A stretch of DNA of 64,000 bases. It comes from Spirosoma oryzicola. Its GTDB lineage: Bacteria; Bacteroidota; Bacteroidia; Cytophagales; Spirosomataceae. The stretch covers positions 72,744 through 136,743 of the forward strand of contig NZ_CP089545.1 of the NCBI RefSeq assembly GCF_021233055.1. Direction: 5' to 3'. The position numbers and the translations under genes were made by a program. Within the stretch, counting starts at the first letter, position 1. Every line of letters begins with the position of its first letter. Below are positions 1 to 64,000 of this stretch, piece after piece. Below the pieces are notes generated by a model. That model had not been told where the DNA came from and did not search any database. It worked only from the letters and a program-made list of their open reading frames with translations.

Positions 1-1
1 C

Positions 2-1267
2 CAGCTCATCGCCAGTCAGGGCGGGCTGGATGTACCAACAGTCAGTCGATTAGGACTGCAAATGGCCAGTGCGTTCAAGGCGATTCATCCGCAGGGTATC
101 GTTCACCGCGATATCAAACCGGAAAATATTCTGTACCGTCCCTTGCCTAGTGGTGAACTCCATTTTCTGTTAACGGATTTTGGCGTCGCCCGCCTGCACG
201 AGCAATCGACTACAATGACGGGGCAGTCACTAATGACCTACGAATACGCATCGCCCGAGCAGTTTAACGACCCAAAAGGCGTTGGCGTCGCAACGGATTA
301 TTACTCGTTAGGCGTGGTTCTGTACGAATGTCTGCATGGAAGCGTACCCTTTGCGCTGGATGATCATACGGGTATTGTCACGTTCATGAATAAAGTGCTG
401 ACGGAAGCACCGCCCGCCCTGCCCATTTCGTCGAACGATCAGGCCATTAGCCCATTCACGGAAGTATTACGGGGTTTATTGCAGAAGAAAGCCGCCGACC
501 GGCTAAGCGATCCGGATGAATTAACCTGGCTGATCAAGCAGGCTGAACTAGGCTATTTACAGACAAATCGGGCTCCTAAGGTCCCGACCTCCGCTGTAGA
601 GTCCGTAAAGACCACCCAAAGCCGGGAACCTGAAACGAATAAGGCTAACGTGGTAAACGCGGCCTTACCGGATGCAAAACCAACGCCACGATCCGCTTCT
701 CGTCCGCCAAAAAATGACGGGTTAAAATGGACTATCCTGGCTCTGGTTATCTTACTTGGTGTCGTCGGCCTGTACTTCGCCGTCCTCAAACCAAAAGCCA
801 GCCCGTCTACAAAGCTTGCCGATGTCCCAACCGCCACGGGCACCACCGCCGGAGGGACCGATGTGGCCGAAGAAACGGCGCGGCACCAACGGGAAGCCGA
901 GGAAGCCATCCGGCAGGAGCAACTCCGGCAGGAAGCGCTAGCCGCCGTTGACGGACTGGCGGTTAAGGTCAATGATTATCGGGTAGGCTTATTCGGTGGG
1001 ATCAAAAATGTCCAACTTCAGCTGAGCAATCCAAGCCCGGTTACGTTTTCATCGGTGGTGGTTAAGGTCAACTATTACAAAGACAATGGGGGTCTCTATA
1101 AAGCAGAAAAAGTGTATTTCAACAACGTAGGGCCTAATTCGTCGCTGATTGAAACCGCACCGAACAGCGATCGGGGAACCAAACTTACCTACAAAATCAT
1201 TGGGCATCAGTTTGCTCCTCCGCTGGATTCATTGATGAGTAAGGCTTCGGCAGACTCGTTACACTAA
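2..1267 (+). CDS. Membrane Ser/Thr protein kinase, 5' end outside window
   Basis: The reading frame is open from base 2, and the residues before the first Met (base 62) match the equivalent stretch of the next gene, so the true start lies upstream. Visible are the catalytic HRDIKPEN motif and the DFG motif of an Hanks-type kinase. A single transmembrane helix follows (about residues 222-242 counted from the Met at 62), then a charged, probably coiled-coil segment rich in Glu/Arg/Gln, and a C-terminal beta-rich domain of about 100 residues that would be periplasmic. The kinase part is nearly identical to that of the downstream gene, but the outer domains differ, which suggests duplication followed by change of the sensor part. 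It lies 7 bases upstream of the second kinase, so they are co-transcribed. By family it phosphorylates Ser/Thr on partner proteins; the targets are inferred only from context (SEDS-PBP and FHA proteins). Confidence 0.9.
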   Translation, partial: QLIASQGGLDVPTVSRLGLQMASAFKAIHPQGIVHRDIKPENILYRPLPSGELHFLLTDFGVARLHEQSTTMTGQSLMTYEYASPEQFNDPKGVGVATDYYSLGVVLYECLHGSVPFALDDHTGIVTFMNKVLTEAPPALPISSNDQAISPFTEVLRGLLQKKAADRLSDPDELTWLIKQAELGYLQTNRAPKVPTSAVESVKTTQSREPETNKANVVNAALPDAKPTPRSASRPPKNDGLKWTILALVILLGVVGLYFAVLKPKASPSTKLADVPTATGTTAGGTDVAEETARHQREAEEAIRQEQLRQEALAAVDGLAVKVNDYRVGLFGGIKNVQLQLSNPSPVTFSSVVVKVNYYKDNGGLYKAEKVYFNNVGPNSSLIETAPNSDRGTKLTYKIIGHQFAPPLDSLMSKASADSLH

Positions 1268-1274
1268 TTAATTT

Positions 1275-2555
1275 ATGCCAACAGTAAGTGTCAATACGCA
1301 TTTTCCGGGTTACGAAATTATTGGCGAACTGGGCCGGTCGAATGCCCGCGTGCTGAAAGCGCGTCATCTGGAAACGGGCGATTTGGTCGCGATCAAACAC
1401 TTCTCGCTCAATACCGATGCCGACACGCTTCGGCGGTTTAGGCTTGAATCGCAGTTGATGACCGACATCAACCATCCGAACGTCGTGCGGGTGCGGGAAG
1501 TGCAGCTGGACATGCCGATGCCGTTTATTGTCATGGAATGGATCGAAGGCGGCAATTTACGCACACTGCTCGGCGAGCAAGGCTACCTGGATGTATCCAA
1601 TACCATCCGACTGGGGCTGCAAATGGCCGAAGCCTTCAAGGTAATTCATCCACAGGGTATTGTCCACCGGGATATTAAGCCGGAAAACATTCTTTTTCGG
1701 CCCTTGCCCAGTGGCGAGATTCATTTTCTGTTGACCGATTTTGGCGTTGCCCGTCTGCACGAACAGTCGCAAACGATGACGGGTCAATCGCTGATGACCT
1801 ATGAATACGCATCGCCGGAGCAATTTGATAATCCACGGGGCGTCGACAAGGCCACCGATTACTATTCGCTGGGCGTGGTCCTGTACGAATGTCTGTCGGG
1901 GAAGGTGCCGTTTTCGATGACGGACAGTGCGGGTATCGCTTCGTTCATGGGGCATGTCCTGCGCACATCGCCACCTGCTTTACAGATACCTTCGCAACAG
2001 TATCTTCCCCCCAGTCTGGAAACGATCCTGGAATGGACATTAGCCAAAAATCCAGCCGAGCGGCTTAATGATGTCAATGAGTTGATCTTACTGCTGCGGC
2101 AAGCCAATGTCGAACAGCTACAGACTAGTCGTTCGGCGGATCGGCGGGTGCCCGTTTCATCGCGTACGGTGGCAGCCCCAGTACCGACTCCCCGACCGCT
2201 GGAAACCGTTGTGCCGGTGCCCGATGAAGAACCGGCCACCGGCACAAACAAGTGGCTTATCGGGTTAAGTGTTGCCATTGTAGCGGTGCTGCTGGTGCTG
2301 GCCGTTTTGTACAAAACGCACCACAAGGCGACCAGCACCGGAACCAATGTGGTACCCGATACGACAACTGTGGCGAATGATTCGACGGAGACCGAGACGA
2401 TGATGGAAGATACGACCGAGTCCTCATCCGATTACCCAGTCGAGGCAACAACCGATTCAACCAAAACAGAAAGTCCTTCGGAAACCGTTGCTGAGCCGCC
2501 CGCTGCCGTACCCGATTCATCGCGCACGGTCGTTGATTCAACCAAGTCGTTTTGA
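1275..2555 (+). CDS. Membrane Ser/Thr protein kinase (PknB-like)
   Basis: Complete Hanks-type kinase of 426 residues. The ATP-anchoring lysine is K41 in VAIKHF, the catalytic loop is HRDIKPEN (H131-D133), and DFG is at 155-157. The glycine-rich loop is odd: only the first glycine (G20) of the usual GxGxxG pattern is clear and the loop looks one residue short. A transmembrane helix at about 327-346 is followed by an outer tail of about 80 residues rich in Ser, Thr, Glu and Pro, with no recognisable domain. The upstream kinase is a close paralog with a different outer region. The gene ends 19 bases before the SEDS-PBP fusion gene, so the two are probably one operon. Phosphorylation of the neighbouring cell wall synthase or of the FHA protein is inferred from the locus layout. 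Confidence 0.93.
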   Translation: MPTVSVNTHFPGYEIIGELGRSNARVLKARHLETGDLVAIKHFSLNTDADTLRRFRLESQLMTDINHPNVVRVREVQLDMPMPFIVMEWIEGGNLRTLLGEQGYLDVSNTIRLGLQMAEAFKVIHPQGIVHRDIKPENILFRPLPSGEIHFLLTDFGVARLHEQSQTMTGQSLMTYEYASPEQFDNPRGVDKATDYYSLGVVLYECLSGKVPFSMTDSAGIASFMGHVLRTSPPALQIPSQQYLPPSLETILEWTLAKNPAERLNDVNELILLLRQANVEQLQTSRSADRRVPVSSRTVAAPVPTPRPLETVVPVPDEEPATGTNKWLIGLSVAIVAVLLVLAVLYKTHHKATSTGTNVVPDTTTVANDSTETETMMEDTTESSSDYPVEATTDSTKTESPSETVAEPPAAVPDSSRTVVDSTKSF

Positions 2556-2574
2556 TTAACCAAAAATCTTCTGC

Positions 2575-5500
2575 ATGAATATACCCTCTGGTCGGCCGTA
2601 TTTGCTGGGCGCATCAGTTATGCTGCTGCTCCTGTTCGGACGGCTGTTTATGAACCTGTCTCCGGCGCTAAATCAGGCTAAAGAAGCGTTAGCCAGCGGG
2701 CAGGCGTTAACCCTCGAATCAGGACTTAAATCTGCGTCTATCCAGCGCCTGCTTAATACGGGCAATTACTACAGTGACCCGAAGGACAGACTCCTGGTTG
2801 CCGATTCATTGAGCGCTAAACTTCGTCAACAGGGCTCGCCCGAAAATCTGGGAACGCTTAACAAACGGCTGTTTTTCGTGCAGGCTCCCGTGACGTGGCG
2901 TAGTCGAATTGGTGGTGTCGATTTTCAGAGTCGGTTGCGGGTATCCCGTCAGCAAATGGGTTTCGACTCGGTGCTGTACGTTCGCGAACTAACGAATCCG
3001 AAACCGTATCCCGCTACCGTTAGCGCTGGTAGCGGAACGGAGTCAATATCGGGTCGGGTTACGCGCGACGAAGAGCCGATGGCGGACGTACTGGTTCAGC
3101 TAAAGCGCCATCCCGCCACCGCCCAACCCGATACGCTGCCCGATCGGTTTACCTACGCCCGAACGGATGCCGATGGGACGTTTGCCTTTACGGGCCTGAC
3201 GGATGGCTCGGGGTATAGCGTGGTTCCGCTCAAGCCCGGTTTTGAGTTCGGCAGCCGACGGGGCACAAGCCATTTGACCCGTGATCAGTCGTACACGTTC
3301 ACGGGCCGTCAGCATCAACTGCGCCTGATTGGAACAACGGCGTATGGGCAGCTCAAGAACGACCATGCGTTTATGGTCCGTGCGCCCACCGCTTTTACGA
3401 TGCAGTTCTGGGCTATTGTTGGGCTGTTTATGCTGGCGTTTTGGGCCGTACAGGGCTTTTGGGATATCCGGCGCTTTCAACCCGACCCGTTGCTATTGCC
3501 GATCCTGATGCTGCTGACGGGCTTATCGGTCCTAACGCTGTTGGCCATTCAGGACCCATTACAGGACATGCTCTACGCCTGGCAAACGGTACAGGGTGTA
3601 GGGGTCGGCCTGGTTGGCCTGACGATTTTATCGCAGCTACCGATCGGGCGCTTTTACGCAGATTGGCGCTACGACTGGCTGTTTACGTTTCGGAACCGTA
3701 CTTCCGTACAGTTGTCGGGCTGGACGTGGCTCGTGCTAGCACTTGGGCTGGCGACGCTGACGTTGCTTGTTGGCTCGGGGCCGGAGGGAAGTGGTGTACG
3801 CGTCAATTTGTCAATCCTGGGGCTGAGCTTTCAACCCAGTGAAATTACCAAATACCTATTACTGATTTTCTTTGCAGGGTTCTTTGCCGCCAATGAGCAA
3901 CAGATTCGGCAACTACCCGATCTGCGCTGGCGGTTTCAGGTCAGTTTGGGAGCGCTGGCCGGAGCGGGGTTCCTGATGCTGCTCTACCTCCTGCTGGGCG
4001 ATATGGGTCCGGCGCTGGTCGTTTGTTTTACGTTCCTGCTTTTTTACAGCATCGCCCGGGGAAATCTGCCGCTAACACTGGCAACAGGTTTTGGCTACGG
4101 CGTAGCGCTCTGGTTATTGCCCGGCTGGGCCGCTACGTTACTCAGCTTAGTGGTTCTGATCGGGTATATGTACGGGCAGGGCGAGGCCCGTTCGCGGACT
4201 TGGTTGGGTTGGGCCGCTTTGTTTACCGAAGCCCCCGTATTGCTGCTTCTGGTGATGGCAATGTTTGCGTTTGGCGATCTGTTGCCGTTCGTTGGAAACC
4301 GGCTGGCTGACCGGAAAGCGATGTGGCTTAGTCCCTGGAACAATGACGTGTATGGCGGTGATCATCTGGCGCACGGCTTCTGGGCCTTGTCGACTGGTGG
4401 TTGGACGGGGCAAGGACTCGGAAGAGGGTTGGCGGGTACCATGCCAGCTGCCCATACCGATATGATTCTGCCGAGCGTGGGCGAAGAACTGGGCGGGTTT
4501 GGTCTCGTAGCCGTTTTCCTGCTGATGGGTGTACTACTGCATCGGATTTTTTTGCACGCCCGGCGAGCGGGTCAGCCCTTTAGCTTCTTTCTGGTAGCGG
4601 GTATCGCCATTGCGACCGGTGTTCAGTTTTTGATTATTGCGGGCGGCTCCATCGGGTTGTTACCCCTGACGGGAATCAGCGTGCCGTTCCTGAGTTACGG
4701 CAAGATTTCACTGATCATCAACCTGATGGCTATGGGCGTTGTGTTTAGCGTCGCCAATCGGCCGGGGCAGTTGGAACAACGCCAGTACCTGGAGAAGCAC
4801 TACGACAGGGTCCTGATGGCCGGTATCGCCGGGTTTCTGATCGGAGTGTTGATTCTGATTGGTCGTTTGTTACCAATTGTCGGGTGGCGGGGCAATGAGT
4901 ATATCGTTCGTCCGGCTCGGGTGGTGACCCGCTACGGCGATCCTGTATACAGCTACAACCCCCGCATCGAGCGGCTAACCCGCGTGCTGGCGGCAGGCAC
5001 GGTCTACGACCGGAAGGGTCTGGTACTGGCAACCAGTTCACCCGAACGGGTTACGCAGCAGTCGGCACAACTCCGCCAAAGTGGGTTAACATCGGATCAA
5101 CTTCAGACGCTCACGCACAAGCGATTGCAACGGTATTACCCATTTGGTGAGCATCTGTTTTTCTGGACCGGTGATTTGAATACGCAACTTTTCTGGGGAC
5201 AAAGCAATGGGTATTACGCCGAAGCTACCCATTTCAGCGAACTGCGCGGCTTCAACAGTCGTCCCCGTAAAACAACGCTTGTGGCCACCGACTACCAGGC
5301 CGATCGCTTTAGCCCGCCGGTTCAGCAAACGCGTACGCTATCCGTTTACGACTACAGCGAACTGGCTCCCGCTCTACGGGCTGGAATCGACAGCCGTGAA
5401 GTAACCGACCGGAAAGCCCAGAACCGCGATATCAAGCTGAGTCTCGATGCGGAGTTGCAAGTTGCGTTACAGAAAGGGCTGGCTAAATCGGAGTACAACG

Positions 5501-6546
5501 ACAAGCGTCTTTCGGTGGTCGTGCTCAATGCGGGATCGGGCGATGTACTGGCGTCAGCGACTTACCCTTTGCCCAATCTTAAAACGCCCGATGTTATGCT
5601 GCTGTCAGACCGGGATCGGCTTGAACTACCGTATCTGGTCACCGAGCGCGATTTGGGCATGACCTATCCAACAGCCCCTGGCTCGACGGCTAAAATTCTG
5701 ACGGCAATGGCTGCGTTTAATAAAGTAGGTGCCTCGGCATCATCCGTTAGCTACCCAATTTCGTGTCAGGAGATCATCCGACGGGGTGCGCGGGAATCTG
5801 AACCCTGCGGAGAAACGGTCGATATGCGTAAGGCCATTGTTCGGTCGAGCAACGTTTATTTTATCCGAATGGCGAACGACAAAGCGCTGGATACTGAACT
5901 GGCCGATCTGTATCTAGCTACGGGTATGAACGTCGATCTGATTGGTGGCTATTCTTTTTCGGATACGCATACCGACGCGGAACAGGTTCAGATCCGGCAG
6001 CATTGGCGCGATTCGACATTTGCGGTCCGCCGGAAATTGTACCAGAGTACGCAATACCCGAGACGCTACCGGAGTGAATTTTCGGGGCTGGCCTGGGGAC
6101 AGGGCCAATTGACAGCAACGCCCGTATCGATGGCGCGAATGGCCGGGGCCATTGCAAACCAGGGTATCCTGCAACCGTCGCGTTATGTACTGGATAAAGC
6201 GGGTAAACCACAAACGATCAGCACCGGCAAGTCCGTGGCTCGCCGAGCGGATTATGCCGAGCAGCTACAGGAATTTATGATTGAACAGTCGAACCCATCG
6301 GAGGGGCGGGCTAAGATCAGCGTCGCGCGGGTGGCTGGTAAAACCGGTACACCCGAACGGATCGTACAGGGTGTAAAGCGGAATGATGGGTGGTACGTAT
6401 TTTTTGCCCCTACACCCGACGGTCGGTCGCATACAGTGGTTGCGGTACGGATCGAGTTGGGTCAATCCTCCGCAGATGCCGTCAACCTGGCGAACACCGT
6501 CGTAGCCCCTATCTTGAAAGAACGTAATTATTTAGGAAGCTTTTAA
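2575..6546 (+). CDS. SEDS glycosyltransferase (FtsW/RodA) fused to class B penicillin-binding protein
   Basis: A 1323-residue protein that appears to combine both enzymes of peptidoglycan synthesis. After an N-terminal membrane helix (about 5-22) comes a periplasmic region of about 240 residues; residues 157-230 look like a carboxypeptidase-regulatory-type beta sandwich. Multiple membrane helices from about 270 to 735 form the SEDS domain, with the typical motif AHTDMILPSVGEELGGFG; D629 is the probable catalytic aspartate of lipid II polymerisation. Another helix (about 743-765) leads to the transpeptidase domain with SxxK (S1037-K1040), SxN (S1091-N1093) and KTGT (1256-1259), all intact. SEDS proteins and class B PBPs are normally separate partners. 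The frame is continuous, with no sign of a frameshift. It follows two Ser/Thr kinases and precedes an FHA protein, so its activity is probably controlled by phosphorylation (inference). Whether it serves division or elongation is not clear from sequence. Confidence 0.95.
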   Translation: MNIPSGRPYLLGASVMLLLLFGRLFMNLSPALNQAKEALASGQALTLESGLKSASIQRLLNTGNYYSDPKDRLLVADSLSAKLRQQGSPENLGTLNKRLFFVQAPVTWRSRIGGVDFQSRLRVSRQQMGFDSVLYVRELTNPKPYPATVSAGSGTESISGRVTRDEEPMADVLVQLKRHPATAQPDTLPDRFTYARTDADGTFAFTGLTDGSGYSVVPLKPGFEFGSRRGTSHLTRDQSYTFTGRQHQLRLIGTTAYGQLKNDHAFMVRAPTAFTMQFWAIVGLFMLAFWAVQGFWDIRRFQPDPLLLPILMLLTGLSVLTLLAIQDPLQDMLYAWQTVQGVGVGLVGLTILSQLPIGRFYADWRYDWLFTFRNRTSVQLSGWTWLVLALGLATLTLLVGSGPEGSGVRVNLSILGLSFQPSEITKYLLLIFFAGFFAANEQQIRQLPDLRWRFQVSLGALAGAGFLMLLYLLLGDMGPALVVCFTFLLFYSIARGNLPLTLATGFGYGVALWLLPGWAATLLSLVVLIGYMYGQGEARSRTWLGWAALFTEAPVLLLLVMAMFAFGDLLPFVGNRLADRKAMWLSPWNNDVYGGDHLAHGFWALSTGGWTGQGLGRGLAGTMPAAHTDMILPSVGEELGGFGLVAVFLLMGVLLHRIFLHARRAGQPFSFFLVAGIAIATGVQFLIIAGGSIGLLPLTGISVPFLSYGKISLIINLMAMGVVFSVANRPGQLEQRQYLEKHYDRVLMAGIAGFLIGVLILIGRLLPIVGWRGNEYIVRPARVVTRYGDPVYSYNPRIERLTRVLAAGTVYDRKGLVLATSSPERVTQQSAQLRQSGLTSDQLQTLTHKRLQRYYPFGEHLFFWTGDLNTQLFWGQSNGYYAEATHFSELRGFNSRPRKTTLVATDYQADRFSPPVQQTRTLSVYDYSELAPALRAGIDSREVTDRKAQNRDIKLSLDAELQVALQKGLAKSEYNDKRLSVVVLNAGSGDVLASATYPLPNLKTPDVMLLSDRDRLELPYLVTERDLGMTYPTAPGSTAKILTAMAAFNKVGASASSVSYPISCQEIIRRGARESEPCGETVDMRKAIVRSSNVYFIRMANDKALDTELADLYLATGMNVDLIGGYSFSDTHTDAEQVQIRQHWRDSTFAVRRKLYQSTQYPRRYRSEFSGLAWGQGQLTATPVSMARMAGAIANQGILQPSRYVLDKAGKPQTISTGKSVARRADYAEQLQEFMIEQSNPSEGRAKISVARVAGKTGTPERIVQGVKRNDGWYVFFAPTPDGRSHTVVAVRIELGQSSADAVNLANTVVAPILKERNYLGSF

Positions 6547-6551
6547 CGATT

Positions 6552-6637
6552 TTTTTGTCATCCCGACGTAGGAGGGAACTTCGGTAATAATTATAATTCT
6601 ATTGGCAACCAGAGGTCCATCGTCGGAATGACAAAAA
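6552..6637. repeat. Dispersed palindromic element, copy 1
   Basis: Imperfect inverted repeat with arms of about 25 bases starting TTTTTGTCATCCCGACG, separated by an AT-rich centre. It lies between the SEDS-PBP gene and the FHA gene. A better preserved copy of the same arms is at 47651-47740. It could fold as RNA and act as a terminator or processing site, but its recurrence points to a small REP/MITE-like repeat. Confidence 0.75.
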
Positions 6638-6692
6638 GGCTGATTTCAAGTTTGTTGTGAAATGTTAAGCCTATTTCAACACTCAATGCATA

Positions 6693-7580
6693 ATGAGCCT
6701 AATCGATAAGGTTAAAAATTTGTTCGGGTTAGCCTCGACGGACGAGCAGCCTATAGCGTCCACCAGTCGGCCAGGTGAACCGGTTTCCGTTACGCCGACA
6801 TCCACGACGACCGGGCCTCCGCCAGCCGCTCAGGTACGGGAGCAGGTCATGCGGTTTATCATCGGTAAACTACGGGCTTACCAAAACGAACCGGACACCG
6901 CTCCGGCTGGAATTCGACTGTCTGTTTTATGTACTAACCCAGCGGATGAAGAGTTATACCGGGTCGTTCTGTGGACGAATCAGCCAGGAAAATTTGAGGC
7001 CGAACTGTCTCGTCAATTGGCTGACAATTACATCACGTTGCCCAAAAACTGGCAGTTTACGTATACCTTTTTCACGGACACATTACCCGACACTACATAC
7101 CGGGAAGGGAATTTGGGACTGGTTGTCGTTGATCGGTCAAAACCGGATAACGCCCCCCTTCTCGCCAGGGTGACAGCTTTAGTAGGGCAGTTGGAACAGA
7201 CGGAATACATTCTTGATTCAGCTCAGAAAACGACGTTCTGCATCGGGCGCGGCCGTACCACCCAAACGGCGTCAGGACGCGTTCGAACGAATGATATTGT
7301 CGTCCTAAATGAAGAAGACCCCAGTTATGACGCAGCGAAAGGGGCCGGAAATGGAGCTGTTAGTCGGGCGCATGCGACGATTCGCTTCGATCCCGCTCAG
7401 AAACGGTACGTACTCCTTGTCGATCCGGGTGGACTGCCTGCCGGGGGCAATAAAACCAAACTCATACACCCGGATGATTCAATAGAGCGGGCCGATATTG
7501 CAGGAATGGGCTATCCCCTCCAAAACGGAGATCAGATTGAATTGGGTGGCGAAGTCACGCTCTTTTTTGAATTACTGTAA
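6693..7580 (+). CDS. FHA-domain protein
   Basis: A 295-residue protein with no signal peptide or membrane helix, so probably cytoplasmic. The C-terminal half (about 175-295) is a forkhead-associated domain: IGRG at 184-187, then SRAH at S224-H227, the residues that hold phosphothreonine peptides in this family, and a late asparagine/glycine region before the last strands. There is a long insert between the first strands and the SRxH loop (about 190-222). The N-terminal 35 residues are Pro/Thr/Ser-rich, a possible phosphorylated tail; residues 45-165 are an unrecognised alpha/beta region. Two Ser/Thr kinases and a cell wall synthase lie just upstream, the classic company of FHA proteins in actinobacteria, so it probably reads the kinases' phospho-mark. 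Confidence 0.87.
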   Translation: MSLIDKVKNLFGLASTDEQPIASTSRPGEPVSVTPTSTTTGPPPAAQVREQVMRFIIGKLRAYQNEPDTAPAGIRLSVLCTNPADEELYRVVLWTNQPGKFEAELSRQLADNYITLPKNWQFTYTFFTDTLPDTTYREGNLGLVVVDRSKPDNAPLLARVTALVGQLEQTEYILDSAQKTTFCIGRGRTTQTASGRVRTNDIVVLNEEDPSYDAAKGAGNGAVSRAHATIRFDPAQKRYVLLVDPGGLPAGGNKTKLIHPDDSIERADIAGMGYPLQNGDQIELGGEVTLFFELL

Positions 7581-7978
7581 ACGGGTCAGTTTGTGGCATT
7601 ACCGTCTCTTCGCTTCGCGCCTACAGTCGTGCAATCAGGTTTGAGAACCTGACGGTGGCGGTTTTGAGAAACCGCCACCACACCCATTCTTCACATATCG
7701 GCACGATCAAACTAGTACATCAAGGTTGTAATCTTTATTAAAAGCGGCTTGGCTTATACGGGCAGCTTAAGAAAATTTAATAGTATTCTAAGATCCCCCT
7801 TAGATCGCTCCCCTAGTTTAGCATTATACAACAAGGCTTGCGGTGATGGTAGCATGCACAATGAGCGCGACGACTCGTTTAGTGATAATACCTACATAGC
7901 ACTCGGCAAGCTGCGGTCAAAACATATTCTAAGGACAAAAGGTACTCTCATCGAGTGCTGACCAACCACTCCCTGCCT
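7581..7978. other. Intergenic stretch with palindromes
   Basis: About 400 bases between the FHA gene and the next secreted protein gene. It holds the palindromes at 7635-7679. Open frames in the rest (for example 7749-7961) have no ribosome binding site or family resemblance. I see no RNA gene. Confidence 0.5.
7635..7679. repeat. Two adjacent palindromes, TCAGGTT family, degenerate copy
   Basis: A perfect 18-base palindrome-like hairpin (7635-7652, TCAGGTTTGAGAACCTGA) is followed directly by a second hairpin (7654-7679) with arms GGTGGCGGTTT and AAACCGCCACC around GAG. Related palindromes with the AGGTTCTCA-type core are at 12832-12863 and 56084-56119. The position 55 bases after the FHA gene means it may also end transcription of the kinase-SEDS-PBP-FHA operon. 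Confidence 0.7.
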
Positions 7979-8656
7979 ATGAAACAAAGGCTACATACTC
8001 TTTTTGTAATTCTTATCCTCTCGACTGACTTGATTCGCGTATTCGCTCATACGCCTACGTCTGTTTCGGGACGAGTACTCGGCTATCTGTCCAATCGGAT
8101 CGGCGATTACGATGGGTTACGGTTGCAAACGTCGGTGGGGGAGGCTCACCTGTTGTTTCCACCGCATACGGCCTCCCGGATTCTAAAGCTGGCAGCCACA
8201 GGACAGCGTATACAAGCCGATGTGGAACCCCAGCCCGGAAGGCCAGAGCTTGCCCAACCCGGATTGGGAGGGCCAGGTGAAACAACGGAGACGGACCGAT
8301 CAACCATAACAACCTACCGGCTGATTCGATTGCGTAACCAAACACTAGGTACGAGCTTTCAACTTGCCGATTTGCCGCCCCCACCACCCCGGCAGGGACA
8401 ATTGGTTCAGACAGAGGGTCCACTGATTAGTAAAATACATAGTGGACAGGGGCAACTGACCGCCCTGCTGACCGATAAATACCTGATAGAGTTGAAGCCC
8501 CACCAGGTCGAGCAGATCAGCTCCCTGCTGACGGGCGTTCAGCGATTGGGCGTTACGGGATTTGAACGAACCGCAGATGGCTTCGTCAATCGAACCGGCC
8601 GCCCTGTACTCCACCCAACAACTTTAACCATACGAGGCCAAACGTTTGCACTCTAA
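7979..8656 (+). CDS. Secreted protein of unknown function
   Basis: I start the gene at the ATG at 7979 because it opens directly into a signal peptide (about residues 1-24, MKQRLHTLFVILIL core, cut near FAH); an upstream in-frame ATG would add eight polar residues. The mature part, about 200 residues, has many beta strands and a Pro/Gly-rich middle, with no family I recognise. Two stretches resemble OB-fold-like beta barrels but this is only an impression. The stop overlaps the ATG of the response regulator by one base, so it is translationally coupled to the two-component system and may be its envelope sensor partner or target. Confidence 0.72.
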   Translation: MKQRLHTLFVILILSTDLIRVFAHTPTSVSGRVLGYLSNRIGDYDGLRLQTSVGEAHLLFPPHTASRILKLAATGQRIQADVEPQPGRPELAQPGLGGPGETTETDRSTITTYRLIRLRNQTLGTSFQLADLPPPPPRQGQLVQTEGPLISKIHSGQGQLTALLTDKYLIELKPHQVEQISSLLTGVQRLGVTGFERTADGFVNRTGRPVLHPTTLTIRGQTFAL

Positions 8657-9339
8657 TGAAACTATTATTGATCGACGACGAAGAAAAGTTAGTACTACAC
8701 CTGCAAAAAGGGCTTAGACAGGCTGGGTATTCGGTCGATATTGCCCTGTCGGCGGCCGCTGGTCTCGAACTGGCAGCGGTAGGTGGCTACGAACTGATTC
8801 TACTGGATCTGATGCTACCGGGCACAACGGGTTTTGATGTGCTGCGCACCCTGCGGGCGTTTGGCATCGACGCGCCCGTGATGATCCTGAGCGCCCTCAA
8901 TCAGTCCAAACACGTAGTCGAAGGACTGGATTTAGGTGCTGTCGATTACCTGCGCAAACCCTTCGAGCTAGACGAACTGCTCGCCCGGATTCGTACGGTG
9001 CAACGAAGTCAGACGGGAAGTCGATTGGCCGTGTGGCGAGTAGGCGATTTGACTATGGACCTGGCAAGTCGTCAGGTGAGTCGGGGAGGAAAGTCGATTA
9101 CGCTAACTCCCCGCGAATACCAGTTGTTAGAACAGCTCATGCGCCAGGCCGGGCGGGTTCTTTCCAAAGCGCAGCTAACCGAAAAAGTCTGGGAATCGGA
9201 TTTCGACCGGGGCAGCAATGTTGTTGAAGTGCATGTCCACCAACTTCGTAAAAAGATTGACCGGGGATTTGCAACACCACTGCTCGAAACGGTGGTGGGC
9301 GTCGGATACCGGCTAAAAGGTTCGCTTGACGTAAAGTAA
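8656..9339 (+). CDS. OmpR/PhoB-family response regulator
   Basis: A 227-residue regulator. The receiver domain (1-115) has the acidic pair D7-D8, the phosphoacceptor D51 in LLDLMLP, and the conserved K101 in LRKPF. The C-terminal winged helix (about 128-222) carries TPREYQLLEQL and VVEVHVHQLRKKI, typical of OmpR-type DNA-binding domains. Its start overlaps the stop of the secreted protein gene by one base and its stop is 24 bases before the histidine kinase, so the three form one operon. The kinase downstream is the obvious phosphodonor. The regulon is unknown; autoregulation is common for this family. Confidence 0.95.
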   Translation: MKLLLIDDEEKLVLHLQKGLRQAGYSVDIALSAAAGLELAAVGGYELILLDLMLPGTTGFDVLRTLRAFGIDAPVMILSALNQSKHVVEGLDLGAVDYLRKPFELDELLARIRTVQRSQTGSRLAVWRVGDLTMDLASRQVSRGGKSITLTPREYQLLEQLMRQAGRVLSKAQLTEKVWESDFDRGSNVVEVHVHQLRKKIDRGFATPLLETVVGVGYRLKGSLDVK

Positions 9340-9363
9340 TCTGCCTGCCTCAACGCCACACGT

Positions 9364-10692
9364 ATGTCATTTTTGCGTCCCGCCCGCAGCATTCGCCTGA
9401 AAATTGGTTTGGTATTTGGCGCTACCTTTTTTTTGGGGTTCGCCGGAGCGGCTATGTATGTTTTTAATCAGGTGCGACAGGTACTGATCCAACAGGATAA
9501 TCGTACCCTGATCGACCGGGCCAGTCGATTGGCCGAACGCACATCCGTTTATCCCCTGGTTATTCCGTTGCCGGAGCGGGGTGAAGTGTTATCGCTGGAC
9601 TACACGGCCAACAATGTCAAAAAGAAGCTATATCGGTCGCCTTCCTTTCCGGAATCCGCTTCGGTTTCCGGCAGGGATTCAATCGTTCAACGCGATACGT
9701 TCCGGCTGGCGCGGGTGGTCCGCATGGCCGATGATGATTATGGCAACCTATCCGTCGTTGTCGGGCGAAGCAGTAATCCGCTGAATCATCAGCTGGGCCA
9801 GATTGGCTGGTTATTAGCTATTACCCTGTTCATGAGCATGAGCTTATCCATACTGGGAGCCTGGTGGCTAAGTGGTTGGCTGCTACGCCCGTTGCGGGCC
9901 ATCATCGACTCGGCACGATCGGTCAATCAGGCGGAACATGTCACGCCTATTCCGACACCCAACTCAGGAGACGAGTTTCAGGAACTGGCCAATACCATGA
10001 ACGACATGTTGGCCCGAATCCGTCAGGCGGTCGATACACAACACAACTTCTTTGCGGCTGCTTCGCACGAGCTACGGACACCACTCAGTATTCTGCGCAC
10101 CGAAATCGAAGTGGCCCAGCGCGAAGCGATCAATGACCGGGAGCGGCATTTTCTATCCAGCCAACTCACCGAGCTACGCCGGTTAAGCCGATTGGTCGAT
10201 GATTTGCTGGCGATGAGTCAGCTGCGTGCGGGTACGCTGCAACTTCGCCCCGAACGTATTGAGCTGGATGATTTAACCTTGTACCTGACCGAGCGATACC
10301 ACCACGCAATCAATAAGCGGAACCTGTACCTAGCTATTCAACTGGATGAATCCAGCGCATCACTTACCATTGTGGCCGACCAGGATAAACTGACGAACGT
10401 ACTGCTGAATTTGCTCGACAACGCGGTTAAATACGCCCGACCCAACACGCAGCTTGACCTGAGTATTGTGGCGCAAAACGATCAAATTGTCTGGTCATTG
10501 AGCAACCAGACAAACGTTCCGATTCCCGATCCCGACCGATTGACCCGAGAATTTTATCAGGCGGATGTTCGCCACGACGGCTACGGGCTAGGACTTTGGA
10601 TCAGTCATCAAATTGTCCGACTCATGGGCAGCTCCCTTACGGTATCCGCAACGAATGAGACATTCCGGGCCGAAGTCCGCTTTAGCGCATAA
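9364..10692 (+). CDS. Sensor histidine kinase (HAMP, HisKA, HATPase)
   Basis: A 442-residue membrane kinase. Two helices (about 12-32 and 142-168) flank a periplasmic sensing region of about 110 residues. A HAMP domain follows, then the HisKA segment with the phosphoacceptor H235 in ASHELRTPLS, and an ATPase domain with the N box (NLLDNAVKYA) and a G-box region (GYGLGLWI). The usual DxGxG box is changed: the region reads SLSNQTNVPIPDPDRL, so the first G box looks degraded. It is the partner of the OmpR-type regulator 24 bases upstream. Its signal is unknown; the coupled secreted protein is a candidate. Confidence 0.94.
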   Translation: MSFLRPARSIRLKIGLVFGATFFLGFAGAAMYVFNQVRQVLIQQDNRTLIDRASRLAERTSVYPLVIPLPERGEVLSLDYTANNVKKKLYRSPSFPESASVSGRDSIVQRDTFRLARVVRMADDDYGNLSVVVGRSSNPLNHQLGQIGWLLAITLFMSMSLSILGAWWLSGWLLRPLRAIIDSARSVNQAEHVTPIPTPNSGDEFQELANTMNDMLARIRQAVDTQHNFFAAASHELRTPLSILRTEIEVAQREAINDRERHFLSSQLTELRRLSRLVDDLLAMSQLRAGTLQLRPERIELDDLTLYLTERYHHAINKRNLYLAIQLDESSASLTIVADQDKLTNVLLNLLDNAVKYARPNTQLDLSIVAQNDQIVWSLSNQTNVPIPDPDRLTREFYQADVRHDGYGLGLWISHQIVRLMGSSLTVSATNETFRAEVRFSA

Positions 10693-10849
10693 CCGGCAAC
10701 GTTTGCGCCCCAACAGATTCGTTTTTTGCCAGAAGCGTACTATTGAGACCATTATTCCTCCGAATAACCTGATTTTATGGGTGATATCAGTAAATTTTAC
10801 AATTTGCGTTCAATTCAACCGATGCCTAATCCAGATTATTAAAAAGCCT

Positions 10850-11302
10850 ATGAAACAACTATTCGCTACAAACCCGGCTAGCATAACGCCTTTAATTGCC
10901 CGACTGGCTTTGGGAATCGTCGTATTTCCACACGGAGCTCAAAAGTTGCTAGGCTGGTTTGGCGGTTCCGGATTCGAGGGAACAATGGGTTTTTTGACGG
11001 GCTCGGCGGGGCTTCCCTGGATTGTGGGCCTTCTGGTGATTCTAATCGAATTTTTTGGGCCCCTGATGCTTTTTCTCGGAGCGGCCACCCGCGTAGCTGC
11101 TCTCGGAATCCTGGGTAACTTCATCGGTATTGTCTTAACTGCTCATTCGTCTACGGGTTTCTTTATGAACTGGGGCGCTGAGGCCAATAAAGAAGAAGGA
11201 ATCGAATACTTTATTCTGCTGTTTGGCCTGGCCCTGATCGTACTAATAGCCGGAGGAGGTAAGGCGAGTGTAGATGCCGAACTAGCCAAAAACAGATACT
11301 AG
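10850..11302 (+). CDS. DoxX-family membrane protein
   Basis: The frame is open far upstream, but the ATG at 10850 is the right start because it begins exactly where DoxX proteins begin and avoids overlap with the kinase gene. The 150-residue product has four membrane helices with family motifs: RLALGIVVFPHGAQKLLGWFG near the N-terminus, a GxxE-type helix (VILIEFFGPLMLFLG), and GIEYFILLFGLALIVL near the end. DoxX/YphA-type proteins are small inner-membrane proteins linked to redox stress or quinone-dependent processes; the exact reaction is unclear. It stands alone, followed by a hairpin at 11397-11427. Confidence 0.88.
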   Translation: MKQLFATNPASITPLIARLALGIVVFPHGAQKLLGWFGGSGFEGTMGFLTGSAGLPWIVGLLVILIEFFGPLMLFLGAATRVAALGILGNFIGIVLTAHSSTGFFMNWGAEANKEEGIEYFILLFGLALIVLIAGGGKASVDAELAKNRY

Positions 11303-11396
11303 GAAACTTCTTTTCCTGCGCCTGTATAGCTGTTGGTCAATGACAGCAACTTCAACCGTCTGTGTCTCGCGCCAATGCACGTTGTCTATAAACGGG

Positions 11397-11427
11397 CTGG
11401 GGCCAATCTTACGTAGATTGGCCCCAG
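11397..11427. terminator. Hairpin between convergent genes
   Basis: A perfect 13-base-pair stem (CTGGGGCCAATCT and its complement) around a five-base loop. It lies between the end of the DoxX gene and the end of the PepSY-like gene on the other strand, so it can serve both directions. There is no long T run after it. Confidence 0.7.
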
Positions 11428-11455
11428 TAATTCTATTAGCTCTGTGTAACAGTGT

Positions 11456-12583
11456 TTACCGTCTTGCTTCGGCCTTCAATAATTCGCCCGACGACGAGAA
11501 CTTCAGTTTGTACAACTGTTGTCCAACGGCCAGGTCGACTTTGTACTCGCCGGTGGTTCCTGTAGGTGGGGTATGCAAATCGGCCGCCAGGAATGTATAA
11601 CCACTGAAATTAGCCTGCAAATAGGACGTTATGGCCGACGGTAAGCTGGCCGCATCCAGAATAAGCTGGCGATCAGCGGCTGCCGGTGGTGTCGGAGCAC
11701 CCGCCGGGCCAGCTGGTTTAGGTCCGGCTACAGCAGTTGTAGACCCAGGACCAGCTACGGCAGTCGTTGAGCCTGGTCCAGTAGGGCCACCCGGTCCCGC
11801 CGGAGCAACCTGCGCTCCTGAGGTATCAAAATGCAACACGACGGGTTGGCCATTGTTGAACAGTTTAACGTCATAGGTGGTCGTTCCATCATGCACGTGC
11901 TGCTCAGCCCATCCGTACTTATAGTTCGAATAGGTGCTGTTCAACGTCGTCTTGATAGCGTCCGACAGATTGTCCCGCGAGATGTAGGTAACCGAGTGCG
12001 CAGTCTCTAAATTGCTTGGGGCTCCATGCGCATCGCGGAAGGTACCTGTACCGTCAAAATGCACATCAATCCGCTGATTGTTTGACAGGATCTGCACCCG
12101 GTATTCCTGCGCGGCTCCATTGATTTGCATCGATTCCGCGACGACAAGCTGATAACCGGCATAGGTCTGATTCAGGTAGTTACTAACCGAAGCGGGTAGC
12201 TGGGCCGCCGTCAGGCGCGTAATGATTTCTCCCCGTGGACCAGCGGGCCGGGTGGTTAGCGCTCCGTTCGTGTCGAAGAAATAATCGACGGGTACCCCAT
12301 TTTGCAGCACCGTTACTTTCGTTCCCCAATAGGTTGTTGTGCCGGGCTGTCTCATTTTTTCGACGCGAATCAGCGTGTAGCCCGATACGTTCTGATCGAG
12401 ATAGCTTTTTACCGCCGTCGGGAGTGTCGAGGCAGGTAGGGCTACTAAACCCGTTGACACACGGGCACCAAAAAGCGTACTGGTTTCTGTCGACTGGGTT
12501 AGATCGGGTGCCAATGCCGTTTTACTGCAACTCGCGTTGAGCAGCAGAACCAGCAAGGCAACGGATAAAAGGCTTCGTTTCAT
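11456..12583 (-). CDS. Lipoprotein with four PepSY-like repeats and a Gly/Pro linker
   Basis: A 375-residue exported protein; the N-terminus is a signal peptide ending LNASC, so probably a lipoprotein anchored at C19. It holds four copies of an approximately 75-residue unit of the PepSY-like (BLIP-related) kind, each starting with LPxxVxxYLxxxYxGYxL and ending in a beta strand with FD.G. Between the third and fourth unit is a low-complexity linker (about 255-300) rich in Gly, Pro, Ala and Thr, with a perfectly repeated GPGSTTAVA unit. PepSY-like proteins in Bacteroidota are periplasmic or surface exposed with unclear function; inhibition of proteases has been suggested for the wider fold. It is a single-gene unit. 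Confidence 0.82.
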   Translation of the reverse strand: MKRSLLSVALLVLLLNASCSKTALAPDLTQSTETSTLFGARVSTGLVALPASTLPTAVKSYLDQNVSGYTLIRVEKMRQPGTTTYWGTKVTVLQNGVPVDYFFDTNGALTTRPAGPRGEIITRLTAAQLPASVSNYLNQTYAGYQLVVAESMQINGAAQEYRVQILSNNQRIDVHFDGTGTFRDAHGAPSNLETAHSVTYISRDNLSDAIKTTLNSTYSNYKYGWAEQHVHDGTTTYDVKLFNNGQPVVLHFDTSGAQVAPAGPGGPTGPGSTTAVAGPGSTTAVAGPKPAGPAGAPTPPAAADRQLILDAASLPSAITSYLQANFSGYTFLAADLHTPPTGTTGEYKVDLAVGQQLYKLKFSSSGELLKAEARR

Positions 12584-12954
12584 TGGTTTTCTTTACGTTG
12601 TTTGACCAAAGTTGCCTTAGTCAGATGAAGATTTGCTTAAGATAAAATTAATTCCAGGGCGATACGCGGGTTCAGAGATCGCTTGGCAAACAGCTGTTGC
12701 TGACGTACTCGCTTCTCCCGTAAAAGATGCTTAGGGAAAGCCAATTTTGCCCGCGTCAGGCGCGAAGACAGGACGTAAATGAACCTTTCCAGATGCGCCT
12801 TAAACCAAAGAGAAAAATGCCATCAGCAGGCTGTGGTGTTAGGTTCTCAGACCTGACACCACAATGAACCCTCATTCCGGTTAGGTAAATCCTCATTTCA
12901 GTTATTCCATCCGTTTGCCGGTTGGCAACCTTTGCCAAAACAAAAAACACGGGT
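12584..12954. other. Intergenic stretch between divergent genes
   Basis: About 370 bases separating the start of the PepSY-like gene from the NmrA-like gene. The only structure I see is the palindrome at 12832-12863. Promoters for both genes must lie here but no TAnnTTTG element stands out. Confidence 0.5.
12832..12863. repeat. TCAGGTT-family palindrome, copy 2
   Basis: Near-perfect palindrome with arms TGTGGTGTTAGGT and ACCTGACACCACA around TCTCAG. Same family as 56084-56119 and, more loosely, 7635-7652. Here it lies upstream of a gene start rather than between convergent gene ends, so a pure terminator role does not explain it. Confidence 0.75.
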
Positions 12955-13866
12955 ATGAATATCGTAATCACGGGGTCGATTGGTACCATCGGTAAACCCT
13001 TGACCAAGGAACTGGTCGAGAAAGGCCATTCCGTAACCGTTATCTCTAGCAAAGGCGAGCGAAAACCGGCCATCCAGGCACTAGGCGCAAAAGCAGCCAT
13101 CGGTTCATTTCAGGACGCTCATTTCCTGACCCAAACCTTCAATGGCGCGGATGTCGTGTATCTCATGGAAGCCTGGGAGGGCGTGGGCAGCATCTTTGAC
13201 AAGAACGTTGATTTTGTGGCCGCATTCGAACGGATCGGTACCAACTACAAAGAAGCGGTCGAGCAATCGGGTGTCAAACGAGTTGTGCATCTGAGTAGCA
13301 TAGGTGCCCACACGGGCCAGGGAACAGGCAGTCTTTCTTTGCATAACAAGGTCGAAACCATACTTCGACAACTGCCGGATGATGTGGGTATCAAATTCAT
13401 GAGACCTGTCGGCTTTTACACCAATCTTTATCGCTACCTCAATTCCATTAAAACGCAGCATACCATTCTTCAAAGCTACGGGGGAGATCAAAAGGAACCC
13501 TGGGTTTCACCGCTGGATATTGCTACAACCATTGCCCAAGAGATGGAAAAACCGTTTGTGGGCAGAACTGTGCATTACCTGGCAAGTGATGAAGTTTCGC
13601 CCAATGAAATAGCGCAGCTTCTGGGCGAAGCGATTGAGTTGCCGGATCTGACGTGGACCGTTGTTCCGGATGAGCAAATGCTGAATGGGCTATTATCCGC
13701 CGGTATGAACCCCTGGATCGCCAATGGCTTTGTCGAAATGCAAGCTGCGCAACGGAGCGGGAGCTTGTACGACGATTTTTACCGACACAAACCCGTTTTG
13801 GGCAAAACCAAACTGAGCCAGTTCGCTCAGGAATTTGCCCAGGTTTATCACAATCAACCGAAATAG
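12955..13866 (+). CDS. NmrA-like NAD(P)-binding protein
   Basis: The ATG at 12955 is chosen because it opens straight into the Rossmann motif (ITGSIGTIGKPL); a TTG 33 bases earlier is in frame but unlikely. The 303-residue product has the atypical short-chain dehydrogenase fold of NmrA/YtfG-type proteins: a TGxxGxxG-like dinucleotide loop at residues 6-12, a GAKAAIGSFQD strand, VVHLSSIGAH, and a C-terminal substrate region. Such proteins either reduce quinones or sense NAD(P) state. It is 2 bases from the next SDR gene and upstream of an AraC regulator; a paralog (57083-57982) also precedes a paralogous AraC gene. Confidence 0.9.
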   Translation: MNIVITGSIGTIGKPLTKELVEKGHSVTVISSKGERKPAIQALGAKAAIGSFQDAHFLTQTFNGADVVYLMEAWEGVGSIFDKNVDFVAAFERIGTNYKEAVEQSGVKRVVHLSSIGAHTGQGTGSLSLHNKVETILRQLPDDVGIKFMRPVGFYTNLYRYLNSIKTQHTILQSYGGDQKEPWVSPLDIATTIAQEMEKPFVGRTVHYLASDEVSPNEIAQLLGEAIELPDLTWTVVPDEQMLNGLLSAGMNPWIANGFVEMQAAQRSGSLYDDFYRHKPVLGKTKLSQFAQEFAQVYHNQPK

Positions 13867-13868
13867 TC

Positions 13869-14606
13869 ATGAAACAGGTACTCATTACAGGAGCCAACAA
13901 AGGAATTGGTTTCGAAACAGCCCGCCAATTGCTGCAAAATGGCTATTACGTGTACATCGGTAGCCGTAGCCTGGAAAATGGTCAGGCCGCTGTCGAGAAG
14001 CTGAAGGCGGAGGGATTAACCCAAGTCGAAGCGGTACAACTGGACGTTACCAACTCCGAATCCGTACGGGCCGCCCGCGAGGAAATAGGTCGTAAAACCG
14101 ATGTGCTGGACGTACTGGTCAACAATGCCGGTATCAACGGAGGTATGCCTCAGTCGTCTCTGGAAGCCAGCGTTGACCAGTTCGAGCGGGTATTCAACAC
14201 GAATCTGTATGGAGTGGTGCGGGTCACGCAAGCCTTTATCGATTTGCTGAAAAAGTCTGTCCAACCCCGCATTGTCAACGTTTCGTCTAGCGGTAGTTCG
14301 CTTACCTTACAAAGTGACCCCACCTGGACCTATTATTCGCACAAAGCCGCGCTTTATCCTTCTTCGAAAGCGGCACTGAACATGTACACAATCGACCTGG
14401 CTTATCAGTTGAGAGACACCGCCTTTAAGGTCAATGCGGTATGCCCCGGTTTTGTGGCGACCGACTTTAACAATCACCGGGGTACCGGCACCGTTCAGGA
14501 AGGGGGCACTCGCATCGCTAAGTACGCCATGATCGGACAGGACGGACCAACCGGGAAATTCATTGCCGAGGAACACAATCCGCAGACCGGCGAAACTCCC
14601 TGGTAG
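13869..14606 (+). CDS. Short-chain dehydrogenase/reductase
   Basis: A classical SDR of 245 residues. It has the cofactor motif TGANKGIG (residues 6-13), NNAG at the end of strand four, an active-site serine in NVSSSGS, and YPSSK as the catalytic Tyr/Lys pair. The carbonyl reductase subtype is suggested by similarity to CBR1-like proteins (NKGIGFETARQL), so NADPH is the likely cofactor. It lies 2 bases after the NmrA-like gene and 32 bases before the AraC gene; the three likely form one operon for carbonyl or quinone detoxification, controlled by that regulator (inference). The substrate cannot be read from sequence. Confidence 0.92.
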   Translation: MKQVLITGANKGIGFETARQLLQNGYYVYIGSRSLENGQAAVEKLKAEGLTQVEAVQLDVTNSESVRAAREEIGRKTDVLDVLVNNAGINGGMPQSSLEASVDQFERVFNTNLYGVVRVTQAFIDLLKKSVQPRIVNVSSSGSSLTLQSDPTWTYYSHKAALYPSSKAALNMYTIDLAYQLRDTAFKVNAVCPGFVATDFNNHRGTGTVQEGGTRIAKYAMIGQDGPTGKFIAEEHNPQTGETPW

Positions 14607-14638
14607 CAAACTGCGTATAGAACCTATAACGTTACCCG

Positions 14639-15553
14639 ATGAAAAAGCCAGAAACCGTGTTGCAGAAGGTTGACTCATTGACCCATTTTCACCGGATGTT
14701 TGGGCTTCCAAAACCCAAACATCCGTTAGTCAGCTTTATCGATATTGAACAAATGAACTACGAGCCAGCCGTTTTACCCGGCTCTCTGGTACTGAACTTC
14801 TACAAAATCGCTTATAAAGCCACTCTTTGCGGCAAAGCCCGGTACGGACAAAATTACTACGATTTCAGTGAAGGCGGCCTGGTATTCACGGCACCGGGAC
14901 AGGTATTTGAAAGCCCCAGTGGCGAGCCTACTACGGGCTATATGGTACTGATTCACCCTGATTTTCTTTTGTCGTACGCAGTAGCCAAAAAGATCAAGCA
15001 GTACGGTTTCTTTTCTTACTCGGCCAACGAAGCGCTTCATGTATCGGATGAGGAAAAAACAACGATCATGCTGGTTTTCAAGATTATCGATGATGAACTA
15101 ACTAACCGGATCGATGATTTTAGCCAGGATGTCATTGTCTCGCAACTTGAGCTGCTGCTTACGTATAGCAACCGGTTCTACAAGCGACAATTCCTTACCC
15201 GCAAAGCCGTCAACAACGACCTGCTGCAAAAGCTGGACGATCTTTTAGACGATTATTACGCAAACGAAACCTCGTTGAAACAAGGTATTCCTACGGTCCA
15301 GTATCTTGCCGACCGGCTGCATCTATCGCCCAGCTACCTAAGCGACATGCTGCGCGTATCAACTGGTCAGAATGCCCAGCATCTCATCCACCACAAACTG
15401 GTCGAAAAAGCAAAAGAACTTTTGTCAACGTCGCAGCTGTCGGTTGCCGAGGTCGCTTACCAGTTGGGTTTTGAGCACCCTCAGTCGTTCAGTCGGTTGT
15501 TTAAATTGAAGACGGCTCTCTCCCCGGTGGCATTCAAACAGTCGTTCAATTAG
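14639..15553 (+). CDS. AraC-family transcriptional regulator
   Basis: A 304-residue regulator. The N-terminal 190 residues form a cupin-like effector part, and the C-terminal 95 residues hold two helix-turn-helix units: LADRLHLSPSYLSDML and VAEVAYQLGFEHPQSFSRLF, a textbook AraC signature. A close paralog lies at 56153-57070, and both sit after an NmrA-like gene in the same orientation. It probably controls the NmrA-SDR genes just upstream, 32 bases away. The effector is unknown. Confidence 0.93.
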   Translation: MKKPETVLQKVDSLTHFHRMFGLPKPKHPLVSFIDIEQMNYEPAVLPGSLVLNFYKIAYKATLCGKARYGQNYYDFSEGGLVFTAPGQVFESPSGEPTTGYMVLIHPDFLLSYAVAKKIKQYGFFSYSANEALHVSDEEKTTIMLVFKIIDDELTNRIDDFSQDVIVSQLELLLTYSNRFYKRQFLTRKAVNNDLLQKLDDLLDDYYANETSLKQGIPTVQYLADRLHLSPSYLSDMLRVSTGQNAQHLIHHKLVEKAKELLSTSQLSVAEVAYQLGFEHPQSFSRLFKLKTALSPVAFKQSFN

Positions 15554-15767
15554 GTCTTCGTATTCACCGATTCTCCTGGCCCTTTTCTACATTTTCTGAC
15601 GCACCGCGCTGGTCATGACCTTTTCGAACAGCAAATTACTTCCCGAAAGTAACCGACTACTTACCCCCGCCTGACCGATACTACCCCACCGCAGGACGCA
15701 TTAGTTTGCTTAAGTGACGGCAGGCTTACGGTCAATTCTTCTGGCACATCCAACGTTTCAGAACATA

Positions 15768-15820
15768 CCCGCTGGTTTGAGAGCTTTTAAAACAATAAGC
15801 CCCCAAACCAGCGGGTTTTA
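15768..15820 (+). terminator. Probable Rho-independent terminator
   Basis: A 12-base-pair stem (CCCGCTGGTTTG with its complement at 15804-15815) around a 24-base loop, followed by TTTTA. It is about 215 bases after the AraC gene, the only upstream gene on this strand. Confidence 0.55.
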
Positions 15821-15881
15821 TTCATTTCATTTTTCAAACACCCGTTTTTGTCGATTAAACAAGCCTTTTAAGGCTTCTACC

Positions 15882-15923
15882 ATGCATTTTGGCACATCGG
15901 TGATGCTTTTTGGCACGCGGGTG
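15882..15923 (+). promoter_or_regulatory. Tandem 21-base direct repeat, possible regulator site
   Basis: Two head-to-tail 21-base units, each with the core TTTTGGCAC preceded by ATGC, match at 17 of 21 positions. The spacing is two helical turns, typical for sites bound by dimers of LytTR regulators, although the core is not the known LytTR consensus. It lies about 140 bases before the TPR kinase gene. A GGCAC-rich stretch with similar words is upstream of the first curlin gene (19061-19101). Confidence 0.4.
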
Positions 15924-16063
15924 GGCCTTTTTTTTTGTCTCTTTAAGTCTCAAAACCTTGTACCCATTGACCGGCAGGCTACCGTACGGTAGCCGTCAAT
16001 TTTCTACTTGAGCGTTATCGCTATCGCCAAATTATTGTACTCAATTAGTCTAGTTAAACAACC

Positions 16064-18148
16064 ATGAAACTGCATCTACCGTCTGTTGGCCGCCTTATCC
16101 TGATCTTATTAACCATAGGCTCGGCAACGATGGCCCAGCAGAGGAAAATTGACAGCCTGAAGACGGTACTCGTTCATAGGCTGCCCGACACGACCCGTGC
16201 CAACACCTATTATGATATCGCTAATCTGTTTTATAAGCAGAACCAATCCGACTCAGCGCTCAGCTACCTAAAGCGCATGCAGCCTGTTTGTCTGCGTGCT
16301 CATTACTGGATTGGTCTAGGCGATTACAATCGACTTAGCGGGGTCATTCTTGTGCACCAGGGCTTATTCGAAGATGCATTAACATTTTATCAAAAGTCAC
16401 TAGCGGAATACAGTAAGGTCAATGCGTCAAAAGCTGTTGCAACAGTGTACCACAATATGGGATTGCTTTACAAGATGATCGGGCAAAATCAGGGTGTCCT
16501 GGCGTACAGTAGACAGGGGCTTGATTACATGCAGAAGGCCATTGCGCTCAACGAGCGTTTAGGGGCGGTTCAATCGTTGAGAAGTAATTACATCAACATA
16601 GGAATCCTCTACGAAGACTTTGGCGATTATAAATTAGCTCGAAACTATTTTTACAAAGCACTGTCTCCCATTGGTCAAACGGAAGTAACGTCGGAAGATG
16701 CCCGTATCCTCTACAACAATCTGGGTAAGAACTATACAGTTGAAGGCCAGTACCAGAAGGCCATTACCTATCTTGAAAAAGCATTGGCAATTAACCTGGC
16801 CGTCAGGAAAGTTAGCAGTCTCATTCATAACTACCGGAATCTGGCAACGGCTTACAATGGTTTAAAACAACCGGATAAAGCCATTCAGTATACAGAAAAC
16901 GCGCTAACACTGAGCAAACAGTCAAAGGATGCGTCGCTGGTTAGTACGGTGTACGCCACGGCGGCTACTGTATACGCCGATGCTGGTCAGTACGATAAGG
17001 CGTACGCGTCTCTGGTGCGTAACAAGCGTATAGATGACTCCTTAATGACTATTGCCAAAACACGTACGATCAGCCAGTTGGAGGGAAAGTATGCCACACA
17101 GCAAGCTCAGGCGCTGGCTACCATTAAAGCCAATCTGGAACTGGCCCGAACGCAGACCATAGCGCGCATGGAGGCTCAGAAGGCAAACCAAATTGCAACC
17201 ATCCAGTCGGAAGAGAAACGGCGGGTGGCTCAGATCCGAGCGATGGCCGATATTGAAAAAACACGCGCCGTCGCAGAGCTGCAAACGAAGTACGACACCC
17301 AGAAAAAAGTCCATCGGATTGCCGAACTTGATCAGTACAATCAACAGCGTACCCGGCAAATCCAGTACATGACCGGTGGGCTGGGAGCGCTACTGCTTCT
17401 GTTGAGCGCGCTGGTCGGACAATACACGATTATCCGGCGGACCAATCGACGCTTGTCGATCCAGAACGAAATTATCACCGTTAACAGTCAGCAACTGATG
17501 AGTCAGTCCGATCAGCTGCGCACGTTGATGAAGGAATTGCACCACCGCGTCAAGAATAACCTGGCTATCGTTTCGAGCCTGCTTAAACTCCAGTCGAGCC
17601 GACTCGACGATGAAAAAGCAATTCAGGCTGTACGGGTTGGGCAGCAGCGGGTTGAAGCGATGTCGTTGATTCACCAGCGGCTGTACCAGACCGATCAGCT
17701 CACGGCTGTCAACATGGCCGAGTACCTCACCGATTTGGCGTATAGTCTCATGCGGGCCTACGGCTACCAGCACGACAAGTTTACGCTACAACTCAACGTC
17801 GATCTGCCCGAGTTGGATGTTGATGTTGCCATTCCGCTGGGCTTGATCGTGAATGAGCTGGTAACCAATGCTTTCAAATACGCTTATTCAAACAACCCCT
17901 GTCCCTTGTTACGCATCAACCTCTACCGAAACAAGAATAACCTCAATGCAAACATGATGCTTGAAGTGCAGGACAACGGGCCGGGTATCGACGTTCGTGA
18001 GTGGCAGGGAGCCAACAAATCCAAATCGTTCGGCAAACGCCTGATTATGTCGCTCAGCGAACAGCTGGATGGTCAGGGCGAATGGCTTAAGCAAAATGGT
18101 ACGCTCTTCCGGCTGTCGTTTCAAAATACAAGGCTGTCTGCGGCATAG
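16064..18148 (+). CDS. TPR-containing sensor histidine kinase (HisKA_2)
   Basis: A 694-residue kinase. After a signal peptide (about 1-24, ending MAQQ) come six or more tetratricopeptide repeats (about 40-330) that would be periplasmic, then a long coiled coil rich in Ala, Gln, Lys and Glu (about 335-425), one membrane helix (about 435-455), a HisKA_2 dimerisation segment with the phosphoacceptor in ELHHRVKNNL (H493/H494), and a HATPase domain with NELVTNAFKYAY and DNGPGI. This layout is common in Bacteroidota for kinases that work with LytTR regulators. One such regulator gene follows 101 bases downstream, and the curli genes come next, so it may sense envelope state and control amyloid production (inference). 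Confidence 0.93.
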   Translation: MKLHLPSVGRLILILLTIGSATMAQQRKIDSLKTVLVHRLPDTTRANTYYDIANLFYKQNQSDSALSYLKRMQPVCLRAHYWIGLGDYNRLSGVILVHQGLFEDALTFYQKSLAEYSKVNASKAVATVYHNMGLLYKMIGQNQGVLAYSRQGLDYMQKAIALNERLGAVQSLRSNYINIGILYEDFGDYKLARNYFYKALSPIGQTEVTSEDARILYNNLGKNYTVEGQYQKAITYLEKALAINLAVRKVSSLIHNYRNLATAYNGLKQPDKAIQYTENALTLSKQSKDASLVSTVYATAATVYADAGQYDKAYASLVRNKRIDDSLMTIAKTRTISQLEGKYATQQAQALATIKANLELARTQTIARMEAQKANQIATIQSEEKRRVAQIRAMADIEKTRAVAELQTKYDTQKKVHRIAELDQYNQQRTRQIQYMTGGLGALLLLLSALVGQYTIIRRTNRRLSIQNEIITVNSQQLMSQSDQLRTLMKELHHRVKNNLAIVSSLLKLQSSRLDDEKAIQAVRVGQQRVEAMSLIHQRLYQTDQLTAVNMAEYLTDLAYSLMRAYGYQHDKFTLQLNVDLPELDVDVAIPLGLIVNELVTNAFKYAYSNNPCPLLRINLYRNKNNLNANMMLEVQDNGPGIDVREWQGANKSKSFGKRLIMSLSEQLDGQGEWLKQNGTLFRLSFQNTRLSAA

Positions 18149-18249
18149 CCAACGGGCTCTGACCCTGCATTTCTTGTTGTTTATCAGCTTATTGAGCCAC
18201 GTAAACGCAGACATTTAATCATACGCTTTACCTCCTTTTAGTTACGTTT

Positions 18250-19005
18250 ATGAATAACTCTGAACGCGTTCAGATCCTCGTAGTAGAAGACGAGCCCATC
18301 TTAGCCATGGACCTATCAGATACCCTGGAAGCCGAAGGCTACTGCGTGGTCGGCATTGCCAACAATGGCCCCAAAGCCCTTCAATTGTTTCACAACCAAC
18401 CTGTTGATCTTGTCCTATGCGATATTATGATCAAAGGCGAATGGGACGGGATTGAAACCATTCGCCAGCTCATGACCAAACGCGCGGTTCCCGTTATTTA
18501 CCTGACCGCCCTAACGGACCGCGATACGTTGGATCGGGCCAAACAAACGTACCCTGCTGCCTACCTCAACAAGCCCTGGCAACTGTCCAGCCTGCGTACC
18601 GCTATTGAACTAGCCATTCACAACGCCACGTTGCGCACTTCGCCAGTTCCCGCCGAACGCGATAACAACGGCCGCGAAGCACTGCTTCAGATTAACAACT
18701 ACCTGTATATCAGACAAAATTATCAGTTCGTCCGTATCGACCTGAACGAATTGCTTTACCTGGAAGCTGACAATTCGTACACGAAGCTGGTTACGTCCAA
18801 TCGCAAATACATCCTGCGCTTGACACTTAGTAATATGCTGGAGCGGATCAACCAGCCAGGATTGGTACGTATTCATCGATCGTATGCCATCAATATCAAC
18901 TACGTTGAATCGTTCAACGATGTAGAGGTTAGCATCGGTCCTCAGCTATTACCGCTTAGCCGGAGTTGTAAAGATGATTTCATGCGCCATTTTTTACAGC
19001 GCTAA
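18250..19005 (+). CDS. LytTR-family response regulator
   Basis: A 251-residue regulator. The receiver domain (about 7-120) has E13-D14, phosphoacceptor D58 in LCDIMI, and the conserved lysine in YLNKPW. The C-terminal LytTR DNA-binding domain (about 148-250) is recognised from LLYLEADNSYTKLVTSNRKY and the HRSYAINI stretch. It pairs with the TPR kinase upstream. The first curlin gene starts 310 bases downstream on the same strand, making the curli operon the leading candidate target. Confidence 0.94.
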   Translation: MNNSERVQILVVEDEPILAMDLSDTLEAEGYCVVGIANNGPKALQLFHNQPVDLVLCDIMIKGEWDGIETIRQLMTKRAVPVIYLTALTDRDTLDRAKQTYPAAYLNKPWQLSSLRTAIELAIHNATLRTSPVPAERDNNGREALLQINNYLYIRQNYQFVRIDLNELLYLEADNSYTKLVTSNRKYILRLTLSNMLERINQPGLVRIHRSYAININYVESFNDVEVSIGPQLLPLSRSCKDDFMRHFLQR

Positions 19006-19314
19006 TCTACTTACTCCCTCACAAAACTCTACCATTCACCTACCAAAGGCCGTTATTCACTGCTTTTCTCCGGCACGGTGGTTTGGCACCGGGTACTTTT
19101 GGTTCATCAACTGACTGATCCTAACCCAACCTTTCTCTGCTTATTCGCCCAGCCGTTCACCAATTCACGCACCAGACAATTCGACCTTTCTCTTTCAACT
19201 AGTGCCTCTCGTATGATCAACTGATTCTGACCTGACCGTACTATGACGGCAAAGGCCGGAACAAACACCAGCAGCCTTCTTCCCGACAGATGGAGCTTTA
19301 AACCCAAAAAGATC
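19006..19314 (+). promoter_or_regulatory. Leader region of the curli operon
   Basis: About 310 bases with no credible gene between the LytTR regulator and the first curlin gene. TACTTTTG at 19094-19101 fits the Bacteroidota -7 element TAnnTTTG, but no clear -33 TTTG stands at the right distance, as for a promoter needing an activator. GGCAC words at 19072 and 19085 resemble those in the direct repeat at 15882-15923. If this promoter is used, the leader is about 200 bases. Confidence 0.4.
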
Positions 19315-19719
19315 ATGGAAAAACTTGTCATTACCCCGATCCTTCTTCTTTCCATTACTTCGGTCTTTGCCCAGAACAACGTCACCATTACGCAGACGGG
19401 CGGGGCCAGTAATTCAGCATCCGTCACCCAATCAGGTGAGGGGAACAGCGTCAGCATCAGCCAGACGGGTGGTGCCGTCGCCGATGGTAGTAAGCCCGGT
19501 AATCGGGTGAGCCTACAGGTGCCCCAAGGTACCGAAACGACGATCAGCCAGCGGAATACCGGTCCTAACGTAGTCGAGATTTCGCAGGAAGGTAAGGCGA
19601 CGGCAACGATTAGCCAGTCGTCCGAAACGGGTGAGAATTTTATCAATTCGCTCCCGGCATCCTCACCCAACCGACCGAAGAACAAGCCTGTCAAACGGCA
19701 AAACCGGCGGAAAAACTAA
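19315..19719 (+). CDS. Curlin-like protein, short
   Basis: The ATG at 19315 is chosen because it begins a clean signal peptide (MEKLVITPILLLSITSVFAQ); an in-frame ATG 72 bases upstream would place 24 polar residues before it. The mature protein of about 115 residues has curlin strand motifs of the N-x-V-x-I-x-Q type (NNVTITQTGG, NSVSISQTGG, NVVEISQEGK, TATISQSSE). The C-terminus is a basic tail rich in Lys, Arg, Asn and Pro, unlike CsgA. It is the first gene of the curli operon, 30 bases before the large curlin. Likely role: minor fibre subunit or a nucleator with a basic anchoring tail. Confidence 0.85.
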   Translation: MEKLVITPILLLSITSVFAQNNVTITQTGGASNSASVTQSGEGNSVSISQTGGAVADGSKPGNRVSLQVPQGTETTISQRNTGPNVVEISQEGKATATISQSSETGENFINSLPASSPNRPKNKPVKRQNRRKN

Positions 19720-19749
19720 CCCTTTACTCATTTCTATTTCTTAAAACTC

Positions 19750-21123
19750 ATGAAAAAAGTATTCCTTACCAGTGCGGCACTGATGGCTTTTGCCGCAGCG
19801 AGCTTTGCGCAAACCAACACGGCGACCACCGAACAGAACGGTACCCGCCAAACGGCTAAACAAGTGCAGACCGGTAACTACCTGAAGTCAACGGTTAGCC
19901 AGAACCAGACTACGGGAACGAACGTAGGCAACTTTGCGGCCACTCGTCAGGAAAGCACCGGTTCGGCCGGCAACGACGCTGCCGTTCGCCAGGACGTTGG
20001 TTCCCGCGGTAACCGGGGCTTCGTAACCCAGGTAGGTGGTACGGGGAACCTAAGTTCCATCACTCAAAGTAATGGTAGTGGTGGTGGATCGCTACAGGTG
20101 ACCGAAGGAGCTTCGTCTTCCGAAGTACGTGCGGCTGGTGGTAACTGGGGCGGTATTTACCAACAAGGATCGAACAACAAAGATGTATCGATCAACCAGA
20201 GCAATAACAGCAGCAAGAACTTTGGCGAAATTACGCAGTATGCCAGCGGTACCCGGCCGACCTCAATCGAGCAGTCAACGGGTTCGGTAAACAACGAGGC
20301 TCGTATCAACCAGGGAACAGCTGAGCGAGCAGCAACCAATGTAGCTGCTCGCATTCAGCAGAGTGGTAACAGCCGCGAGAATAAAGGAACAATTACCCAG
20401 GCTAACGAAGGAAGCGTCGCTGGCATTTACCAGAACAACACATCGTCGGGCAACGAAGCGACGATTGACCAGATCGACAACGCCCGGTTTGAAACAGCAA
20501 ACATTTTCCAGAACGACAACGCCAGTAAAAACAAAGCGTCTGTGATCCAGAGCGGATTTGGTGATGTGGCAACTATCTACCAAACTGACAATAGTGTGGG
20601 GAACGTAGCTACCATCGAGCAGACCGGTTTTGGCAGTGACCGCGCCCAAATTAATCAGCAGTATAACGCAACGAATAACCAGGCGACAGTTCAGCAGCAG
20701 GGATCTTACAACGACGCGCAGATCAATCAGTATAATGTAGCGAATAGCCAAGCCACTATCAAGCAGGATTTGGCTTCAACTGCTGGGTTTGGCAACATAG
20801 CCCAGATTAACCAGGGCGAGCAGGGCGGTACCCAATCGAAGAACAATACGGCATCCATTACGCAGAGTTTCAGCGAAAACCAGGCCCGGCTTTTGCAGGT
20901 CGGTACCGGTAACATGGCTACGCTTACGCAAACCGGGGACGGTAACCTGATTCAGTCGATAGACGGTAAAGCAGGCAGCTTTGCTACACAGCGGGGTAAC
21001 GACAACATGCTGACGGTTATGCAAGACTCCGGCAGCTCGGCTCCTTACGTGAAAAACGTGGCCAATGTATCGCAGCTTGGCAACGGAAATACCGCAACGA
21101 TTATGCAGACGGGTCGTAACTAA
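19750..21123 (+). CDS. Major curlin-like amyloid subunit
   Basis: A 457-residue secreted protein with a signal peptide (about 1-20, ASFAQ) and then almost only curlin strand motifs, roughly thirty of the form x-A-x-I-x-Q-x-(spacer)-G-N, which is about fifteen strand-turn-strand repeats. E. coli CsgA has five repeats in about 150 residues, so this subunit is about three times as long. Asn, Gln, Gly, Ser and Thr dominate; Cys is absent. It would be exported through CsgG and form extracellular amyloid. A stem-loop at 21151-21183 follows and may lower expression of the downstream assembly genes relative to this subunit. Confidence 0.93.
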   Translation: MKKVFLTSAALMAFAAASFAQTNTATTEQNGTRQTAKQVQTGNYLKSTVSQNQTTGTNVGNFAATRQESTGSAGNDAAVRQDVGSRGNRGFVTQVGGTGNLSSITQSNGSGGGSLQVTEGASSSEVRAAGGNWGGIYQQGSNNKDVSINQSNNSSKNFGEITQYASGTRPTSIEQSTGSVNNEARINQGTAERAATNVAARIQQSGNSRENKGTITQANEGSVAGIYQNNTSSGNEATIDQIDNARFETANIFQNDNASKNKASVIQSGFGDVATIYQTDNSVGNVATIEQTGFGSDRAQINQQYNATNNQATVQQQGSYNDAQINQYNVANSQATIKQDLASTAGFGNIAQINQGEQGGTQSKNNTASITQSFSENQARLLQVGTGNMATLTQTGDGNLIQSIDGKAGSFATQRGNDNMLTVMQDSGSSAPYVKNVANVSQLGNGNTATIMQTGRN

Positions 21124-21150
21124 TAGCCGTCAGGTGTAAACTGTAAACAG

Positions 21151-21183
21151 GCCGTGGTCGTCAGGCAGTCTGCCGATCACGGC
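21151..21183 (+). terminator. Stem-loop between major curlin and assembly genes
   Basis: Stem of ten pairs with one mismatch (GCCGTGGTCG with CGATCACGGC) enclosing a smaller GGCAG/CTGCC hairpin. There is no T run, so it may be a partial terminator or an RNA-stability element inside the operon. Confidence 0.5.
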
Positions 21184-21202
21184 TTATGTATCGGATCATT
21201 CC

Positions 21203-21760
21203 ATGCTCTTTCGCGTCCTTTTCCTGTTGTTGATTGGGGTTCCTGGGGTATCTGCCCAAACGAATCCCGTTAGCTCACCGGAGGTATTCTGGCAACTGAC
21301 TGCCGGTACAGCGCCTGCTGTCACGTCACCTGCCAATGAGGTAATGTTGCAACAGGCGGGTATGGGTAATCAGGCCACGATAGCGATACTCGGGCAGCAG
21401 AATCAGGTTAGTCTAACGCAGACGGCCAGTGCGAACGCAGCTACGGTGCAGCTGACAGGACAGGCGAACCAGCTTCAACTGAACCAAGCCGGTGGTGGAA
21501 ATCGATTTACCCTTGGGCTCGATGGCAGTACTAATCAACTGCGTGTGAGCCAAAGCGGTGGCGACGTAATCAGCTTGTTGGGTTTATCCGGTAGCAATGC
21601 CCGAATCGATATGATTCAACGGAACGGCAACAACACAATCATGGCCGACGGCTTAACCATTCCCAATACCTCGACGGGAATGGGCGTCGCTAATCTCAGG
21701 ATCGAGCAATCAGGTGGCGCAACCGTCCACATCCAGAACGGCCTATCAATCAAACAGTAA
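21203..21760 (+). CDS. Curlin-like protein, CsgB-type candidate
   Basis: A 185-residue secreted protein with a signal peptide (about 1-18, GVSAQ). Residues 45-150 contain about nine curlin-like strand motifs (NQATIAILGQQN, NQVSLTQTASAN, NQLQLNQAGGGN and so on), less regular and more hydrophobic than those in the large curlin. The C-terminus ends in SIKQ. Position between the major subunit and csgE, and the more degenerate repeats, suit a nucleator like CsgB, but that is inference. It is 12 bases before csgE. Confidence 0.85.
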   Translation: MLFRVLFLLLIGVPGVSAQTNPVSSPEVFWQLTAGTAPAVTSPANEVMLQQAGMGNQATIAILGQQNQVSLTQTASANAATVQLTGQANQLQLNQAGGGNRFTLGLDGSTNQLRVSQSGGDVISLLGLSGSNARIDMIQRNGNNTIMADGLTIPNTSTGMGVANLRIEQSGGATVHIQNGLSIKQ

Positions 21761-21771
21761 AGAAACGATTT

Positions 21772-22290
21772 ATGCGCTGGCTTATCTTCCTGCTTACTAG
21801 CGGTTTGCTGCTTAGCTACGGTGGTTACGCACAGGACCCGGATCTGGAAGGACGGCTCGAAGAAGCAGTAATGGACGAAACGGTTGTCGAACAGGAAGGT
21901 ACGCAGACCCTGATGCTGGATCAGACGCGCAGTAAGATTGGCCGCGATTTTTACGAAGCGTTTTTTCGGCGTTACGCGGAGTTGCCCAAAGTAGTTAGTC
22001 AGCCGGTTTCCACCGATACGACTCGTCGAATTAATCCTAACCTCGAACTCGATCTGACGGCCTTCGTGGTCACCATCGATGAGCTACCCGCTTTCGGTGT
22101 CGGCACGACGGTCATTGTCGTATCGCTCAACGATCAGGTACTCTGGCAAAACTACGTGCAGGCGCGGGCCGACATTCTCGAAGCCTACGCCTTTGATGCT
22201 GCTGAACTGATCAATCAATACGTCATCAATTATCAGGAGGTACAAAATCAGCTCGAAAACGCCGATCAGCGGGGTACGGGCATCTTCTAA
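21772..22290 (+). CDS. csgE: Curli assembly factor CsgE
   Basis: A 172-residue exported protein with a signal peptide (about 1-21, GYAQD). The CsgE domain runs from about 55 to 165, with RDFYEAFFRRYAELP, a FVVTIDELPAFG strand pair, VIVVSLNDQVLWQNYVQ, and a final helix AAELINQYVINYQ; this matches the family around its conserved central strands. CsgE caps the CsgG pore on the periplasmic side and guides curlin subunits into it. It is longer than E. coli CsgE (129 residues) because of an acidic N-terminal extension (about 22-50). It is part of the csgE-F-G run. Confidence 0.9.
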   Translation: MRWLIFLLTSGLLLSYGGYAQDPDLEGRLEEAVMDETVVEQEGTQTLMLDQTRSKIGRDFYEAFFRRYAELPKVVSQPVSTDTTRRINPNLELDLTAFVVTIDELPAFGVGTTVIVVSLNDQVLWQNYVQARADILEAYAFDAAELINQYVINYQEVQNQLENADQRGTGIF

Positions 22291-22383
22291 GACTGATTGA
22301 AGAGTTACCGTTCAGGGATCCAGGCTGACCAATTCGTGTACGTACCGGGGCTTGTCTATCAGTCTGTTAATTTGTTTTCATCG

Positions 22384-22800
22384 ATGAACAAACTACTACT
22401 CGTGTTTTTGCTGCTGACCGGAGCTGCTACCACATACGGCCAAAGCTTCGTCTATCACCCCAACAATCCCAACTTTGGCGGGAACACCTTTAACTACGCC
22501 TGGATGCTTAGCTCAGCCACGGCGCAGGACCGGACCACCGACCCATCGGCCAAAAAAAACGCGACGACCGGCACCCAGACCAGTACGCTTGACAGTTACG
22601 CGCAGAGCCTGCAAAACCAACTACTGAGCCGGATCACCAGTAACCTCATCAGCAAGCAATTTGGCGAATCGACGCTGAAGCCCGGTACCTACACGTTCGG
22701 CGATTTTCAGGTTGAAATTTCTAATGGTACCGATGGCGTCGTCGTACGTATCGTTGACGGAAAGGGGGGCGAAACGTCGATTACGGTACCTTACTTCTAA
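22384..22800 (+). CDS. csgF: Curli assembly factor CsgF
   Basis: The ATG at 22384 is preferred; it begins a signal peptide (MNKLLLVFLLLTGAATTYGQ), and the open frame upstream is not signal-like. The mature N-terminus begins SFVYHPNNPNFGGN, the stretch that in E. coli CsgF inserts into the CsgG channel (there it is GTMTFQFRNPNFGGNPNNG). The product is 138 residues, the same length as E. coli CsgF. The C-terminal half forms beta strands (TYTFGDFQVEISN, VVVRIVDG). CsgF makes a second constriction on the pore and couples secretion to nucleation at the surface. Confidence 0.94.
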   Translation: MNKLLLVFLLLTGAATTYGQSFVYHPNNPNFGGNTFNYAWMLSSATAQDRTTDPSAKKNATTGTQTSTLDSYAQSLQNQLLSRITSNLISKQFGESTLKPGTYTFGDFQVEISNGTDGVVVRIVDGKGGETSITVPYF

Positions 22801-22870
22801 ACCAGAGTCCTAAGTTACCCGACCAATACACTACCAATAACGATCACTATTTCCCGAACTTGTTACGCCA

Positions 22871-24280
22871 ATGTCTATTCGCTGTCTGCTCCGCCCGCTG
22901 GTGCTGACTACCTTCGTAAGCCTGTTAAGCGGCTGCACGGCTTTTTTTTATCAGCCTACCGGTCCGCGTCGGGCGCGGCTAGGCGAGACAACGCCCACCA
23001 CGACCACGCTTCGGTCGCTGCCACCGGCGAAGGAAAAAATCGTGGCCGCCGTCTATAAATTCCGTGACCTGACGGGGCAATACAAACAGACCGAAACCGG
23101 CACCGGTTTTTCGACGGCTGTCACGCAGGGTACGACCAATATTCTGCTTAAAGCGCTGGAAGAAAGCAACTGGTTTGTACCCATCGAACGGGAGAACGTT
23201 AGTAACCTGCTCAATGAACGCAAAATTGTTCGGTCGAGTGTAGCGCAGTTTAAGGACGGTGAAAACCTGCCCCCGCTGCTCTTTGCGGGAATCATCCTGG
23301 AAGGGGGCGTGGTGTCCTACGACGCCAACATCATTACCGGGGGTGGTGGGCTGCAATACTTTGCTGCGGGCGGCTCAACACAGTACCGGCAGGACCGCGT
23401 AACGGTCTACTTACGGGCTGTAGCGACGAAAACAGGTAAGATTCTTAAAACCATTTACACATCGAAAACCATTCTGTCGCAGACGGTCAACGCCAGTTTA
23501 TTTCGGTATGTTACGTTTAAACGACTGCTGGAAACTGAAACGGGACTGACCACTACCGAACCGGGGCAGATGGCCGTGACGGAGGCCATCGAAAAAGCCG
23601 TCGAGGGCCTAATTATCGAAGGAGTACGCGATGGGCTGTGGGCCGCCGAAGATAAGCAGGCCGGTCCAATGAAGAAAGTGCTCGATGCCTATGACACCGA
23701 AAAGACCCGCATGAGCGAGACCGACGTGTACGGCATCCGCCCTGAAATTGACGCGCCGTTGATCACCATCCAACCGTATGCCGGTGTCATGCGCTACTCC
23801 GGCGACTATGTCCGGCACACGATGAAGGGGGTGTATGGCGCATCGATGGACGTTTATTTCAGCTCGAAGTTCGGTATACAGGCCAATGCCGCGACCGGAA
23901 CGCTGGCTAGCGAAGGAGCCTTTTCGTCCCGTATTTCGTCGCTTGAAGGAAACCTGATCTTCCGACCAACACCCTTTCAACACTGGACTTCACTGTTGTT
24001 CATCGGTGTGGGTATGGTGTCGCGGGCGGGAACCAGTCCATTCAACTGGCAGGGCAATCGCTATTTACAGGCGCAGGGGGGCGTCGGCATTCAGTATTCA
24101 TCGAATGGCCTGATCGGCTTCCGGTCAACAATCTTGTACAACCAGCCGTTTACCGACGCACTCGACGGCATCACGGCTGGCACACGCAATGACTACTACC
24201 TGCGGGGCACAGCAGGGCTGACGCTGAATATCGGCAGTATCTACCGGCCCAAGCGCACCCCCGTCAACACCCGTAACTAA
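22871..24280 (+). CDS. csgG: Curli secretion channel CsgG with C-terminal barrel-like domain
   Basis: Outer-membrane lipoprotein: signal peptide with lipobox LLSGC (C22 or nearby). Residues about 45-270 match CsgG: VAAVYKFRDLTGQYK, a TNILLKALEESNWFVPIERENVSNLLNERKIVR core, and the membrane hairpins and RVTVYLRAVATKTGKI strand. E. coli CsgG is 277 residues; this one is 469. The extra C-terminal 180 residues (about 290-469) look like an outer-membrane beta barrel or beta sandwich with alternating strands (IQPYAGVMRYSG, LRGTAGLTLNIG). CsgG forms a nonameric export pore. The extension could tether nine copies of an extra domain to the pore, a feature to check in related genomes. It is 70 bases after csgF and 23 bases before the next gene. 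Confidence 0.93.
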   Translation: MSIRCLLRPLVLTTFVSLLSGCTAFFYQPTGPRRARLGETTPTTTTLRSLPPAKEKIVAAVYKFRDLTGQYKQTETGTGFSTAVTQGTTNILLKALEESNWFVPIERENVSNLLNERKIVRSSVAQFKDGENLPPLLFAGIILEGGVVSYDANIITGGGGLQYFAAGGSTQYRQDRVTVYLRAVATKTGKILKTIYTSKTILSQTVNASLFRYVTFKRLLETETGLTTTEPGQMAVTEAIEKAVEGLIIEGVRDGLWAAEDKQAGPMKKVLDAYDTEKTRMSETDVYGIRPEIDAPLITIQPYAGVMRYSGDYVRHTMKGVYGASMDVYFSSKFGIQANAATGTLASEGAFSSRISSLEGNLIFRPTPFQHWTSLLFIGVGMVSRAGTSPFNWQGNRYLQAQGGVGIQYSSNGLIGFRSTILYNQPFTDALDGITAGTRNDYYLRGTAGLTLNIGSIYRPKRTPVNTRN

Positions 24281-24303
24281 TCCTACCTCATCCGCCAATT
24301 GCC

Positions 24304-25839
24304 GTGATTACCCGTCTTCTTTTCCCCAAATCTGTCTATCTCGTTCTGACGCTCCTGGCTGGCCTTGCCGGACTGGTGGGCTGTAATGAAGATGTCTATG
24401 TCGACCCGGTGCAACTGACAACGGTACGTGGTCGGGTGGTATACAGCCTCGATCAGCAGCCGGTGCGCAATGCGACGGTCAAATTAACCCCCGGCAGTCG
24501 CGTCGTCTCGACCGATTCGTCAGGTGCGTTCCGCTTCGACAGCGTTGTCGTTGGTAACTACACTATACAGGCGTCGAAAGCGGGCTACGGTACGCAGGTG
24601 GCGACAGTAGCCGCGTCGGTGGCGACAACACCGGTTGTAACCATCCAGTTGACGGACGATAAAAGTCAGAACCGACCACCCACCACGCCGGTGCTGGTCG
24701 CTCCCGCGTTGAACAGCACGGCTCAGTCGACCACGCTGACGCTGAAATGGACGTCAACCGACCCGAACCGCGACACGCTGATCTACAATGTGCTGCTGTA
24801 CCGGGCGGGCTCCGCAACGCCAACATCATCCTATACGGGCCTGACTGCCGACTCGGTTATTGTCTCTGGGCTGGATTACAACACAACTTATCTCTGGCAG
24901 GTCATTGTCAGTGATAATGTGAATACGACAAACGGTCCCGTCTGGTCATTTAAGACGGGTTCCTACCCAGACTACAGCTACGTATTTGTTCGGCGAATGA
25001 ACGGCCGCTTCCAGATTTTCGGCGCGACGACCGATGGGACTGCCAGCCAGCTCACGCGGGAGGGCAGTAATTGGCGACCTATCGTCAGTCCGAACCGTCG
25101 GCAGATTGCCTTCATATCCAACACCGACACGGAGCTTCAGCTGTACCTGATGAACATGGATGGCAGCAATCGGCAACAGGTAACGTCGGTACCCATTGCC
25201 GGGCTAGCATCGGCTGACCTGTCGTTTTGTTGGTCGCCTGACGGTACGCAGCTCCTTTACCCGAGCAACGATCGACTCTACGCGGTCCGTACTGACGGAA
25301 CCGGGCTTCGGACGGTAGCCCTGGCCAGTAGCGGCCGAATCTGGGCGGGTTGTGACTGGACTCCGCAGGGCAACCGCATTGCGGCCCGAACGACGGGTAC
25401 GAGCCTGTATGACAACGAGCTGAGCGTGTTTGGAGCCGATGGCAGTTCGGCCCGGACGGTCTACGCCCGACGCGCAGCCCGCGTGGGTAACCCGGTTTTC
25501 TCGGTCAACGGCCAACAGATCGTGTTCTCCGCCGATTCAACGGATTTTCAAAATGAGCAGGGTCGACAGCTTGACGCCCGGCTATACCGGCTCAATCTGA
25601 CAACCGGCGCGGTAGCTGATCTGTCACAGAATCAGGTGAGTACCAGCTCGCAAAACCTGACTGGAAAAACCGCCGGAACGAACGATCTCGAACCGCGCTT
25701 TTCACCTACCGGTGCCAGTCTGATCTTCACTAATACCGACAACACCGGCATTGGTCAGCGGAATGTATACACGGCCGACGCTGACGGTAAAAATCGGAAG
25801 CTGCTGTTGTCGCAGGCCGAAATGCCTTATTGGCGATGA
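24304..25839 (+). CDS. Lipoprotein with carboxypeptidase-regulatory, FnIII and PD40 propeller domains
   Basis: Starts at a GTG 23 bases after csgG; no ATG in frame fits better. Signal peptide with lipobox ending GLVGC (C28 or so). Then a carboxypeptidase-regulatory-like sandwich (about 42-118: RGRVVYSLDQQPVRNATVKL), a fibronectin III-like domain (about 125-220, with SGLDYNTTYLWQVIVSD), and a TolB-like beta propeller of PD40 repeats (about 225-511: SPNRRQIAFISN, WSPDGTQLLYPS, FSPTGASLIFTN). As the last gene of the curli run it may serve as a surface adaptor or fibre anchor, but this is only context. Confidence 0.82.
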   Translation: MITRLLFPKSVYLVLTLLAGLAGLVGCNEDVYVDPVQLTTVRGRVVYSLDQQPVRNATVKLTPGSRVVSTDSSGAFRFDSVVVGNYTIQASKAGYGTQVATVAASVATTPVVTIQLTDDKSQNRPPTTPVLVAPALNSTAQSTTLTLKWTSTDPNRDTLIYNVLLYRAGSATPTSSYTGLTADSVIVSGLDYNTTYLWQVIVSDNVNTTNGPVWSFKTGSYPDYSYVFVRRMNGRFQIFGATTDGTASQLTREGSNWRPIVSPNRRQIAFISNTDTELQLYLMNMDGSNRQQVTSVPIAGLASADLSFCWSPDGTQLLYPSNDRLYAVRTDGTGLRTVALASSGRIWAGCDWTPQGNRIAARTTGTSLYDNELSVFGADGSSARTVYARRAARVGNPVFSVNGQQIVFSADSTDFQNEQGRQLDARLYRLNLTTGAVADLSQNQVSTSSQNLTGKTAGTNDLEPRFSPTGASLIFTNTDNTGIGQRNVYTADADGKNRKLLLSQAEMPYWR

Positions 25840-25876
25840 ACGAGCCTACTTAACGAGTGTATGATACAGAACGTGC

Positions 25877-26815
25877 TTATTTCGCGTGACTCTTTTGCCA
25901 CTTCTTCTGCTCTCGTTTGCTCATTTCCTGTTGGATAATCGGTTCAGGATGCTCCGCCAGGTAATTCTCTCGGGGCTCCAACCGACCCGCCTTCTGTTGC
26001 TCCCCAAGCCAGAATCGAATGGGTACGTAGGCCCAATACTGCTTCTGATCCGTTGGCTTACCATTTTTAATCACCGGCGCTTCGTAGTTATAGTGCACGG
26101 TAAACCGAACGTGCGGACCGAAATCGTAATTTTCTCCCCCAACGATACCCAGTGGCGTTCCCGCTTCGACAAACTGACCCGGCTCAACAAAGATGCTTTT
26201 TTGCCGCAAGACCGTGTAGGTGGCAAAGCTACAGTCGGCATGATTGATCTCGACCATGTTATCACTGCGGTTAAAACCCAGATGTGTCCCGCTGGGCATG
26301 GCATCACTACGCACCGCCGATACGGTTCCCCGGCGAGCCGCAAATACCGTGTCTCCACTATTCATTTTGATAGCCAGCGAATACCAGTCTTTGGGGTCTG
26401 CTTCGCCCGCGTAGAGTTTGCCGATGTACGGTGATTCAACCGCACTAACCCGTTTGCCCGGACTGGCAGGGAGCAGATACACCAATGCCGTATCGACCTT
26501 GGTTTGTTTACAGCCTTTTACCGAACTGAAGCTGTAGCGAAACGAATTTGATTGATTGGGTTCGGGTTGTAATTTGAAAAGCGACTGCTGTCCCGGCCTG
26601 ACCTCGGTTCGATAAGGGAATGTTGTCGAGGACCGCAGGCCGTTCAATTCGCTGAACGTAACGGTGATTGAATAAGGACAGAAAGCGGAATTTCGGCAGG
26701 AAAAGACGTAGGCCCCCGTGTTGTCTTTTTCGTAAAATACCTCAACGGGAGATTGGGCGTTGGCGTTGGCGAAAAGCAAAAAGGACAAGCCGATGAGCGA
26801 GAGCAACCGAATCAT
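25877..26815 (-). CDS. M23 peptidase-like protein with degenerate active site
   Basis: A 312-residue exported protein with signal peptide (about 1-20, NANAQ). The C-terminal part from about 130 to 250 has the LytM/M23 fold pattern: GDTVFAARRGTVSAV, MVEINHADCSFATYTVLR, GQFVEAGTPLGIVGG, and HVRFTVHY at the place of the usual HLHFEV. Normally the first zinc ligands are in HxGxD; here the matching segment reads WYSLAIKM, so one or two ligands are missing. It may therefore be inactive, for example a regulator of another hydrolase, as known for several LytM proteins. It converges with the curli lipoprotein gene, 37 bases apart. Confidence 0.78.
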   Translation of the reverse strand: MIRLLSLIGLSFLLFANANAQSPVEVFYEKDNTGAYVFSCRNSAFCPYSITVTFSELNGLRSSTTFPYRTEVRPGQQSLFKLQPEPNQSNSFRYSFSSVKGCKQTKVDTALVYLLPASPGKRVSAVESPYIGKLYAGEADPKDWYSLAIKMNSGDTVFAARRGTVSAVRSDAMPSGTHLGFNRSDNMVEINHADCSFATYTVLRQKSIFVEPGQFVEAGTPLGIVGGENYDFGPHVRFTVHYNYEAPVIKNGKPTDQKQYWAYVPIRFWLGEQQKAGRLEPRENYLAEHPEPIIQQEMSKREQKKWQKSHAK

Positions 26816-26988
26816 AACAAACGGAACTATAAAGTAGTGGTGTAGAAAAGCGGGCGAAAATAAGCATTTTCGGCAATCGTTCGCGGCTGTTTACGATTTG
26901 TCGGCAATCGACAAGTAATCACAGAGTGCTTACCCTATATTCTGGCTCATCCTTATATCTTGCCGTTTATCGGTCAAACCTTCAACGC

Positions 26989-27174
26989 ATGTATTCGAAT
27001 TTAGAGGAATTAAAGGAGTTGTTGCTCGTAACACAGGCCCACCTGCGGGTGCTCGAGCAACTCGAAGCGGAGCGGATCGCTAAAGAGACGGGGCAACCCT
27101 TACGACTGATTGAGCAGCGCATTCAAACGCTGGCGGAAGAAATATTGGACATTGTTCGGGAAGAAAATTCGTAG
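26989..27174 (+). CDS. Small coiled-coil protein of unknown function
   Basis: The ATG at 26989 gives 61 residues; a GTG 63 bases upstream is possible but adds a hydrophobic, unlikely N-terminus. The protein is almost entirely alpha-helical with Leu at heptad spacing (LEELKELLLVTQAHLRVLEQ) and many Glu. No family recognised. It stands between the M23-like gene (divergent) and the FkbM-like gene (same strand, 93 bases on). Confidence 0.6.
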   Translation: MYSNLEELKELLLVTQAHLRVLEQLEAERIAKETGQPLRLIEQRIQTLAEEILDIVREENS

Positions 27175-27267
27175 CCTGAAAAAAGCAAGACAGTGCTTAG
27201 TACAACTTTCTCCGAGAAGTTGACCAAAACTGTTTTAATCGATTACCAGCCCTAACGCTCATATTCC

Positions 27268-28197
27268 GTGAAGCTTATAAAAAAAATACAACAGTTACTC
27301 CTTGAGCCCCTTCAAGCGCAACTCCAGCAAATACAGGTTCAACTCAGACAAGCTAAGGACGATAACGCGGCCACTAAGCTAGTGATGGGGGCCATGCTGG
27401 CTAAATTTGCGGGTCAGGCTTCCTCGATGAAGGATGCCGAATTTAAGCTATTTTCTCAGTTCGGTGATGACGGTATTATTCAATATTTGATTAGCCACGT
27501 CAAACCGCGCGTCGATACGTTCGTTGAATTCGGCGTTGAAGATTATGAAGAAGCCAATACACGTTTCTTGATGATGAACAACAATTGGAAGGGCCTGATC
27601 ATCGATGGTTCGTCACACTTTATTGAGCACATTAAGACCAGTTCGTTTTACTGGCGCTACAGCTTAAAAGCCATTAGCAGCTTTATTACCGCCGAAAATA
27701 TCAATCAACTATTGGTCAACAATGGCATTGCTGGTCAGATCGGCTTGCTTAGCATCGACATCGACGGTAACGATTATTGGGTGTGGAAAGCCATCACGGA
27801 GGTAGAGGCCGACATTGTGGTGATCGAATACAACAGTTTGTTTGGTTCTGATCGATCGATCACTGTTCCGTACAGACCTGATTTTATGCGACAGGAAGCT
27901 CATTACTCATATTTGTACTTTGGCGCTTCGCTGCCCGCCTTGTGTGATCTGGCGCTTGAAAAAGGGTACGCGTTTGTAGGCTGTAATCAAGCGGGTAACA
28001 ATGCTTATTTTGTAAAAAAAGACAAGCTAAATGGCATACCGGCCTTGTCGGTCGAGGAGGGCTATGTGTATTCCCGTTTTCGAGAAAACCGAAACCAGGA
28101 AGGCGTTATGACTCACCTGGACGGGGTCGAACGAAGGCCCCTTCTGACAGGGCTTCCAGTTATCAACACAAAAACGAACGCCCAGGAATATTTGTAA
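27268..28197 (+). CDS. FkbM-like methyltransferase domain protein (tentative)
   Basis: Starts with GTG at 27268, 309 residues. A short coiled coil (about 5-45) leads to a Rossmann-like domain: VDTFVEFGVEDYEEANTRF resembles the SAM-binding loop of FkbM-type methyltransferases, followed by WKGLIIDGSSHF, IGLLSIDIDGNDYWVWKAI (the acidic loop of this family, DIDGND) and VVIEYNSLFG. Such proteins often occur with glycan or cell surface biosynthesis genes, but none lies next to it here. The substrate is unknown. Confidence 0.6.
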   Translation: MKLIKKIQQLLLEPLQAQLQQIQVQLRQAKDDNAATKLVMGAMLAKFAGQASSMKDAEFKLFSQFGDDGIIQYLISHVKPRVDTFVEFGVEDYEEANTRFLMMNNNWKGLIIDGSSHFIEHIKTSSFYWRYSLKAISSFITAENINQLLVNNGIAGQIGLLSIDIDGNDYWVWKAITEVEADIVVIEYNSLFGSDRSITVPYRPDFMRQEAHYSYLYFGASLPALCDLALEKGYAFVGCNQAGNNAYFVKKDKLNGIPALSVEEGYVYSRFRENRNQEGVMTHLDGVERRPLLTGLPVINTKTNAQEYL

Positions 28198-28401
28198 AAC
28201 AGACAAGAAAAACGAACGTAGCTTACCGATTTTCCGGCGCAGCAGATGCATGTTTTTCACCAGCAAGGCAAAGCCGGTTCATTTACTCCGTTTGAGCATC
28301 TGTCTGTCCTGAGACGTTCTTAGTAGGTTTTGGGGTTGACGAGCGGGTTATTAGCATAGTTGGGACATCGACAACAAGACCCGGTTCCAGCTGAAAACAG
28401 A

Positions 28402-28995
28402 TCAGAAGACGATACCAAACTGAAAGCCAACCGTGAACGAGGTTGCATGATCATTACCAAAGCGAACCGGTAGCGGAACCGCGACAAAATAACTATTCGT
28501 GGGACCTTTTCGAACGATTTTGTTTAGTACAGGCGTGAATCCGTAGCGGCCTGAGGTTTCGAATGCCAGGCGAGTAGCAAGTGTAAAGTCTTTGCCCAGG
28601 TTCATTAACACGCCCGGATGAAACAGCACGTTGGCAACCCGGCTATTTCCATTTTCCGCGCGAATGAGCGGAACAACTTCGACAGAAAAGCCAAGTTGTT
28701 TGGTCTTCCAGAGGTTCAGACCAATAGGAAACCCTACCACGTAATACCGGTCGAAGTTGGTTTCCGTCCCGGTTTCGTTTCGGGTAATGAGCGGATGTAA
28801 AACGCCCAAATACCCGACCATGCGCGGGTAAGTTACCGATGGTGCTTGTACAGGGTTTACCGTTGGTTGCGTTTGAGCCAATAGGTTAGGTGACAGCGCC
28901 AGCAAGACGACACACGTAAATAGACCAAGGATAGTTTTTGAGATTCTCCGGTTCGGCGCAGGCAGCCAACCAGAAACGACGTAGATCTTGTTCAT
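28402..28995 (-). CDS. Probable outer-membrane beta-barrel protein
   Basis: A 197-residue exported protein. A basic N-terminus followed by a hydrophobic stretch (about 20-40, LGLFTCVVLLALSPNLLAQ) looks like a signal peptide. The mature part (about 41-197) alternates beta strands and ends in a phenylalanine after FTVGFQFGIVF, the usual C-terminal barrel signal. No specific family recognised; small porin or structural role possible. It stands alone between convergent and co-directional neighbours. Confidence 0.6.
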   Translation of the reverse strand: MNKIYVVSGWLPAPNRRISKTILGLFTCVVLLALSPNLLAQTQPTVNPVQAPSVTYPRMVGYLGVLHPLITRNETGTETNFDRYYVVGFPIGLNLWKTKQLGFSVEVVPLIRAENGNSRVANVLFHPGVLMNLGKDFTLATRLAFETSGRYGFTPVLNKIVRKGPTNSYFVAVPLPVRFGNDHATSFTVGFQFGIVF

Positions 28996-29055
28996 GGAAG
29001 AGGTATACTTTTCGGCAAGAATACGTCTTCGCTCATTGAAGAAATAGAACAGATT

Positions 29056-29928
29056 TTACCCGTTTGGACCGGCTTTACGTTTGGAGTTATTTTTTCGGTA
29101 TTGGGACGGATTTTGGCCCATCATTTTTTTAAATATCCGCGTAAAATGACTTTGGTCGGAGAAGCCGGTCAGGTACGCGATCTCCGATAACGAGTGAGAA
29201 GTCGTTTCTAATAGCTGAATGGCTTTTTCAATGCGTAGCTTGCGAATATAATCCCCAAAGGTCAGGTTGTCGAAGTACTGGGCAAAAGCACGCGACAGGT
29301 ACGTTGGATTGACCTGCAAGGACTGGGCAACCGTTGACAGGCTCAGGCTCAGGTTCGTGTCAATGTGGTCTTGAATCAACTCTTTTAGCTCGGCTGCCCA
29401 GGGAGGTGGATTTAATTTCCGATCCCTTATTTCATGCAGGTACGTAGTAAAAAAACGAAGAAGCAAATGCTCTTCCGGCTGCTGAGTGTGTTTTTGGTTC
29501 TGAAGATGAGTCGCCCAACTGTAGAGCGCATCATAGATAATGATGCCTTGCGTTAATAAGGCGTAATCATCCTGAATGTTGTGGGCCAATCCGGCTGAAA
29601 TAGCCCACAAACCGGCGGCTTGTTGAGCGAGTTCATGATGATCCGTGTCTGCTCCCCGGACAATAGGAGCCATTGTCTGAAGTGCCGGATCGGTTAGCTC
29701 ATATTTTTTGAGAATGTAATCGAAGGTGCAATCCTGCCCGTAGTGCGAAAACTCCACATCGGGAACATCGAAAGGGATACCGCCTAAGTTTTTGGCTTTT
29801 TCAATGACCTGCTCAGTCGGAACAAATAAGAACTGAGCGTCTTTGTCGACGAACCGCAGAATCAGCCAGGGACAAGCTAGACGGTCAATTTTGGGACGTT
29901 GCCGGGTAATCCAGATCATAGTGATCAT
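29056..29928 (-). CDS. ChrB-type chromate resistance domain fused to AraC DNA-binding domain
   Basis: A 290-residue two-part protein. Residues about 4-140 match the C-terminal domain of ChrB: TRQRPKIDRLACPWLILRFVDKDA, PFDVPDVEFSHYGQDCTFDYIL, IVRGADTD, GLWAISAGLAH and YDALYSWATH. Residues about 185-285 form an AraC helix-turn-helix pair (STVAQSLQVNPTYLSRAF and LSEIAYLTGFSDQSHFTRIF). ChrB senses chromate; the fusion suggests a one-component oxyanion-responsive activator. No chrA transporter is nearby, so the target is unclear. Confidence 0.86.
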   Translation of the reverse strand: MITMIWITRQRPKIDRLACPWLILRFVDKDAQFLFVPTEQVIEKAKNLGGIPFDVPDVEFSHYGQDCTFDYILKKYELTDPALQTMAPIVRGADTDHHELAQQAAGLWAISAGLAHNIQDDYALLTQGIIIYDALYSWATHLQNQKHTQQPEEHLLLRFFTTYLHEIRDRKLNPPPWAAELKELIQDHIDTNLSLSLSTVAQSLQVNPTYLSRAFAQYFDNLTFGDYIRKLRIEKAIQLLETTSHSLSEIAYLTGFSDQSHFTRIFKKMMGQNPSQYRKNNSKRKAGPNG

Positions 29929-30064
29929 ATTTTAACGGCAAGATTACGCAAAGGCTTCAAACGAACCAGCGTATCTTATCGATTAACTTTTTAGGAGATA
30001 AGTACATAAAATACCCAATACATCTCGCTTTCTTGTCCGGAGCGTTTACCAGATGGCGTCTAAA

Positions 30065-33000
30065 TCATACCTTCGGATCAGTCACCGATTCCCGATGCTG
30101 TTTGGCATAATCCGACGGCGATACGTTGAACAAGTGTTGAAACGCTTTTCGAAAATACTTCACATCCTCGAAGCCGACCTGACTGGCTACTTCGGAAACC
30201 CGCAGGGATGACGTGGCCAGCAACTGAGCCGCGCGTTTCATCCGCACATCGCGGATAAACTCAATGACGGTCTGCCCCGTAATGGCTTTGATATGCCGGT
30301 AAAATACGGACTGGCTCATGCCCATTTCTCGCACCAGCATCGGCACCGAAAAATCCGGATCGCTCATGTGCGTTTCGACAAGCTGCATGGCTTTTTCGAG
30401 CAACTGCCGTTCTTCGTCGGGGATAGCGATGTCACTGGGTTCGAGCAGGATTTGCCGTTGGTAATAGTCGCGAAGCCGAAACCGGTTTTGTAGCATAACC
30501 GACAGCTTGGTAAACAGCACCTGCGGATTGAATGGTTTAGCCATGTATTCGTCAGCGCCCGTCTCAAGCCCTTCCAGCTCGTGCGTAGCCGCCACCCGCG
30601 CCGTCAGCAGCACCACCGGAATATGGCTCGTTTTGGGATGCTGCTTGATCGTCCGGCATAGTTCAAGTCCATTGCTACGGGGCATCATCACGTCACTGAC
30701 AACGATATCGGGTAGCAGCTCAAGCGTTTTTGACCAGCCATCGAGCCCATCAACTGCCGAATACACCTTGAAGGCGGGATCGAGCAGACGAATCAGGTAC
30801 TGCCGTAGGTCGTCGTTGTCTTCCACGATCAGAACACGGGCCGCTCCGGGGGGTATACTAACCGGGGGGGTATCGTGTAAGGGCAGGTCATCAAGTTGGG
30901 GGGTCGGGTCGGGGTCGGGTACTTCGTCGGCTGCGATTGCCGTCCGAATGTCGTCGGGCGGAAGGTGCGCGTGGCCAAACGGTAGCCGAAGCGTAAAGGT
31001 CGTGCCAGCCCCCGGCGAACTTCGTACCGCTACGCTACCCTGATGCGCTTCGGTAAACTGCTTCACCAGCGACAAGCCTAGCCCGGTACCCGTTACGCGT
31101 AGCGTGTCCGTTTGCGACGCCTGGTAATACGGGTCAAAAATTTTATCGACCTGATCACTCGGCATGCCCACACCCCAGTCGCGCACCGTAATCTGTAGGT
31201 AGTTATCCTGCAAGACGGTATTCTGAAAAACCGCCGGTCGGTCGGGCGAGCCGATACGGGCAACGGTAACCTGAATCCTTCCCCCAGCGGGTGTGTATTT
31301 AAACGCATTGGAAAGCAGGTTGGTCAGCATAATTTCCAGCTTACTGCGGTCAACATACAGCGCTATGTTTTCAGCGGGAAGTTGCAGCGTATAATCAAGG
31401 TCTAATTCTTCAGCCTTTAGTTTAAAGATCAAAAAGATCTCGGATAGAAACGGAATAATGTCCTCGCGGCTGGCTCGCAGGGTAATGTGCCCTGTTTCTG
31501 CCTTGCGAAAATCAAGCAGTTGGTTGACCAGTTCGAGCAGTTTACGGGTTTGCTGGTGCATCAGCAGAACTCGCTCCCGGACCTGCGTAACCGTTATGTT
31601 CGTTGACGCGGCCAATTCGTCCATCGGTCCCAGAATAAGCGTCAGCGGGGTACGAAGCTCGTGCGACACATTGGTAAAAAACCGGAGTCGGCTATCGGTA
31701 ACTTCTTTTTCCTGTTCGGCCTTGTACTGTTCCAGTGCCAACTTGTTTTGCAGCGCCTGCTGAGCCAGCTCTGTCCGGCGGTAGAACCAGAGTGCTCCCG
31801 TTATAGCGCTGATACCGAGCAGGTACGCCCACCAGGTACGCCACCAGGGCGGCAGAATGGTAATACGCATAACAGCAGGCTGCGCGGACCAGATGCCATC
31901 GTCATTGCTGGCGTTGACCCGGAACACGTAGTCACCGGCGGGGAGGTTGGCGAAGGTAGCCATGCGTTGACCCGGCGCGGGCCGTAGCCAGCCGTTCGTG
32001 TACCCCTCAAGCTGATAGACGTATTGTTGCTTCTGCGGGTTCGCGTAATTAAGCCCGACAAATTCAACCGAAAAATCGTTTTCCGACGCGTTTAGCTCAA
32101 TACGAGGCTTTTGTGTCAAAGGTTTTGTCAGCAGCACGCGTCCATTGAGCGTATCGCCAACCGTAACCAACTGGTTCAGCACGTGCAGACCCGTAATCTG
32201 GGCAATGGGCCGATACGGATTTTGCTGAATCTGCCGGGGTTGAAAAAACGTGATGCCGTTGGTTCCGCCGAAATACAAGGTGCCGTCGGAGGATTGGAAT
32301 GCAGCGCCAACTTTGAACGAATTACTTTGCAGCCCGTCGCTGATGTCGAAGTGGAGCAACTGTCTGGTTTGCGGAACAAATTTATACAGTCCGGCTCCCC
32401 CGATCCAAATATTTCCCGCGCCATCGGTTAGTAAACTTTCGATGTCAGTTTCAGGGATTTGTTGCTGATACCGGTCAATGCGTTCTCGTCCGTGCGCGTC
32501 CGTTGAGAGCCGGTGCAGCCCTCCGCCGATAGTCCCAATCCAGAGATTGCCCCGACCATCGTTGAGCAGGGGCCACGTATAGTTAACAAGCAGGCTGTTC
32601 GGATTGCGGGGATCGTGCGTAAACTGCGATACCAGATGCAGTGAATCAGGCTGCGGTCTTAGTTTGAGCAATCCAGCGTCGCGGGTGCTTACCCAAAGGA
32701 CATTGCGGGTAGAATCGTAAAGTAAGGCTGTCAGTTGGTGCGTGGGCAATATCCCGTTTTTCCCGTCGTAATGCCGGAGGTAGTGACCGTGCCGATTCAA
32801 CTGGTGCATACCGTTGTTGAAGGAAGCAATCCAGACCGTACCAAAGCGATCGCCGGTGATGCTTTCGGTGCTGATCCCACGCCAGTCGGGGCCGGGTTTT
32901 GCGTCCGAAAGGCGCTGGGGGGACGTACCCCGCCTGACATCCATCGTGTACAAACCACCGTAGCGCGTGCCGATCCAGAGCGTATGGTCCGACGCTAAAA

Positions 33001-34321
33001 ACAGCGCCGACACATCAATGCCATTTACCGTGCCCAGCCCCGGTCGGTTCAGGTAGTTTTGGTACGTGCCGGTTGATTGATCGTAACAGGTTAGCCCGTT
33101 GCGCGTACCGATCCAGAGCCGGTTGGCTGCTTCGTCTTTACAGATCGCGTTTATGTAATTGGTAGCGGGTGTCGTTGTGCCGGTAATCGCCTGTCGTAAC
33201 TGGCCGAAGGGCTTGGCCCGCAGCCGGATCTGGTTCAGCCCACCCGCCGATGTAGCAAGCCATAAGTTATGAAACTGATCTTCCCGGATGTCGTGAACCC
33301 GTACCGAATTGATGCTGTACGGATCAGCGTCGGAGGGCAGGAACGTGTGCAGCTTTCGTTCATCGACGGGTGGCTGGCTCTGGGCTACAGCACCGCCATC
33401 AAGCAGCAACAAGCCGTAGTGTGTACCAACCCATAACCGGTAAAATGAGTCGAGGAACAAACTTTCTACACCGGCAAAGGGGCGGTGTAGGGACTGAAAG
33501 GTGGGGCCGACGGCTGAGCGAAGTGCCGACGATGCCGTCCAGTATACGCGATCATCCGTCCCGACCCACAGATCGTTGCGCCGGTCGATGTGCAGCGCCC
33601 GAATGTTTGGCCCCTCTACGGTAGGTACCGGAACAGCCTGTAGGGGTGTCTTGTTCTGCGCGTCGTTCCAGCGAAAACGCCAAAGGCCATACCCCAACGT
33701 ACCGATCCAGAGAGTACCCCGTTCATCGAGCGCAAGCTTACTGATCGTTGGTTCTTTGTTGGGACTCCCCGTTAGCCGGACTGACCGGACTACCTGAAGC
33801 GTTCCGTCCCGGTCAAATTGAAACATAAATACCCCGTCACGTTGGGTCGCTACCCACAATCGACCCTGCTTATCCGAGACAACAGCGTGAACATTGGTTT
33901 GGCCCAGCTTATCAAGCAACGGCCTAAAGCCACCATTTGTCGATTTAGTTTGAATGCTGGTGAACCGGTCGGTGCGCACATCGTACCAAAACAGTCCCGC
34001 CCGCTCGACACCCGCCCAGAGGGTGCCGCGTTGATCGACATGAAGGCTACGGACACGGTTGCTCGACACGCCACGCTGGGTATCGACGGGGAGATTGTAG
34101 GTTTTCAGCGAATACCCATCGTAGCGGTTTATCCCCTTGTTTGTGCCAATCCAGACAAATCCTTCCTTGTCCTGTGTCACGCACATGGCATCGCTATGCG
34201 ACAACCCCCGGTCTATCGTAATGTGTTCAAATCGAAACTGATCGGGGCTTCGTTGTGAAAACCCCGGTATTGTTATTATGAAAAAGGCCAGTAGCCAGCC
34301 TATGTATGTACTAAACCGCAT
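30065..34321 (-). CDS. Hybrid two-component system regulator (HTCS) of the glycan locus
   Basis: A 1418-residue one-protein signalling system. A signal peptide leads to the periplasmic sensor: about fourteen short beta-propeller repeats of the WIGT/LWAG type (reg_prop; about 30-700), then a Y_Y_Y domain (about 710-800). After a membrane helix (about 812-832) come HisKA with phosphoacceptor H887 in VSHELRTPLTL, HATPase, a receiver with phosphoacceptor D1210 in VVSDVMMP, and a C-terminal AraC HTH domain (VSEVASQVGFEDVKYFRKAF). It faces the SusC/SusD operon, whose transcription it most likely activates on binding of an oligosaccharide. Confidence 0.95.
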   Translation of the reverse strand: MRFSTYIGWLLAFFIITIPGFSQRSPDQFRFEHITIDRGLSHSDAMCVTQDKEGFVWIGTNKGINRYDGYSLKTYNLPVDTQRGVSSNRVRSLHVDQRGTLWAGVERAGLFWYDVRTDRFTSIQTKSTNGGFRPLLDKLGQTNVHAVVSDKQGRLWVATQRDGVFMFQFDRDGTLQVVRSVRLTGSPNKEPTISKLALDERGTLWIGTLGYGLWRFRWNDAQNKTPLQAVPVPTVEGPNIRALHIDRRNDLWVGTDDRVYWTASSALRSAVGPTFQSLHRPFAGVESLFLDSFYRLWVGTHYGLLLLDGGAVAQSQPPVDERKLHTFLPSDADPYSINSVRVHDIREDQFHNLWLATSAGGLNQIRLRAKPFGQLRQAITGTTTPATNYINAICKDEAANRLWIGTRNGLTCYDQSTGTYQNYLNRPGLGTVNGIDVSALFLASDHTLWIGTRYGGLYTMDVRRGTSPQRLSDAKPGPDWRGISTESITGDRFGTVWIASFNNGMHQLNRHGHYLRHYDGKNGILPTHQLTALLYDSTRNVLWVSTRDAGLLKLRPQPDSLHLVSQFTHDPRNPNSLLVNYTWPLLNDGRGNLWIGTIGGGLHRLSTDAHGRERIDRYQQQIPETDIESLLTDGAGNIWIGGAGLYKFVPQTRQLLHFDISDGLQSNSFKVGAAFQSSDGTLYFGGTNGITFFQPRQIQQNPYRPIAQITGLHVLNQLVTVGDTLNGRVLLTKPLTQKPRIELNASENDFSVEFVGLNYANPQKQQYVYQLEGYTNGWLRPAPGQRMATFANLPAGDYVFRVNASNDDGIWSAQPAVMRITILPPWWRTWWAYLLGISAITGALWFYRRTELAQQALQNKLALEQYKAEQEKEVTDSRLRFFTNVSHELRTPLTLILGPMDELAASTNITVTQVRERVLLMHQQTRKLLELVNQLLDFRKAETGHITLRASREDIIPFLSEIFLIFKLKAEELDLDYTLQLPAENIALYVDRSKLEIMLTNLLSNAFKYTPAGGRIQVTVARIGSPDRPAVFQNTVLQDNYLQITVRDWGVGMPSDQVDKIFDPYYQASQTDTLRVTGTGLGLSLVKQFTEAHQGSVAVRSSPGAGTTFTLRLPFGHAHLPPDDIRTAIAADEVPDPDPTPQLDDLPLHDTPPVSIPPGAARVLIVEDNDDLRQYLIRLLDPAFKVYSAVDGLDGWSKTLELLPDIVVSDVMMPRSNGLELCRTIKQHPKTSHIPVVLLTARVAATHELEGLETGADEYMAKPFNPQVLFTKLSVMLQNRFRLRDYYQRQILLEPSDIAIPDEERQLLEKAMQLVETHMSDPDFSVPMLVREMGMSQSVFYRHIKAITGQTVIEFIRDVRMKRAAQLLATSSLRVSEVASQVGFEDVKYFRKAFQHLFNVSPSDYAKQHRESVTDPKV

Positions 34322-34767
34322 ACCTGTGAGGGGTCAGCTTCCTCTCTTTTAATAAGCCCGTTTTACCGACCTACACCCGGTAATGGACAACGAACGCTCT
34401 GCTAAAGTTACCACTTTTTACAGTGAGAAGACGACCGGTATGCCCGCATCAGGCGATTTGACGGGTGATGAGGTTGTATGAGCAAAGTTGCACTTTCTGA
34501 ATAAGCAATCTTATGCAGCATGGGGAACACATTATAGCCGCGGATCAAATTACACCCTAATCAAAATGAGGTAAAATGCTTTTCTAGCTGTCTACAATAG
34601 TTCAGCGAAAAAACCACCAGACGAATTTACCCCCCTTTTTTGACGAGAAAGACACCCTTCTGTTTTAACAGGCTTCCTTAATTTTGTACTATTCAAACAT
34701 TTGATTTTCCACAAGGCGCTTCCTGTCAAAATAATCGCCGAATAACGTAAGAACCCAAACCCTGCTT
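34322..34767. other. Divergent promoter region of HTCS and SusC genes
   Basis: About 445 bases with no gene. TAATTTTG at 34679-34686 fits the Bacteroidota -7 element for the SusC gene; no good -33 element is at the right distance, as expected for an HTCS-activated promoter. The rest is AT-rich with a CCCCCTTTTTT-type run near 34631 but no clear repeated site. Confidence 0.45.
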
Positions 34768-37700
34768 ATGAAGCATAAATGGCTACTTTTCTACGGAGCT
34801 ATACTCGCTGCTCAGGGACTAATGGCCCAATCCGTTAGTCCTGCCAATGCGCCACTGTATGCCTCGGCCTGGACCAGTCATACGGATGGCCATCTGTCCG
34901 CCATCGTCACCATTACGGGGACTGTAACGGATGAGAAAGGCGGTGCGCTGCCCGGTGCTACCGTAACGCTTAAAGGCTCGTCCATTGGTACGAATACCGA
35001 CGGCAATGGCGCGTACACGATTCGCATTCCGGATGGCACCAAAGATCCAGTGCTGGTCTTTTCCTTTATTGGCTATCAATCGTCGGAAGTAGCCATTGGT
35101 CGTCAGACCACGGTGAACGTACAGCTACAGGGGGATGCAAAGTCGCTCAACGAAGTCGTGGTCGTTGGGTACGGGACACAAAAGCGTTCCGACATTACGG
35201 GGGCGGTGGCGTCGGTACCAAAAGGGCGGCTGTCGCAGTTGCCGGTTACCAACGTGCTGCAATCCATTCAGGGAGCGGTGGCTGGTCTGAACATCTCGCA
35301 GTCGTCGTCGGTACCCGGAACGGCCCCATCGGTAACGGTACGGGGACAGAACTCAATCAACGCCAACTCCGGCCCGTTTGTAGTTGTCGACGGTATTCCA
35401 ATCAGCAAGACAGGCGGTTCGCTGGCGGATATCAACCCCAACGACATCGAGAGTATCGAGATTCTGAAAGATGCATCGGCGGTGGCGATTTACGGAACCA
35501 ACGGGGCTAATGGGGTTATTCTGGTGACGACCAAACGCGGTACAACCGGCAAACCAACCATCCGATACAGTAACTACGTCGGCGTCGAAAACTTTTCCAA
35601 CGTACTGACACCCCGTACCGGCCCTGAATACGCGCAGAAATACGCCGACTGGCTGTCGCAGACGAATCAGAAGCAGGTGAACCCGGTGCCAAACTTTGGA
35701 GAGTTGCCCAACTACAACGCGGGCATCACGACCGATTGGTTTAAAGAAGCTACGCAAACAGGTGTCTTGCAGGATCACAACCTGAGCATTTCGGGCGGTA
35801 CCGACAAGGTGCGCTACTTTATTTCGGGTGAATTCCTCGATCAGAAAGGCGTTATCAAAGGCTACCAGTACAAGCGGGCCAGCTTCCGCTCAAACCTGGA
35901 TGTCAACCTGACGGATTACCTGTCCGTGGGAACGTCCCTGTTCATCGCCAACAATAACCGGGATGGCGGGCGGTCCAACTTTTTGTTTGCCACGGCGATG
36001 AGTCCGTACGGTCAGCTTTACAACACCAACGGTACCTACGCGATCTACCCGATGTACCCGGAGTTGCTGTATACCAACCCGATGCTGGGGCTGGTGACCC
36101 AACGCGTTGACCGGAACACGAACCTGAACGGAAACGGCTACCTCGAACTAAAGCTGCCGGGCAAACTGACCGGGTTGAAGTACCGGCTTAACATGGGGTA
36201 CTCTTTTATTCCATCTCGTACGGGGAGCTACGTCGGTCGCGCTGCCAACGACCTGCTGGGTACCGCCAATACGTTTTATTCGGAAACCAACAGCTACACC
36301 ATCGAAAACATCCTGTCGTACGCGAAAGACTGGGACAAACACCATTTCGATTTTACGGGGCTGTACAGCGCGCAACAACGCCGATACAGTGAATCACGGG
36401 CCAATGCCGTTGGCTTCGTCAACGACGAACTGGGCTTCGACAATCTGGGGGCTGGCGCTACGCAGACGAGCGGTTCGTACGCAGATCAGTACCGACTGAA
36501 TTCGCAGATGGGCCGAATCAACTATAACTACGACAGCCGCTACCTGCTAACGGTGACGGCCCGGCGTGACGGTTCATCTGTCTTCGGAGCCAATACCAGC
36601 AAGTTCGGGCTGTTTCCATCGGTCGCGCTGGGATGGAATATCAGCAACGAAGGCTTTATGAAAAACATGCGGGGTATATCAAACCTGAAGCTACGGTTCT
36701 CTTACGGGAAGGCAGGCAATGAAGCGATCAGCGTGTATCGGACTATTACGACGAGCAACACGGTTCGGTCACCCTTCAATGGCGTCAGTACCATTGGTGC
36801 GGTGGCAGGTAACCTAGGTAACGCTAATCTGCAATGGGAAACCACACTCAGCCGCAACCTGGGAATCGACTTCGGTTTTATCAACAATCGCATCAACGGA
36901 AGCATCGACGTTTACCAGAACAACACCGAAGGACTGCTATTGCTACGGAGCCTGCCGATTATCACCGGCTATCAAAATGTATTCGACAACCTGGGCGAAA
37001 CGTCCAATAAGGGTATCGAGCTAACGCTAAATACGCGTAACCTGGTGAAAGGACCGCTGAAATGGGAAAGTACGGTTGTTTTCTCATCGAACCGCAACCG
37101 CATATTAGACCTGTATGGCGACGGAAAAAGCGATCTGGGTAACCGGTGGTTTATTGGTTCGCCAATCGGCGTTGTCTATGATTATCAGATGACGGGCGTG
37201 TGGCAGCAGGGCGAAGATGCTTCTTCGCAGGACCCCGGCGCGAAAGCCGGTGACCTGAAATTTGCTGATACCAACGGCGATGGCAAAATTACCGCCGACG
37301 ACCGGATTATTCTGGGGCAAACGGCTCCTAAATGGCAGGGTGGTCTAACCAATACGTTCCACTTCGGTAATTTCAACCTGAATGTATTTGTCCAGACGGT
37401 GCAGGGCATAACCCGTAACAACTCCGACCTAAGCTACGGTGACGAAAGCGGTCGACGCAACACGCCACAGGTTGTTGGGTACTGGACCGCCGAGAACATG
37501 AGCCAGACGCGTCCGTCACTGGCGTATAACAACCCACGGGGCTACGGCTACGCATCGAATGCCAGCTTTACCCGCCTTAAGGATGTTACACTCAGCTACG
37601 TCTTCGGACAAAAACTGCTCGACCGGCTGGGCCTAGGCAGCGTAACGCTCTACGTCAGTGGTCGGAACCTGTATACGTTCACCAACTGGATTGGCTGGGA

Positions 37701-37824
37701 CCCCGAAGCGGTTCAGCAGCCCCGGGGAACACAGGCTAACAGCAGCGATCCGAACACCAGCTGGACCAACAACTATCCAGTGACGCGCTCGTTCGTGGGA
37801 GGCCTTAACATCAGCCTTCGCTAA
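34768..37824 (+). CDS. SusC-family TonB-dependent outer-membrane transporter
   Basis: A 1018-residue outer-membrane protein. Signal peptide (about 1-21), a carboxypeptidase-regulatory-like domain (about 45-125: GTVTDEKGGALPGATVTLKG), a plug with the SusC signature (DASAVAIYGTNGANGVILVTTKRG), and a barrel of about 22 strands. It imports oligosaccharides with the SusD partner, energised by TonB. Its stop codon is 104 bases before the SusD start, and the HTCS gene is divergent upstream. The substrate is inferred from the GH16, GH43 and GH2 enzymes. Confidence 0.96.
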   Translation: MKHKWLLFYGAILAAQGLMAQSVSPANAPLYASAWTSHTDGHLSAIVTITGTVTDEKGGALPGATVTLKGSSIGTNTDGNGAYTIRIPDGTKDPVLVFSFIGYQSSEVAIGRQTTVNVQLQGDAKSLNEVVVVGYGTQKRSDITGAVASVPKGRLSQLPVTNVLQSIQGAVAGLNISQSSSVPGTAPSVTVRGQNSINANSGPFVVVDGIPISKTGGSLADINPNDIESIEILKDASAVAIYGTNGANGVILVTTKRGTTGKPTIRYSNYVGVENFSNVLTPRTGPEYAQKYADWLSQTNQKQVNPVPNFGELPNYNAGITTDWFKEATQTGVLQDHNLSISGGTDKVRYFISGEFLDQKGVIKGYQYKRASFRSNLDVNLTDYLSVGTSLFIANNNRDGGRSNFLFATAMSPYGQLYNTNGTYAIYPMYPELLYTNPMLGLVTQRVDRNTNLNGNGYLELKLPGKLTGLKYRLNMGYSFIPSRTGSYVGRAANDLLGTANTFYSETNSYTIENILSYAKDWDKHHFDFTGLYSAQQRRYSESRANAVGFVNDELGFDNLGAGATQTSGSYADQYRLNSQMGRINYNYDSRYLLTVTARRDGSSVFGANTSKFGLFPSVALGWNISNEGFMKNMRGISNLKLRFSYGKAGNEAISVYRTITTSNTVRSPFNGVSTIGAVAGNLGNANLQWETTLSRNLGIDFGFINNRINGSIDVYQNNTEGLLLLRSLPIITGYQNVFDNLGETSNKGIELTLNTRNLVKGPLKWESTVVFSSNRNRILDLYGDGKSDLGNRWFIGSPIGVVYDYQMTGVWQQGEDASSQDPGAKAGDLKFADTNGDGKITADDRIILGQTAPKWQGGLTNTFHFGNFNLNVFVQTVQGITRNNSDLSYGDESGRRNTPQVVGYWTAENMSQTRPSLAYNNPRGYGYASNASFTRLKDVTLSYVFGQKLLDRLGLGSVTLYVSGRNLYTFTNWIGWDPEAVQQPRGTQANSSDPNTSWTNNYPVTRSFVGGLNISLR

Positions 37825-37928
37825 TGAATTCGTACGAGAGGGCTGTTTTACCAGTGGCAATGGCCCTCTCGCTCTATCACCGCACCGGCGATCCGGTCTT
37901 TCAACATTTGTTGCGACGCATTTTACCC

Positions 37929-39560
37929 ATGAAAGCATACATCAAACTTGGCGCGCTGGCGTTGCTTGGACTAGCATCGGCCTGTAAAAGCGACTTCCTG
38001 GCCGAAAAGCCGTATTCGAGTTACACCCCCGTTACCCTCAACGACTCACTCGGCACCGATGCCTCGTTGGTCGGGCTGTACAACCACGTCAGCACCATTT
38101 TTTCCTACGCCGATCAGCAGGGGTGGCCCAGCGTTTGGCAGGTAGGAACCGACGTAGCCAACGCAACGGCCAATCAGCAGGGGATCGAGATCCCGTACTA
38201 CAATTACGCGCTGTTGACGCCAACCGATGGAGCGGCTTCCTTTACCTGGAATCGTAACTACATCTTGGTTAACCTGACCAACATCATCATCAACAGCATG
38301 GATTCTCCCACCATGACCAGTCTAAGCACGGGCGGCAAAGCACGGGCCAGCGCCGAAGCTCGCTTCTTCCGGGCCTACGCTTACAACAACCTGGCGACCT
38401 GCTTTGGCGGTGTACCCATTCTGACGCAGGCGTTGACCGGTCCCAAAACGGATTTTGTGCGGGCTACGCTGGACGAGGTAAACAAACTAATCGTTGACGA
38501 TCTGACGTATGCCGTGGCGAATTTGCCTGATATCGAGAGCGTCCGGGCCAATGCGGGAGGAGCCAAGCTGTATGGTCGAGCCAACAAGTTTATGGCCATG
38601 CAATTACTGGGCGAAGCGTATCTACGCATGGGTAAACCTGAACTGGCTGAACCTCAGCTACAGGGTATCATCAGCAGCGGGCGGTTCAGCCTGATCAAAC
38701 GGCGGTATGGCGTTGGCACCAGCCAGCCCGGCGACTTCTACCACGATATGTTTATCTACGGTAACCAACGCCGGTCGCAGGGTAACACCGAAGCCATCTG
38801 GGTACTGGAACAGGAGAATCCCAGCGTCGTAGTAGGAGGGATCACCAACAACCCGCAGCAGCGTCGTGTCTGGGGACCCGCTTATTACAACATTGTTGGT
38901 ATGTCCTTGTCAGATTCGACGGGCGGGCGCGGTATCGGGCGGTTGCGGCTCAGCAACTGGGTGCTATACGGACTGTACGGATCGGGCGATGTTCGCAATT
39001 CGCAGTATAACATCCGTCGTCGGTTTATCTACAACGACCCCAGCAAAACGGCTACGTTTGGTAAAGTGGTGCCGTACACGGGCACGGATACGCTGTTCAG
39101 CATTGCCCCGCACACAACCAAGTGGTATCAGTACAACCCCACCGATGCGTTTGGCTTTGCGATGATTAAAGATTTTATGCTGATGCGATTGGGCGAAACC
39201 TACCTATTGCTGGCCGAAGCGCAGTTTAAGCAGGGAAAACTAGCCGATGCCGCCAACAGCATCAACGTACTGCGTCAACGGGCCTTTTCCAGTTACCCAG
39301 CCACCGGACAGGTATCGTCGTCTGACATTACGATGGACTTTATTCTGGACGAACGCGTCCGTGAACTGATCGGAGAAGAAAACCGGCGGATGACCCTGAT
39401 GCGGACCAAAACGCTGGTCGATCGGGCAACGCGGCTCAACAGCAACAGTGCCGTCAACCCGATTCGGGGTCTGACGACCACGCACCTGCTAATGCCAATA
39501 CCGCTAGGCGAGATTCAGCTTAACAAGGACGCCGTGCTGGCGCAAAATCCAGGTTATTAG
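37929..39560 (+). CDS. SusD/RagB-family surface glycan-binding lipoprotein
   Basis: The ATG at 37929 is chosen because it begins a lipoprotein signal (lipobox LASAC, C18); a further upstream ATG overlapping the SusC stop gives an implausible N-terminus. Of 543 residues, the helical TPR-like scaffold is visible around ARASAEARFFRAYAYNNLATCFGGVPI, typical of SusD, and the C-terminal motif LMPIPLGEIQLN is also standard. It caps the SusC barrel and captures glycan. A hairpin at 39582-39617 follows. Confidence 0.95.
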   Translation: MKAYIKLGALALLGLASACKSDFLAEKPYSSYTPVTLNDSLGTDASLVGLYNHVSTIFSYADQQGWPSVWQVGTDVANATANQQGIEIPYYNYALLTPTDGAASFTWNRNYILVNLTNIIINSMDSPTMTSLSTGGKARASAEARFFRAYAYNNLATCFGGVPILTQALTGPKTDFVRATLDEVNKLIVDDLTYAVANLPDIESVRANAGGAKLYGRANKFMAMQLLGEAYLRMGKPELAEPQLQGIISSGRFSLIKRRYGVGTSQPGDFYHDMFIYGNQRRSQGNTEAIWVLEQENPSVVVGGITNNPQQRRVWGPAYYNIVGMSLSDSTGGRGIGRLRLSNWVLYGLYGSGDVRNSQYNIRRRFIYNDPSKTATFGKVVPYTGTDTLFSIAPHTTKWYQYNPTDAFGFAMIKDFMLMRLGETYLLLAEAQFKQGKLADAANSINVLRQRAFSSYPATGQVSSSDITMDFILDERVRELIGEENRRMTLMRTKTLVDRATRLNSNSAVNPIRGLTTTHLLMPIPLGEIQLNKDAVLAQNPGY

Positions 39561-39581
39561 ATACTGACGCGGATAAGCTAA

Positions 39582-39617
39582 CGCACAGAAGCCATACGGA
39601 TTGATGGCTTTTGCGCG
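39582..39617 (+). terminator. Imperfect hairpin after SusD gene
   Basis: Arms of 14 bases (CGCACAGAAGCCAT and ATGGCTTTTGCGCG) pair with two mismatches around an eight-base loop, 22 bases after the SusD stop. There is no T run; it may end or thin transcription before the GH16 gene. Confidence 0.45.
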
Positions 39618-39653
39618 TTGGTCCCGTAGTTAAACCACACAACGACATTTGTT

Positions 39654-40523
39654 ATGTCTGTCCATCCGTTTATCCGCCAAACCCGGTACTGGCTTTTGCT
39701 CGGCACCACGCTGCTAGCCTGTAGGGGTAGCGGCCAACCGGCTGCTCCTTCCTCGGATTCGCCTGCGCTGCCGGGGTGGCGTCTGGTCTGGGCAGATGAG
39801 TTTACTACCGATGGAGCCCCCGACCCGAAAAACTGGACTTTTGAGCAGGGATTCGTTCGAAACCACGAGCTACAGTGGTATCAGTCCGACAACGCTCGTT
39901 GCCAGAACGGTATGCTGGTGATCGAGGCCCGACGCGAACAGCGGCCCAATCCGACTTACAAAGCGGGTAGCAGCGACTGGAAAACAAGCCGCCCCATCAT
40001 CGAATACACAGCGGCCAGCCTGAACACGCGTGGGCTTCATCAGTGGCAGTATGGCCGGTTCGAAATGCGGGGACGTATCGACACCCGTGCGGGACTATGG
40101 CCCGCCTTCTGGACGCTAGGTACAGTGGGCGAGTGGCCCAACAACGGCGAAATCGACATCATGGAGTACTACCGGGGTATGCTGCTGGCGAACGTAGCCT
40201 GGGGAACTGACAAGCAGTGGACAGCGAATTGGCGGAGTACGAAAAAGGCCATGTCTAGTTTCAGCGGCCCAAACTGGGCCGATCAGTTCCACGTCTGGCG
40301 CATGGATTGGGACAAAACGGCTATCAAACTCTACGTTGACGACCTGTTGCTCAACGAAGTAAACCTAACGGACACCGTTAACAGCGACGGTAAAAATCCG
40401 TTTCATCAGCCGCACTACGTGTTGTTGAATCTGGCGTTGGGTGGCGACAACGGCGGAGACCCCGGACCGACGACTTTTCCGGCCCGGTTTGAAGTCGATT
40501 ACGTACGGATTTATCAAAAATAG
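39654..40523 (+). CDS. GH16 endo-beta-glycanase lipoprotein
   Basis: A 289-residue glycoside hydrolase with a lipoprotein signal (LLACRGSG). The GH16 catalytic motif EIDIME is at E166-E171, with nucleophile E166 and acid/base E171; D168 is between. Other family blocks: LVWADEFTTDGAPDPKNW, YGRFEMRGRI and LWPAFWTLG. It resembles laminarinase-type (subfamily 3) enzymes, which cut beta-1,3-glucan or beta-1,3-galactan. As a surface enzyme in a PUL with a GH43 galactanase-like protein, an endogalactanase is a fair guess. Confidence 0.93.
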   Translation: MSVHPFIRQTRYWLLLGTTLLACRGSGQPAAPSSDSPALPGWRLVWADEFTTDGAPDPKNWTFEQGFVRNHELQWYQSDNARCQNGMLVIEARREQRPNPTYKAGSSDWKTSRPIIEYTAASLNTRGLHQWQYGRFEMRGRIDTRAGLWPAFWTLGTVGEWPNNGEIDIMEYYRGMLLANVAWGTDKQWTANWRSTKKAMSSFSGPNWADQFHVWRMDWDKTAIKLYVDDLLLNEVNLTDTVNSDGKNPFHQPHYVLLNLALGGDNGGDPGPTTFPARFEVDYVRIYQK

Positions 40524-40567
40524 CGGAGCAACGGCGACCGTACTTACCTTGTAACCTTCTCATTCTT

Positions 40568-41563
40568 ATGTTTTTACGTTTTTTAACGGTTGTTTCTATG
40601 TTTTGCCTGACCGGATCGATGGCAACGCAGGCCCAAAACAAACCGCAGCATCAAACTAAATTTAAGCCCGGTGCCGTCTGGTACGACGACAAAGGCGAGG
40701 TCATCAACGCCCACGGTGGAGGACTGCTGTACGACAAAGGCACCTACTACTGGTTTGGCGAAAGACGCGGCAAATCAGCCTCCGAGGGAGTCAATGTGTA
40801 TTCGTCGAAAGATCTTTATAATTGGAAAATGGAAGGGCTGGCCCTGGCTAAATCCACCGATACGACCAGTGAGATTGCTACCCACGGCCTGATGGAACGC
40901 CCCAAGGTGATCTACAACCCCCGCACGAAGCAGTACGTCATGTGGTTTCACCTCGAACTGCCGGGTCAGGGTTACAAGGCCGCTCGCGCCGGGGTCGCCG
41001 TCAGTAAAAACGTTACCGGTCCGTACACCTACGTAAAAAGTTTTCGTCCCAATGGCCATATGTCACGCGACATGACCCTGTACGTTGACGACGATGGTTC
41101 GGCTTACGAGATTTATGCCGCCCGCGAAAATTACGATTTGCGCATTGTAAAGCTGACCGATGATTACCTGTCTGCCACCACACAAGACACGCTGCTGTTC
41201 AGCAATCACCGCGAAGCGCCCGCCGTTTTCAAAAAAGACGGAAAATACTTTTTGATTACCAGCGGATGCACGGGCTGGGCGGCCAACCGGGCTAGTCTGC
41301 ACATGGCCAACTCGCTGTTTGGGCCGTGGCAACCCGTAGGCGATCCAATGAAAGGACCGATGGCCGATATCACCTTCGATGGTCAGTCAACGTACATTCA
41401 GCCGGTGCAAGGCAAGAAAAATGCGTTCATCTTTATTGCCGACCGCTGGAACCCTAAAGACCTCAAAGACAGTCGCTACCTGTGGCTTCCCATATCATTT
41501 ATTGCTAATCAGCCGGTGGTGCAGTGGACCGACGCCTGGACGCTGGACACCTGGAAAAACTAA
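40568..41563 (+). CDS. GH43-family enzyme, 1,3-beta-galactanase-like
   Basis: A 331-residue protein with signal peptide (about 1-24, ATQAQ). GH43 five-bladed propeller features: GAVWYDDKGEVINAHGGG, YYWFGERRG, MERPKVIYN, RDMTLYVDDDGSAY and HREAPAVF (E216, probable general acid). The INAHGGG start is typical of exo-1,3-beta-galactanases (GH43_24/34), which use Gln rather than Asp as base in characterised members; Q273 or Q278 in DGQSTYIQ could be that Gln. Likely releases galactose from the end of beta-1,3-galactan. It follows the GH16 gene by 44 bases. Confidence 0.82.
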   Translation: MFLRFLTVVSMFCLTGSMATQAQNKPQHQTKFKPGAVWYDDKGEVINAHGGGLLYDKGTYYWFGERRGKSASEGVNVYSSKDLYNWKMEGLALAKSTDTTSEIATHGLMERPKVIYNPRTKQYVMWFHLELPGQGYKAARAGVAVSKNVTGPYTYVKSFRPNGHMSRDMTLYVDDDGSAYEIYAARENYDLRIVKLTDDYLSATTQDTLLFSNHREAPAVFKKDGKYFLITSGCTGWAANRASLHMANSLFGPWQPVGDPMKGPMADITFDGQSTYIQPVQGKKNAFIFIADRWNPKDLKDSRYLWLPISFIANQPVVQWTDAWTLDTWKN

Positions 41564-41621
41564 CCCATGCGTGCCGGAGACTCCTGGTAAAACCATTTGA
41601 TTGCTGGCGCGTTTAGGAGAA

Positions 41622-42386
41622 ATGCATAGAAAACTACGTTTTCCGAAGGCATTTTTCGTTGGGCTTTGTACGGTTCTGTTGTGCTTGAGTGGCTTTTCTC
41701 TCCGGGCTCAACTGCGGCTTGACCTGGAATCGGGGCTGGTCGTAGGAAGCAACTACAACGAGGTCAGGATACCCAATCAGGGTGGTACGCTCGTCAATCT
41801 GAATAACAATTTAAGCGCGAAGCCAACAGTTTTTTACCGTGTTCGGCTGGGTTATACAATCGCGAATCGTCACACGGTATCGCTTTTGTACGCTCCGCTG
41901 ACGGTGCGGTACACCGGCGCATTCGGCCAGAATGTCAACTTCAACAACCAACTTTTCGCGGCCAATCGACCAGCCACCGTTGACTACACATTCAACTCGT
42001 ATCGGCTGACGTACCGGTATGATTTTGTTGCCAGCAAGCAATGGCAGGTAGGTCTGGGTTTGACCGCCAAAATTCGGGATGCCAACGTCCGGTTTTCTGA
42101 CGAGTCAGTCAGCACACACTTCGACAATCTGGGGGTTGTACCGCTCACTAATTTCCGCGTTGCTTACAAACCCGGTGACCATTGGGGTGTGCTGCTGGAG
42201 GGCGATGCGCTGGGTTCACGTTTTGGTCGTGCCGAAGACATCTTTCTGGGCGGTACGTATTCCCTGAGCCCGGCAATCGGCTTAAAAGCGGGTTACCGGG
42301 TCGTAGAAGGGGGCGCAAATGTGGATGAGGTGTACAACTTCACCTGGTTAAATTATGCCTCTGTTGGATTGCTGATTTCTCTTTAG
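41622..42386 (+). CDS. Outer-membrane beta-barrel protein in glycan locus
   Basis: The start at ATG 41622 follows an AGGAGA ribosome site at 41615-41620; an upstream in-frame TTG is worse. A signal peptide of about 30 residues (ending LRAQ) leads to about 225 residues of beta strands (YRVRLGYTIANRHTVSLLYAPLTVRY, YKPGDHWGVLLEGDAL), a barrel of eight to ten strands. The C-terminus ends SVGLLISL. No specific family recognised. It is part of the PUL on the same strand, but no enzymatic role is visible; a convergent hairpin follows. Confidence 0.75.
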   Translation: MHRKLRFPKAFFVGLCTVLLCLSGFSLRAQLRLDLESGLVVGSNYNEVRIPNQGGTLVNLNNNLSAKPTVFYRVRLGYTIANRHTVSLLYAPLTVRYTGAFGQNVNFNNQLFAANRPATVDYTFNSYRLTYRYDFVASKQWQVGLGLTAKIRDANVRFSDESVSTHFDNLGVVPLTNFRVAYKPGDHWGVLLEGDALGSRFGRAEDIFLGGTYSLSPAIGLKAGYRVVEGGANVDEVYNFTWLNYASVGLLISL

Positions 42387-42433
42387 AAAGCTATCCAGAA
42401 ATTTTCAGCAAGTACAAGAAGCAAGTCATTCAA

Positions 42434-42470
42434 TGCTTAGCGATTCGATGAGTTGTCAAATCGCTAAGCA
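42434..42470. terminator. Hairpin between convergent genes
   Basis: A perfect 12-base-pair stem (TGCTTAGCGATT and its complement) around 13 bases, between the barrel gene and the convergent GH2 gene. It likely ends transcription in both directions. Confidence 0.7.
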
Positions 42471-42487
42471 CTGATCTAGAGTGGTTC

Positions 42488-44425
42488 CTACTCTTTTTTG
42501 GAAGCTAACGTATTACCCGCTTGTATGACCGCCTGATTTACCTGACGGATGCGGTCTACCTCCATTTTCTCGACCTCGCGGTCATACGTGAGCAGGCCGT
42601 TCACCTCGTGTTCAACATCCGTCGTTTGGGTGTAAATCGCAACACTCAGCCCCCGATAGCGCATCAGTTGCTCCACCTGATCCAGTAAGAAAATGTACCG
42701 GTAGGTTAGCGCGGATTTCGTTGGTTCATAGGCGTACGCGTTATTTTCAACCGGCCACATATGCCCGCGAACAAACAAGCCAACCCCGCCAAATTCGCCG
42801 AGTGACGCTGCTCGCTGGCTATCTGGCTCCGAAGCTTTCGTGGGACCAACGTAAATATGGGTGTCTACAAAATCGCCGTTTTTTGGATCTCCATACGCTT
42901 TTTGGTACGATGGATTGTTGTTAAAACCCGAATTGCCGTTGACCAGCCGTGAAGGATCATAGCGTTTAACCCAATCCGTAATATTTTTCACGTCAAACGC
43001 GCCCCAGTTTTCATTGAAGGGTACCCAGGCAATCACGGACGGGGAGTTGTAATGAGCGTCGATAATTGCTTTAAGCTCGCTGCGGAACGTGGCCCGTGTT
43101 TTCAGTGTATCTTCGTCGGGGTACCAGATTGCAGGCATATCCTGCCAAACCAGCAATCCCAGCTTATCGGCCCAGTAGTAAAACCGTTGAGGCTCGGTTT
43201 TCATGTGCTTGCGAATCAGGTTGTAACCCGCTTTTTTCGTAAACTCAATATCTGATTTTAACGCATCCTCCGTGGGCGCGGTCAGGATACCGTCGGGCCA
43301 GTAGCCTTGGTCAAGTAAGCCAAGCTGCATAACGAACTTTCCGTTCAACAAGGGACGCACAACGCCATCAACCTTGCCAAGGGCTACGTCCCGCATGCCA
43401 AAATAGCTCATCACTTCATCCTGCGCTCCCCCATTCCCCGACTTCAACGTAATTTTCAGATCATACAGAAAAGGCGAGTCCGGCGACCAGACTTTTGGGC
43501 TCGCTATTGGTAGGTAGAAATCGGTCCCCGAATTTCCATCGGCTTTGGTAACCTCTTTTTTTCCGTCCAGAACAAGCGCTGACACCTTAGCTTCGGAGCT
43601 GGTGTTTACCTCAATCTTCAGTCGCTTGCCTGCCAGATCAGGCAGAATACGGATGTTTTTGACGTACACGTCAGCAACAGGTTCAAGCCACACCGTCTGC
43701 CAGATACCGGATGTAAAAGTGTAATCACCACGCGGGCCGTTTTTGCCGGAAGGCGTGCGCCCATCGTTCGAATCGTAAGCAGCCACAACAATACTGTTTT
43801 CGCCGGGTTTCAGTAGGGCTGTGATGTTGAACGAAAACGCATCGTAACCACCCGAATGGCTGCCCGCTTTTTGGCCGTTTACAAAAACAGTTGCCTTGTG
43901 ATCGACGGCCCCGAAGTGAAGAATGACCTGGCGGCCTTTCCAACTGGCAGGAAGTGTAAACGGACGTTGATACCACATGTTGATTTCCTGCTTCCGCTTG
44001 ATGCCCGACAGGACCGATTCCGGACAATAAGGGACCCGGATCGTTGCGGAGCGGGCCGGAAACGTCATGACCGCTGCGGGATTCTCGGCGGATGCGACGT
44101 TCTTTCCACCCTGGTAGTTCCAGTTTCCGTTCAGGCAAAGCCATTCATTGCGTTGAAGCTGCGGACGTGGGTATTCGCTGAGCGGTATCGGAGCAGTCAT
44201 AGCCGCTTTCGTCCAGCGAGTCGGCAATTCCGCTTCCTGCGCCCTGGCTGGTTGCGAGAAAGCTCTAGTGATAGCTGTAAATAAGGCCAGCGAAACCCAG
44301 CCAACGTGCTTTAGAATTCCTATATGACCTGAGCGTTTAAGCGAAAAGAACCTTACGGCTTGTTTGTTGTTCGTTATGTATCCTAGCTGTTCAGCAGCAA
44401 TATTACTCATCGTATTCTTGACCAT
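42488..44425 (-). CDS. GH2-family beta-galactosidase/glucuronidase-like enzyme
   Basis: A 645-residue protein. An unusually long N-terminus (about 60 residues, with a hydrophobic part near 38-55) may be a late-start signal peptide; the true start may lie at an inner Met. Then a jelly-roll sugar-binding domain ([23 protein letters not shown]), an Ig-like domain, and a TIM barrel with acid/base E472 in PFNENWG and nucleophile E544 in GEFGGVG. These fit GH2, with beta-galactosidase most likely given the neighbours. Convergent to the PUL barrel gene. Confidence 0.9.
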
Positions 44426-44635
44426 TTTTTCTTAAAAATGCTTTTCGGAGAAGCATCACTAAAGCGAGATTGGTATGTTCAATAGAGGAAACTTACAGTA
44501 GGAGGTGTTTAATCGTACATTCTACTTAGATTCAAGACTACTAATCGTGTTGAGAACAATGAAGCTTAGGATAGGCTACTAAATAAAGTTGCTCGTTCGT
44601 CTGTTTTAATCCACAGTTGGCTTTTCCAAATCAAT

Positions 44636-45697
44636 ATGAAGTGTGTTGTTGCTCTGGTACTAATTGGTTTACTGAGTACGGCTTGTCAGCAAAAGACAAA
44701 AACAGAAACCAGCGAACCACCCATTGCTGTGCTGGCCCAGCCCGCTTACCGGCTCGGTGACACCCTTTCCATCCAGTTGAGTACAGCACTTAGTCAGGTA
44801 AGCGTCCAGTGGGATAACCTCCAGGCCATACCGGACCAGCCCATCGACAATAGTCTGAATCTTAGCTCAAAAGGCAAGACAATTGGTCTGCATCAACTCA
44901 TTGTCAACGGAACAACCGCAGCTAAAGAACCCGTTCATGATACGTTAACCGTTGAACTGTGGTCCAATATCAAGCCACAGCGGCTAACGTATTCCGTCCT
45001 ACAAACCTACCCGCATCAGGCCAGCAGCTTTACCCAGGGGCTTGCGTTTTATAAGGGAGTTCTGTACGAAGGAACGGGTCTGAATGGTCAGTCCAAACTG
45101 ATGAAAATAGACGTAAAGACGGGGTCAATACTTCAATCCGTTCTGTTACCCGAAGAGTATTTTGGCGAAGGCATCACCGTCGTTAATGACCGCATCTACC
45201 AGCTGACCTGGACTTCGGGGCGCTGTTTTCGCTACACAATGGACATGACCTTGGAAAAAACCTTCACCTACCACACGCAGGGCTGGGGAATCACACACCG
45301 GGACACAACGCTTATTGTCAGTGATGGCTCCAATCGATTGAGTTTGTATTCTCTTGACTTTCAAAAGACCGGAGAACTCGTCGTATACGATGACAAAGGG
45401 CCGGTCATGAATCTTAACGAGTTGGAATATGTCAACGGCTACATCTTGGCTAATGTCTGGAAAACAAACCGCATCGTACTAATTGATCCGGTATCTGGAA
45501 AGGTTATCGGTGAATTAAACATAGACCCTACACTTCCCAAAGGAATCGATACAAAAGAGAATGTGCTAAACGGGATCGCCCATCGGGGAACAGAAAACGC
45601 TTTGTTTATCACGGGCAAGAACTGGCCGTCGCTGTTCAGGATTCAGGTCAATGGCCTGCTTCAGACAAAGCCCCCCGTGGCCCTGGCTCGTCGCTGA
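44636..45697 (+). CDS. Glutaminyl-peptide cyclotransferase lipoprotein
   Basis: A 353-residue lipoprotein with lipobox LLSTAC (C17). The C-terminal 240 residues match the plant/bacterial-type glutamine cyclotransferase (a five-bladed propeller): YPHQASSFTQGLAFYKGVLYEGTG, EGITVVNDRIYQLTWTSGR and LNELEYVNGYILANVW. It converts N-terminal Gln of peptides to pyroglutamate. It may modify exported proteins such as those with N-terminal Gln after signal cleavage, common in this window. The N-terminal 100 residues are a short beta sandwich of unknown role. Confidence 0.92.
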   Translation: MKCVVALVLIGLLSTACQQKTKTETSEPPIAVLAQPAYRLGDTLSIQLSTALSQVSVQWDNLQAIPDQPIDNSLNLSSKGKTIGLHQLIVNGTTAAKEPVHDTLTVELWSNIKPQRLTYSVLQTYPHQASSFTQGLAFYKGVLYEGTGLNGQSKLMKIDVKTGSILQSVLLPEEYFGEGITVVNDRIYQLTWTSGRCFRYTMDMTLEKTFTYHTQGWGITHRDTTLIVSDGSNRLSLYSLDFQKTGELVVYDDKGPVMNLNELEYVNGYILANVWKTNRIVLIDPVSGKVIGELNIDPTLPKGIDTKENVLNGIAHRGTENALFITGKNWPSLFRIQVNGLLQTKPPVALARR

Positions 45698-45863
45698 CAT
45701 CAAGATATTTGCGGGTGTATACTTAGCATATAAGGCCGTTGAAAGCGAATCGTAACAACGCCCGTACGTCGCGCTTCCAGCCGAACCCTCCTGACCTTTT
45801 GGTAATAAATTCACTAAGAAAGAGCTGACTTTTCGTGAACAGGTAGACTGTAACAGACAGTAT

Positions 45864-45921
45864 TAGTTGTAACAAATCACACGCCTAACATTTGTTACAA
45901 CTAGTCCACAACGTAAATTTG
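45864..45921 (+). promoter_or_regulatory. Promoter with overlapping inverted-repeat operator
   Basis: The Bacteroidota promoter form TTTG-N19-TAnnTTTG is met exactly: TTTG at 45891-45894 and TAAATTTG at 45914-45921. A perfect 14-base inverted repeat (arms TAGTTGTAACAAAT at 45864-45877 and its complement at 45890-45903, 12-base spacer) covers the -33 element, as for a repressor site. The GTG start of the next gene is 5 bases after the -7 box, so the message would be leaderless or nearly so. Confidence 0.65.
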
Positions 45922-45925
45922 ATCT

Positions 45926-46312
45926 GTGAATAGACGCCTAACCCCCGACGATCTTCAGACCAGCCCCTACAAGGAATTGATTCAATCACTGGCTTTTCAG
46001 TGGGTACGCGCCGAGCTACCCGCCCAGGACCTGGCTTACGAGGATTACCTTCGCAACATCAGCACCTTATTACTAACCACACAAAATCCTGATCGAACCG
46101 CGTCAATCGTTCGGGCCGTTCTTGACCAGGCAACCGCTCTCCAAAAAACGTCGGTATGGGTCGAGGAAGAACTCAAATTTGAGGGCATGATTGAGGGAGC
46201 CGACCGAGCCGATTTCCTCCGATTCGACCTTCAACAAGCCGCCCGGATCAACGATGCGCTACTGGACCGGTACAATGAACGCATAAACCGCTTTGGCAAC
46301 AAAGACGAGTAA
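45926..46312 (+). CDS. Small protein of unknown function
   Basis: A 128-residue acidic, alpha-helical soluble protein from a GTG start. It has no signal peptide, membrane helix or known motif. Two helical blocks (LIQSLAFQWVRAELP, IVRAVLDQATALQ) and a charged C-terminus are visible. It sits directly behind the exact promoter and operator at 45864-45921. The downstream neighbour is an Imm5-like protein 102 bases away, but joint function is only a guess. Confidence 0.6.
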   Translation: MNRRLTPDDLQTSPYKELIQSLAFQWVRAELPAQDLAYEDYLRNISTLLLTTQNPDRTASIVRAVLDQATALQKTSVWVEEELKFEGMIEGADRADFLRFDLQQAARINDALLDRYNERINRFGNKDE

Positions 46313-46413
46313 GCTTTAGGGTATTTACTGCGTTGTATTATGAAGTAAATAAAGTCGTGACGCCCGCTTTTCAGGTTATCGATTGTCATTTACTTGCGAA
46401 CCAACCCTAGCCA

Positions 46414-46929
46414 ATGATCTTACCGAAAGAAAGAGACCCAAGGTTTATAACTCTAAGACGGGGTGGGTCGTTAACCGATTCAACGCATCATTCACTGGCC
46501 GAATGGGCTGCTACCTGTGCGGAACATGTTCTCTATCTGTTTGAGCAAGCGAATCCGGATGATAAGCGACCCAGACAAGCTATTGAGTTGACGCGGGCAT
46601 GGATTAACGGGGAGATACCCATGAAACAAGCCCATCAAGCCGCTTTCGCGGCCAACGCTGCGGCAAAAGGACTGCCCGATTCGGCCCGGTTTGCGGCTCT
46701 GGCAGCCGGACAAGCCGTGGCGGTAGCGCACGTGGCGGCCCATGAGTTGGGTGCCGCTGCCTACGCCATCAAAGCGGTAAGAGCGTCGGTTGACGAGCAG
46801 GAGAAAGAAGAAACAGGACGCCGAGAATGTCAGTGGCAGCGGGATCAGCTTAGCGATACCATTCGTGAGCTTGTTCTGGATGACCAATCCCAGAGAAATC
46901 ACCTGTGCTGGTCTGTCTTCAATTGCTAA
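46414..46929 (+). CDS. Imm5-like putative immunity protein
   Basis: A 171-residue, Ala-rich alpha-helical protein. The pattern WAATCAEHVLYLFE, PDDKRPRQAIELTRAWINGEI, then AAFAANAAAKG with regularly spaced Ala, and AGQAVAVAHVAAHELGAAAYAI is that of the family annotated as putative immunity protein (Imm5-like) across bacteria. In that family the function is inferred from toxin-locus context and weakly supported. No toxin is visible nearby. Not an operon with the VOC gene downstream (115 bases). Confidence 0.75.
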   Translation: MILPKERDPRFITLRRGGSLTDSTHHSLAEWAATCAEHVLYLFEQANPDDKRPRQAIELTRAWINGEIPMKQAHQAAFAANAAAKGLPDSARFAALAAGQAVAVAHVAAHELGAAAYAIKAVRASVDEQEKEETGRRECQWQRDQLSDTIRELVLDDQSQRNHLCWSVFNC

Positions 46930-47043
46930 ATTGATTGAATGAGCCCTGACATGTGCGGCTGGTGGAAATAAAGTTGAAACCCCTGACATAAGGCTGTCAT
47001 TGCGCGGTGGTTAGTTTGTGTCGTCATCAAAACGATCAGCAAC

Positions 47044-47589
47044 ATGAACGATAACCAAGCGCCAAGAATCAAACCGGTGCCTGACCAATACACCGCAGTA
47101 ACGCCCTGGATTATTTCTCCTTCTTCGGCAGGCCTAATTGGTTTTTTGACGGCAGCCTTTGATGCCCAGGAAGTTCCGAATAGCCGAATAACAAACGAAG
47201 ACGGTATTATCATCCACGCTGTAGTGAAGATAGGCGACGCGATGATTCTGCTTTTTGACTCAAGGGAAGGTTGGCCGCCAAGTCCCAGTTATCTAAACCT
47301 GTACGTTGAAGACATTGCGAGCACCGCTCAGAAAGCTCAGGAGTTAGGAGCTGTTTTGGTTACCAACAGTACCGAGTTGTGGTTTGGCGAAAAAGTTTGC
47401 CGGCTACTAGACCCCTTTGGCAACCTCTGGTGGCTAAACCAACGTGTTGAGGCCGTAGATTTTACGGACCCCAGGATTTGCCAACGAGCCTCGACCGACG
47501 AAGCGATAGCGGGGATTGCCTACATTCAAAAATCGTTGAACGAAGCGATGCTCCGGCAAAAAGAGTTTTTTGCAAACAGTGGTGAATAG
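47044..47589 (+). CDS. VOC-family (PhnB-like) protein
   Basis: A 181-residue soluble protein with the glyoxalase/bleomycin-resistance (VOC) fold in its PhnB-like form: TPWIISPSSAGLIGFLTAAFDAQEV, IIHAVVKIGDAMILLFD, SYLNLYVEDIASTAQKAQELGA and RLLDPFGNLWWLNQ. Metal-ligand positions are partly visible (His in IIHAVVKIGD). About 45 extra residues at the C-terminus form a helix. Substrate unknown. Family members include metal-dependent enzymes and resistance proteins. Confidence 0.88.
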   Translation: MNDNQAPRIKPVPDQYTAVTPWIISPSSAGLIGFLTAAFDAQEVPNSRITNEDGIIIHAVVKIGDAMILLFDSREGWPPSPSYLNLYVEDIASTAQKAQELGAVLVTNSTELWFGEKVCRLLDPFGNLWWLNQRVEAVDFTDPRICQRASTDEAIAGIAYIQKSLNEAMLRQKEFFANSGE

Positions 47590-47650
47590 ACTAGAGTAGT
47601 ACCGATAAAGCACACCTACGCGTTCAAAACAAAGTAAGCCAAAATGGATG

Positions 47651-47740
47651 TTTTTGTCATCCCGACGCCAGGAGGGATCTTCGAGAGTAGGTGTCGTGTG
47701 CCCTTTCCGAAGATCCCTCCTGGCGTCGGGATGACAGAAA
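47651..47740. repeat. Dispersed palindromic element, copy 2
   Basis: Near-perfect inverted repeat with 33-base arms (TTTTTGTCATCCCGACG... and complement, one mismatch) around 24 bases. Same arms as copy 1 at 6552-6637. It lies after the VOC gene and before the convergent AraC gene. Confidence 0.85.
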
Positions 47741-47875
47741 TGGCATTGTTTCAGACGCCCTTCAAGCGATTGATTCTTTCGTCAGGAGAATAAAAAGATG
47801 TCAAAACATAATAGTAGACTAACAGCCCGCCATTTTTTAGTGTGAAGCTTTGTATCGAACGACTATGGCTCCAGT

Positions 47876-48871
47876 TCACGTCAGCTTAGCCAGGACAGCA
47901 CTGGGCAGTAGACCATAATATCGCTTGAAGACCGCGGTAAAATGAGCCGGGCTTTTGTAGCCTATGTTGTAGGAGATTTCGCCGATAGTTTTTTCTCCTT
48001 CCAGCAACCAGCGGTGCGCATCTTCCATGCGTCGTTGGGTGATATAGCTCAGGATCGTCGTACCAACTTGTTCTTTAAAGCCTCGTTTTAGTTTAAACTC
48101 GTTCAGCCCGACCAGTTTAGCCAGTTCAATAATTGTTGGTGGAGCAACGTAATGAGCATCCAGCAACTCACGAGCCTCGTGTATCTTACGATAATCCGCT
48201 TTATTGAAAAAGGGAATAGCTTCCTCCCGCGTCTGCATTTGCTCTAGCTGGAGCATCAACAGTTCGGTTACCTTAGATTCCAGATATAATCGCTTTAATG
48301 AACCCGTTCGCTGACAGCCGCGCATATCCCGAAGCACGGAAGCGATGGCAGGGGTGATGGGCAAGTTTGTTTGAAAACTGCACGTGGTCTTTTGTTTGTC
48401 CAACTGCAAGGCAAACTGTCGGTGCAGATCACTGTCGGCGGGCAACAGCCGGAAATACGTTTCTTTCGGAATGATGACAACGCTGTAGTCGAGGGGATGA
48501 TCGGAAGCCAAAAATTCATAAACGCTTTTAGACCGGGGAAAATAGCAGATATTATGCTGCCCGGTTGAAAAGGCGTGGCGGGTAGCCTGCCCAATCGTTT
48601 GAAACCGACTACTTCCCTTTAACGCAAACGATAATTCCACAACGTCCTCCTCAACTTCCTTGCTCAATTGTACCGTATGCGTAAGCTGTAACTGGCAATG
48701 AGCCATCATAAAGCTTCCCGTTGTGATCTGAGTAGCGGTGATGGTCCCCACCTGATTATGCTGCGATATAACCTGCTCTTCCCGAAAGAATTCCTTGTAA
48801 CGATTCTGTTTTAACAACTCGCCCCTGTACAGGAGTATGTCCGAGCCATTAAGTTTTAGCATTATTTCCAT
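47876..48871 (-). CDS. AraC-family regulator, PchR-like
   Basis: A 331-residue regulator. The C-terminal HTH pair is LAKLVGLNEFKLKRGFKEQVGT and IGEISYNIGYKSPAHFTAVF, the form typical of PchR-like regulators of siderophore receptors. The N-terminal 230 residues are an effector-binding part. It is divergent from the TonB receptor gene 247 bases away, a common arrangement in which ferric siderophore acts as the inducer (inference). Confidence 0.92.
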   Translation of the reverse strand: MEIMLKLNGSDILLYRGELLKQNRYKEFFREEQVISQHNQVGTITATQITTGSFMMAHCQLQLTHTVQLSKEVEEDVVELSFALKGSSRFQTIGQATRHAFSTGQHNICYFPRSKSVYEFLASDHPLDYSVVIIPKETYFRLLPADSDLHRQFALQLDKQKTTCSFQTNLPITPAIASVLRDMRGCQRTGSLKRLYLESKVTELLMLQLEQMQTREEAIPFFNKADYRKIHEARELLDAHYVAPPTIIELAKLVGLNEFKLKRGFKEQVGTTILSYITQRRMEDAHRWLLEGEKTIGEISYNIGYKSPAHFTAVFKRYYGLLPSAVLAKLT

Positions 48872-49117
48872 AAAAGCCCGATTCTGTTAGATATAATCCC
48901 GATCCCGGTATTCACGCCATTCATTCAGGGCGCAATTTTGCATTAAATTTTAATTAATCTAAATAAAAACAAAGTGTACGATTTTACTCGATTTGACCGA
49001 TCTAGGAGCTGGTCTTTACTCGCCAGGCTCGGTTACAGCACGTAATCAAGTGGTTCCATTTACATACTCCGATGAGCGTCGGGATTGACGCCCACAACTT
49101 TAGATTAGTAAATCGCA

Positions 49118-51490
49118 ATGCATTTTGCCAAACAGCTTAGTACAGGATTTCTATGCGTCCTGTCAGTTCTTACACAGGCCCAATCGATAGGGAGCCTGCA
49201 CGGGCGGGTCACTTCGGAGCAGGGAGAAGCGCTACCAGGCGTAACCATTATGGTCGCCGGAACAACCAAAGGTGTTAACACTGACAACGCCGGTTATTAC
49301 CAACTAAAATCAATCGCTCCCGGCAGTTACACGCTGACTGTATCATTTGTCGGGTACCAAACGCAGCAGAAAGCCATTACCGTAAAAGAAGGCGAAAACC
49401 GATCGCATACCTTCAGGCTGGTTTCGGCCACGCATGAACTCGAAACGGTATCGGTGATCGGGCGCAGCGAAGCGAAAGAAGTAAACCGCCAAGCGTTCAA
49501 CGTAACGGCTATTGACGCCAGCAAACTGCACAACTCTACGCTGGATTTATCGCATGCGCTCGACCGGGTATCGGGCGTACGGGTCCGCGAAGCGGGTGGC
49601 GTCGGTTCGAACATCAATTTTTCGCTAAACGGTTTTACGGGACGGCAAGTCAAATTCTTTATCGACGGGGTGCCCATGGACAACTTTGGTTCGTCGTTTC
49701 AGATTAACAACATTCCAATCAATCTGGCCGAACGCGTTGAAGTTTACAAAGGTGTTGTGCCCATCTGGTTAGGGTCTGATGCACTAGGCGGAGCGGTCAA
49801 CATTGTCACCGGTAATCGGCAGCGTACGTTTCTGGATGCGTCTTATTCATACGGCTCGTTCAACACCCACCGCACGGCCATCAACGCCGGTTACACGGCA
49901 AAATCTGGATTTACGTTTCAACTCAATGCGTTTCAAAATTATTCGGACAACAACTACTGGGTAACGGTCGACGTGGCCGACATCAATACGGGGGAGTACT
50001 ACCGCAATCAGCGTGTCCGGCGTTTCCATGACACCTATCACAATGAAACGCTGGTCGCCAATGTGGGTGTAGTCGGTAAAAAATACGCTGACAAGCTGCT
50101 GATTGGTATCACGCTAGGCCAAAATCACGCTGATATTCAGACAGGTGCGCGTATGGTTAGCGTATTCGGTAACTGGTACCGGCGGGGTAACATTGTGATG
50201 CCCAGCATCCGGTACCAGAAAGATAATCTGTTCGTAAAAGGGTTAAATGTTCGGCTTACCGGCAACATCAACCTGGGTCAGGAGCAAAACGTCGATTCGG
50301 TTTACCGGCGTTACAACTGGTTTCAGCAGTTTAAGCAGTACGACGGGCTAGGCAGCGAGCGCGAACGGTCGCTCTATAAGTTCCGCAACAACAACGGACT
50401 GGTAACGGCCAATGTTAGCTATCAGCTATCCGAGAAGCATTCGATAAGCGTCAACAATGTGTTTAATACGTTTAATCGGCGGGGTTCGGATGCGTTATAT
50501 CCCAACAGTGAACGGTACGAACAGCCGCGGGTTAACACCAAAAATATTCTGGGAATTGGCTATCGGTACGATTACAACGACCGCTGGAACACGTCGCTAT
50601 TTGTCAAGCAATTTTCCCAGCACAACAAATACGGCGTAACCTATAATCCAAGTGGTAACTTCGGTGACGTAGCGTATCTAACGCAGAAAAATTCGTTCAG
50701 TCAACTAGGCTACGGGGTTGCGTCCTCGTACTTCATCAGGAAGAATTTCCAGCTAAAAGCCTCCTACGAAAAAAGCTACCGGCTGCCCGAAACGGACGAA
50801 TTGTACGGCGATTTGATCAACCTGGAAGGCAACATTAACCTAAAGCCCGAAACAAGCAACAATTACAACGTTGGATTCAGCTACCTGACCAATCTCAGTC
50901 GCCTTCACCGGTTTACGTTTGCCGGGAATGTATTGTACCGCGACGCGCAGGGCTTTATCCGGCCCCGGCTGAACAACAACCAGACCAAGCAGGTCATGGA
51001 CAATCTGGCCGACGTGACAAATCTGGGTTTCGACGGAGAAGTCCGCTATTCATTCAAGCAGCTGCTGACGGCGGGCGTCAACATGACGTATCAGAATCTC
51101 CGAAACAACACCCGATTCGAAGATGGCTACACCGGAGAAAGTCCGCTGTTCCGCGATCGGATTCCAAACATGCCCTTTATGTTCGGTAACGCCGATGCTT
51201 CGCTTTTCCTGCGCAATGTAGGAGCCCCCGGCAACACGCTCACCTTTGGCTATAACCTCCTTTATGTGCACGCATACTACCTCTACTGGCCAAGTCTGGG
51301 TCAGGACAAGCTGGACATTCCACAGCAACTGGCTCATGACGCCAACATTGTGTACGCGCTGGCTAACGGCAAATACAACATTGCGCTAGAGTGCAAAAAC
51401 CTATTGGACAGCAAGTTGTACGACAACTTCAGCCTCCAAAAACCGAGTCGTGGCTTCTACGTCAAGCTCCGATACTTTGTCAGTAAATAA
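49118..51490 (+). CDS. TonB-dependent receptor, siderophore-type
   Basis: A 790-residue outer-membrane receptor. Signal peptide (about 1-23), a carboxypeptidase-regulatory-like domain (about 25-105: GRVTSEQGEALPGVTIMV), plug domain (AHDL-type HALDRVSGVRVREAGGVGSN), and barrel, ending in LKYFVSK-type sequence with a terminal aromatic strand. The divergent PchR-like regulator and the DUF4374 and PepSY genes behind it indicate ferric-siderophore or haem uptake. Confidence 0.93.
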   Translation: MHFAKQLSTGFLCVLSVLTQAQSIGSLHGRVTSEQGEALPGVTIMVAGTTKGVNTDNAGYYQLKSIAPGSYTLTVSFVGYQTQQKAITVKEGENRSHTFRLVSATHELETVSVIGRSEAKEVNRQAFNVTAIDASKLHNSTLDLSHALDRVSGVRVREAGGVGSNINFSLNGFTGRQVKFFIDGVPMDNFGSSFQINNIPINLAERVEVYKGVVPIWLGSDALGGAVNIVTGNRQRTFLDASYSYGSFNTHRTAINAGYTAKSGFTFQLNAFQNYSDNNYWVTVDVADINTGEYYRNQRVRRFHDTYHNETLVANVGVVGKKYADKLLIGITLGQNHADIQTGARMVSVFGNWYRRGNIVMPSIRYQKDNLFVKGLNVRLTGNINLGQEQNVDSVYRRYNWFQQFKQYDGLGSERERSLYKFRNNNGLVTANVSYQLSEKHSISVNNVFNTFNRRGSDALYPNSERYEQPRVNTKNILGIGYRYDYNDRWNTSLFVKQFSQHNKYGVTYNPSGNFGDVAYLTQKNSFSQLGYGVASSYFIRKNFQLKASYEKSYRLPETDELYGDLINLEGNINLKPETSNNYNVGFSYLTNLSRLHRFTFAGNVLYRDAQGFIRPRLNNNQTKQVMDNLADVTNLGFDGEVRYSFKQLLTAGVNMTYQNLRNNTRFEDGYTGESPLFRDRIPNMPFMFGNADASLFLRNVGAPGNTLTFGYNLLYVHAYYLYWPSLGQDKLDIPQQLAHDANIVYALANGKYNIALECKNLLDSKLYDNFSLQKPSRGFYVKLRYFVSK

Positions 51491-51511
51491 TCGCTTTAAT
51501 TTCTACTAATC

Positions 51512-52789
51512 ATGTTTCATTCCAACAAAACCTTGTTCATGGCGCTGGCGTTGGGCCTGTCGCTGACTGCCTGTCAAAAAGAAACAACCCAGGTTGATCC
51601 GGGCGCGGGTACCGGAACCGGTACCACCCCCGTACCAAACGACGGGACAAAAGTAAAATACATTATCTCGGCAACACCGGTCGGCTCGCAGGGCGTCGCG
51701 GATTATCTGTTAACCGCTGATACGCTCACGAAAGGAACCGTTTCGACACGGGGTACGGGCATCGAACAGGATGGTACCTACCGCTATTACGTAACGCATA
51801 AAAACCGCTTTTTTAGCCTGCTTTACGGCCAAGGCAATCCGGGCGCGGTAACAACGTACACCGTGAACTCGGCGGGTAAGCTGGAAAAAGTGTCGGATTT
51901 TCAGGCCGAAACTGTACAGGTTTTTGCGCCCATGAAGGATGACATCGTAACGGTTAAAGTACCCCGGACCGGCAATGAGAGTGCTTCGTTTTACCGGATT
52001 GATGCCGCCAGCTCGAAAGTGGCTGGGGAAGCTCAGGTCAATATCGTCAAACTGGCGGGCAATGGCGAACGGGCTCACTTCACCTGGGCGACGCAGGTTG
52101 GCGACAAACTTTATGCACCGTACATGAGTATCAAAGGAGTAGCCCCAGATGCATTTGGTACAAACAACCCCGACAGTGCCTGGGTAGCCGTGCTGTCGTA
52201 CCCTTCATTAGCAGTCGAAAAAGTAATCCGGGATAACCGCACCAGCTTTATCGGTCGTTATTTTACGAACGGGCTAACGGTTGACGAACAGGGTGATGTT
52301 TATGCGTTCTCATCCGGCGTCGCGACGAACAGCGGCAAACTAACGTCAACGAAACCCTCGGCGGTTACCCGGATCAAAGCGGGTACGACGGAGTTTGACA
52401 AGAGCTATTTATTCAATGTAGAGCAGGCTTCGGGTGGCTATAACCTCAACACGCACTTGTACGTGGGCAAGGGAAATTACATCCTCACGATGAGTAGCGC
52501 GGCAGAGAAAGGCGCTTACGTAACCGGCAAAAAATTAGCGATCGTCAACGTGTACAATCAGACGTTCAAGTGGGTCGAAGGTATGCCAGCGGTGGCCGAA
52601 ATTACTCAGATTACGACCGGACAAAACAGCTATTCACCCAAAGATGGCAAAACTGGTCTTATGGGCTTGACACTCACCGACGGAACCAGCTACATCTATC
52701 AAATTGACGCCAGCACAGCCCAAGCCACGCGTGGTATTAAAGTTGACGGTGGTACGATCACGGCGGTCAACTGGTTAACTTACAAATAA
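51512..52789 (+). CDS. DUF4374-domain lipoprotein
   Basis: A 425-residue lipoprotein (lipobox LSLTAC, C17). The DUF4374 propeller-like domain is recognised by YLLTADTLTKGTVSTRGTGIE and YRYYVTHKNRFFSLLYGQGNPG. This family lies next to TonB receptors and PepSY membrane proteins in Bacteroidota, and is thought to bind ferric siderophore at the cell surface or periplasm; the biochemical role is unproven. It starts 21 bases after the receptor stop. A hairpin (52806-52840) follows. Confidence 0.88.
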   Translation: MFHSNKTLFMALALGLSLTACQKETTQVDPGAGTGTGTTPVPNDGTKVKYIISATPVGSQGVADYLLTADTLTKGTVSTRGTGIEQDGTYRYYVTHKNRFFSLLYGQGNPGAVTTYTVNSAGKLEKVSDFQAETVQVFAPMKDDIVTVKVPRTGNESASFYRIDAASSKVAGEAQVNIVKLAGNGERAHFTWATQVGDKLYAPYMSIKGVAPDAFGTNNPDSAWVAVLSYPSLAVEKVIRDNRTSFIGRYFTNGLTVDEQGDVYAFSSGVATNSGKLTSTKPSAVTRIKAGTTEFDKSYLFNVEQASGGYNLNTHLYVGKGNYILTMSSAAEKGAYVTGKKLAIVNVYNQTFKWVEGMPAVAEITQITTGQNSYSPKDGKTGLMGLTLTDGTSYIYQIDASTAQATRGIKVDGGTITAVNWLTYK

Positions 52790-52805
52790 ATACATCGCTT
52801 TCCCG

Positions 52806-52840
52806 ACAGTCGTGCCCATCCCTTCGATGAGCACGACTGT
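52806..52840 (+). terminator. Hairpin between DUF4374 and PepSY genes
   Basis: A perfect 10-base-pair stem (ACAGTCGTGC with GCACGACTGT) around 15 bases, without a T run. It probably lowers read-through or alters message stability inside the operon. Confidence 0.5.
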
Positions 52841-52875
52841 GTTCTCTAACCGATCCGAAATAACCTGTGACGCTC

Positions 52876-54207
52876 ATGGACACGAAGACTGTCAAAAAAA
52901 AGAAAGAATCGTCTCGCTCGCTTTTTTACCGTATTTCTGTCTGGCTTCACCTTTGGCTGGGCCTTGTTACGGGCATTGTTATGATCATTGTGTGTCTGAC
53001 GGGATGTATCTGGGTTTTTCAGGATGAAATTACCAGCCTAGTCTTAGAACCGGAAGCGAATGTGCCGTACCAAGACAAACCCGTTGTGCAGCCCTCGCAG
53101 ATCATGGCCATTGCGGCCAACGAATTTCCGGATAAGCGCGTCGCCAGTGCGTATTATCTTCAGGGGAGGGCTATTGAAGTAAGCATAGGGGGACGGCGTA
53201 GGGGAGGGCCAACGCTTAAAATTCACCCGTACACGGGACAGGTTATGGGCAAAACCGTACGCAAGGAGGGCGAGGTAAGCTTTTTCCGGTGGGTGCTGAA
53301 TGGTCACCGGTTTTTGTGGTTACCCTTCAAAATAGGCCGTCCGATTGTTAATTACAGCACCTTGATTTTTGTCATTACACTTATTACGGGTATGGTGCTC
53401 TGGTGGCCACAAAAGTGGACGAAAAGCACGCGTGAACGAAGCTTCACCATCAAGTGGAACGGTTCTGCCAAGCGCGTGAACTATGATCTGCACAACGTAC
53501 TCGGATTCTATTCATTACTAGTCATAGCGGCTATTTCGATGACCGGTATGGTATACGGTATTGAGTGGTTCAGCAAAGGACTGTACTGGACCACAACGGG
53601 TGGGAAAACCCTTCCTCCTTACGCCCAAAATCATTCAGATACGATACAAACGCTTCGTCCTTACACGCCAGCGCAGGCCGCTGACGGTGCCTGGCAGCAG
53701 GTAGCCAGCAAACATCCGGATTCGAAGGGTTTCTTTATGATGTACCCCGATTCGTCCGACCGGAAAGCGCCCATTACGGTTACGGTTTATCCATCGCGTG
53801 GCAAGTTTTATGATAATCAGGGATACGCTTTTGACCAGTTTACGCTGAAACCGCTTCCGAAAGATGAAGTCTACGGCACCAAATTTTCGGAGGCCTCTTT
53901 CGGCAATAAGCTTCGCCGGATGAACTACGATATTCACGTTGGTTCGATTCTGGGCTTACCCGGTAAAGTACTGGCTTTTTTTGCCAGCCTGATCGGAGCC
54001 AGCTTACCCGTTACGGGCTTTATTATCTGGTGGGGTAAAAAGAAAAAAGGAACTAAGAAAGGTAAAAAGTCGAAAAGCCAGGCCAAACAAGTGGACCCTA
54101 CGCAACCGTTTCAACCCGCGCGTCGATCATCCGTAAACAGGCCAGTGGGTCCTGTTTATGCGCCTTCTACCCATTCTAACCCGGCTTCTGACTCAACGAA
54201 TGTGTAG
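52876..54207 (+). CDS. PepSY-domain inner-membrane protein (probable siderophore-iron reductase)
   Basis: Starts at ATG 52876, with a possible GTG nine bases upstream. 443 residues. Four membrane helices: about 25-47 (LHLWLGLVTGIVMIIVCLTG), 165-187, 210-232 and 355-378, with two PepSY regions between. The conserved His of these PepSY_TM proteins are visible (HLWLG and HNVLGFYS, HVGS), likely haem ligands. Related proteins reduce ferric siderophores. The C-terminal tail is very basic (KKKKGTKKGKKSK). It overlaps the next start by 8 bases. Confidence 0.87.
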   Translation: MDTKTVKKKKESSRSLFYRISVWLHLWLGLVTGIVMIIVCLTGCIWVFQDEITSLVLEPEANVPYQDKPVVQPSQIMAIAANEFPDKRVASAYYLQGRAIEVSIGGRRRGGPTLKIHPYTGQVMGKTVRKEGEVSFFRWVLNGHRFLWLPFKIGRPIVNYSTLIFVITLITGMVLWWPQKWTKSTRERSFTIKWNGSAKRVNYDLHNVLGFYSLLVIAAISMTGMVYGIEWFSKGLYWTTTGGKTLPPYAQNHSDTIQTLRPYTPAQAADGAWQQVASKHPDSKGFFMMYPDSSDRKAPITVTVYPSRGKFYDNQGYAFDQFTLKPLPKDEVYGTKFSEASFGNKLRRMNYDIHVGSILGLPGKVLAFFASLIGASLPVTGFIIWWGKKKKGTKKGKKSKSQAKQVDPTQPFQPARRSSVNRPVGPVYAPSTHSNPASDSTNV

Positions 54208-54475
54208 GTTGACCGACAAAATCATCGCCTATTCACAGCAAAACGGCTACCGATACGCGGCAAAACGGGTAGCCGTCGCCCTGACGCTCAGTCAGTTCAA
54301 ATCGTATACCGATGCCGATGTACTGTGGCTCTCGCTCCGGGTCAATTACCCGCGAATCAGCAAGGCGACCGTCTACATTTCCTTACGTTGGTTATTGACG
54401 GCCGGGTTGGCCCAGCGTAAACTACGGCAGGACCGGGTTTGTACATACCGGATCGTTCGGACAATAGTCAATTGA
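54200..54475 (+). CDS. Short Fur-like winged-helix protein without metal domain
   Basis: The ATG at 54200 overlaps the previous stop by 8 bases, suggesting translational coupling. 91 residues. The pattern YRYAAKRVAVALTLSQFKSYTDADVLWLSLRVN and YPRISKATVYISLRWLLTAGL matches the N-terminal winged helix of Fur, where ISxATVY is the recognition helix. The C-terminal metal-binding/dimer domain of Fur (the HHDH-type residues) is absent. It might bind Fur-type sites and compete with Fur, or work through another partner. Confidence 0.72.
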   Translation: MCRLTDKIIAYSQQNGYRYAAKRVAVALTLSQFKSYTDADVLWLSLRVNYPRISKATVYISLRWLLTAGLAQRKLRQDRVCTYRIVRTIVN

Positions 54476-54528
54476 CACGAGTGACTCCCACCCCTCACAC
54501 GAATTAAATCTTCTTATTAGCTACAATC

Positions 54529-55242
54529 ATGAATCGTTTTTTTAGTCTTGTTTTCCTCTTTGTTACCTTCGCTTGTATTGACGTATATTCCCACGCGTTA
54601 TGGATCGAAACCAATCCGACGGGCAGGATCGGCCAGAAGCAAACCGTCAAAATAAGCTACGCGGAACCCGGCGAATCGCCCGAAAAAATCCAGGACTGGT
54701 ATTCCGATGTTAGGGCGTTTGAACTTTGGCTGATCAGCCCTAGTCAGCAAAAAATCAAGCTAACGGTCACGCCCGCCGACAATCAGTACACAGCTGAGTT
54801 TACGCCCGAATCGGACGGCGTGTATACGCTCGCGGTAGGGCATCTGGCAAAAGACCTGGGCGGAAATACCAAGTACCAGTTTAACGCCACTGCCACCGTA
54901 CGCGTCGGCAAGGCCCTAACGGCATCGGCTGCGTACCCCAACGATTTGAACGTAGCCCTAACGAACGTTGCCAAAGTCTATAAAGTCGGGCAGCCGGTTG
55001 CCTTGGCGGGTATTTTTAACGGAAAACCATCCGACAAACTACGCGTTTCGGTTCATTCGCCCAGCGGATGGAACAAAGAGATTTTTACCAATGCCGAAGG
55101 AGTTGCCGAGTTCACCCCAGTCTGGCCAGGTACGTATCGAATTGAAGCATCCAAAAGCGAAAAGGAAACCGGCGAGCAAGGAGGCAAGCCGTATCAATCG
55201 GTTTGGCGGTGTGCTACTTACGTATTTGACGTAGCGAACTAA
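54529..55242 (+). CDS. DUF4198-domain periplasmic protein
   Basis: A 237-residue secreted protein (signal peptide about 1-22, ending YSHA). The DUF4198 fold is recognised from HALWIETNPTGRIGQKQTVKISYAEPGESPE; the His right after the signal peptide and the beta strands QYTAEFTPESDGVYTLAVGH are typical. Members are linked to nickel/cobalt or iron uptake. The C-terminal half is Ig-like (GKPSDKLRVSVHSPSGW). It belongs to the operon, 53 bases after the Fur-like gene. Confidence 0.85.
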   Translation: MNRFFSLVFLFVTFACIDVYSHALWIETNPTGRIGQKQTVKISYAEPGESPEKIQDWYSDVRAFELWLISPSQQKIKLTVTPADNQYTAEFTPESDGVYTLAVGHLAKDLGGNTKYQFNATATVRVGKALTASAAYPNDLNVALTNVAKVYKVGQPVALAGIFNGKPSDKLRVSVHSPSGWNKEIFTNAEGVAEFTPVWPGTYRIEASKSEKETGEQGGKPYQSVWRCATYVFDVAN

Positions 55243-55266
55243 CCTGTTTTCGTTAAGCCGACACCG

Positions 55267-55704
55267 ATGAAGTATTTCTTGGTCTTTAGCTTCGTGCTTG
55301 GCTTGTATCAGGCATCGCAGGCGCAAATCGATCTGCCGGGTGATATTCAGGGACGTTTGGTCACCACCGATCACCGACCTGTTCTTTCGGCCTGCGTTGT
55401 TCTTCAACAGGGCTGTCTACGCACCTCCTCCGATCAGCAGGGACGATTCACGTTCCAGCAGGTACCGCCGGGTCAGTACGTTGTACAGGTATACGGCCCG
55501 AATCTGGAACCTACCCGCGAAAAAGTTACTGTCGTTGGCGGGGTCGTGATGCAGCTGCTGATAGTAGTAAATCATGCGGTGAAACCCTTACTGCATAATG
55601 ATCTGTCGCATTCTGACGCGGATGCTATTGGCTTCGCTGACTCGGCAGGGAGCGGTCAAGTGTTGTCTCATAATCTCTCTAAAAACAATGGATCGAACCG
55701 ATGA
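55267..55704 (+). CDS. Carboxypeptidase-regulatory-like domain secreted protein
   Basis: A 145-residue secreted protein: signal peptide (about 1-18, SQAQ) then a single CarboxypepD_reg-like sandwich (QGRLVTTDHRPVLSACVVLQQG, GRFTFQQVPPGQYVVQVYG) and an unstructured tail. It follows DUF4198 by 24 bases and overlaps the next gene by 17 bases. Such small proteins occur in TonB loci; a surface adaptor role is plausible but unproven. Confidence 0.75.
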   Translation: MKYFLVFSFVLGLYQASQAQIDLPGDIQGRLVTTDHRPVLSACVVLQQGCLRTSSDQQGRFTFQQVPPGQYVVQVYGPNLEPTREKVTVVGGVVMQLLIVVNHAVKPLLHNDLSHSDADAIGFADSAGSGQVLSHNLSKNNGSNR

Positions 55705-56038
55705 ACCTCTTTTTAGTAGCCTTTATGGTCAGGTAACCTACTGCCGTTACAGTGACGAATTTAGGGTAAACTTCGGTGAAATGCAGATCTGGCTGTCACA
55801 GGAATACTTGCGCCAATTTGCCCGGCGCGTGAGTCAGTTCGTAACCGTTCATGAATCGCTCCACCAGTTTCCACTATCGCACCAGTTTGACATCTGTTCT
55901 CCTGGCTGTGATGGGGAGATTTACCGCTTCTATCCGGACGAAATTCTAGACCTCGACACACTTCTCAGCGGTTCGCTGGTTGCGGTTGATTTGTACAGCT
56001 TCTTTGACACGAACGACTTTTTGGTAGCCAGCGTATAG
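55688..56038 (+). CDS. Small protein of unknown function
   Basis: The ATG at 55688 starts within the previous gene (17-base overlap, another frame). 116 residues, soluble, no signal. Contains YGQVTYCRYSDEFRVNFGEMQIWL and a CSPGC pair late in the chain. Resembles small Bacteroidota proteins found with iron-uptake genes, but I cannot name the family. The two cysteines CSPGC could bind metal. Confidence 0.6.
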   Translation: MDRTDEPLFSSLYGQVTYCRYSDEFRVNFGEMQIWLSQEYLRQFARRVSQFVTVHESLHQFPLSHQFDICSPGCDGEIYRFYPDEILDLDTLLSGSLVAVDLYSFFDTNDFLVASV

Positions 56039-56083
56039 CTCGTGCTACCGACCAGGAAAGTCAAGTTTTGTTCAGGCTATGTA

Positions 56084-56119
56084 TTTGTGGGGTCAGGTTC
56101 TCAAACCTGACCCCACAAA
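56084..56119. repeat. TCAGGTT-family palindrome, copy 3
   Basis: Perfect palindrome: arms of 15 or more bases (TTTGTGGGGTCAGGTT and complement) around CTCA. Same family as 12832-12863. It lies between convergent genes and could end transcription both ways. Confidence 0.85.
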
Positions 56120-56152
56120 CCTGCTTTCATCTGGAGACAAACGAACAGTCTG

Positions 56153-57070
56153 TCAGTTGAATGACTGGCGAAATTCAACCGGTGAAAGATGTGTATTGGC
56201 TTTAAACAATTTACTGAACGACTGCGGGTAATCAAACCCCAGTTCATAAGCGATTTCGCTCACCGACAAATTTGTGCCGGAGAGCTTTTCTTTAGCTTTT
56301 ACAACAATTCTATCGTGCAGATGCTGCTGCGTGCTCTTCCCCGTCAGCGTTTTTAGTAAGCCGCTAAGGTAGTTCGGTGAAACGTGCAGTGAACCGGCAA
56401 TCTCCAGCACCGTAGGCAGTCCCTGTTTTGCCAGCACATCACTGCTGAAACGGTCGGTAAGCAGATCTTCCAGTCGGGTGAGGATGTCGTGACTACTCAT
56501 CCGACGGGTCGTAAACTGACGCTGGTAGAACCGCTCGGCGTAATTCAACAGCACCTCCAACTGACCGACAAGGATGTTTTGGGTGAACCGGTCGATATGT
56601 GCATGATACTCCTGACGGATGTTCTGCATGATTCCCGTGATGACTGCTTCTTCCTGTTCGGAGAGAAAAAGGGCTTCGTTAACCGCATAATCGAAGTATT
56701 CGTACTGCCGGATCGTTTTGGCCAGCGATGTATGCCACAGGAAGTCAGGGTGGAAAATCAATAACCATCCCGAATGCTCTAAATGACCCTCCGACCCAGC
56801 TTCAATACCAATCTTTTGGCCCGGAGCCATAAAGGTCATAACCCCCTCGTCGAAATCATAAACCTGCTGGCCGTAGGTAAGCTTGGCATTAAAATTCCGT
56901 TTCAGAGCGATGGCGTAAAAATCCAGCACCCAGCTTCGGGGATGATTATCTGCCAGCTCCCTCATCTGCTCAAACTGCACGACACTAACCAACGGATGCG
57001 CGGGCCCGGCCAATCTCCGGAATTGGTGAAACTCGCTAATGGTTTTAATGGAGTAAGGCTGCTGTGGCAT
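56153..57070 (-). CDS. AraC-family transcriptional regulator, paralog of 14639-15553
   Basis: A 305-residue regulator with the same layout as that at 14639-15553: effector domain (1-195) and HTH pair (IAGSLHVSPNYLSGLLKTL and VSEIAYELGFDYPQSFSKLF). Many blocks are shared (HPLVSV, FMAPGQ, HPDFLW, FYQRQF and the ending PVEFRQSFN). It lies 12 bases after the NmrA-like gene on the same strand, so the pair is an operon and the regulator may sense the NmrA protein's substrate. Confidence 0.93.
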   Translation of the reverse strand: MPQQPYSIKTISEFHQFRRLAGPAHPLVSVVQFEQMRELADNHPRSWVLDFYAIALKRNFNAKLTYGQQVYDFDEGVMTFMAPGQKIGIEAGSEGHLEHSGWLLIFHPDFLWHTSLAKTIRQYEYFDYAVNEALFLSEQEEAVITGIMQNIRQEYHAHIDRFTQNILVGQLEVLLNYAERFYQRQFTTRRMSSHDILTRLEDLLTDRFSSDVLAKQGLPTVLEIAGSLHVSPNYLSGLLKTLTGKSTQQHLHDRIVVKAKEKLSGTNLSVSEIAYELGFDYPQSFSKLFKANTHLSPVEFRQSFN

Positions 57071-57082
57071 GATGCAATGCGC

Positions 57083-57982
57083 TTATTGCTGGTGATAGGC
57101 TGCCGCAAATTCGCGGGCAAAATCAATTGTTTTAACGTTGCCCAGTGTTGCTGGCCGGTTCTGATAATAGTCTTCCGCAATGATTCCTTTGTGATGGCCT
57201 ACCTGCAACTCCACCAGAACGGCGGCCATTTTGGGAGGCATTCCGATAGCCGCTAAGTTACTCAACATTTGTTCTTCTGAAATCACGACCCACGCCAGGT
57301 CCGGTTTGCCAATGGCTTCTCCTAAAATGCGGGCAACCTCATTGCACGTCAGTTCGTCACTTGCCACGTAACGGATCGTACGGCCCTCCGCAAGTGTTTG
57401 GAGTTCCTCGGCAACAACAGCGGCAATGTCCGAAGGAGCCACCAATACGGTACGGTCATCGCCACCGTAGCTGGCTGCTATGATCCCAGCCTTTTTGATG
57501 GCTGGTACGAAGCTGTACAAGTTGTAATAGAAAGAAGTAGGCCGGATGTGGGAAAGACGTACATCGTCCGGAAGCTCGTTGAGGATTTGTTCCAGGTGAT
57601 AGGTGCCGGCAATACCACCGTTTCCATTATCCCGATGGGCACCCCAGCTGCTTAAATTAACCACCCGCTTGACGCCCGTCTGTCGGATAGCGTCGGCATA
57701 ATTAGAACCAATCATGCGGAAATAAGCGATCGGGTCCAGATTCGGGTCAAAGTAGCCAACCGGTGGCACCATGGTGTATACCGCTTCTGCTCCCTGGAAT
57801 GCCTCGACCAGAAAGTCAACGTCCTTGATCGAACCGATGGCAGCGGTAGCCCCCGTTGCTTCGATGGCAATCCGCTTATCGGGATTACTGCTGATTACGG
57901 TTACATCATGCCCTTTTTGTACCAATTCGTCAACGAGTGGCTTACTGATATGTCCCAACGAACCAGTGACTGTGATTTTCAT
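57083..57982 (-). CDS. NmrA-like NAD(P)-binding protein, paralog of 12955-13866
   Basis: A 299-residue NmrA-like protein (MKITVTGSLGHISKPLVDEL at the start; dinucleotide loop TGSLGHIS; RVVNLSSWGAH and YVASDELTCNEVARILGEAIGKP later). Same gene order as the paralog (NmrA then AraC), without the SDR in between. Possible quinone reductase or redox sensor. Confidence 0.92.
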   Translation of the reverse strand: MKITVTGSLGHISKPLVDELVQKGHDVTVISSNPDKRIAIEATGATAAIGSIKDVDFLVEAFQGAEAVYTMVPPVGYFDPNLDPIAYFRMIGSNYADAIRQTGVKRVVNLSSWGAHRDNGNGGIAGTYHLEQILNELPDDVRLSHIRPTSFYYNLYSFVPAIKKAGIIAASYGGDDRTVLVAPSDIAAVVAEELQTLAEGRTIRYVASDELTCNEVARILGEAIGKPDLAWVVISEEQMLSNLAAIGMPPKMAAVLVELQVGHHKGIIAEDYYQNRPATLGNVKTIDFAREFAAAYHQQ

Positions 57983-58507
57983 AGCATTGTGATTTTACAG
58001 ATGCAAAATTCGCTAGCTACCCGTCCACAGACATAACCAAATCTACGGTTGTTGTGTCAATATATACGTCGAAAAGCACGCTTATCGTTTCGGCAATTTC
58101 CTTTACCGCCACACGATGAAAATTTACTCGTACGAGTAGGCGATTTTGCGTGGTTCTTCAATCAACGGCTTATTGTTACAACCACCGTTTTCTGTTCTTT
58201 TCGAGGGCTTTTATTGCTTTGGCCTCGCTCGGAAAAATACCTAATATGTGCTCGGTTGCGGGATGAATCACTTCATACGCTACCGTCAATGATTTGCCTC
58301 TTTGTACCGTTCGTTGCCTGATCATATAGCATTATAACTCATATTTCTGCAATATACCTTAATCCGGGTATTGACAGTATTTAAGTTAGCCAGTGGGCTG
58401 TATAGATTACTATAACCGAATGCCGTTTCGAAGAAGTCATCCACAATAACTACCTTTGAGTGTCAATACCCAATTACTTACTTATTCATTTCGTCATTTC
58501 TATCAGC
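57983..58507. other. Intergenic stretch between divergent genes
   Basis: About 525 bases. TAGATTTG on the minus strand (58038-58045) fits a -7 box for the NmrA-AraC operon, and TACCTTTG (58451-58458) for the DUF2911 gene. I see no credible gene. Confidence 0.5.
58451..58458 (+). promoter_or_regulatory. Probable -7 element for DUF2911 gene
   Basis: TACCTTTG fits TAnnTTTG, 50 bases before the ATG; the -33 element is weak (TTTC near 58426). Confidence 0.4.
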
Positions 58508-59362
58508 ATGAAGCGTTTAAACCGCCTGTCAGTTGCGTTCGCTATTTTACTTGCAATCTATTCAGGCTCAGCCGCTCAGGCACAGCTCAAAATTCCGGCA
58601 GCCAGTCCGGCTCAAACCACCAAACAAAGCTTCGCCTTAGGCGAGATCACGCTGGAGTACTCTCGACCAGCCACCAAAGGCCGAAGCATCTTCGGGGATC
58701 TGGTTCCTTACGACAAGGTATGGCGTACGGGTGCCAATGCTACTTCTAAAATCACCTTTTCTTCGGATGTTAAATTAGAAGGCAAAGAAGTGAAAGCGGG
58801 TACCTACGGTTTATTTACTATTCCGGGTAAAAACAGCTGGCAAGTTATGCTGTCCAAAGACCTCAACCTGGGGGCTAACGTGGGCAATTACAAACAGGAA
58901 AACGAGGTTGTACGGGTGACGGTAAAACCGACTACACTGGCTAACAAAGTAGAGACTTTTACCATCAATATTGCTGATATTATGCCCAGCTCAGCCGTAC
59001 TGGAAATCATGTGGGATAAAACCCGCGTTCCCGTAACCATCACGGCCGATATTGATCAGACGATCATGAAGAACATCGAGGCATCGTTAGCGTCTGAGAA
59101 GCCCGCTTATTTTGAGGCCGCCAGTTACTATTACGAAAACAATCGTGATTTGAAGCAGGCGCTCAATTGGGTAACCAAAGCCACCGAACAAAATCCGAAA
59201 GCTTTTTGGGTCATGCTGCTCAAAGCGCGTATAGAACTGAAAATGAACGAAAAAGCGAATGCCATTGCCAGCGCCGAAAAAACAGCTGCCCTGGCGAAGG
59301 AAGCACAGAATGCGGATTACGTAAAAATGGCGAATGACTTGATTGCCTCGGCTAAAAAATAA
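58508..59362 (+). CDS. DUF2911-domain secreted protein
   Basis: The ATG at 58508 opens a signal peptide (about 1-25, AQAQ); an upstream in-frame ATG lacks one. 284 residues. DUF2911 runs from about 30 to 170, with ITLEYSRPATKGRSIFGDLVPYDKVWRTGANATSKITFSSD, very typical. The C-terminal 100 residues are alpha-helical and TPR-like (ASYYYENNRDLKQALNWVTKATEQNPKAFW). The family is common in Bacteroidota and its function unknown. A terminator follows at 59386. Confidence 0.9.
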   Translation: MKRLNRLSVAFAILLAIYSGSAAQAQLKIPAASPAQTTKQSFALGEITLEYSRPATKGRSIFGDLVPYDKVWRTGANATSKITFSSDVKLEGKEVKAGTYGLFTIPGKNSWQVMLSKDLNLGANVGNYKQENEVVRVTVKPTTLANKVETFTINIADIMPSSAVLEIMWDKTRVPVTITADIDQTIMKNIEASLASEKPAYFEAASYYYENNRDLKQALNWVTKATEQNPKAFWVMLLKARIELKMNEKANAIASAEKTAALAKEAQNADYVKMANDLIASAKK

Positions 59363-59385
59363 ACGTTGCCTAACGGCTTTTCACC

Positions 59386-59418
59386 AACCGGCTGGACTAA
59401 ATGATCCAGCCGGTTTTT
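59386..59418 (+). terminator. Rho-independent terminator
   Basis: An 11-base-pair stem (AACCGGCTGGA and complement) around an eight-base loop, followed by a T run. Confidence 0.88.
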
Positions 59419-59602
59419 GTATGAACGAACTAGGCAATCGAAACGTAAGGCAAACACGCGCTTTCGGACCGCTAAGTGTATATAGGCTCGAAAAAAGGCC
59501 ATACGATTGCTCGGGGTTGTGTTTCCCAATTATTATGAAGTATTTTACATATAGCTGTGAAACAACGCGTAGCGACACCCTCAAGCTGGCTGATATAAAT
59601 TT

Positions 59603-60118
59603 ATGTTTCTCCAATTCACTACCCTGACTAAAGACAGACAATGGCGGGAGTTTAGCTGTCAGCTGGATGAGCTCGAAGTTGGACTCGACGTTTTGCTCAG
59701 CATTGTCAAGATGGGTGACCAGCTAATAAACGCTTACCTGACCGATGGCGATAGCCGCCTGGCATTACCCGTTGAAGCCTTCGAGGGAGACTCCTTCTCG
59801 GAACCGATTGGACAGCTCAAACGCGAATGGGAGCAACTGTTGGCGCAACCTCCGGTTAGCCAGTCCTTAACCTCAGTCGACTGGAGAAAAACCGAAGTGA
59901 TTGAGCCATTGATAGCCCTGAAACAACGACGGATTGATGGTCTGCAAGATACGCTCAATCAAATGCAGCAACTCCTCTACACGACCGAGCTTGGTATGCA
60001 GGAAGGCCCCTACAAAACTCGATTGATTACTCATTATGAGCTGATTATCAATCGTTATACGAACTCGATAGCGCGAATCGAAAACATCTATCCTTCGTTT
60101 TCTGTGACCGCTAATTAA
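59603..60118 (+). CDS. Protein of unknown function
   Basis: A 171-residue soluble alpha-helical protein, without signal or membrane segment. A long C-terminal helix region (KQRRIDGLQDTLNQMQQLL) looks coiled-coil. It is 88 bases upstream of the GAF protein gene and may be co-transcribed. No family recognised. Confidence 0.65.
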   Translation: MFLQFTTLTKDRQWREFSCQLDELEVGLDVLLSIVKMGDQLINAYLTDGDSRLALPVEAFEGDSFSEPIGQLKREWEQLLAQPPVSQSLTSVDWRKTEVIEPLIALKQRRIDGLQDTLNQMQQLLYTTELGMQEGPYKTRLITHYELIINRYTNSIARIENIYPSFSVTAN

Positions 60119-60206
60119 CCAGAAAAAGCACCATTTACGTACGTCGTCTACTCTGTGAGAATGGGTAATTCGTAAACCCGAACCTTCGTTCAGTGGTTAG
60201 GCACAC

Positions 60207-60743
60207 ATGATACCTATACACGCTTTGTCGGCAGCAATTACCGAACTCGTTCAGGCCGGGCGCACACCTGCTGATACCCTAAATCAAGTTGTAGAGAACG
60301 TTGGAACGGCTTTAAATGCGGATCGCTGCTTTTTGTATGTTCGTCAGCCCGACCAAGGGCGGGGACGAACCGCTTTTTGCTGGCGAAAAAACGAAACCAT
60401 TCCCGACAAGAATACGATACAGCCGGACTGGCAACCCGATACCAAAGCGCTACCCGCCGAGGACCCGCTGATTCGGGCGGGACTAGCCATGAAACCGTCC
60501 GTTTATGTCGATGATGTAGAAACGGCAGGCCCTGAGGTACTCAACCGGCAATTTGAACGGGACACGTTCGGGCATCGGGCGCTGATCCACGCGCACATTC
60601 AGAAAGACAATCAACTGTGGGGCATTCTTCAGCCGTGTATGTTTGGCCGTGCCCGTCACTGGACCGATGAAGAAAAAACACAAATCGAAACCATCCTGCC
60701 GCTTTTACAACCCGTAATCGCAGCTTACGTAGCCATCAGCTGA
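60207..60743 (+). CDS. GAF-domain protein
   Basis: A 178-residue protein made of a single GAF domain: a helix (AAITELVQAGRTPADTLNQVVENVGTALNADRCFLYVR) followed by the five-stranded sheet and the typical LIHAHIQKDNQLWGILQP ending. No output domain is attached, so it would act as a separate ligand-sensing subunit, perhaps with the PAS histidine kinase that converges on it. A conserved Cys (FLYVR is preceded by DRC) may bind a cofactor, but this is speculative. Confidence 0.88.
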   Translation: MIPIHALSAAITELVQAGRTPADTLNQVVENVGTALNADRCFLYVRQPDQGRGRTAFCWRKNETIPDKNTIQPDWQPDTKALPAEDPLIRAGLAMKPSVYVDDVETAGPEVLNRQFERDTFGHRALIHAHIQKDNQLWGILQPCMFGRARHWTDEEKTQIETILPLLQPVIAAYVAIS

Positions 60744-60799
60744 TGCTCTATGCGATCAGTATCCCTGACAGACGTCGCTATTGCACGGCTTCATGTACA

Positions 60800-60846
60800 G
60801 TTCACATTCGCTCCTAATGGCCGGGCCATCAGGAACGAATGTGAAC
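60800..60846. terminator. 47-base near-perfect palindrome between convergent genes
   Basis: Arms of 23 bases around a single G (centre 60823), with two mismatches; left arm begins GTTCACATTCG. Lies between the GAF gene and the end of the PAS kinase gene. A strong bidirectional terminator is likely. Confidence 0.7.
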
Positions 60847-60879
60847 CAGGCAACAACGATACTTTAAGGCGTAATCAGT

Positions 60880-63800
60880 TCAGTCGGGATACGTTCGGGG
60901 AAACAGTAACCGAAACTGCGTACCCGTTTCCGGCTGGCTATTAATTTCTATCTGACAGTCTAGTAACTGACATAACTGCTGCACGATGACAAGGCCAATG
61001 CCCTCCCCGGATTTAGCGCGGATTCGTTCGGGTAAGCCCGGTCCGGTATCGGTAATGGTAAGCAACCATCGATCCGAAGTAGGTGCGTCCCCCCACTGAA
61101 CGATTACGCCACCAGTCTGGGTGTAATTCAACGCGTTGAGCAATAGGTTCTGGGCTATCCGGTGCACTTTTACGGCATCTCCCTGCACGGTCAGGTTTTC
61201 AGCGCCTTCATTGTGCAGCCACAGCTGCCGTTCGCTGGCTAATGGCTGAACGCTATCAATCAACCCGTTCAACAAATCAGCGACGTTAAAGGATGACACT
61301 TGCCGTTTTTCCTGACCAGCTTCCAGCCGGGCCATATCCAGCAGTTCCGTAAGCATTTGGGTTCCCTGCTTTAAATTCCGCTGAAGCATACTCAGTATTT
61401 GGCTGCGCTCTTCGTCGGTGTTAGCCATATCCAGCAGTGTAGCGGCTCCCTGGATGATGCCAAAGTTACCCCGTAGATCGTGCGATGTACTCCGCAAAAA
61501 CTCACCCCGCTCCCGTAACTGCTGGCGAAGCTGAACCAGTACCTGCATGTTCTCGTTCGACTTTTCCAGTTCGTTAAGCCACTGTTCCTGTTGCTGTTCC
61601 GCTTTTTTCAATCGGGTAAAGTCCTGACCGGTCAGCACCACACCACTGTCAAACTTTGTCAAAGCAATCAGCATCCATTGGTCTTTATCTGCGTCGTAGC
61701 GATCCTCGAAAAAAGGCTCTCCCGTTTCCAGCACATGCCGGATGTTATCGATTGTATGCTCTTTCCAGAGTTTATCCGCCAACTGAGAAATCACCTGGTT
61801 CGATAAATCCGCAACGGCATAGCCGGCTATCTGAGCGAACTCCTGATTGCAAACTACCAGGCGAAAATCAGCAATATGCTCAGTGCCGGATTCACCCGAA
61901 CGCTCGTATACGGGTTTTAGAAAACTAATAGCAGCCGGTGAGCTGTTCAGCACAGCTTGCAGGTTTATGGCCTGTTCCCGTAACTGTTCTGCCGCCTGCT
62001 CCAAATCGGTAATGTCCCAATCGATTCCCAACACACGCAGGGGAGCGGGATTGCGGTCCTGCATAATTTCGCCGATCACCTTGAGGGTTTTGACGCCATC
62101 TGTGCTTCGAATCCGTATTGTTTCCTCGAAAGACTGCGTACCTTGTTCTAAGTTTTCGACCAGACGTTGGGCCGTAGCACGATCATCCTCGTGCGCAAAC
62201 GTTAGGTAGGTTTCAGGCTTGACGAGCGTACCTAGTTCGAGACCAAACAACCGGTACATCCCCTCCGACCAGATCATCGTGCCCGTTGACCGGTTGTATT
62301 CCCAGCTTCCGGTTTTAGCGATGTTTTCCGTTTGTTGCAGCAGGGTCAGGTTTTTCCGGATTTCAGACTCTGCTTTCCGGCGTTCGGTGATGTCAATGAA
62401 GCTCAGAATAAGCCCTCCGCCGTTTTTCGTCACGGTCATATCCAGCCAGGCTTCCAAAGGCGCTTGACTATACAGCCCTTCCATACGAACGGATTCACCG
62501 GTTTCCATCACGCTTAGATAGGTGTCCAGAAAAGCCCGGTGCGTGTCCGGCAATTCTTCCAGCAACCGTTTACCCAGAAGTTGAGCTTCGGTCTTCTGAT
62601 AAATCTCTTCGGACGGTTTGTTGGCAGCCCGGAACACAAAATCGATGATGCTTCCTGTCTTATTGTACAACGGATCAAGCAGAACGATGGCGGCAATTGA
62701 TCCATCGAGCATCCGCTGAATGGTAGCGTTGGATTGTTCCAGTTCTTGCGTACGTTCCTGTACCCGCAGGTCCAGTTCCTGATTCAGTTCCTTTTGCAAA
62801 TGGACGTCGGCCGAGCTACCGATAAATCCGTTGAAGACGCCATCGGTTCCAAACATCGGCTGGGCATTCTCCTGCATCCATCGGTATGCGCCATCGTGTC
62901 GGTGCAGGCGGTACTCGGCCTGAAAGGATTGCCGGGTATTCAGGTTGCTGTTGTAGATCTTCAGGTAGTCGGACTGGTCGTCTGGATGCAGACTCTCGGC
63001 CCAACCGCGCTTCATCACTTCTTCCTGCGAACGCCCCGTAAATTCCAGCCAGACTTTATTCAAGAATGTGTACTGACCATTGGCGTCGGTGACCCAGATA
63101 AGCGTTGGGGCATTGTCGGCGATCTGGTGGAACCAGGCCTCCCGTTCGGCAAGCAGTTGCTGCGCCCGCCGGTGTTCGGTAATGTCTTCGATAGCCAGTA
63201 GAATGGAATCCTGCTGACGAACGACGCGCCGGGCGTTGAGTGAAAGCCGCTTTTCGCCCGTTATGAGCGACTGATACGTAAGTTCGTACCCTTGAAACTG
63301 CGCTCCGGAGGTGACCACATCGGTAAGCATAAGCCGCAAGTCGGGAATGTCCCACTGCCGATTGCCTAATTCGTAAATAAGTCGGCCTTCTGTTTCGCTC
63401 GCGTTTAGCTGGAACAGCCGGTAGAAAGCAGGGTTGGCACTTTTTATCCGGAGATCGGTATCGAGTACCAGCGTAGCTTCGCGAATGGTATTGAAAATAT
63501 CCTCCGAGAACTGGTGAGCCTCCGACAACTGATCATTGCGTACCTGCAACTCCTGGTTGATCGTCAGCAGTTCTTCGTTGGTTGACTCAATTTCTTCCTT
63601 ACTGGTCTCGAGTTCTTCATTGATGCTCTGCAACTCTTCGTTGCTGCTGATGATTTCCTCGTTTGCCGATTGAAGTTCTTCATTGCTGGCTTCCTGTTCT
63701 TCGATGATGGAGCGCATATCTTCCCGCAGGTTGGCCAGTTCGGATTCCAGTTCTTTGATCCGGCGGTTGCGGGCACTGGTCGATTGGGTAACCGGTGCTA

Positions 63801-63999
63801 CCGGTGGATCGACTTCCTCGAAGATAATCAGAAACAACCGCTCTTCGGTAGCCGTATCGAGCGGCACGGCTTCAATAGACGCGTAATGCGTTTTGTTTCT
63901 AACCTTAAATTCCAGACCACTTTTGCGAACAGACTCGCCCGACTTCTGGGCTTTATGAACCGCATTTCGCAGTTCAAATACCAGCGCGGGCCGGGCCAT
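60880..63999 (-). CDS. Multi-PAS sensor histidine kinase, N-terminus outside window
   Basis: The gene runs off the right edge, and the first Met here (63999) is probably internal. Visible, about 1040 residues: a remnant of the region that follows the CheR-like methyltransferase in CheB/CheR-PAS fusions (FKVRNKTHYASIEAVPL), a long coiled coil with repeated NEELQS/NEELET units (about 85-185), five PAS domains (about 165-280, 285-410, 425-545, 550-675, 690-810), HisKA with phosphoacceptor H840 in STSHDLRGNFG, and a HATPase domain (NALNYTQTGG, DTGPGLP). The whole protein is probably a CheB-CheR-PAS-kinase fusion. No response regulator gene is near it in this window. Confidence 0.9.
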   Translation of the reverse strand: MARPALVFELRNAVHKAQKSGESVRKSGLEFKVRNKTHYASIEAVPLDTATEERLFLIIFEEVDPPVAPVTQSTSARNRRIKELESELANLREDMRSIIEEQEASNEELQSANEEIISSNEELQSINEELETSKEEIESTNEELLTINQELQVRNDQLSEAHQFSEDIFNTIREATLVLDTDLRIKSANPAFYRLFQLNASETEGRLIYELGNRQWDIPDLRLMLTDVVTSGAQFQGYELTYQSLITGEKRLSLNARRVVRQQDSILLAIEDITEHRRAQQLLAEREAWFHQIADNAPTLIWVTDANGQYTFLNKVWLEFTGRSQEEVMKRGWAESLHPDDQSDYLKIYNSNLNTRQSFQAEYRLHRHDGAYRWMQENAQPMFGTDGVFNGFIGSSADVHLQKELNQELDLRVQERTQELEQSNATIQRMLDGSIAAIVLLDPLYNKTGSIIDFVFRAANKPSEEIYQKTEAQLLGKRLLEELPDTHRAFLDTYLSVMETGESVRMEGLYSQAPLEAWLDMTVTKNGGGLILSFIDITERRKAESEIRKNLTLLQQTENIAKTGSWEYNRSTGTMIWSEGMYRLFGLELGTLVKPETYLTFAHEDDRATAQRLVENLEQGTQSFEETIRIRSTDGVKTLKVIGEIMQDRNPAPLRVLGIDWDITDLEQAAEQLREQAINLQAVLNSSPAAISFLKPVYERSGESGTEHIADFRLVVCNQEFAQIAGYAVADLSNQVISQLADKLWKEHTIDNIRHVLETGEPFFEDRYDADKDQWMLIALTKFDSGVVLTGQDFTRLKKAEQQQEQWLNELEKSNENMQVLVQLRQQLRERGEFLRSTSHDLRGNFGIIQGAATLLDMANTDEERSQILSMLQRNLKQGTQMLTELLDMARLEAGQEKRQVSSFNVADLLNGLIDSVQPLASERQLWLHNEGAENLTVQGDAVKVHRIAQNLLLNALNYTQTGGVIVQWGDAPTSDRWLLTITDTGPGLPERIRAKSGEGIGLVIVQQLCQLLDCQIEINSQPETGTQFRLLFPRTYPD

Positions 64000-64000
64000 C

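What the first reader, a model, noticed from the sequence alone, without database searches (positions are those of the whole stretch)
2..7580. Kinase-kinase-SEDS/PBP-FHA cell wall control locus in a Bacteroidota genome
Two membrane Ser/Thr kinases, a SEDS-PBP synthase and an FHA reader stand in one co-directional run. The same parts (rodA, pbpA, pknA/B, fhaA) form the well-known actinobacterial locus. If preserved among Cytophagales, this would be a parallel phospho-controlled peptidoglycan system outside Actinobacteria, and the FHA protein would be expected to bind phospho-Thr of the synthase or the kinases.
Basis: partly seen in the sequence, partly recalled or inferred. Interest (0 to 1): 0.9.

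Follow-up and report, generated by a model that had tools for sequence, protein, structure and literature searches.

The report
Kinase-controlled one-piece cell-wall synthase locus
Some Bacteroidota carry a run of signalling genes (kinases, a phosphatase, two phospho-readers) around a third cell-wall synthase whose two enzymes are fused into one protein, much like the gene cluster that controls growth in Actinobacteria, so phospho-control of wall building may be older or more mobile than is written.

Summary
Bases 2-7580 hold the end of one membrane Ser/Thr kinase, a second kinase, a 1323-aa SEDS/class B PBP fusion and an FHA protein; upstream lie the predicted PP2C phosphatase and another FHA protein. 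Of 79 related Bacteroidota loci, 69 carry FHA1, PP2C, kinase, fusion and FHA2 together. Of 150 family genomes 37 have the fusion, and these 37 also have FHA1. The fusion is a third SEDS beside two others, with conserved active sites. In a distant class FHA1 scores as FhaA, and one genome has PP2C, SEDS and PBP in one protein, in the actinobacterial pstP-rodA-pbpA order. The SEDS half groups with FHA-linked SEDS of Actinobacteria/Bacillota rather than Bacteroidota FtsW or RodA; the PBP half is unresolved; the kinases vary and lack PASTA. Best reading: a phospho-switched single-chain peptidoglycan synthase, a partly homologous variant of the actinobacterial module. Phosphorylation and FHA binding are inferred only. 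New variant of a known kind; nine library searches found no description.

The parts
2..1267 (+). C-terminal 421 aa of Ser/Thr kinase 1 (full gene 517 aa, starts 287 bases before the window, L004:9714-11267); one TM helix near residues 340-358, periplasmic tail, no PASTA domain
   Evidence: Pkinase 7e-45; best NCBIfam PknB_PASTA_kin 2e-58, below cut-off; hydropathy
1275..2555 (+). Ser/Thr kinase 2, 426 aa, HRDIKPEN and DFG present, one TM near 327-345, Thr/Ser/Glu-rich tail, no PASTA
   Evidence: Pkinase 2e-46; best solved relative PknA, 2.6e-32
2575..6546 (+). SEDS glycosyltransferase fused to class B PBP transpeptidase, 1323 aa, with an extra N-terminal TM and a periplasmic domain (helices about 53-140, carboxypeptidase-regulatory-like beta-sandwich about 153-248) before the SEDS part
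   Evidence: active-site columns conserved in at least 97% of 78 rows; model pLDDT 86.8
6693..7580 (+). FHA2: soluble 295-aa protein, N-domain of unknown kind plus C-terminal FHA with GR186, S224, H227, N253 invariant in 41 rows
   Evidence: (FHA 0.01, below cut-off)

Best explanation
The locus encodes a third, dedicated peptidoglycan synthase of the cell: one polypeptide that polymerises (SEDS) and crosslinks (class B PBP), placed under reversible Ser/Thr phosphorylation. Membrane kinases with periplasmic tails sense a wall or envelope state and phosphorylate cytoplasmic targets (most likely themselves first, in the activation loop and juxtamembrane segment); the membrane PP2C reverses this next to the synthase; FHA2 (canonical pThr reader) and FHA1 (FhaA-like scaffold, degenerate pThr site in the window's lineage) recruit or gate the synthase according to the phospho-state. 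Its core (FHA1, PP2C, SEDS, perhaps PBP) is homologous to the actinobacterial fhaA-pstP-rodA-pbpA module; the kinases differ between lineages. Shown: gene content, order, conservation, conserved catalytic residues, co-inheritance of FHA1 and fusion, the FhaA_N and PP2C-SEDS-PBP links in relatives. Inferred: phosphorylation, sensing, FHA partners, and that the synthase is what is regulated.
For: Conserved run: 69 of 79 loci with FHA1, PP2C, kinase, fusion and FHA2 within 9 kb and co-directional; PP2C in 75, FHA1 in 73, a kinase in 72, FHA2 in 79. Co-inheritance: fusion in 37 and FHA1 in 38 of 150 family genomes, all 37 shared; 33 have both within 10 kb on one contig; G838 has them 80 kb apart; in three they are on different contigs; two genomes hold a second, adjacent pair of both. 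Third SEDS: the genome also has two other SEDS genes. Active-site columns kept in at least 97% of 78 rows: A626, H627, T628, D629, E637 (SEDS), S1037, K1040, S1091, N1093, K1256, G1258 (PBP) (meaning of the motifs recalled). FhaA link: FHA1 homologues of a distant class hit FhaA_N, best 3.3e-9, over the cut-off in L132, L161, L162 and in L163, a second copy not beside the fusion; in 395 phylum genomes FhaA_N rings in 4 (3 over the cut-off), each of which carries the fusion, and in 1 of 14 controls, Corynebacterium; window-type FHA1 matches those FHA1 proteins over its whole length, hhalign 97.8%, E 6.5e-13. G463 has PP2C-SEDS-PBP in one 1384-aa ORF between FHA1 and FHA2. SEDS tree: fused, actinobacterial and Monoglobus SEDS on one side, 100/99; joining fused with Bacteroidota FtsW or RodA rejected, p-AU 0.014 and 0.0004. 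Reference order FhaA-FHA-PP2C-RodA-PBP2-STK-PknB annotated in Actinomyces oris.
Against: No experiment. The window's own FHA1 does not hit FhaA_N (0 of 35 relatives), its N-domain alone matches the distant FHA1 only at 59% (E 1.3e-5) and a profile of three actinobacterial FhaA N-domains hardly at all (4%, E 0.003). The FHA1 pThr site lacks the GR arginine (consensus). The PBP half does not group exclusively with actinobacterial PbpA (p-AU 0.0017); only with Monoglobus added is a joint group not rejected (0.165); a group with Bacteroidota PBP2 is borderline (0.054). Fused plus actinobacterial SEDS as an exclusive pair has only 72/44, and the program warns of long branches and uneven composition. 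Kinases lack PASTA and fall in separate groups. Three loci of one distant genus (L125, L132, L161) keep FHA1-fusion-FHA2 but show no PP2C or kinase by BLAST in the about 20 kb fetched. No well-conserved Thr lay clearly in a cytoplasmic loop of the fusion; one in the SEDS-PBP linker is the majority residue but is Gln (732) in the window.
Confidence: 0.6

Rival explanations
1. Independent (convergent) assembly: Bacteroidota brought local kinases, a PP2C and FHA proteins next to a SEDS/PBP fusion, without shared ancestry with the actinobacterial cluster.
For: Kinases differ between lineages and lack PASTA; PBP half does not pair exclusively with actinobacterial PbpA; FHA2 N-domain shows no likeness to FhaA; FHA-like, kinase and PP2C-like genes also cluster elsewhere in this genome (by eye).
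Against: FhaA_N-FHA architecture in distant Bacteroidota FHA1 beside the fusion, in two genomes with PP2C between, and rare in the phylum sample (4 of 395); SEDS half kept apart from Bacteroidota FtsW/RodA and placed with FHA-linked SEDS of Actinobacteria and Monoglobus; same order PP2C-SEDS-PBP.
Confidence: 0.25
2. The synthase is real but the phospho-genes serve another target (for example lipid II supply or envelope stress), the neighbourhood being a shared regulon rather than direct control of the synthase.
For: In M. tuberculosis the FhaA and PknB targets named in the passages seen are MviN/MurJ and CwlM rather than RodA or PbpA; no well-conserved Thr clearly in a cytoplasmic loop of the fusion.
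Against: PP2C fused in frame to the synthase in G463; FHA1 and FHA2 flank the fusion even where no PP2C or kinase was found near.
Confidence: 0.3
3. An inactive or relic SEDS/PBP gene carried by a signalling operon.
For: SEDS and PBP profile scores lie below NCBIfam cut-offs; in 2 of 79 loci no single ORF over 1250 aa was found.
Against: Active-site columns kept in at least 97% of 78 rows down to about 40% identity; one ORF over 1250 aa in 77 of 79 loci.
Confidence: 0.05

Closest known systems
Actinobacterial fhaA-fhaB-pstP-rodA-pbpA-pknA-pknB locus (M. tuberculosis, recalled order; here Actinomyces oris L194, Tsukamurella L188, Nocardia L168)
   Same: FhaA-like protein first, membrane PP2C, SEDS and class B PBP adjacent in that order, membrane kinases, FHA proteins, all co-directional; SEDS of the same broad group
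   Different: SEDS and PBP are one protein; second FHA protein follows the synthase and has no TM helix; kinases lack PASTA and vary in position and lineage; extra N-terminal periplasmic domain
Natural SEDS-PBP fusion on a Rhodococcus plasmid (PMC10449877 cites the Rhodococcus RHA1 genome for such fusions)
   Same: SEDS and class B PBP in one ORF
   Different: 946 aa as annotated, no kinase, PP2C or FHA gene annotated within about 8 kb, separate place in SEDS and PBP trees
Monoglobus (Bacillota) FHA-SEDS-PBP run
   Same: FHA gene directly before SEDS and PBP; its SEDS lies on the side of the fused SEDS and actinobacterial RodA
   Different: unfused; no kinase or PP2C annotated in the 16 kb shown
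Elongasome RodA-PBP2 / divisome FtsW-FtsI pairs
   Same: same two enzyme activities expected from conserved motifs
   Different: third lineage; grouping with Bacteroidota FtsW or RodA rejected

Membership tests
Actinobacterial fhaA...pknB locus | FhaA: FhaA_N (DUF3662) plus FHA | tested here: inconclusive
   Window FHA1 has FHA but no FhaA_N hit; distant homologues do (3.3e-9) and match it full length, N-domain alone weaker
Actinobacterial fhaA...pknB locus | PstP: cytoplasmic PP2C plus one TM | tested here: met
   PP2C_2 9e-10, best NCBIfam Stp1/IreP 3e-56 (below its cut-off), TM about 294-312
Actinobacterial fhaA...pknB locus | SEDS (RodA) and class B PBP (PbpA) adjacent | tested here: met
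   Present as one fused ORF
Actinobacterial fhaA...pknB locus | SEDS and PBP descend from actinobacterial-type RodA and PbpA | tested here: inconclusive
   SEDS side of the tree 100/99, exclusive pair 72/44; PBP exclusive pair rejected 0.0017, with Monoglobus not rejected 0.165
Actinobacterial fhaA...pknB locus | FhaB: short FHA protein with N-terminal TM | tested here: not met
   FHA2 has no TM by hydropathy and its N-domain matched neither FHA1 nor FhaA; the TM of FhaB is recalled and fits the Nocardia ORF printed
Actinobacterial fhaA...pknB locus | PknB-type kinase with PASTA domains | tested here: not met
   No PASTA hit in either kinase at E up to 1
Actinobacterial fhaA...pknB locus | pThr-dependent FHA binding and kinase control of wall synthesis | not testable with these tools
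   needs bench work
SEDS-class B PBP synthase | SEDS catalytic loop and PBP SxxK, SxN, KTG motifs | tested here: met
   columns kept in at least 97% of 78 rows, T of KTG is T in 71 and S in 7
Hanks-type Ser/Thr kinase | lysine, HRD and DFG motifs | tested here: met
   both window kinases

The most novel reading that the evidence does not exclude
A class of single-chain, phospho-switched peptidoglycan synthases in Gram-negative Bacteroidota descends from one FhaA-PP2C-SEDS-PBP module shared with Actinobacteria and some Bacillota; the phosphatase acts directly on or at the synthase (built into it in G463), so that phospho-control of SEDS synthases is an ancient or laterally spread module into which different sensor kinases are plugged.
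Probability: 0.35. Interest if true: 0.85.

Novelty: new variant of a known kind. Interest (0 to 1): 0.68.

Why it matters
In Actinobacteria it is, to my knowledge, still open which proteins of the fhaA-pknB cluster the kinases and FHA proteins act on to control wall growth. Here much of the same module occurs in Gram-negatives (by genus mostly soil and freshwater, recalled) that keep two other SEDS genes (shown for the window's genome), so the accessory module could perhaps be deleted without killing the cell. One polypeptide for both enzyme activities, and in one genome for the phosphatase as well, gives a simple biochemical system to ask whether phosphorylation switches a SEDS-PBP synthase directly. 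PMC6554272 (passages) names Actinobacteria and, for pknB-fhaA, a subset of Firmicutes as carriers of the cluster; Bacteroidota were not named in the passages seen.

Tried and rejected
Considered and rejected: that the run is unique to one genome (79 loci; order, phylum and family searches); that the fused SEDS is a duplicate of the cell's own FtsW or RodA; that FHA2 is FhaB or clearly shares the FHA1 N-domain (full profiles 45%, E 2e-4; N-domains cut out 0.1%).

Led nowhere: solved-structure searches with FHA1 and FHA2 profiles gave nothing of weight, with the distant FHA1 profile mostly FHA domains; fold searches of the FHA1 model were filled by FHA domains, so the N-domain stayed untested there; the model of the fusion's N-terminal part matched beta-sandwich domains, its helical part about 53-140 stayed untested. 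The FHA1 model is of modest confidence (mean pLDDT 75, pTM 0.47). The kinase tree is unresolved, with long branches. Plasmid records held no full-length relative of the fusion (0 of 47 matching records covered 80% of it).

Literature: searches listed no paper that describes this locus in Bacteroidota as far as titles, abstract starts and the passages opened show; preprints and most subscription papers are not in that library, so absence is weak evidence.

Limits: one search kept the best 80 of 209 candidate stretches; one search dropped L027 and L043 (no single ORF over 1250 aa) from the 78-row alignment (77 loci plus window); its part detection is BLAST at 1e-4. Tree sets are small and hand-picked (37, 29, 15 and 22 rows). 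A1 has 35, A2 41, A3 33 and A4 7 rows. Genome searches score few candidates per genome, so counts are lower bounds.
Full report
Observation. The window starts inside a kinase gene. Reading the genome around it (window = G000:C8:72744-136743; L004) gives six co-directional genes: FHA1 (333 aa), PP2C (477 aa, one TM), kinase 1 (517 aa), kinase 2 (426 aa), a SEDS/PBP fusion (1323 aa) and FHA2 (295 aa). PP2C to fusion is tightly packed (gaps -1, 7 and 19 bases), FHA2 follows after 146 bases and FHA1 precedes PP2C by 255. PP2C carries the usual motifs (DGVGG, GDTRLY, SDGLTD, GGNDNIT, meaning recalled).

Conservation. A scan of named genomes returned 79 loci, the best of 209 candidates: Spirosoma, Larkinella, Fibrisoma, Fibrella, Rudanella and two others at 64-89% identity (best segment), and Pedobacter, Mucilaginibacter, Segetibacter, Ferruginibacter and others at 38-42% over most of the length. 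Within 9 kb on the same strand, FHA2 is found in 79 of 79, PP2C in 75, FHA1 in 73, at least one kinase in 72, and all five kinds together in 69; some of the rest start at a contig end. Spirosomaceae mostly have FHA1-PP2C-STK-STK-fusion-FHA2 (19 loci), the others (STK)-FHA1-PP2C-fusion-FHA2-(STK). In the window's order 15 of 291 genomes have the full-length fusion, all in the window's family, 9 of 11 in its genus with the window's own. In 150 family genomes the fusion is in 37 and FHA1 in 38; all 37 have both (the extra one is G821). By the coordinates listed, 33 have them within 10 kb on one contig, G838 has them 80 kb apart, and G776, G227 and G784 on different contigs; G836 and G841 have a second, adjacent pair. 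In 395 genomes across the phylum, the fusion's N-terminal profile finds 15.

Distant relatives. In another class of the phylum, 7 of 244 genomes have the fusion. Their loci read FHA1-PP2C-fusion-FHA2 (G320), FHA1-PP2C-STK-fusion (G687, contig ends), FHA1-fusion-FHA2 with no PP2C or kinase found near (G303, G324, G417), fusion-FHA2 and FHA1-PP2C on two contigs (G679), and in G463 FHA1, then one 1384-aa ORF holding PP2C (residues 23-204), SEDS (504-834) and transpeptidase (1073-1372), then FHA2. G463 is one contig of 4.8 Mb, the ORF has no internal stop, and a single predicted TM lies between PP2C and the periplasmic part, which would keep the phosphatase inside. This triple fusion is in 1 of those 7 genomes.

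FhaA. The FHA1-type proteins of that class hit Pfam FhaA_N: L162 3.3e-9, L161 4.9e-6, L163 6.3e-6 (a second copy in G417 followed by PP2C, not by the fusion), L132 9.7e-6 (these over the cut-off), L125 7e-5, L126 and L165 0.0011, L127 0.0052 (below it). The intermediate L129 protein has no Pfam hit. A six-frame search with FhaA_N over 395 phylum genomes rang in 4 (3 over the cut-off), each with the fusion, and among 14 controls only in Corynebacterium glutamicum. The window-type FHA1 (35 relatives) aligns to these over its full length (97.8%, E 6.5e-13), though its N-domain alone is weaker (59%, E 1.3e-5), it does not hit FhaA_N itself, and a direct comparison with three actinobacterial FhaA N-domains is poor (4%, E 0.003; distant FHA1 11%, E 0.0007; FHA2 0.2%, E 0.2). 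So FHA1 is FhaA-like by a bridge, not directly.

Comparison with Actinobacteria. Reference loci read FhaA-FHA-PP2C-RodA-PBP2-STK-PknB in Actinomyces oris; Tsukamurella has the same list with an unannotated gap of about 1.5 kb where PP2C would lie; Nocardia agrees by ORFs and BLAST. Papers, seen as passages only: PMC6554272, PMC3989709, PMC11898655 describe this locus and its part in growth; PMC10449877 (passages, outline and part of the reference list) notes natural SEDS-PBP fusions and cites the Rhodococcus RHA1 genome; PMC8262863 and PMC6207328 (passages) added nothing on this locus. A Rhodococcus plasmid fusion has no kinase, PP2C or FHA gene annotated near it.

Trees. SEDS (37 rows): the 16 fused rows form one clade (100/100); with six actinobacterial RodA and a Monoglobus SEDS (itself next to an FHA gene) they are parted from the 14 other rows, among them Bacteroidota and E. 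coli FtsW and RodA (100/99); joining them to Bacteroidota FtsW or RodA is rejected (p-AU 0.014, 0.0004); the pair fused + actinobacterial alone has only 72/44. PBP (29 rows): fused clade 100/100; fused + actinobacterial rejected (0.0017), with Monoglobus added not rejected (0.165), fused + Bacteroidota PBP2 0.054. Eleven PP2C of this type group together against two actinobacterial ones (97/97, 15 rows). Kinases of Spirosomaceae and of the Pedobacter/Mucilaginibacter group form separate groups, the rest unresolved (22 rows): the kinase slot changes. The program warned of long branches or uneven composition for several rows.

Mechanism. What is shown is the anatomy: two membrane kinases with motifs for activity, a membrane phosphatase, a canonical pThr reader (FHA2), an FhaA-like protein and a complete synthase, kept together, with the phosphatase once fused to the synthase. 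From this I infer reversible phosphorylation gating or placing the synthase. The site is not identified: columns rich in Thr in the fusion lie mostly in membrane or periplasmic parts by crude topology, and the one in the SEDS-PBP linker is not kept in the window, which makes the kinases' own activation loops or the FHA proteins likelier first targets than the synthase.

Verdict. Not an ordinary neighbourhood and not a full member of the actinobacterial locus (PASTA and FhaB tests not met); a new variant that works like it and shares at least part of its ancestry.

Noticed in passing
L005:4874-12021 (G000:C1, about 5.405-5.412 Mb): A second phospho-signalling run in the same genome, read mostly by eye: two FHA-like proteins, a PP2C-like protein, a caspase-like peptidase, a kinase (Pkinase 2.6e-50) and a repeat protein, upstream of two tandem GTPase genes that look like era and der (names recalled).
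   Followed up: no
L126:13435-14805: The FHA2-position protein of G320 carries a Swt1-like HEPN domain (PF18731, 1.5e-25) before its FHA domain.
   Followed up: no
L126:698-3127 and L127:1604-4117: Ser/Thr kinases with C-terminal WD40 repeats lie about 4 kb before the FHA1 gene in two distant genomes.
   Followed up: partly
L128:5165-9088 and L163:3547-5821: G417 holds a second, diverged SEDS/PBP fusion and, on another contig, a second FhaA_N-FHA gene followed by PP2C.
   Followed up: partly
L044:14981-20549, also L043, L049 and L060: Segetibacter loci have three tandem kinase genes behind FHA2; in the one examined (L044, first gene) the catalytic loop reads HGDIKSNN instead of HRD.
   Followed up: no
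L004:9217-9711 (PP2C C-terminal part): Behind its TM helix the PP2C has a tail of about 165 residues that looks repeat-like by eye and matched no Pfam family.
   Followed up: no
L029: A record titled Flavobacterium sp. SUN052 carries a fusion 65% identical to the window's, with FHA2 several ORFs away and no FHA1, PP2C or kinase found near; the title may be wrong for the organism.
   Followed up: no
L027: The Spirosoma telluris locus shows two ORFs each for FHA1, PP2C and SEDS/PBP and three for kinases in a row, by duplication or split reading frames.
   Followed up: no
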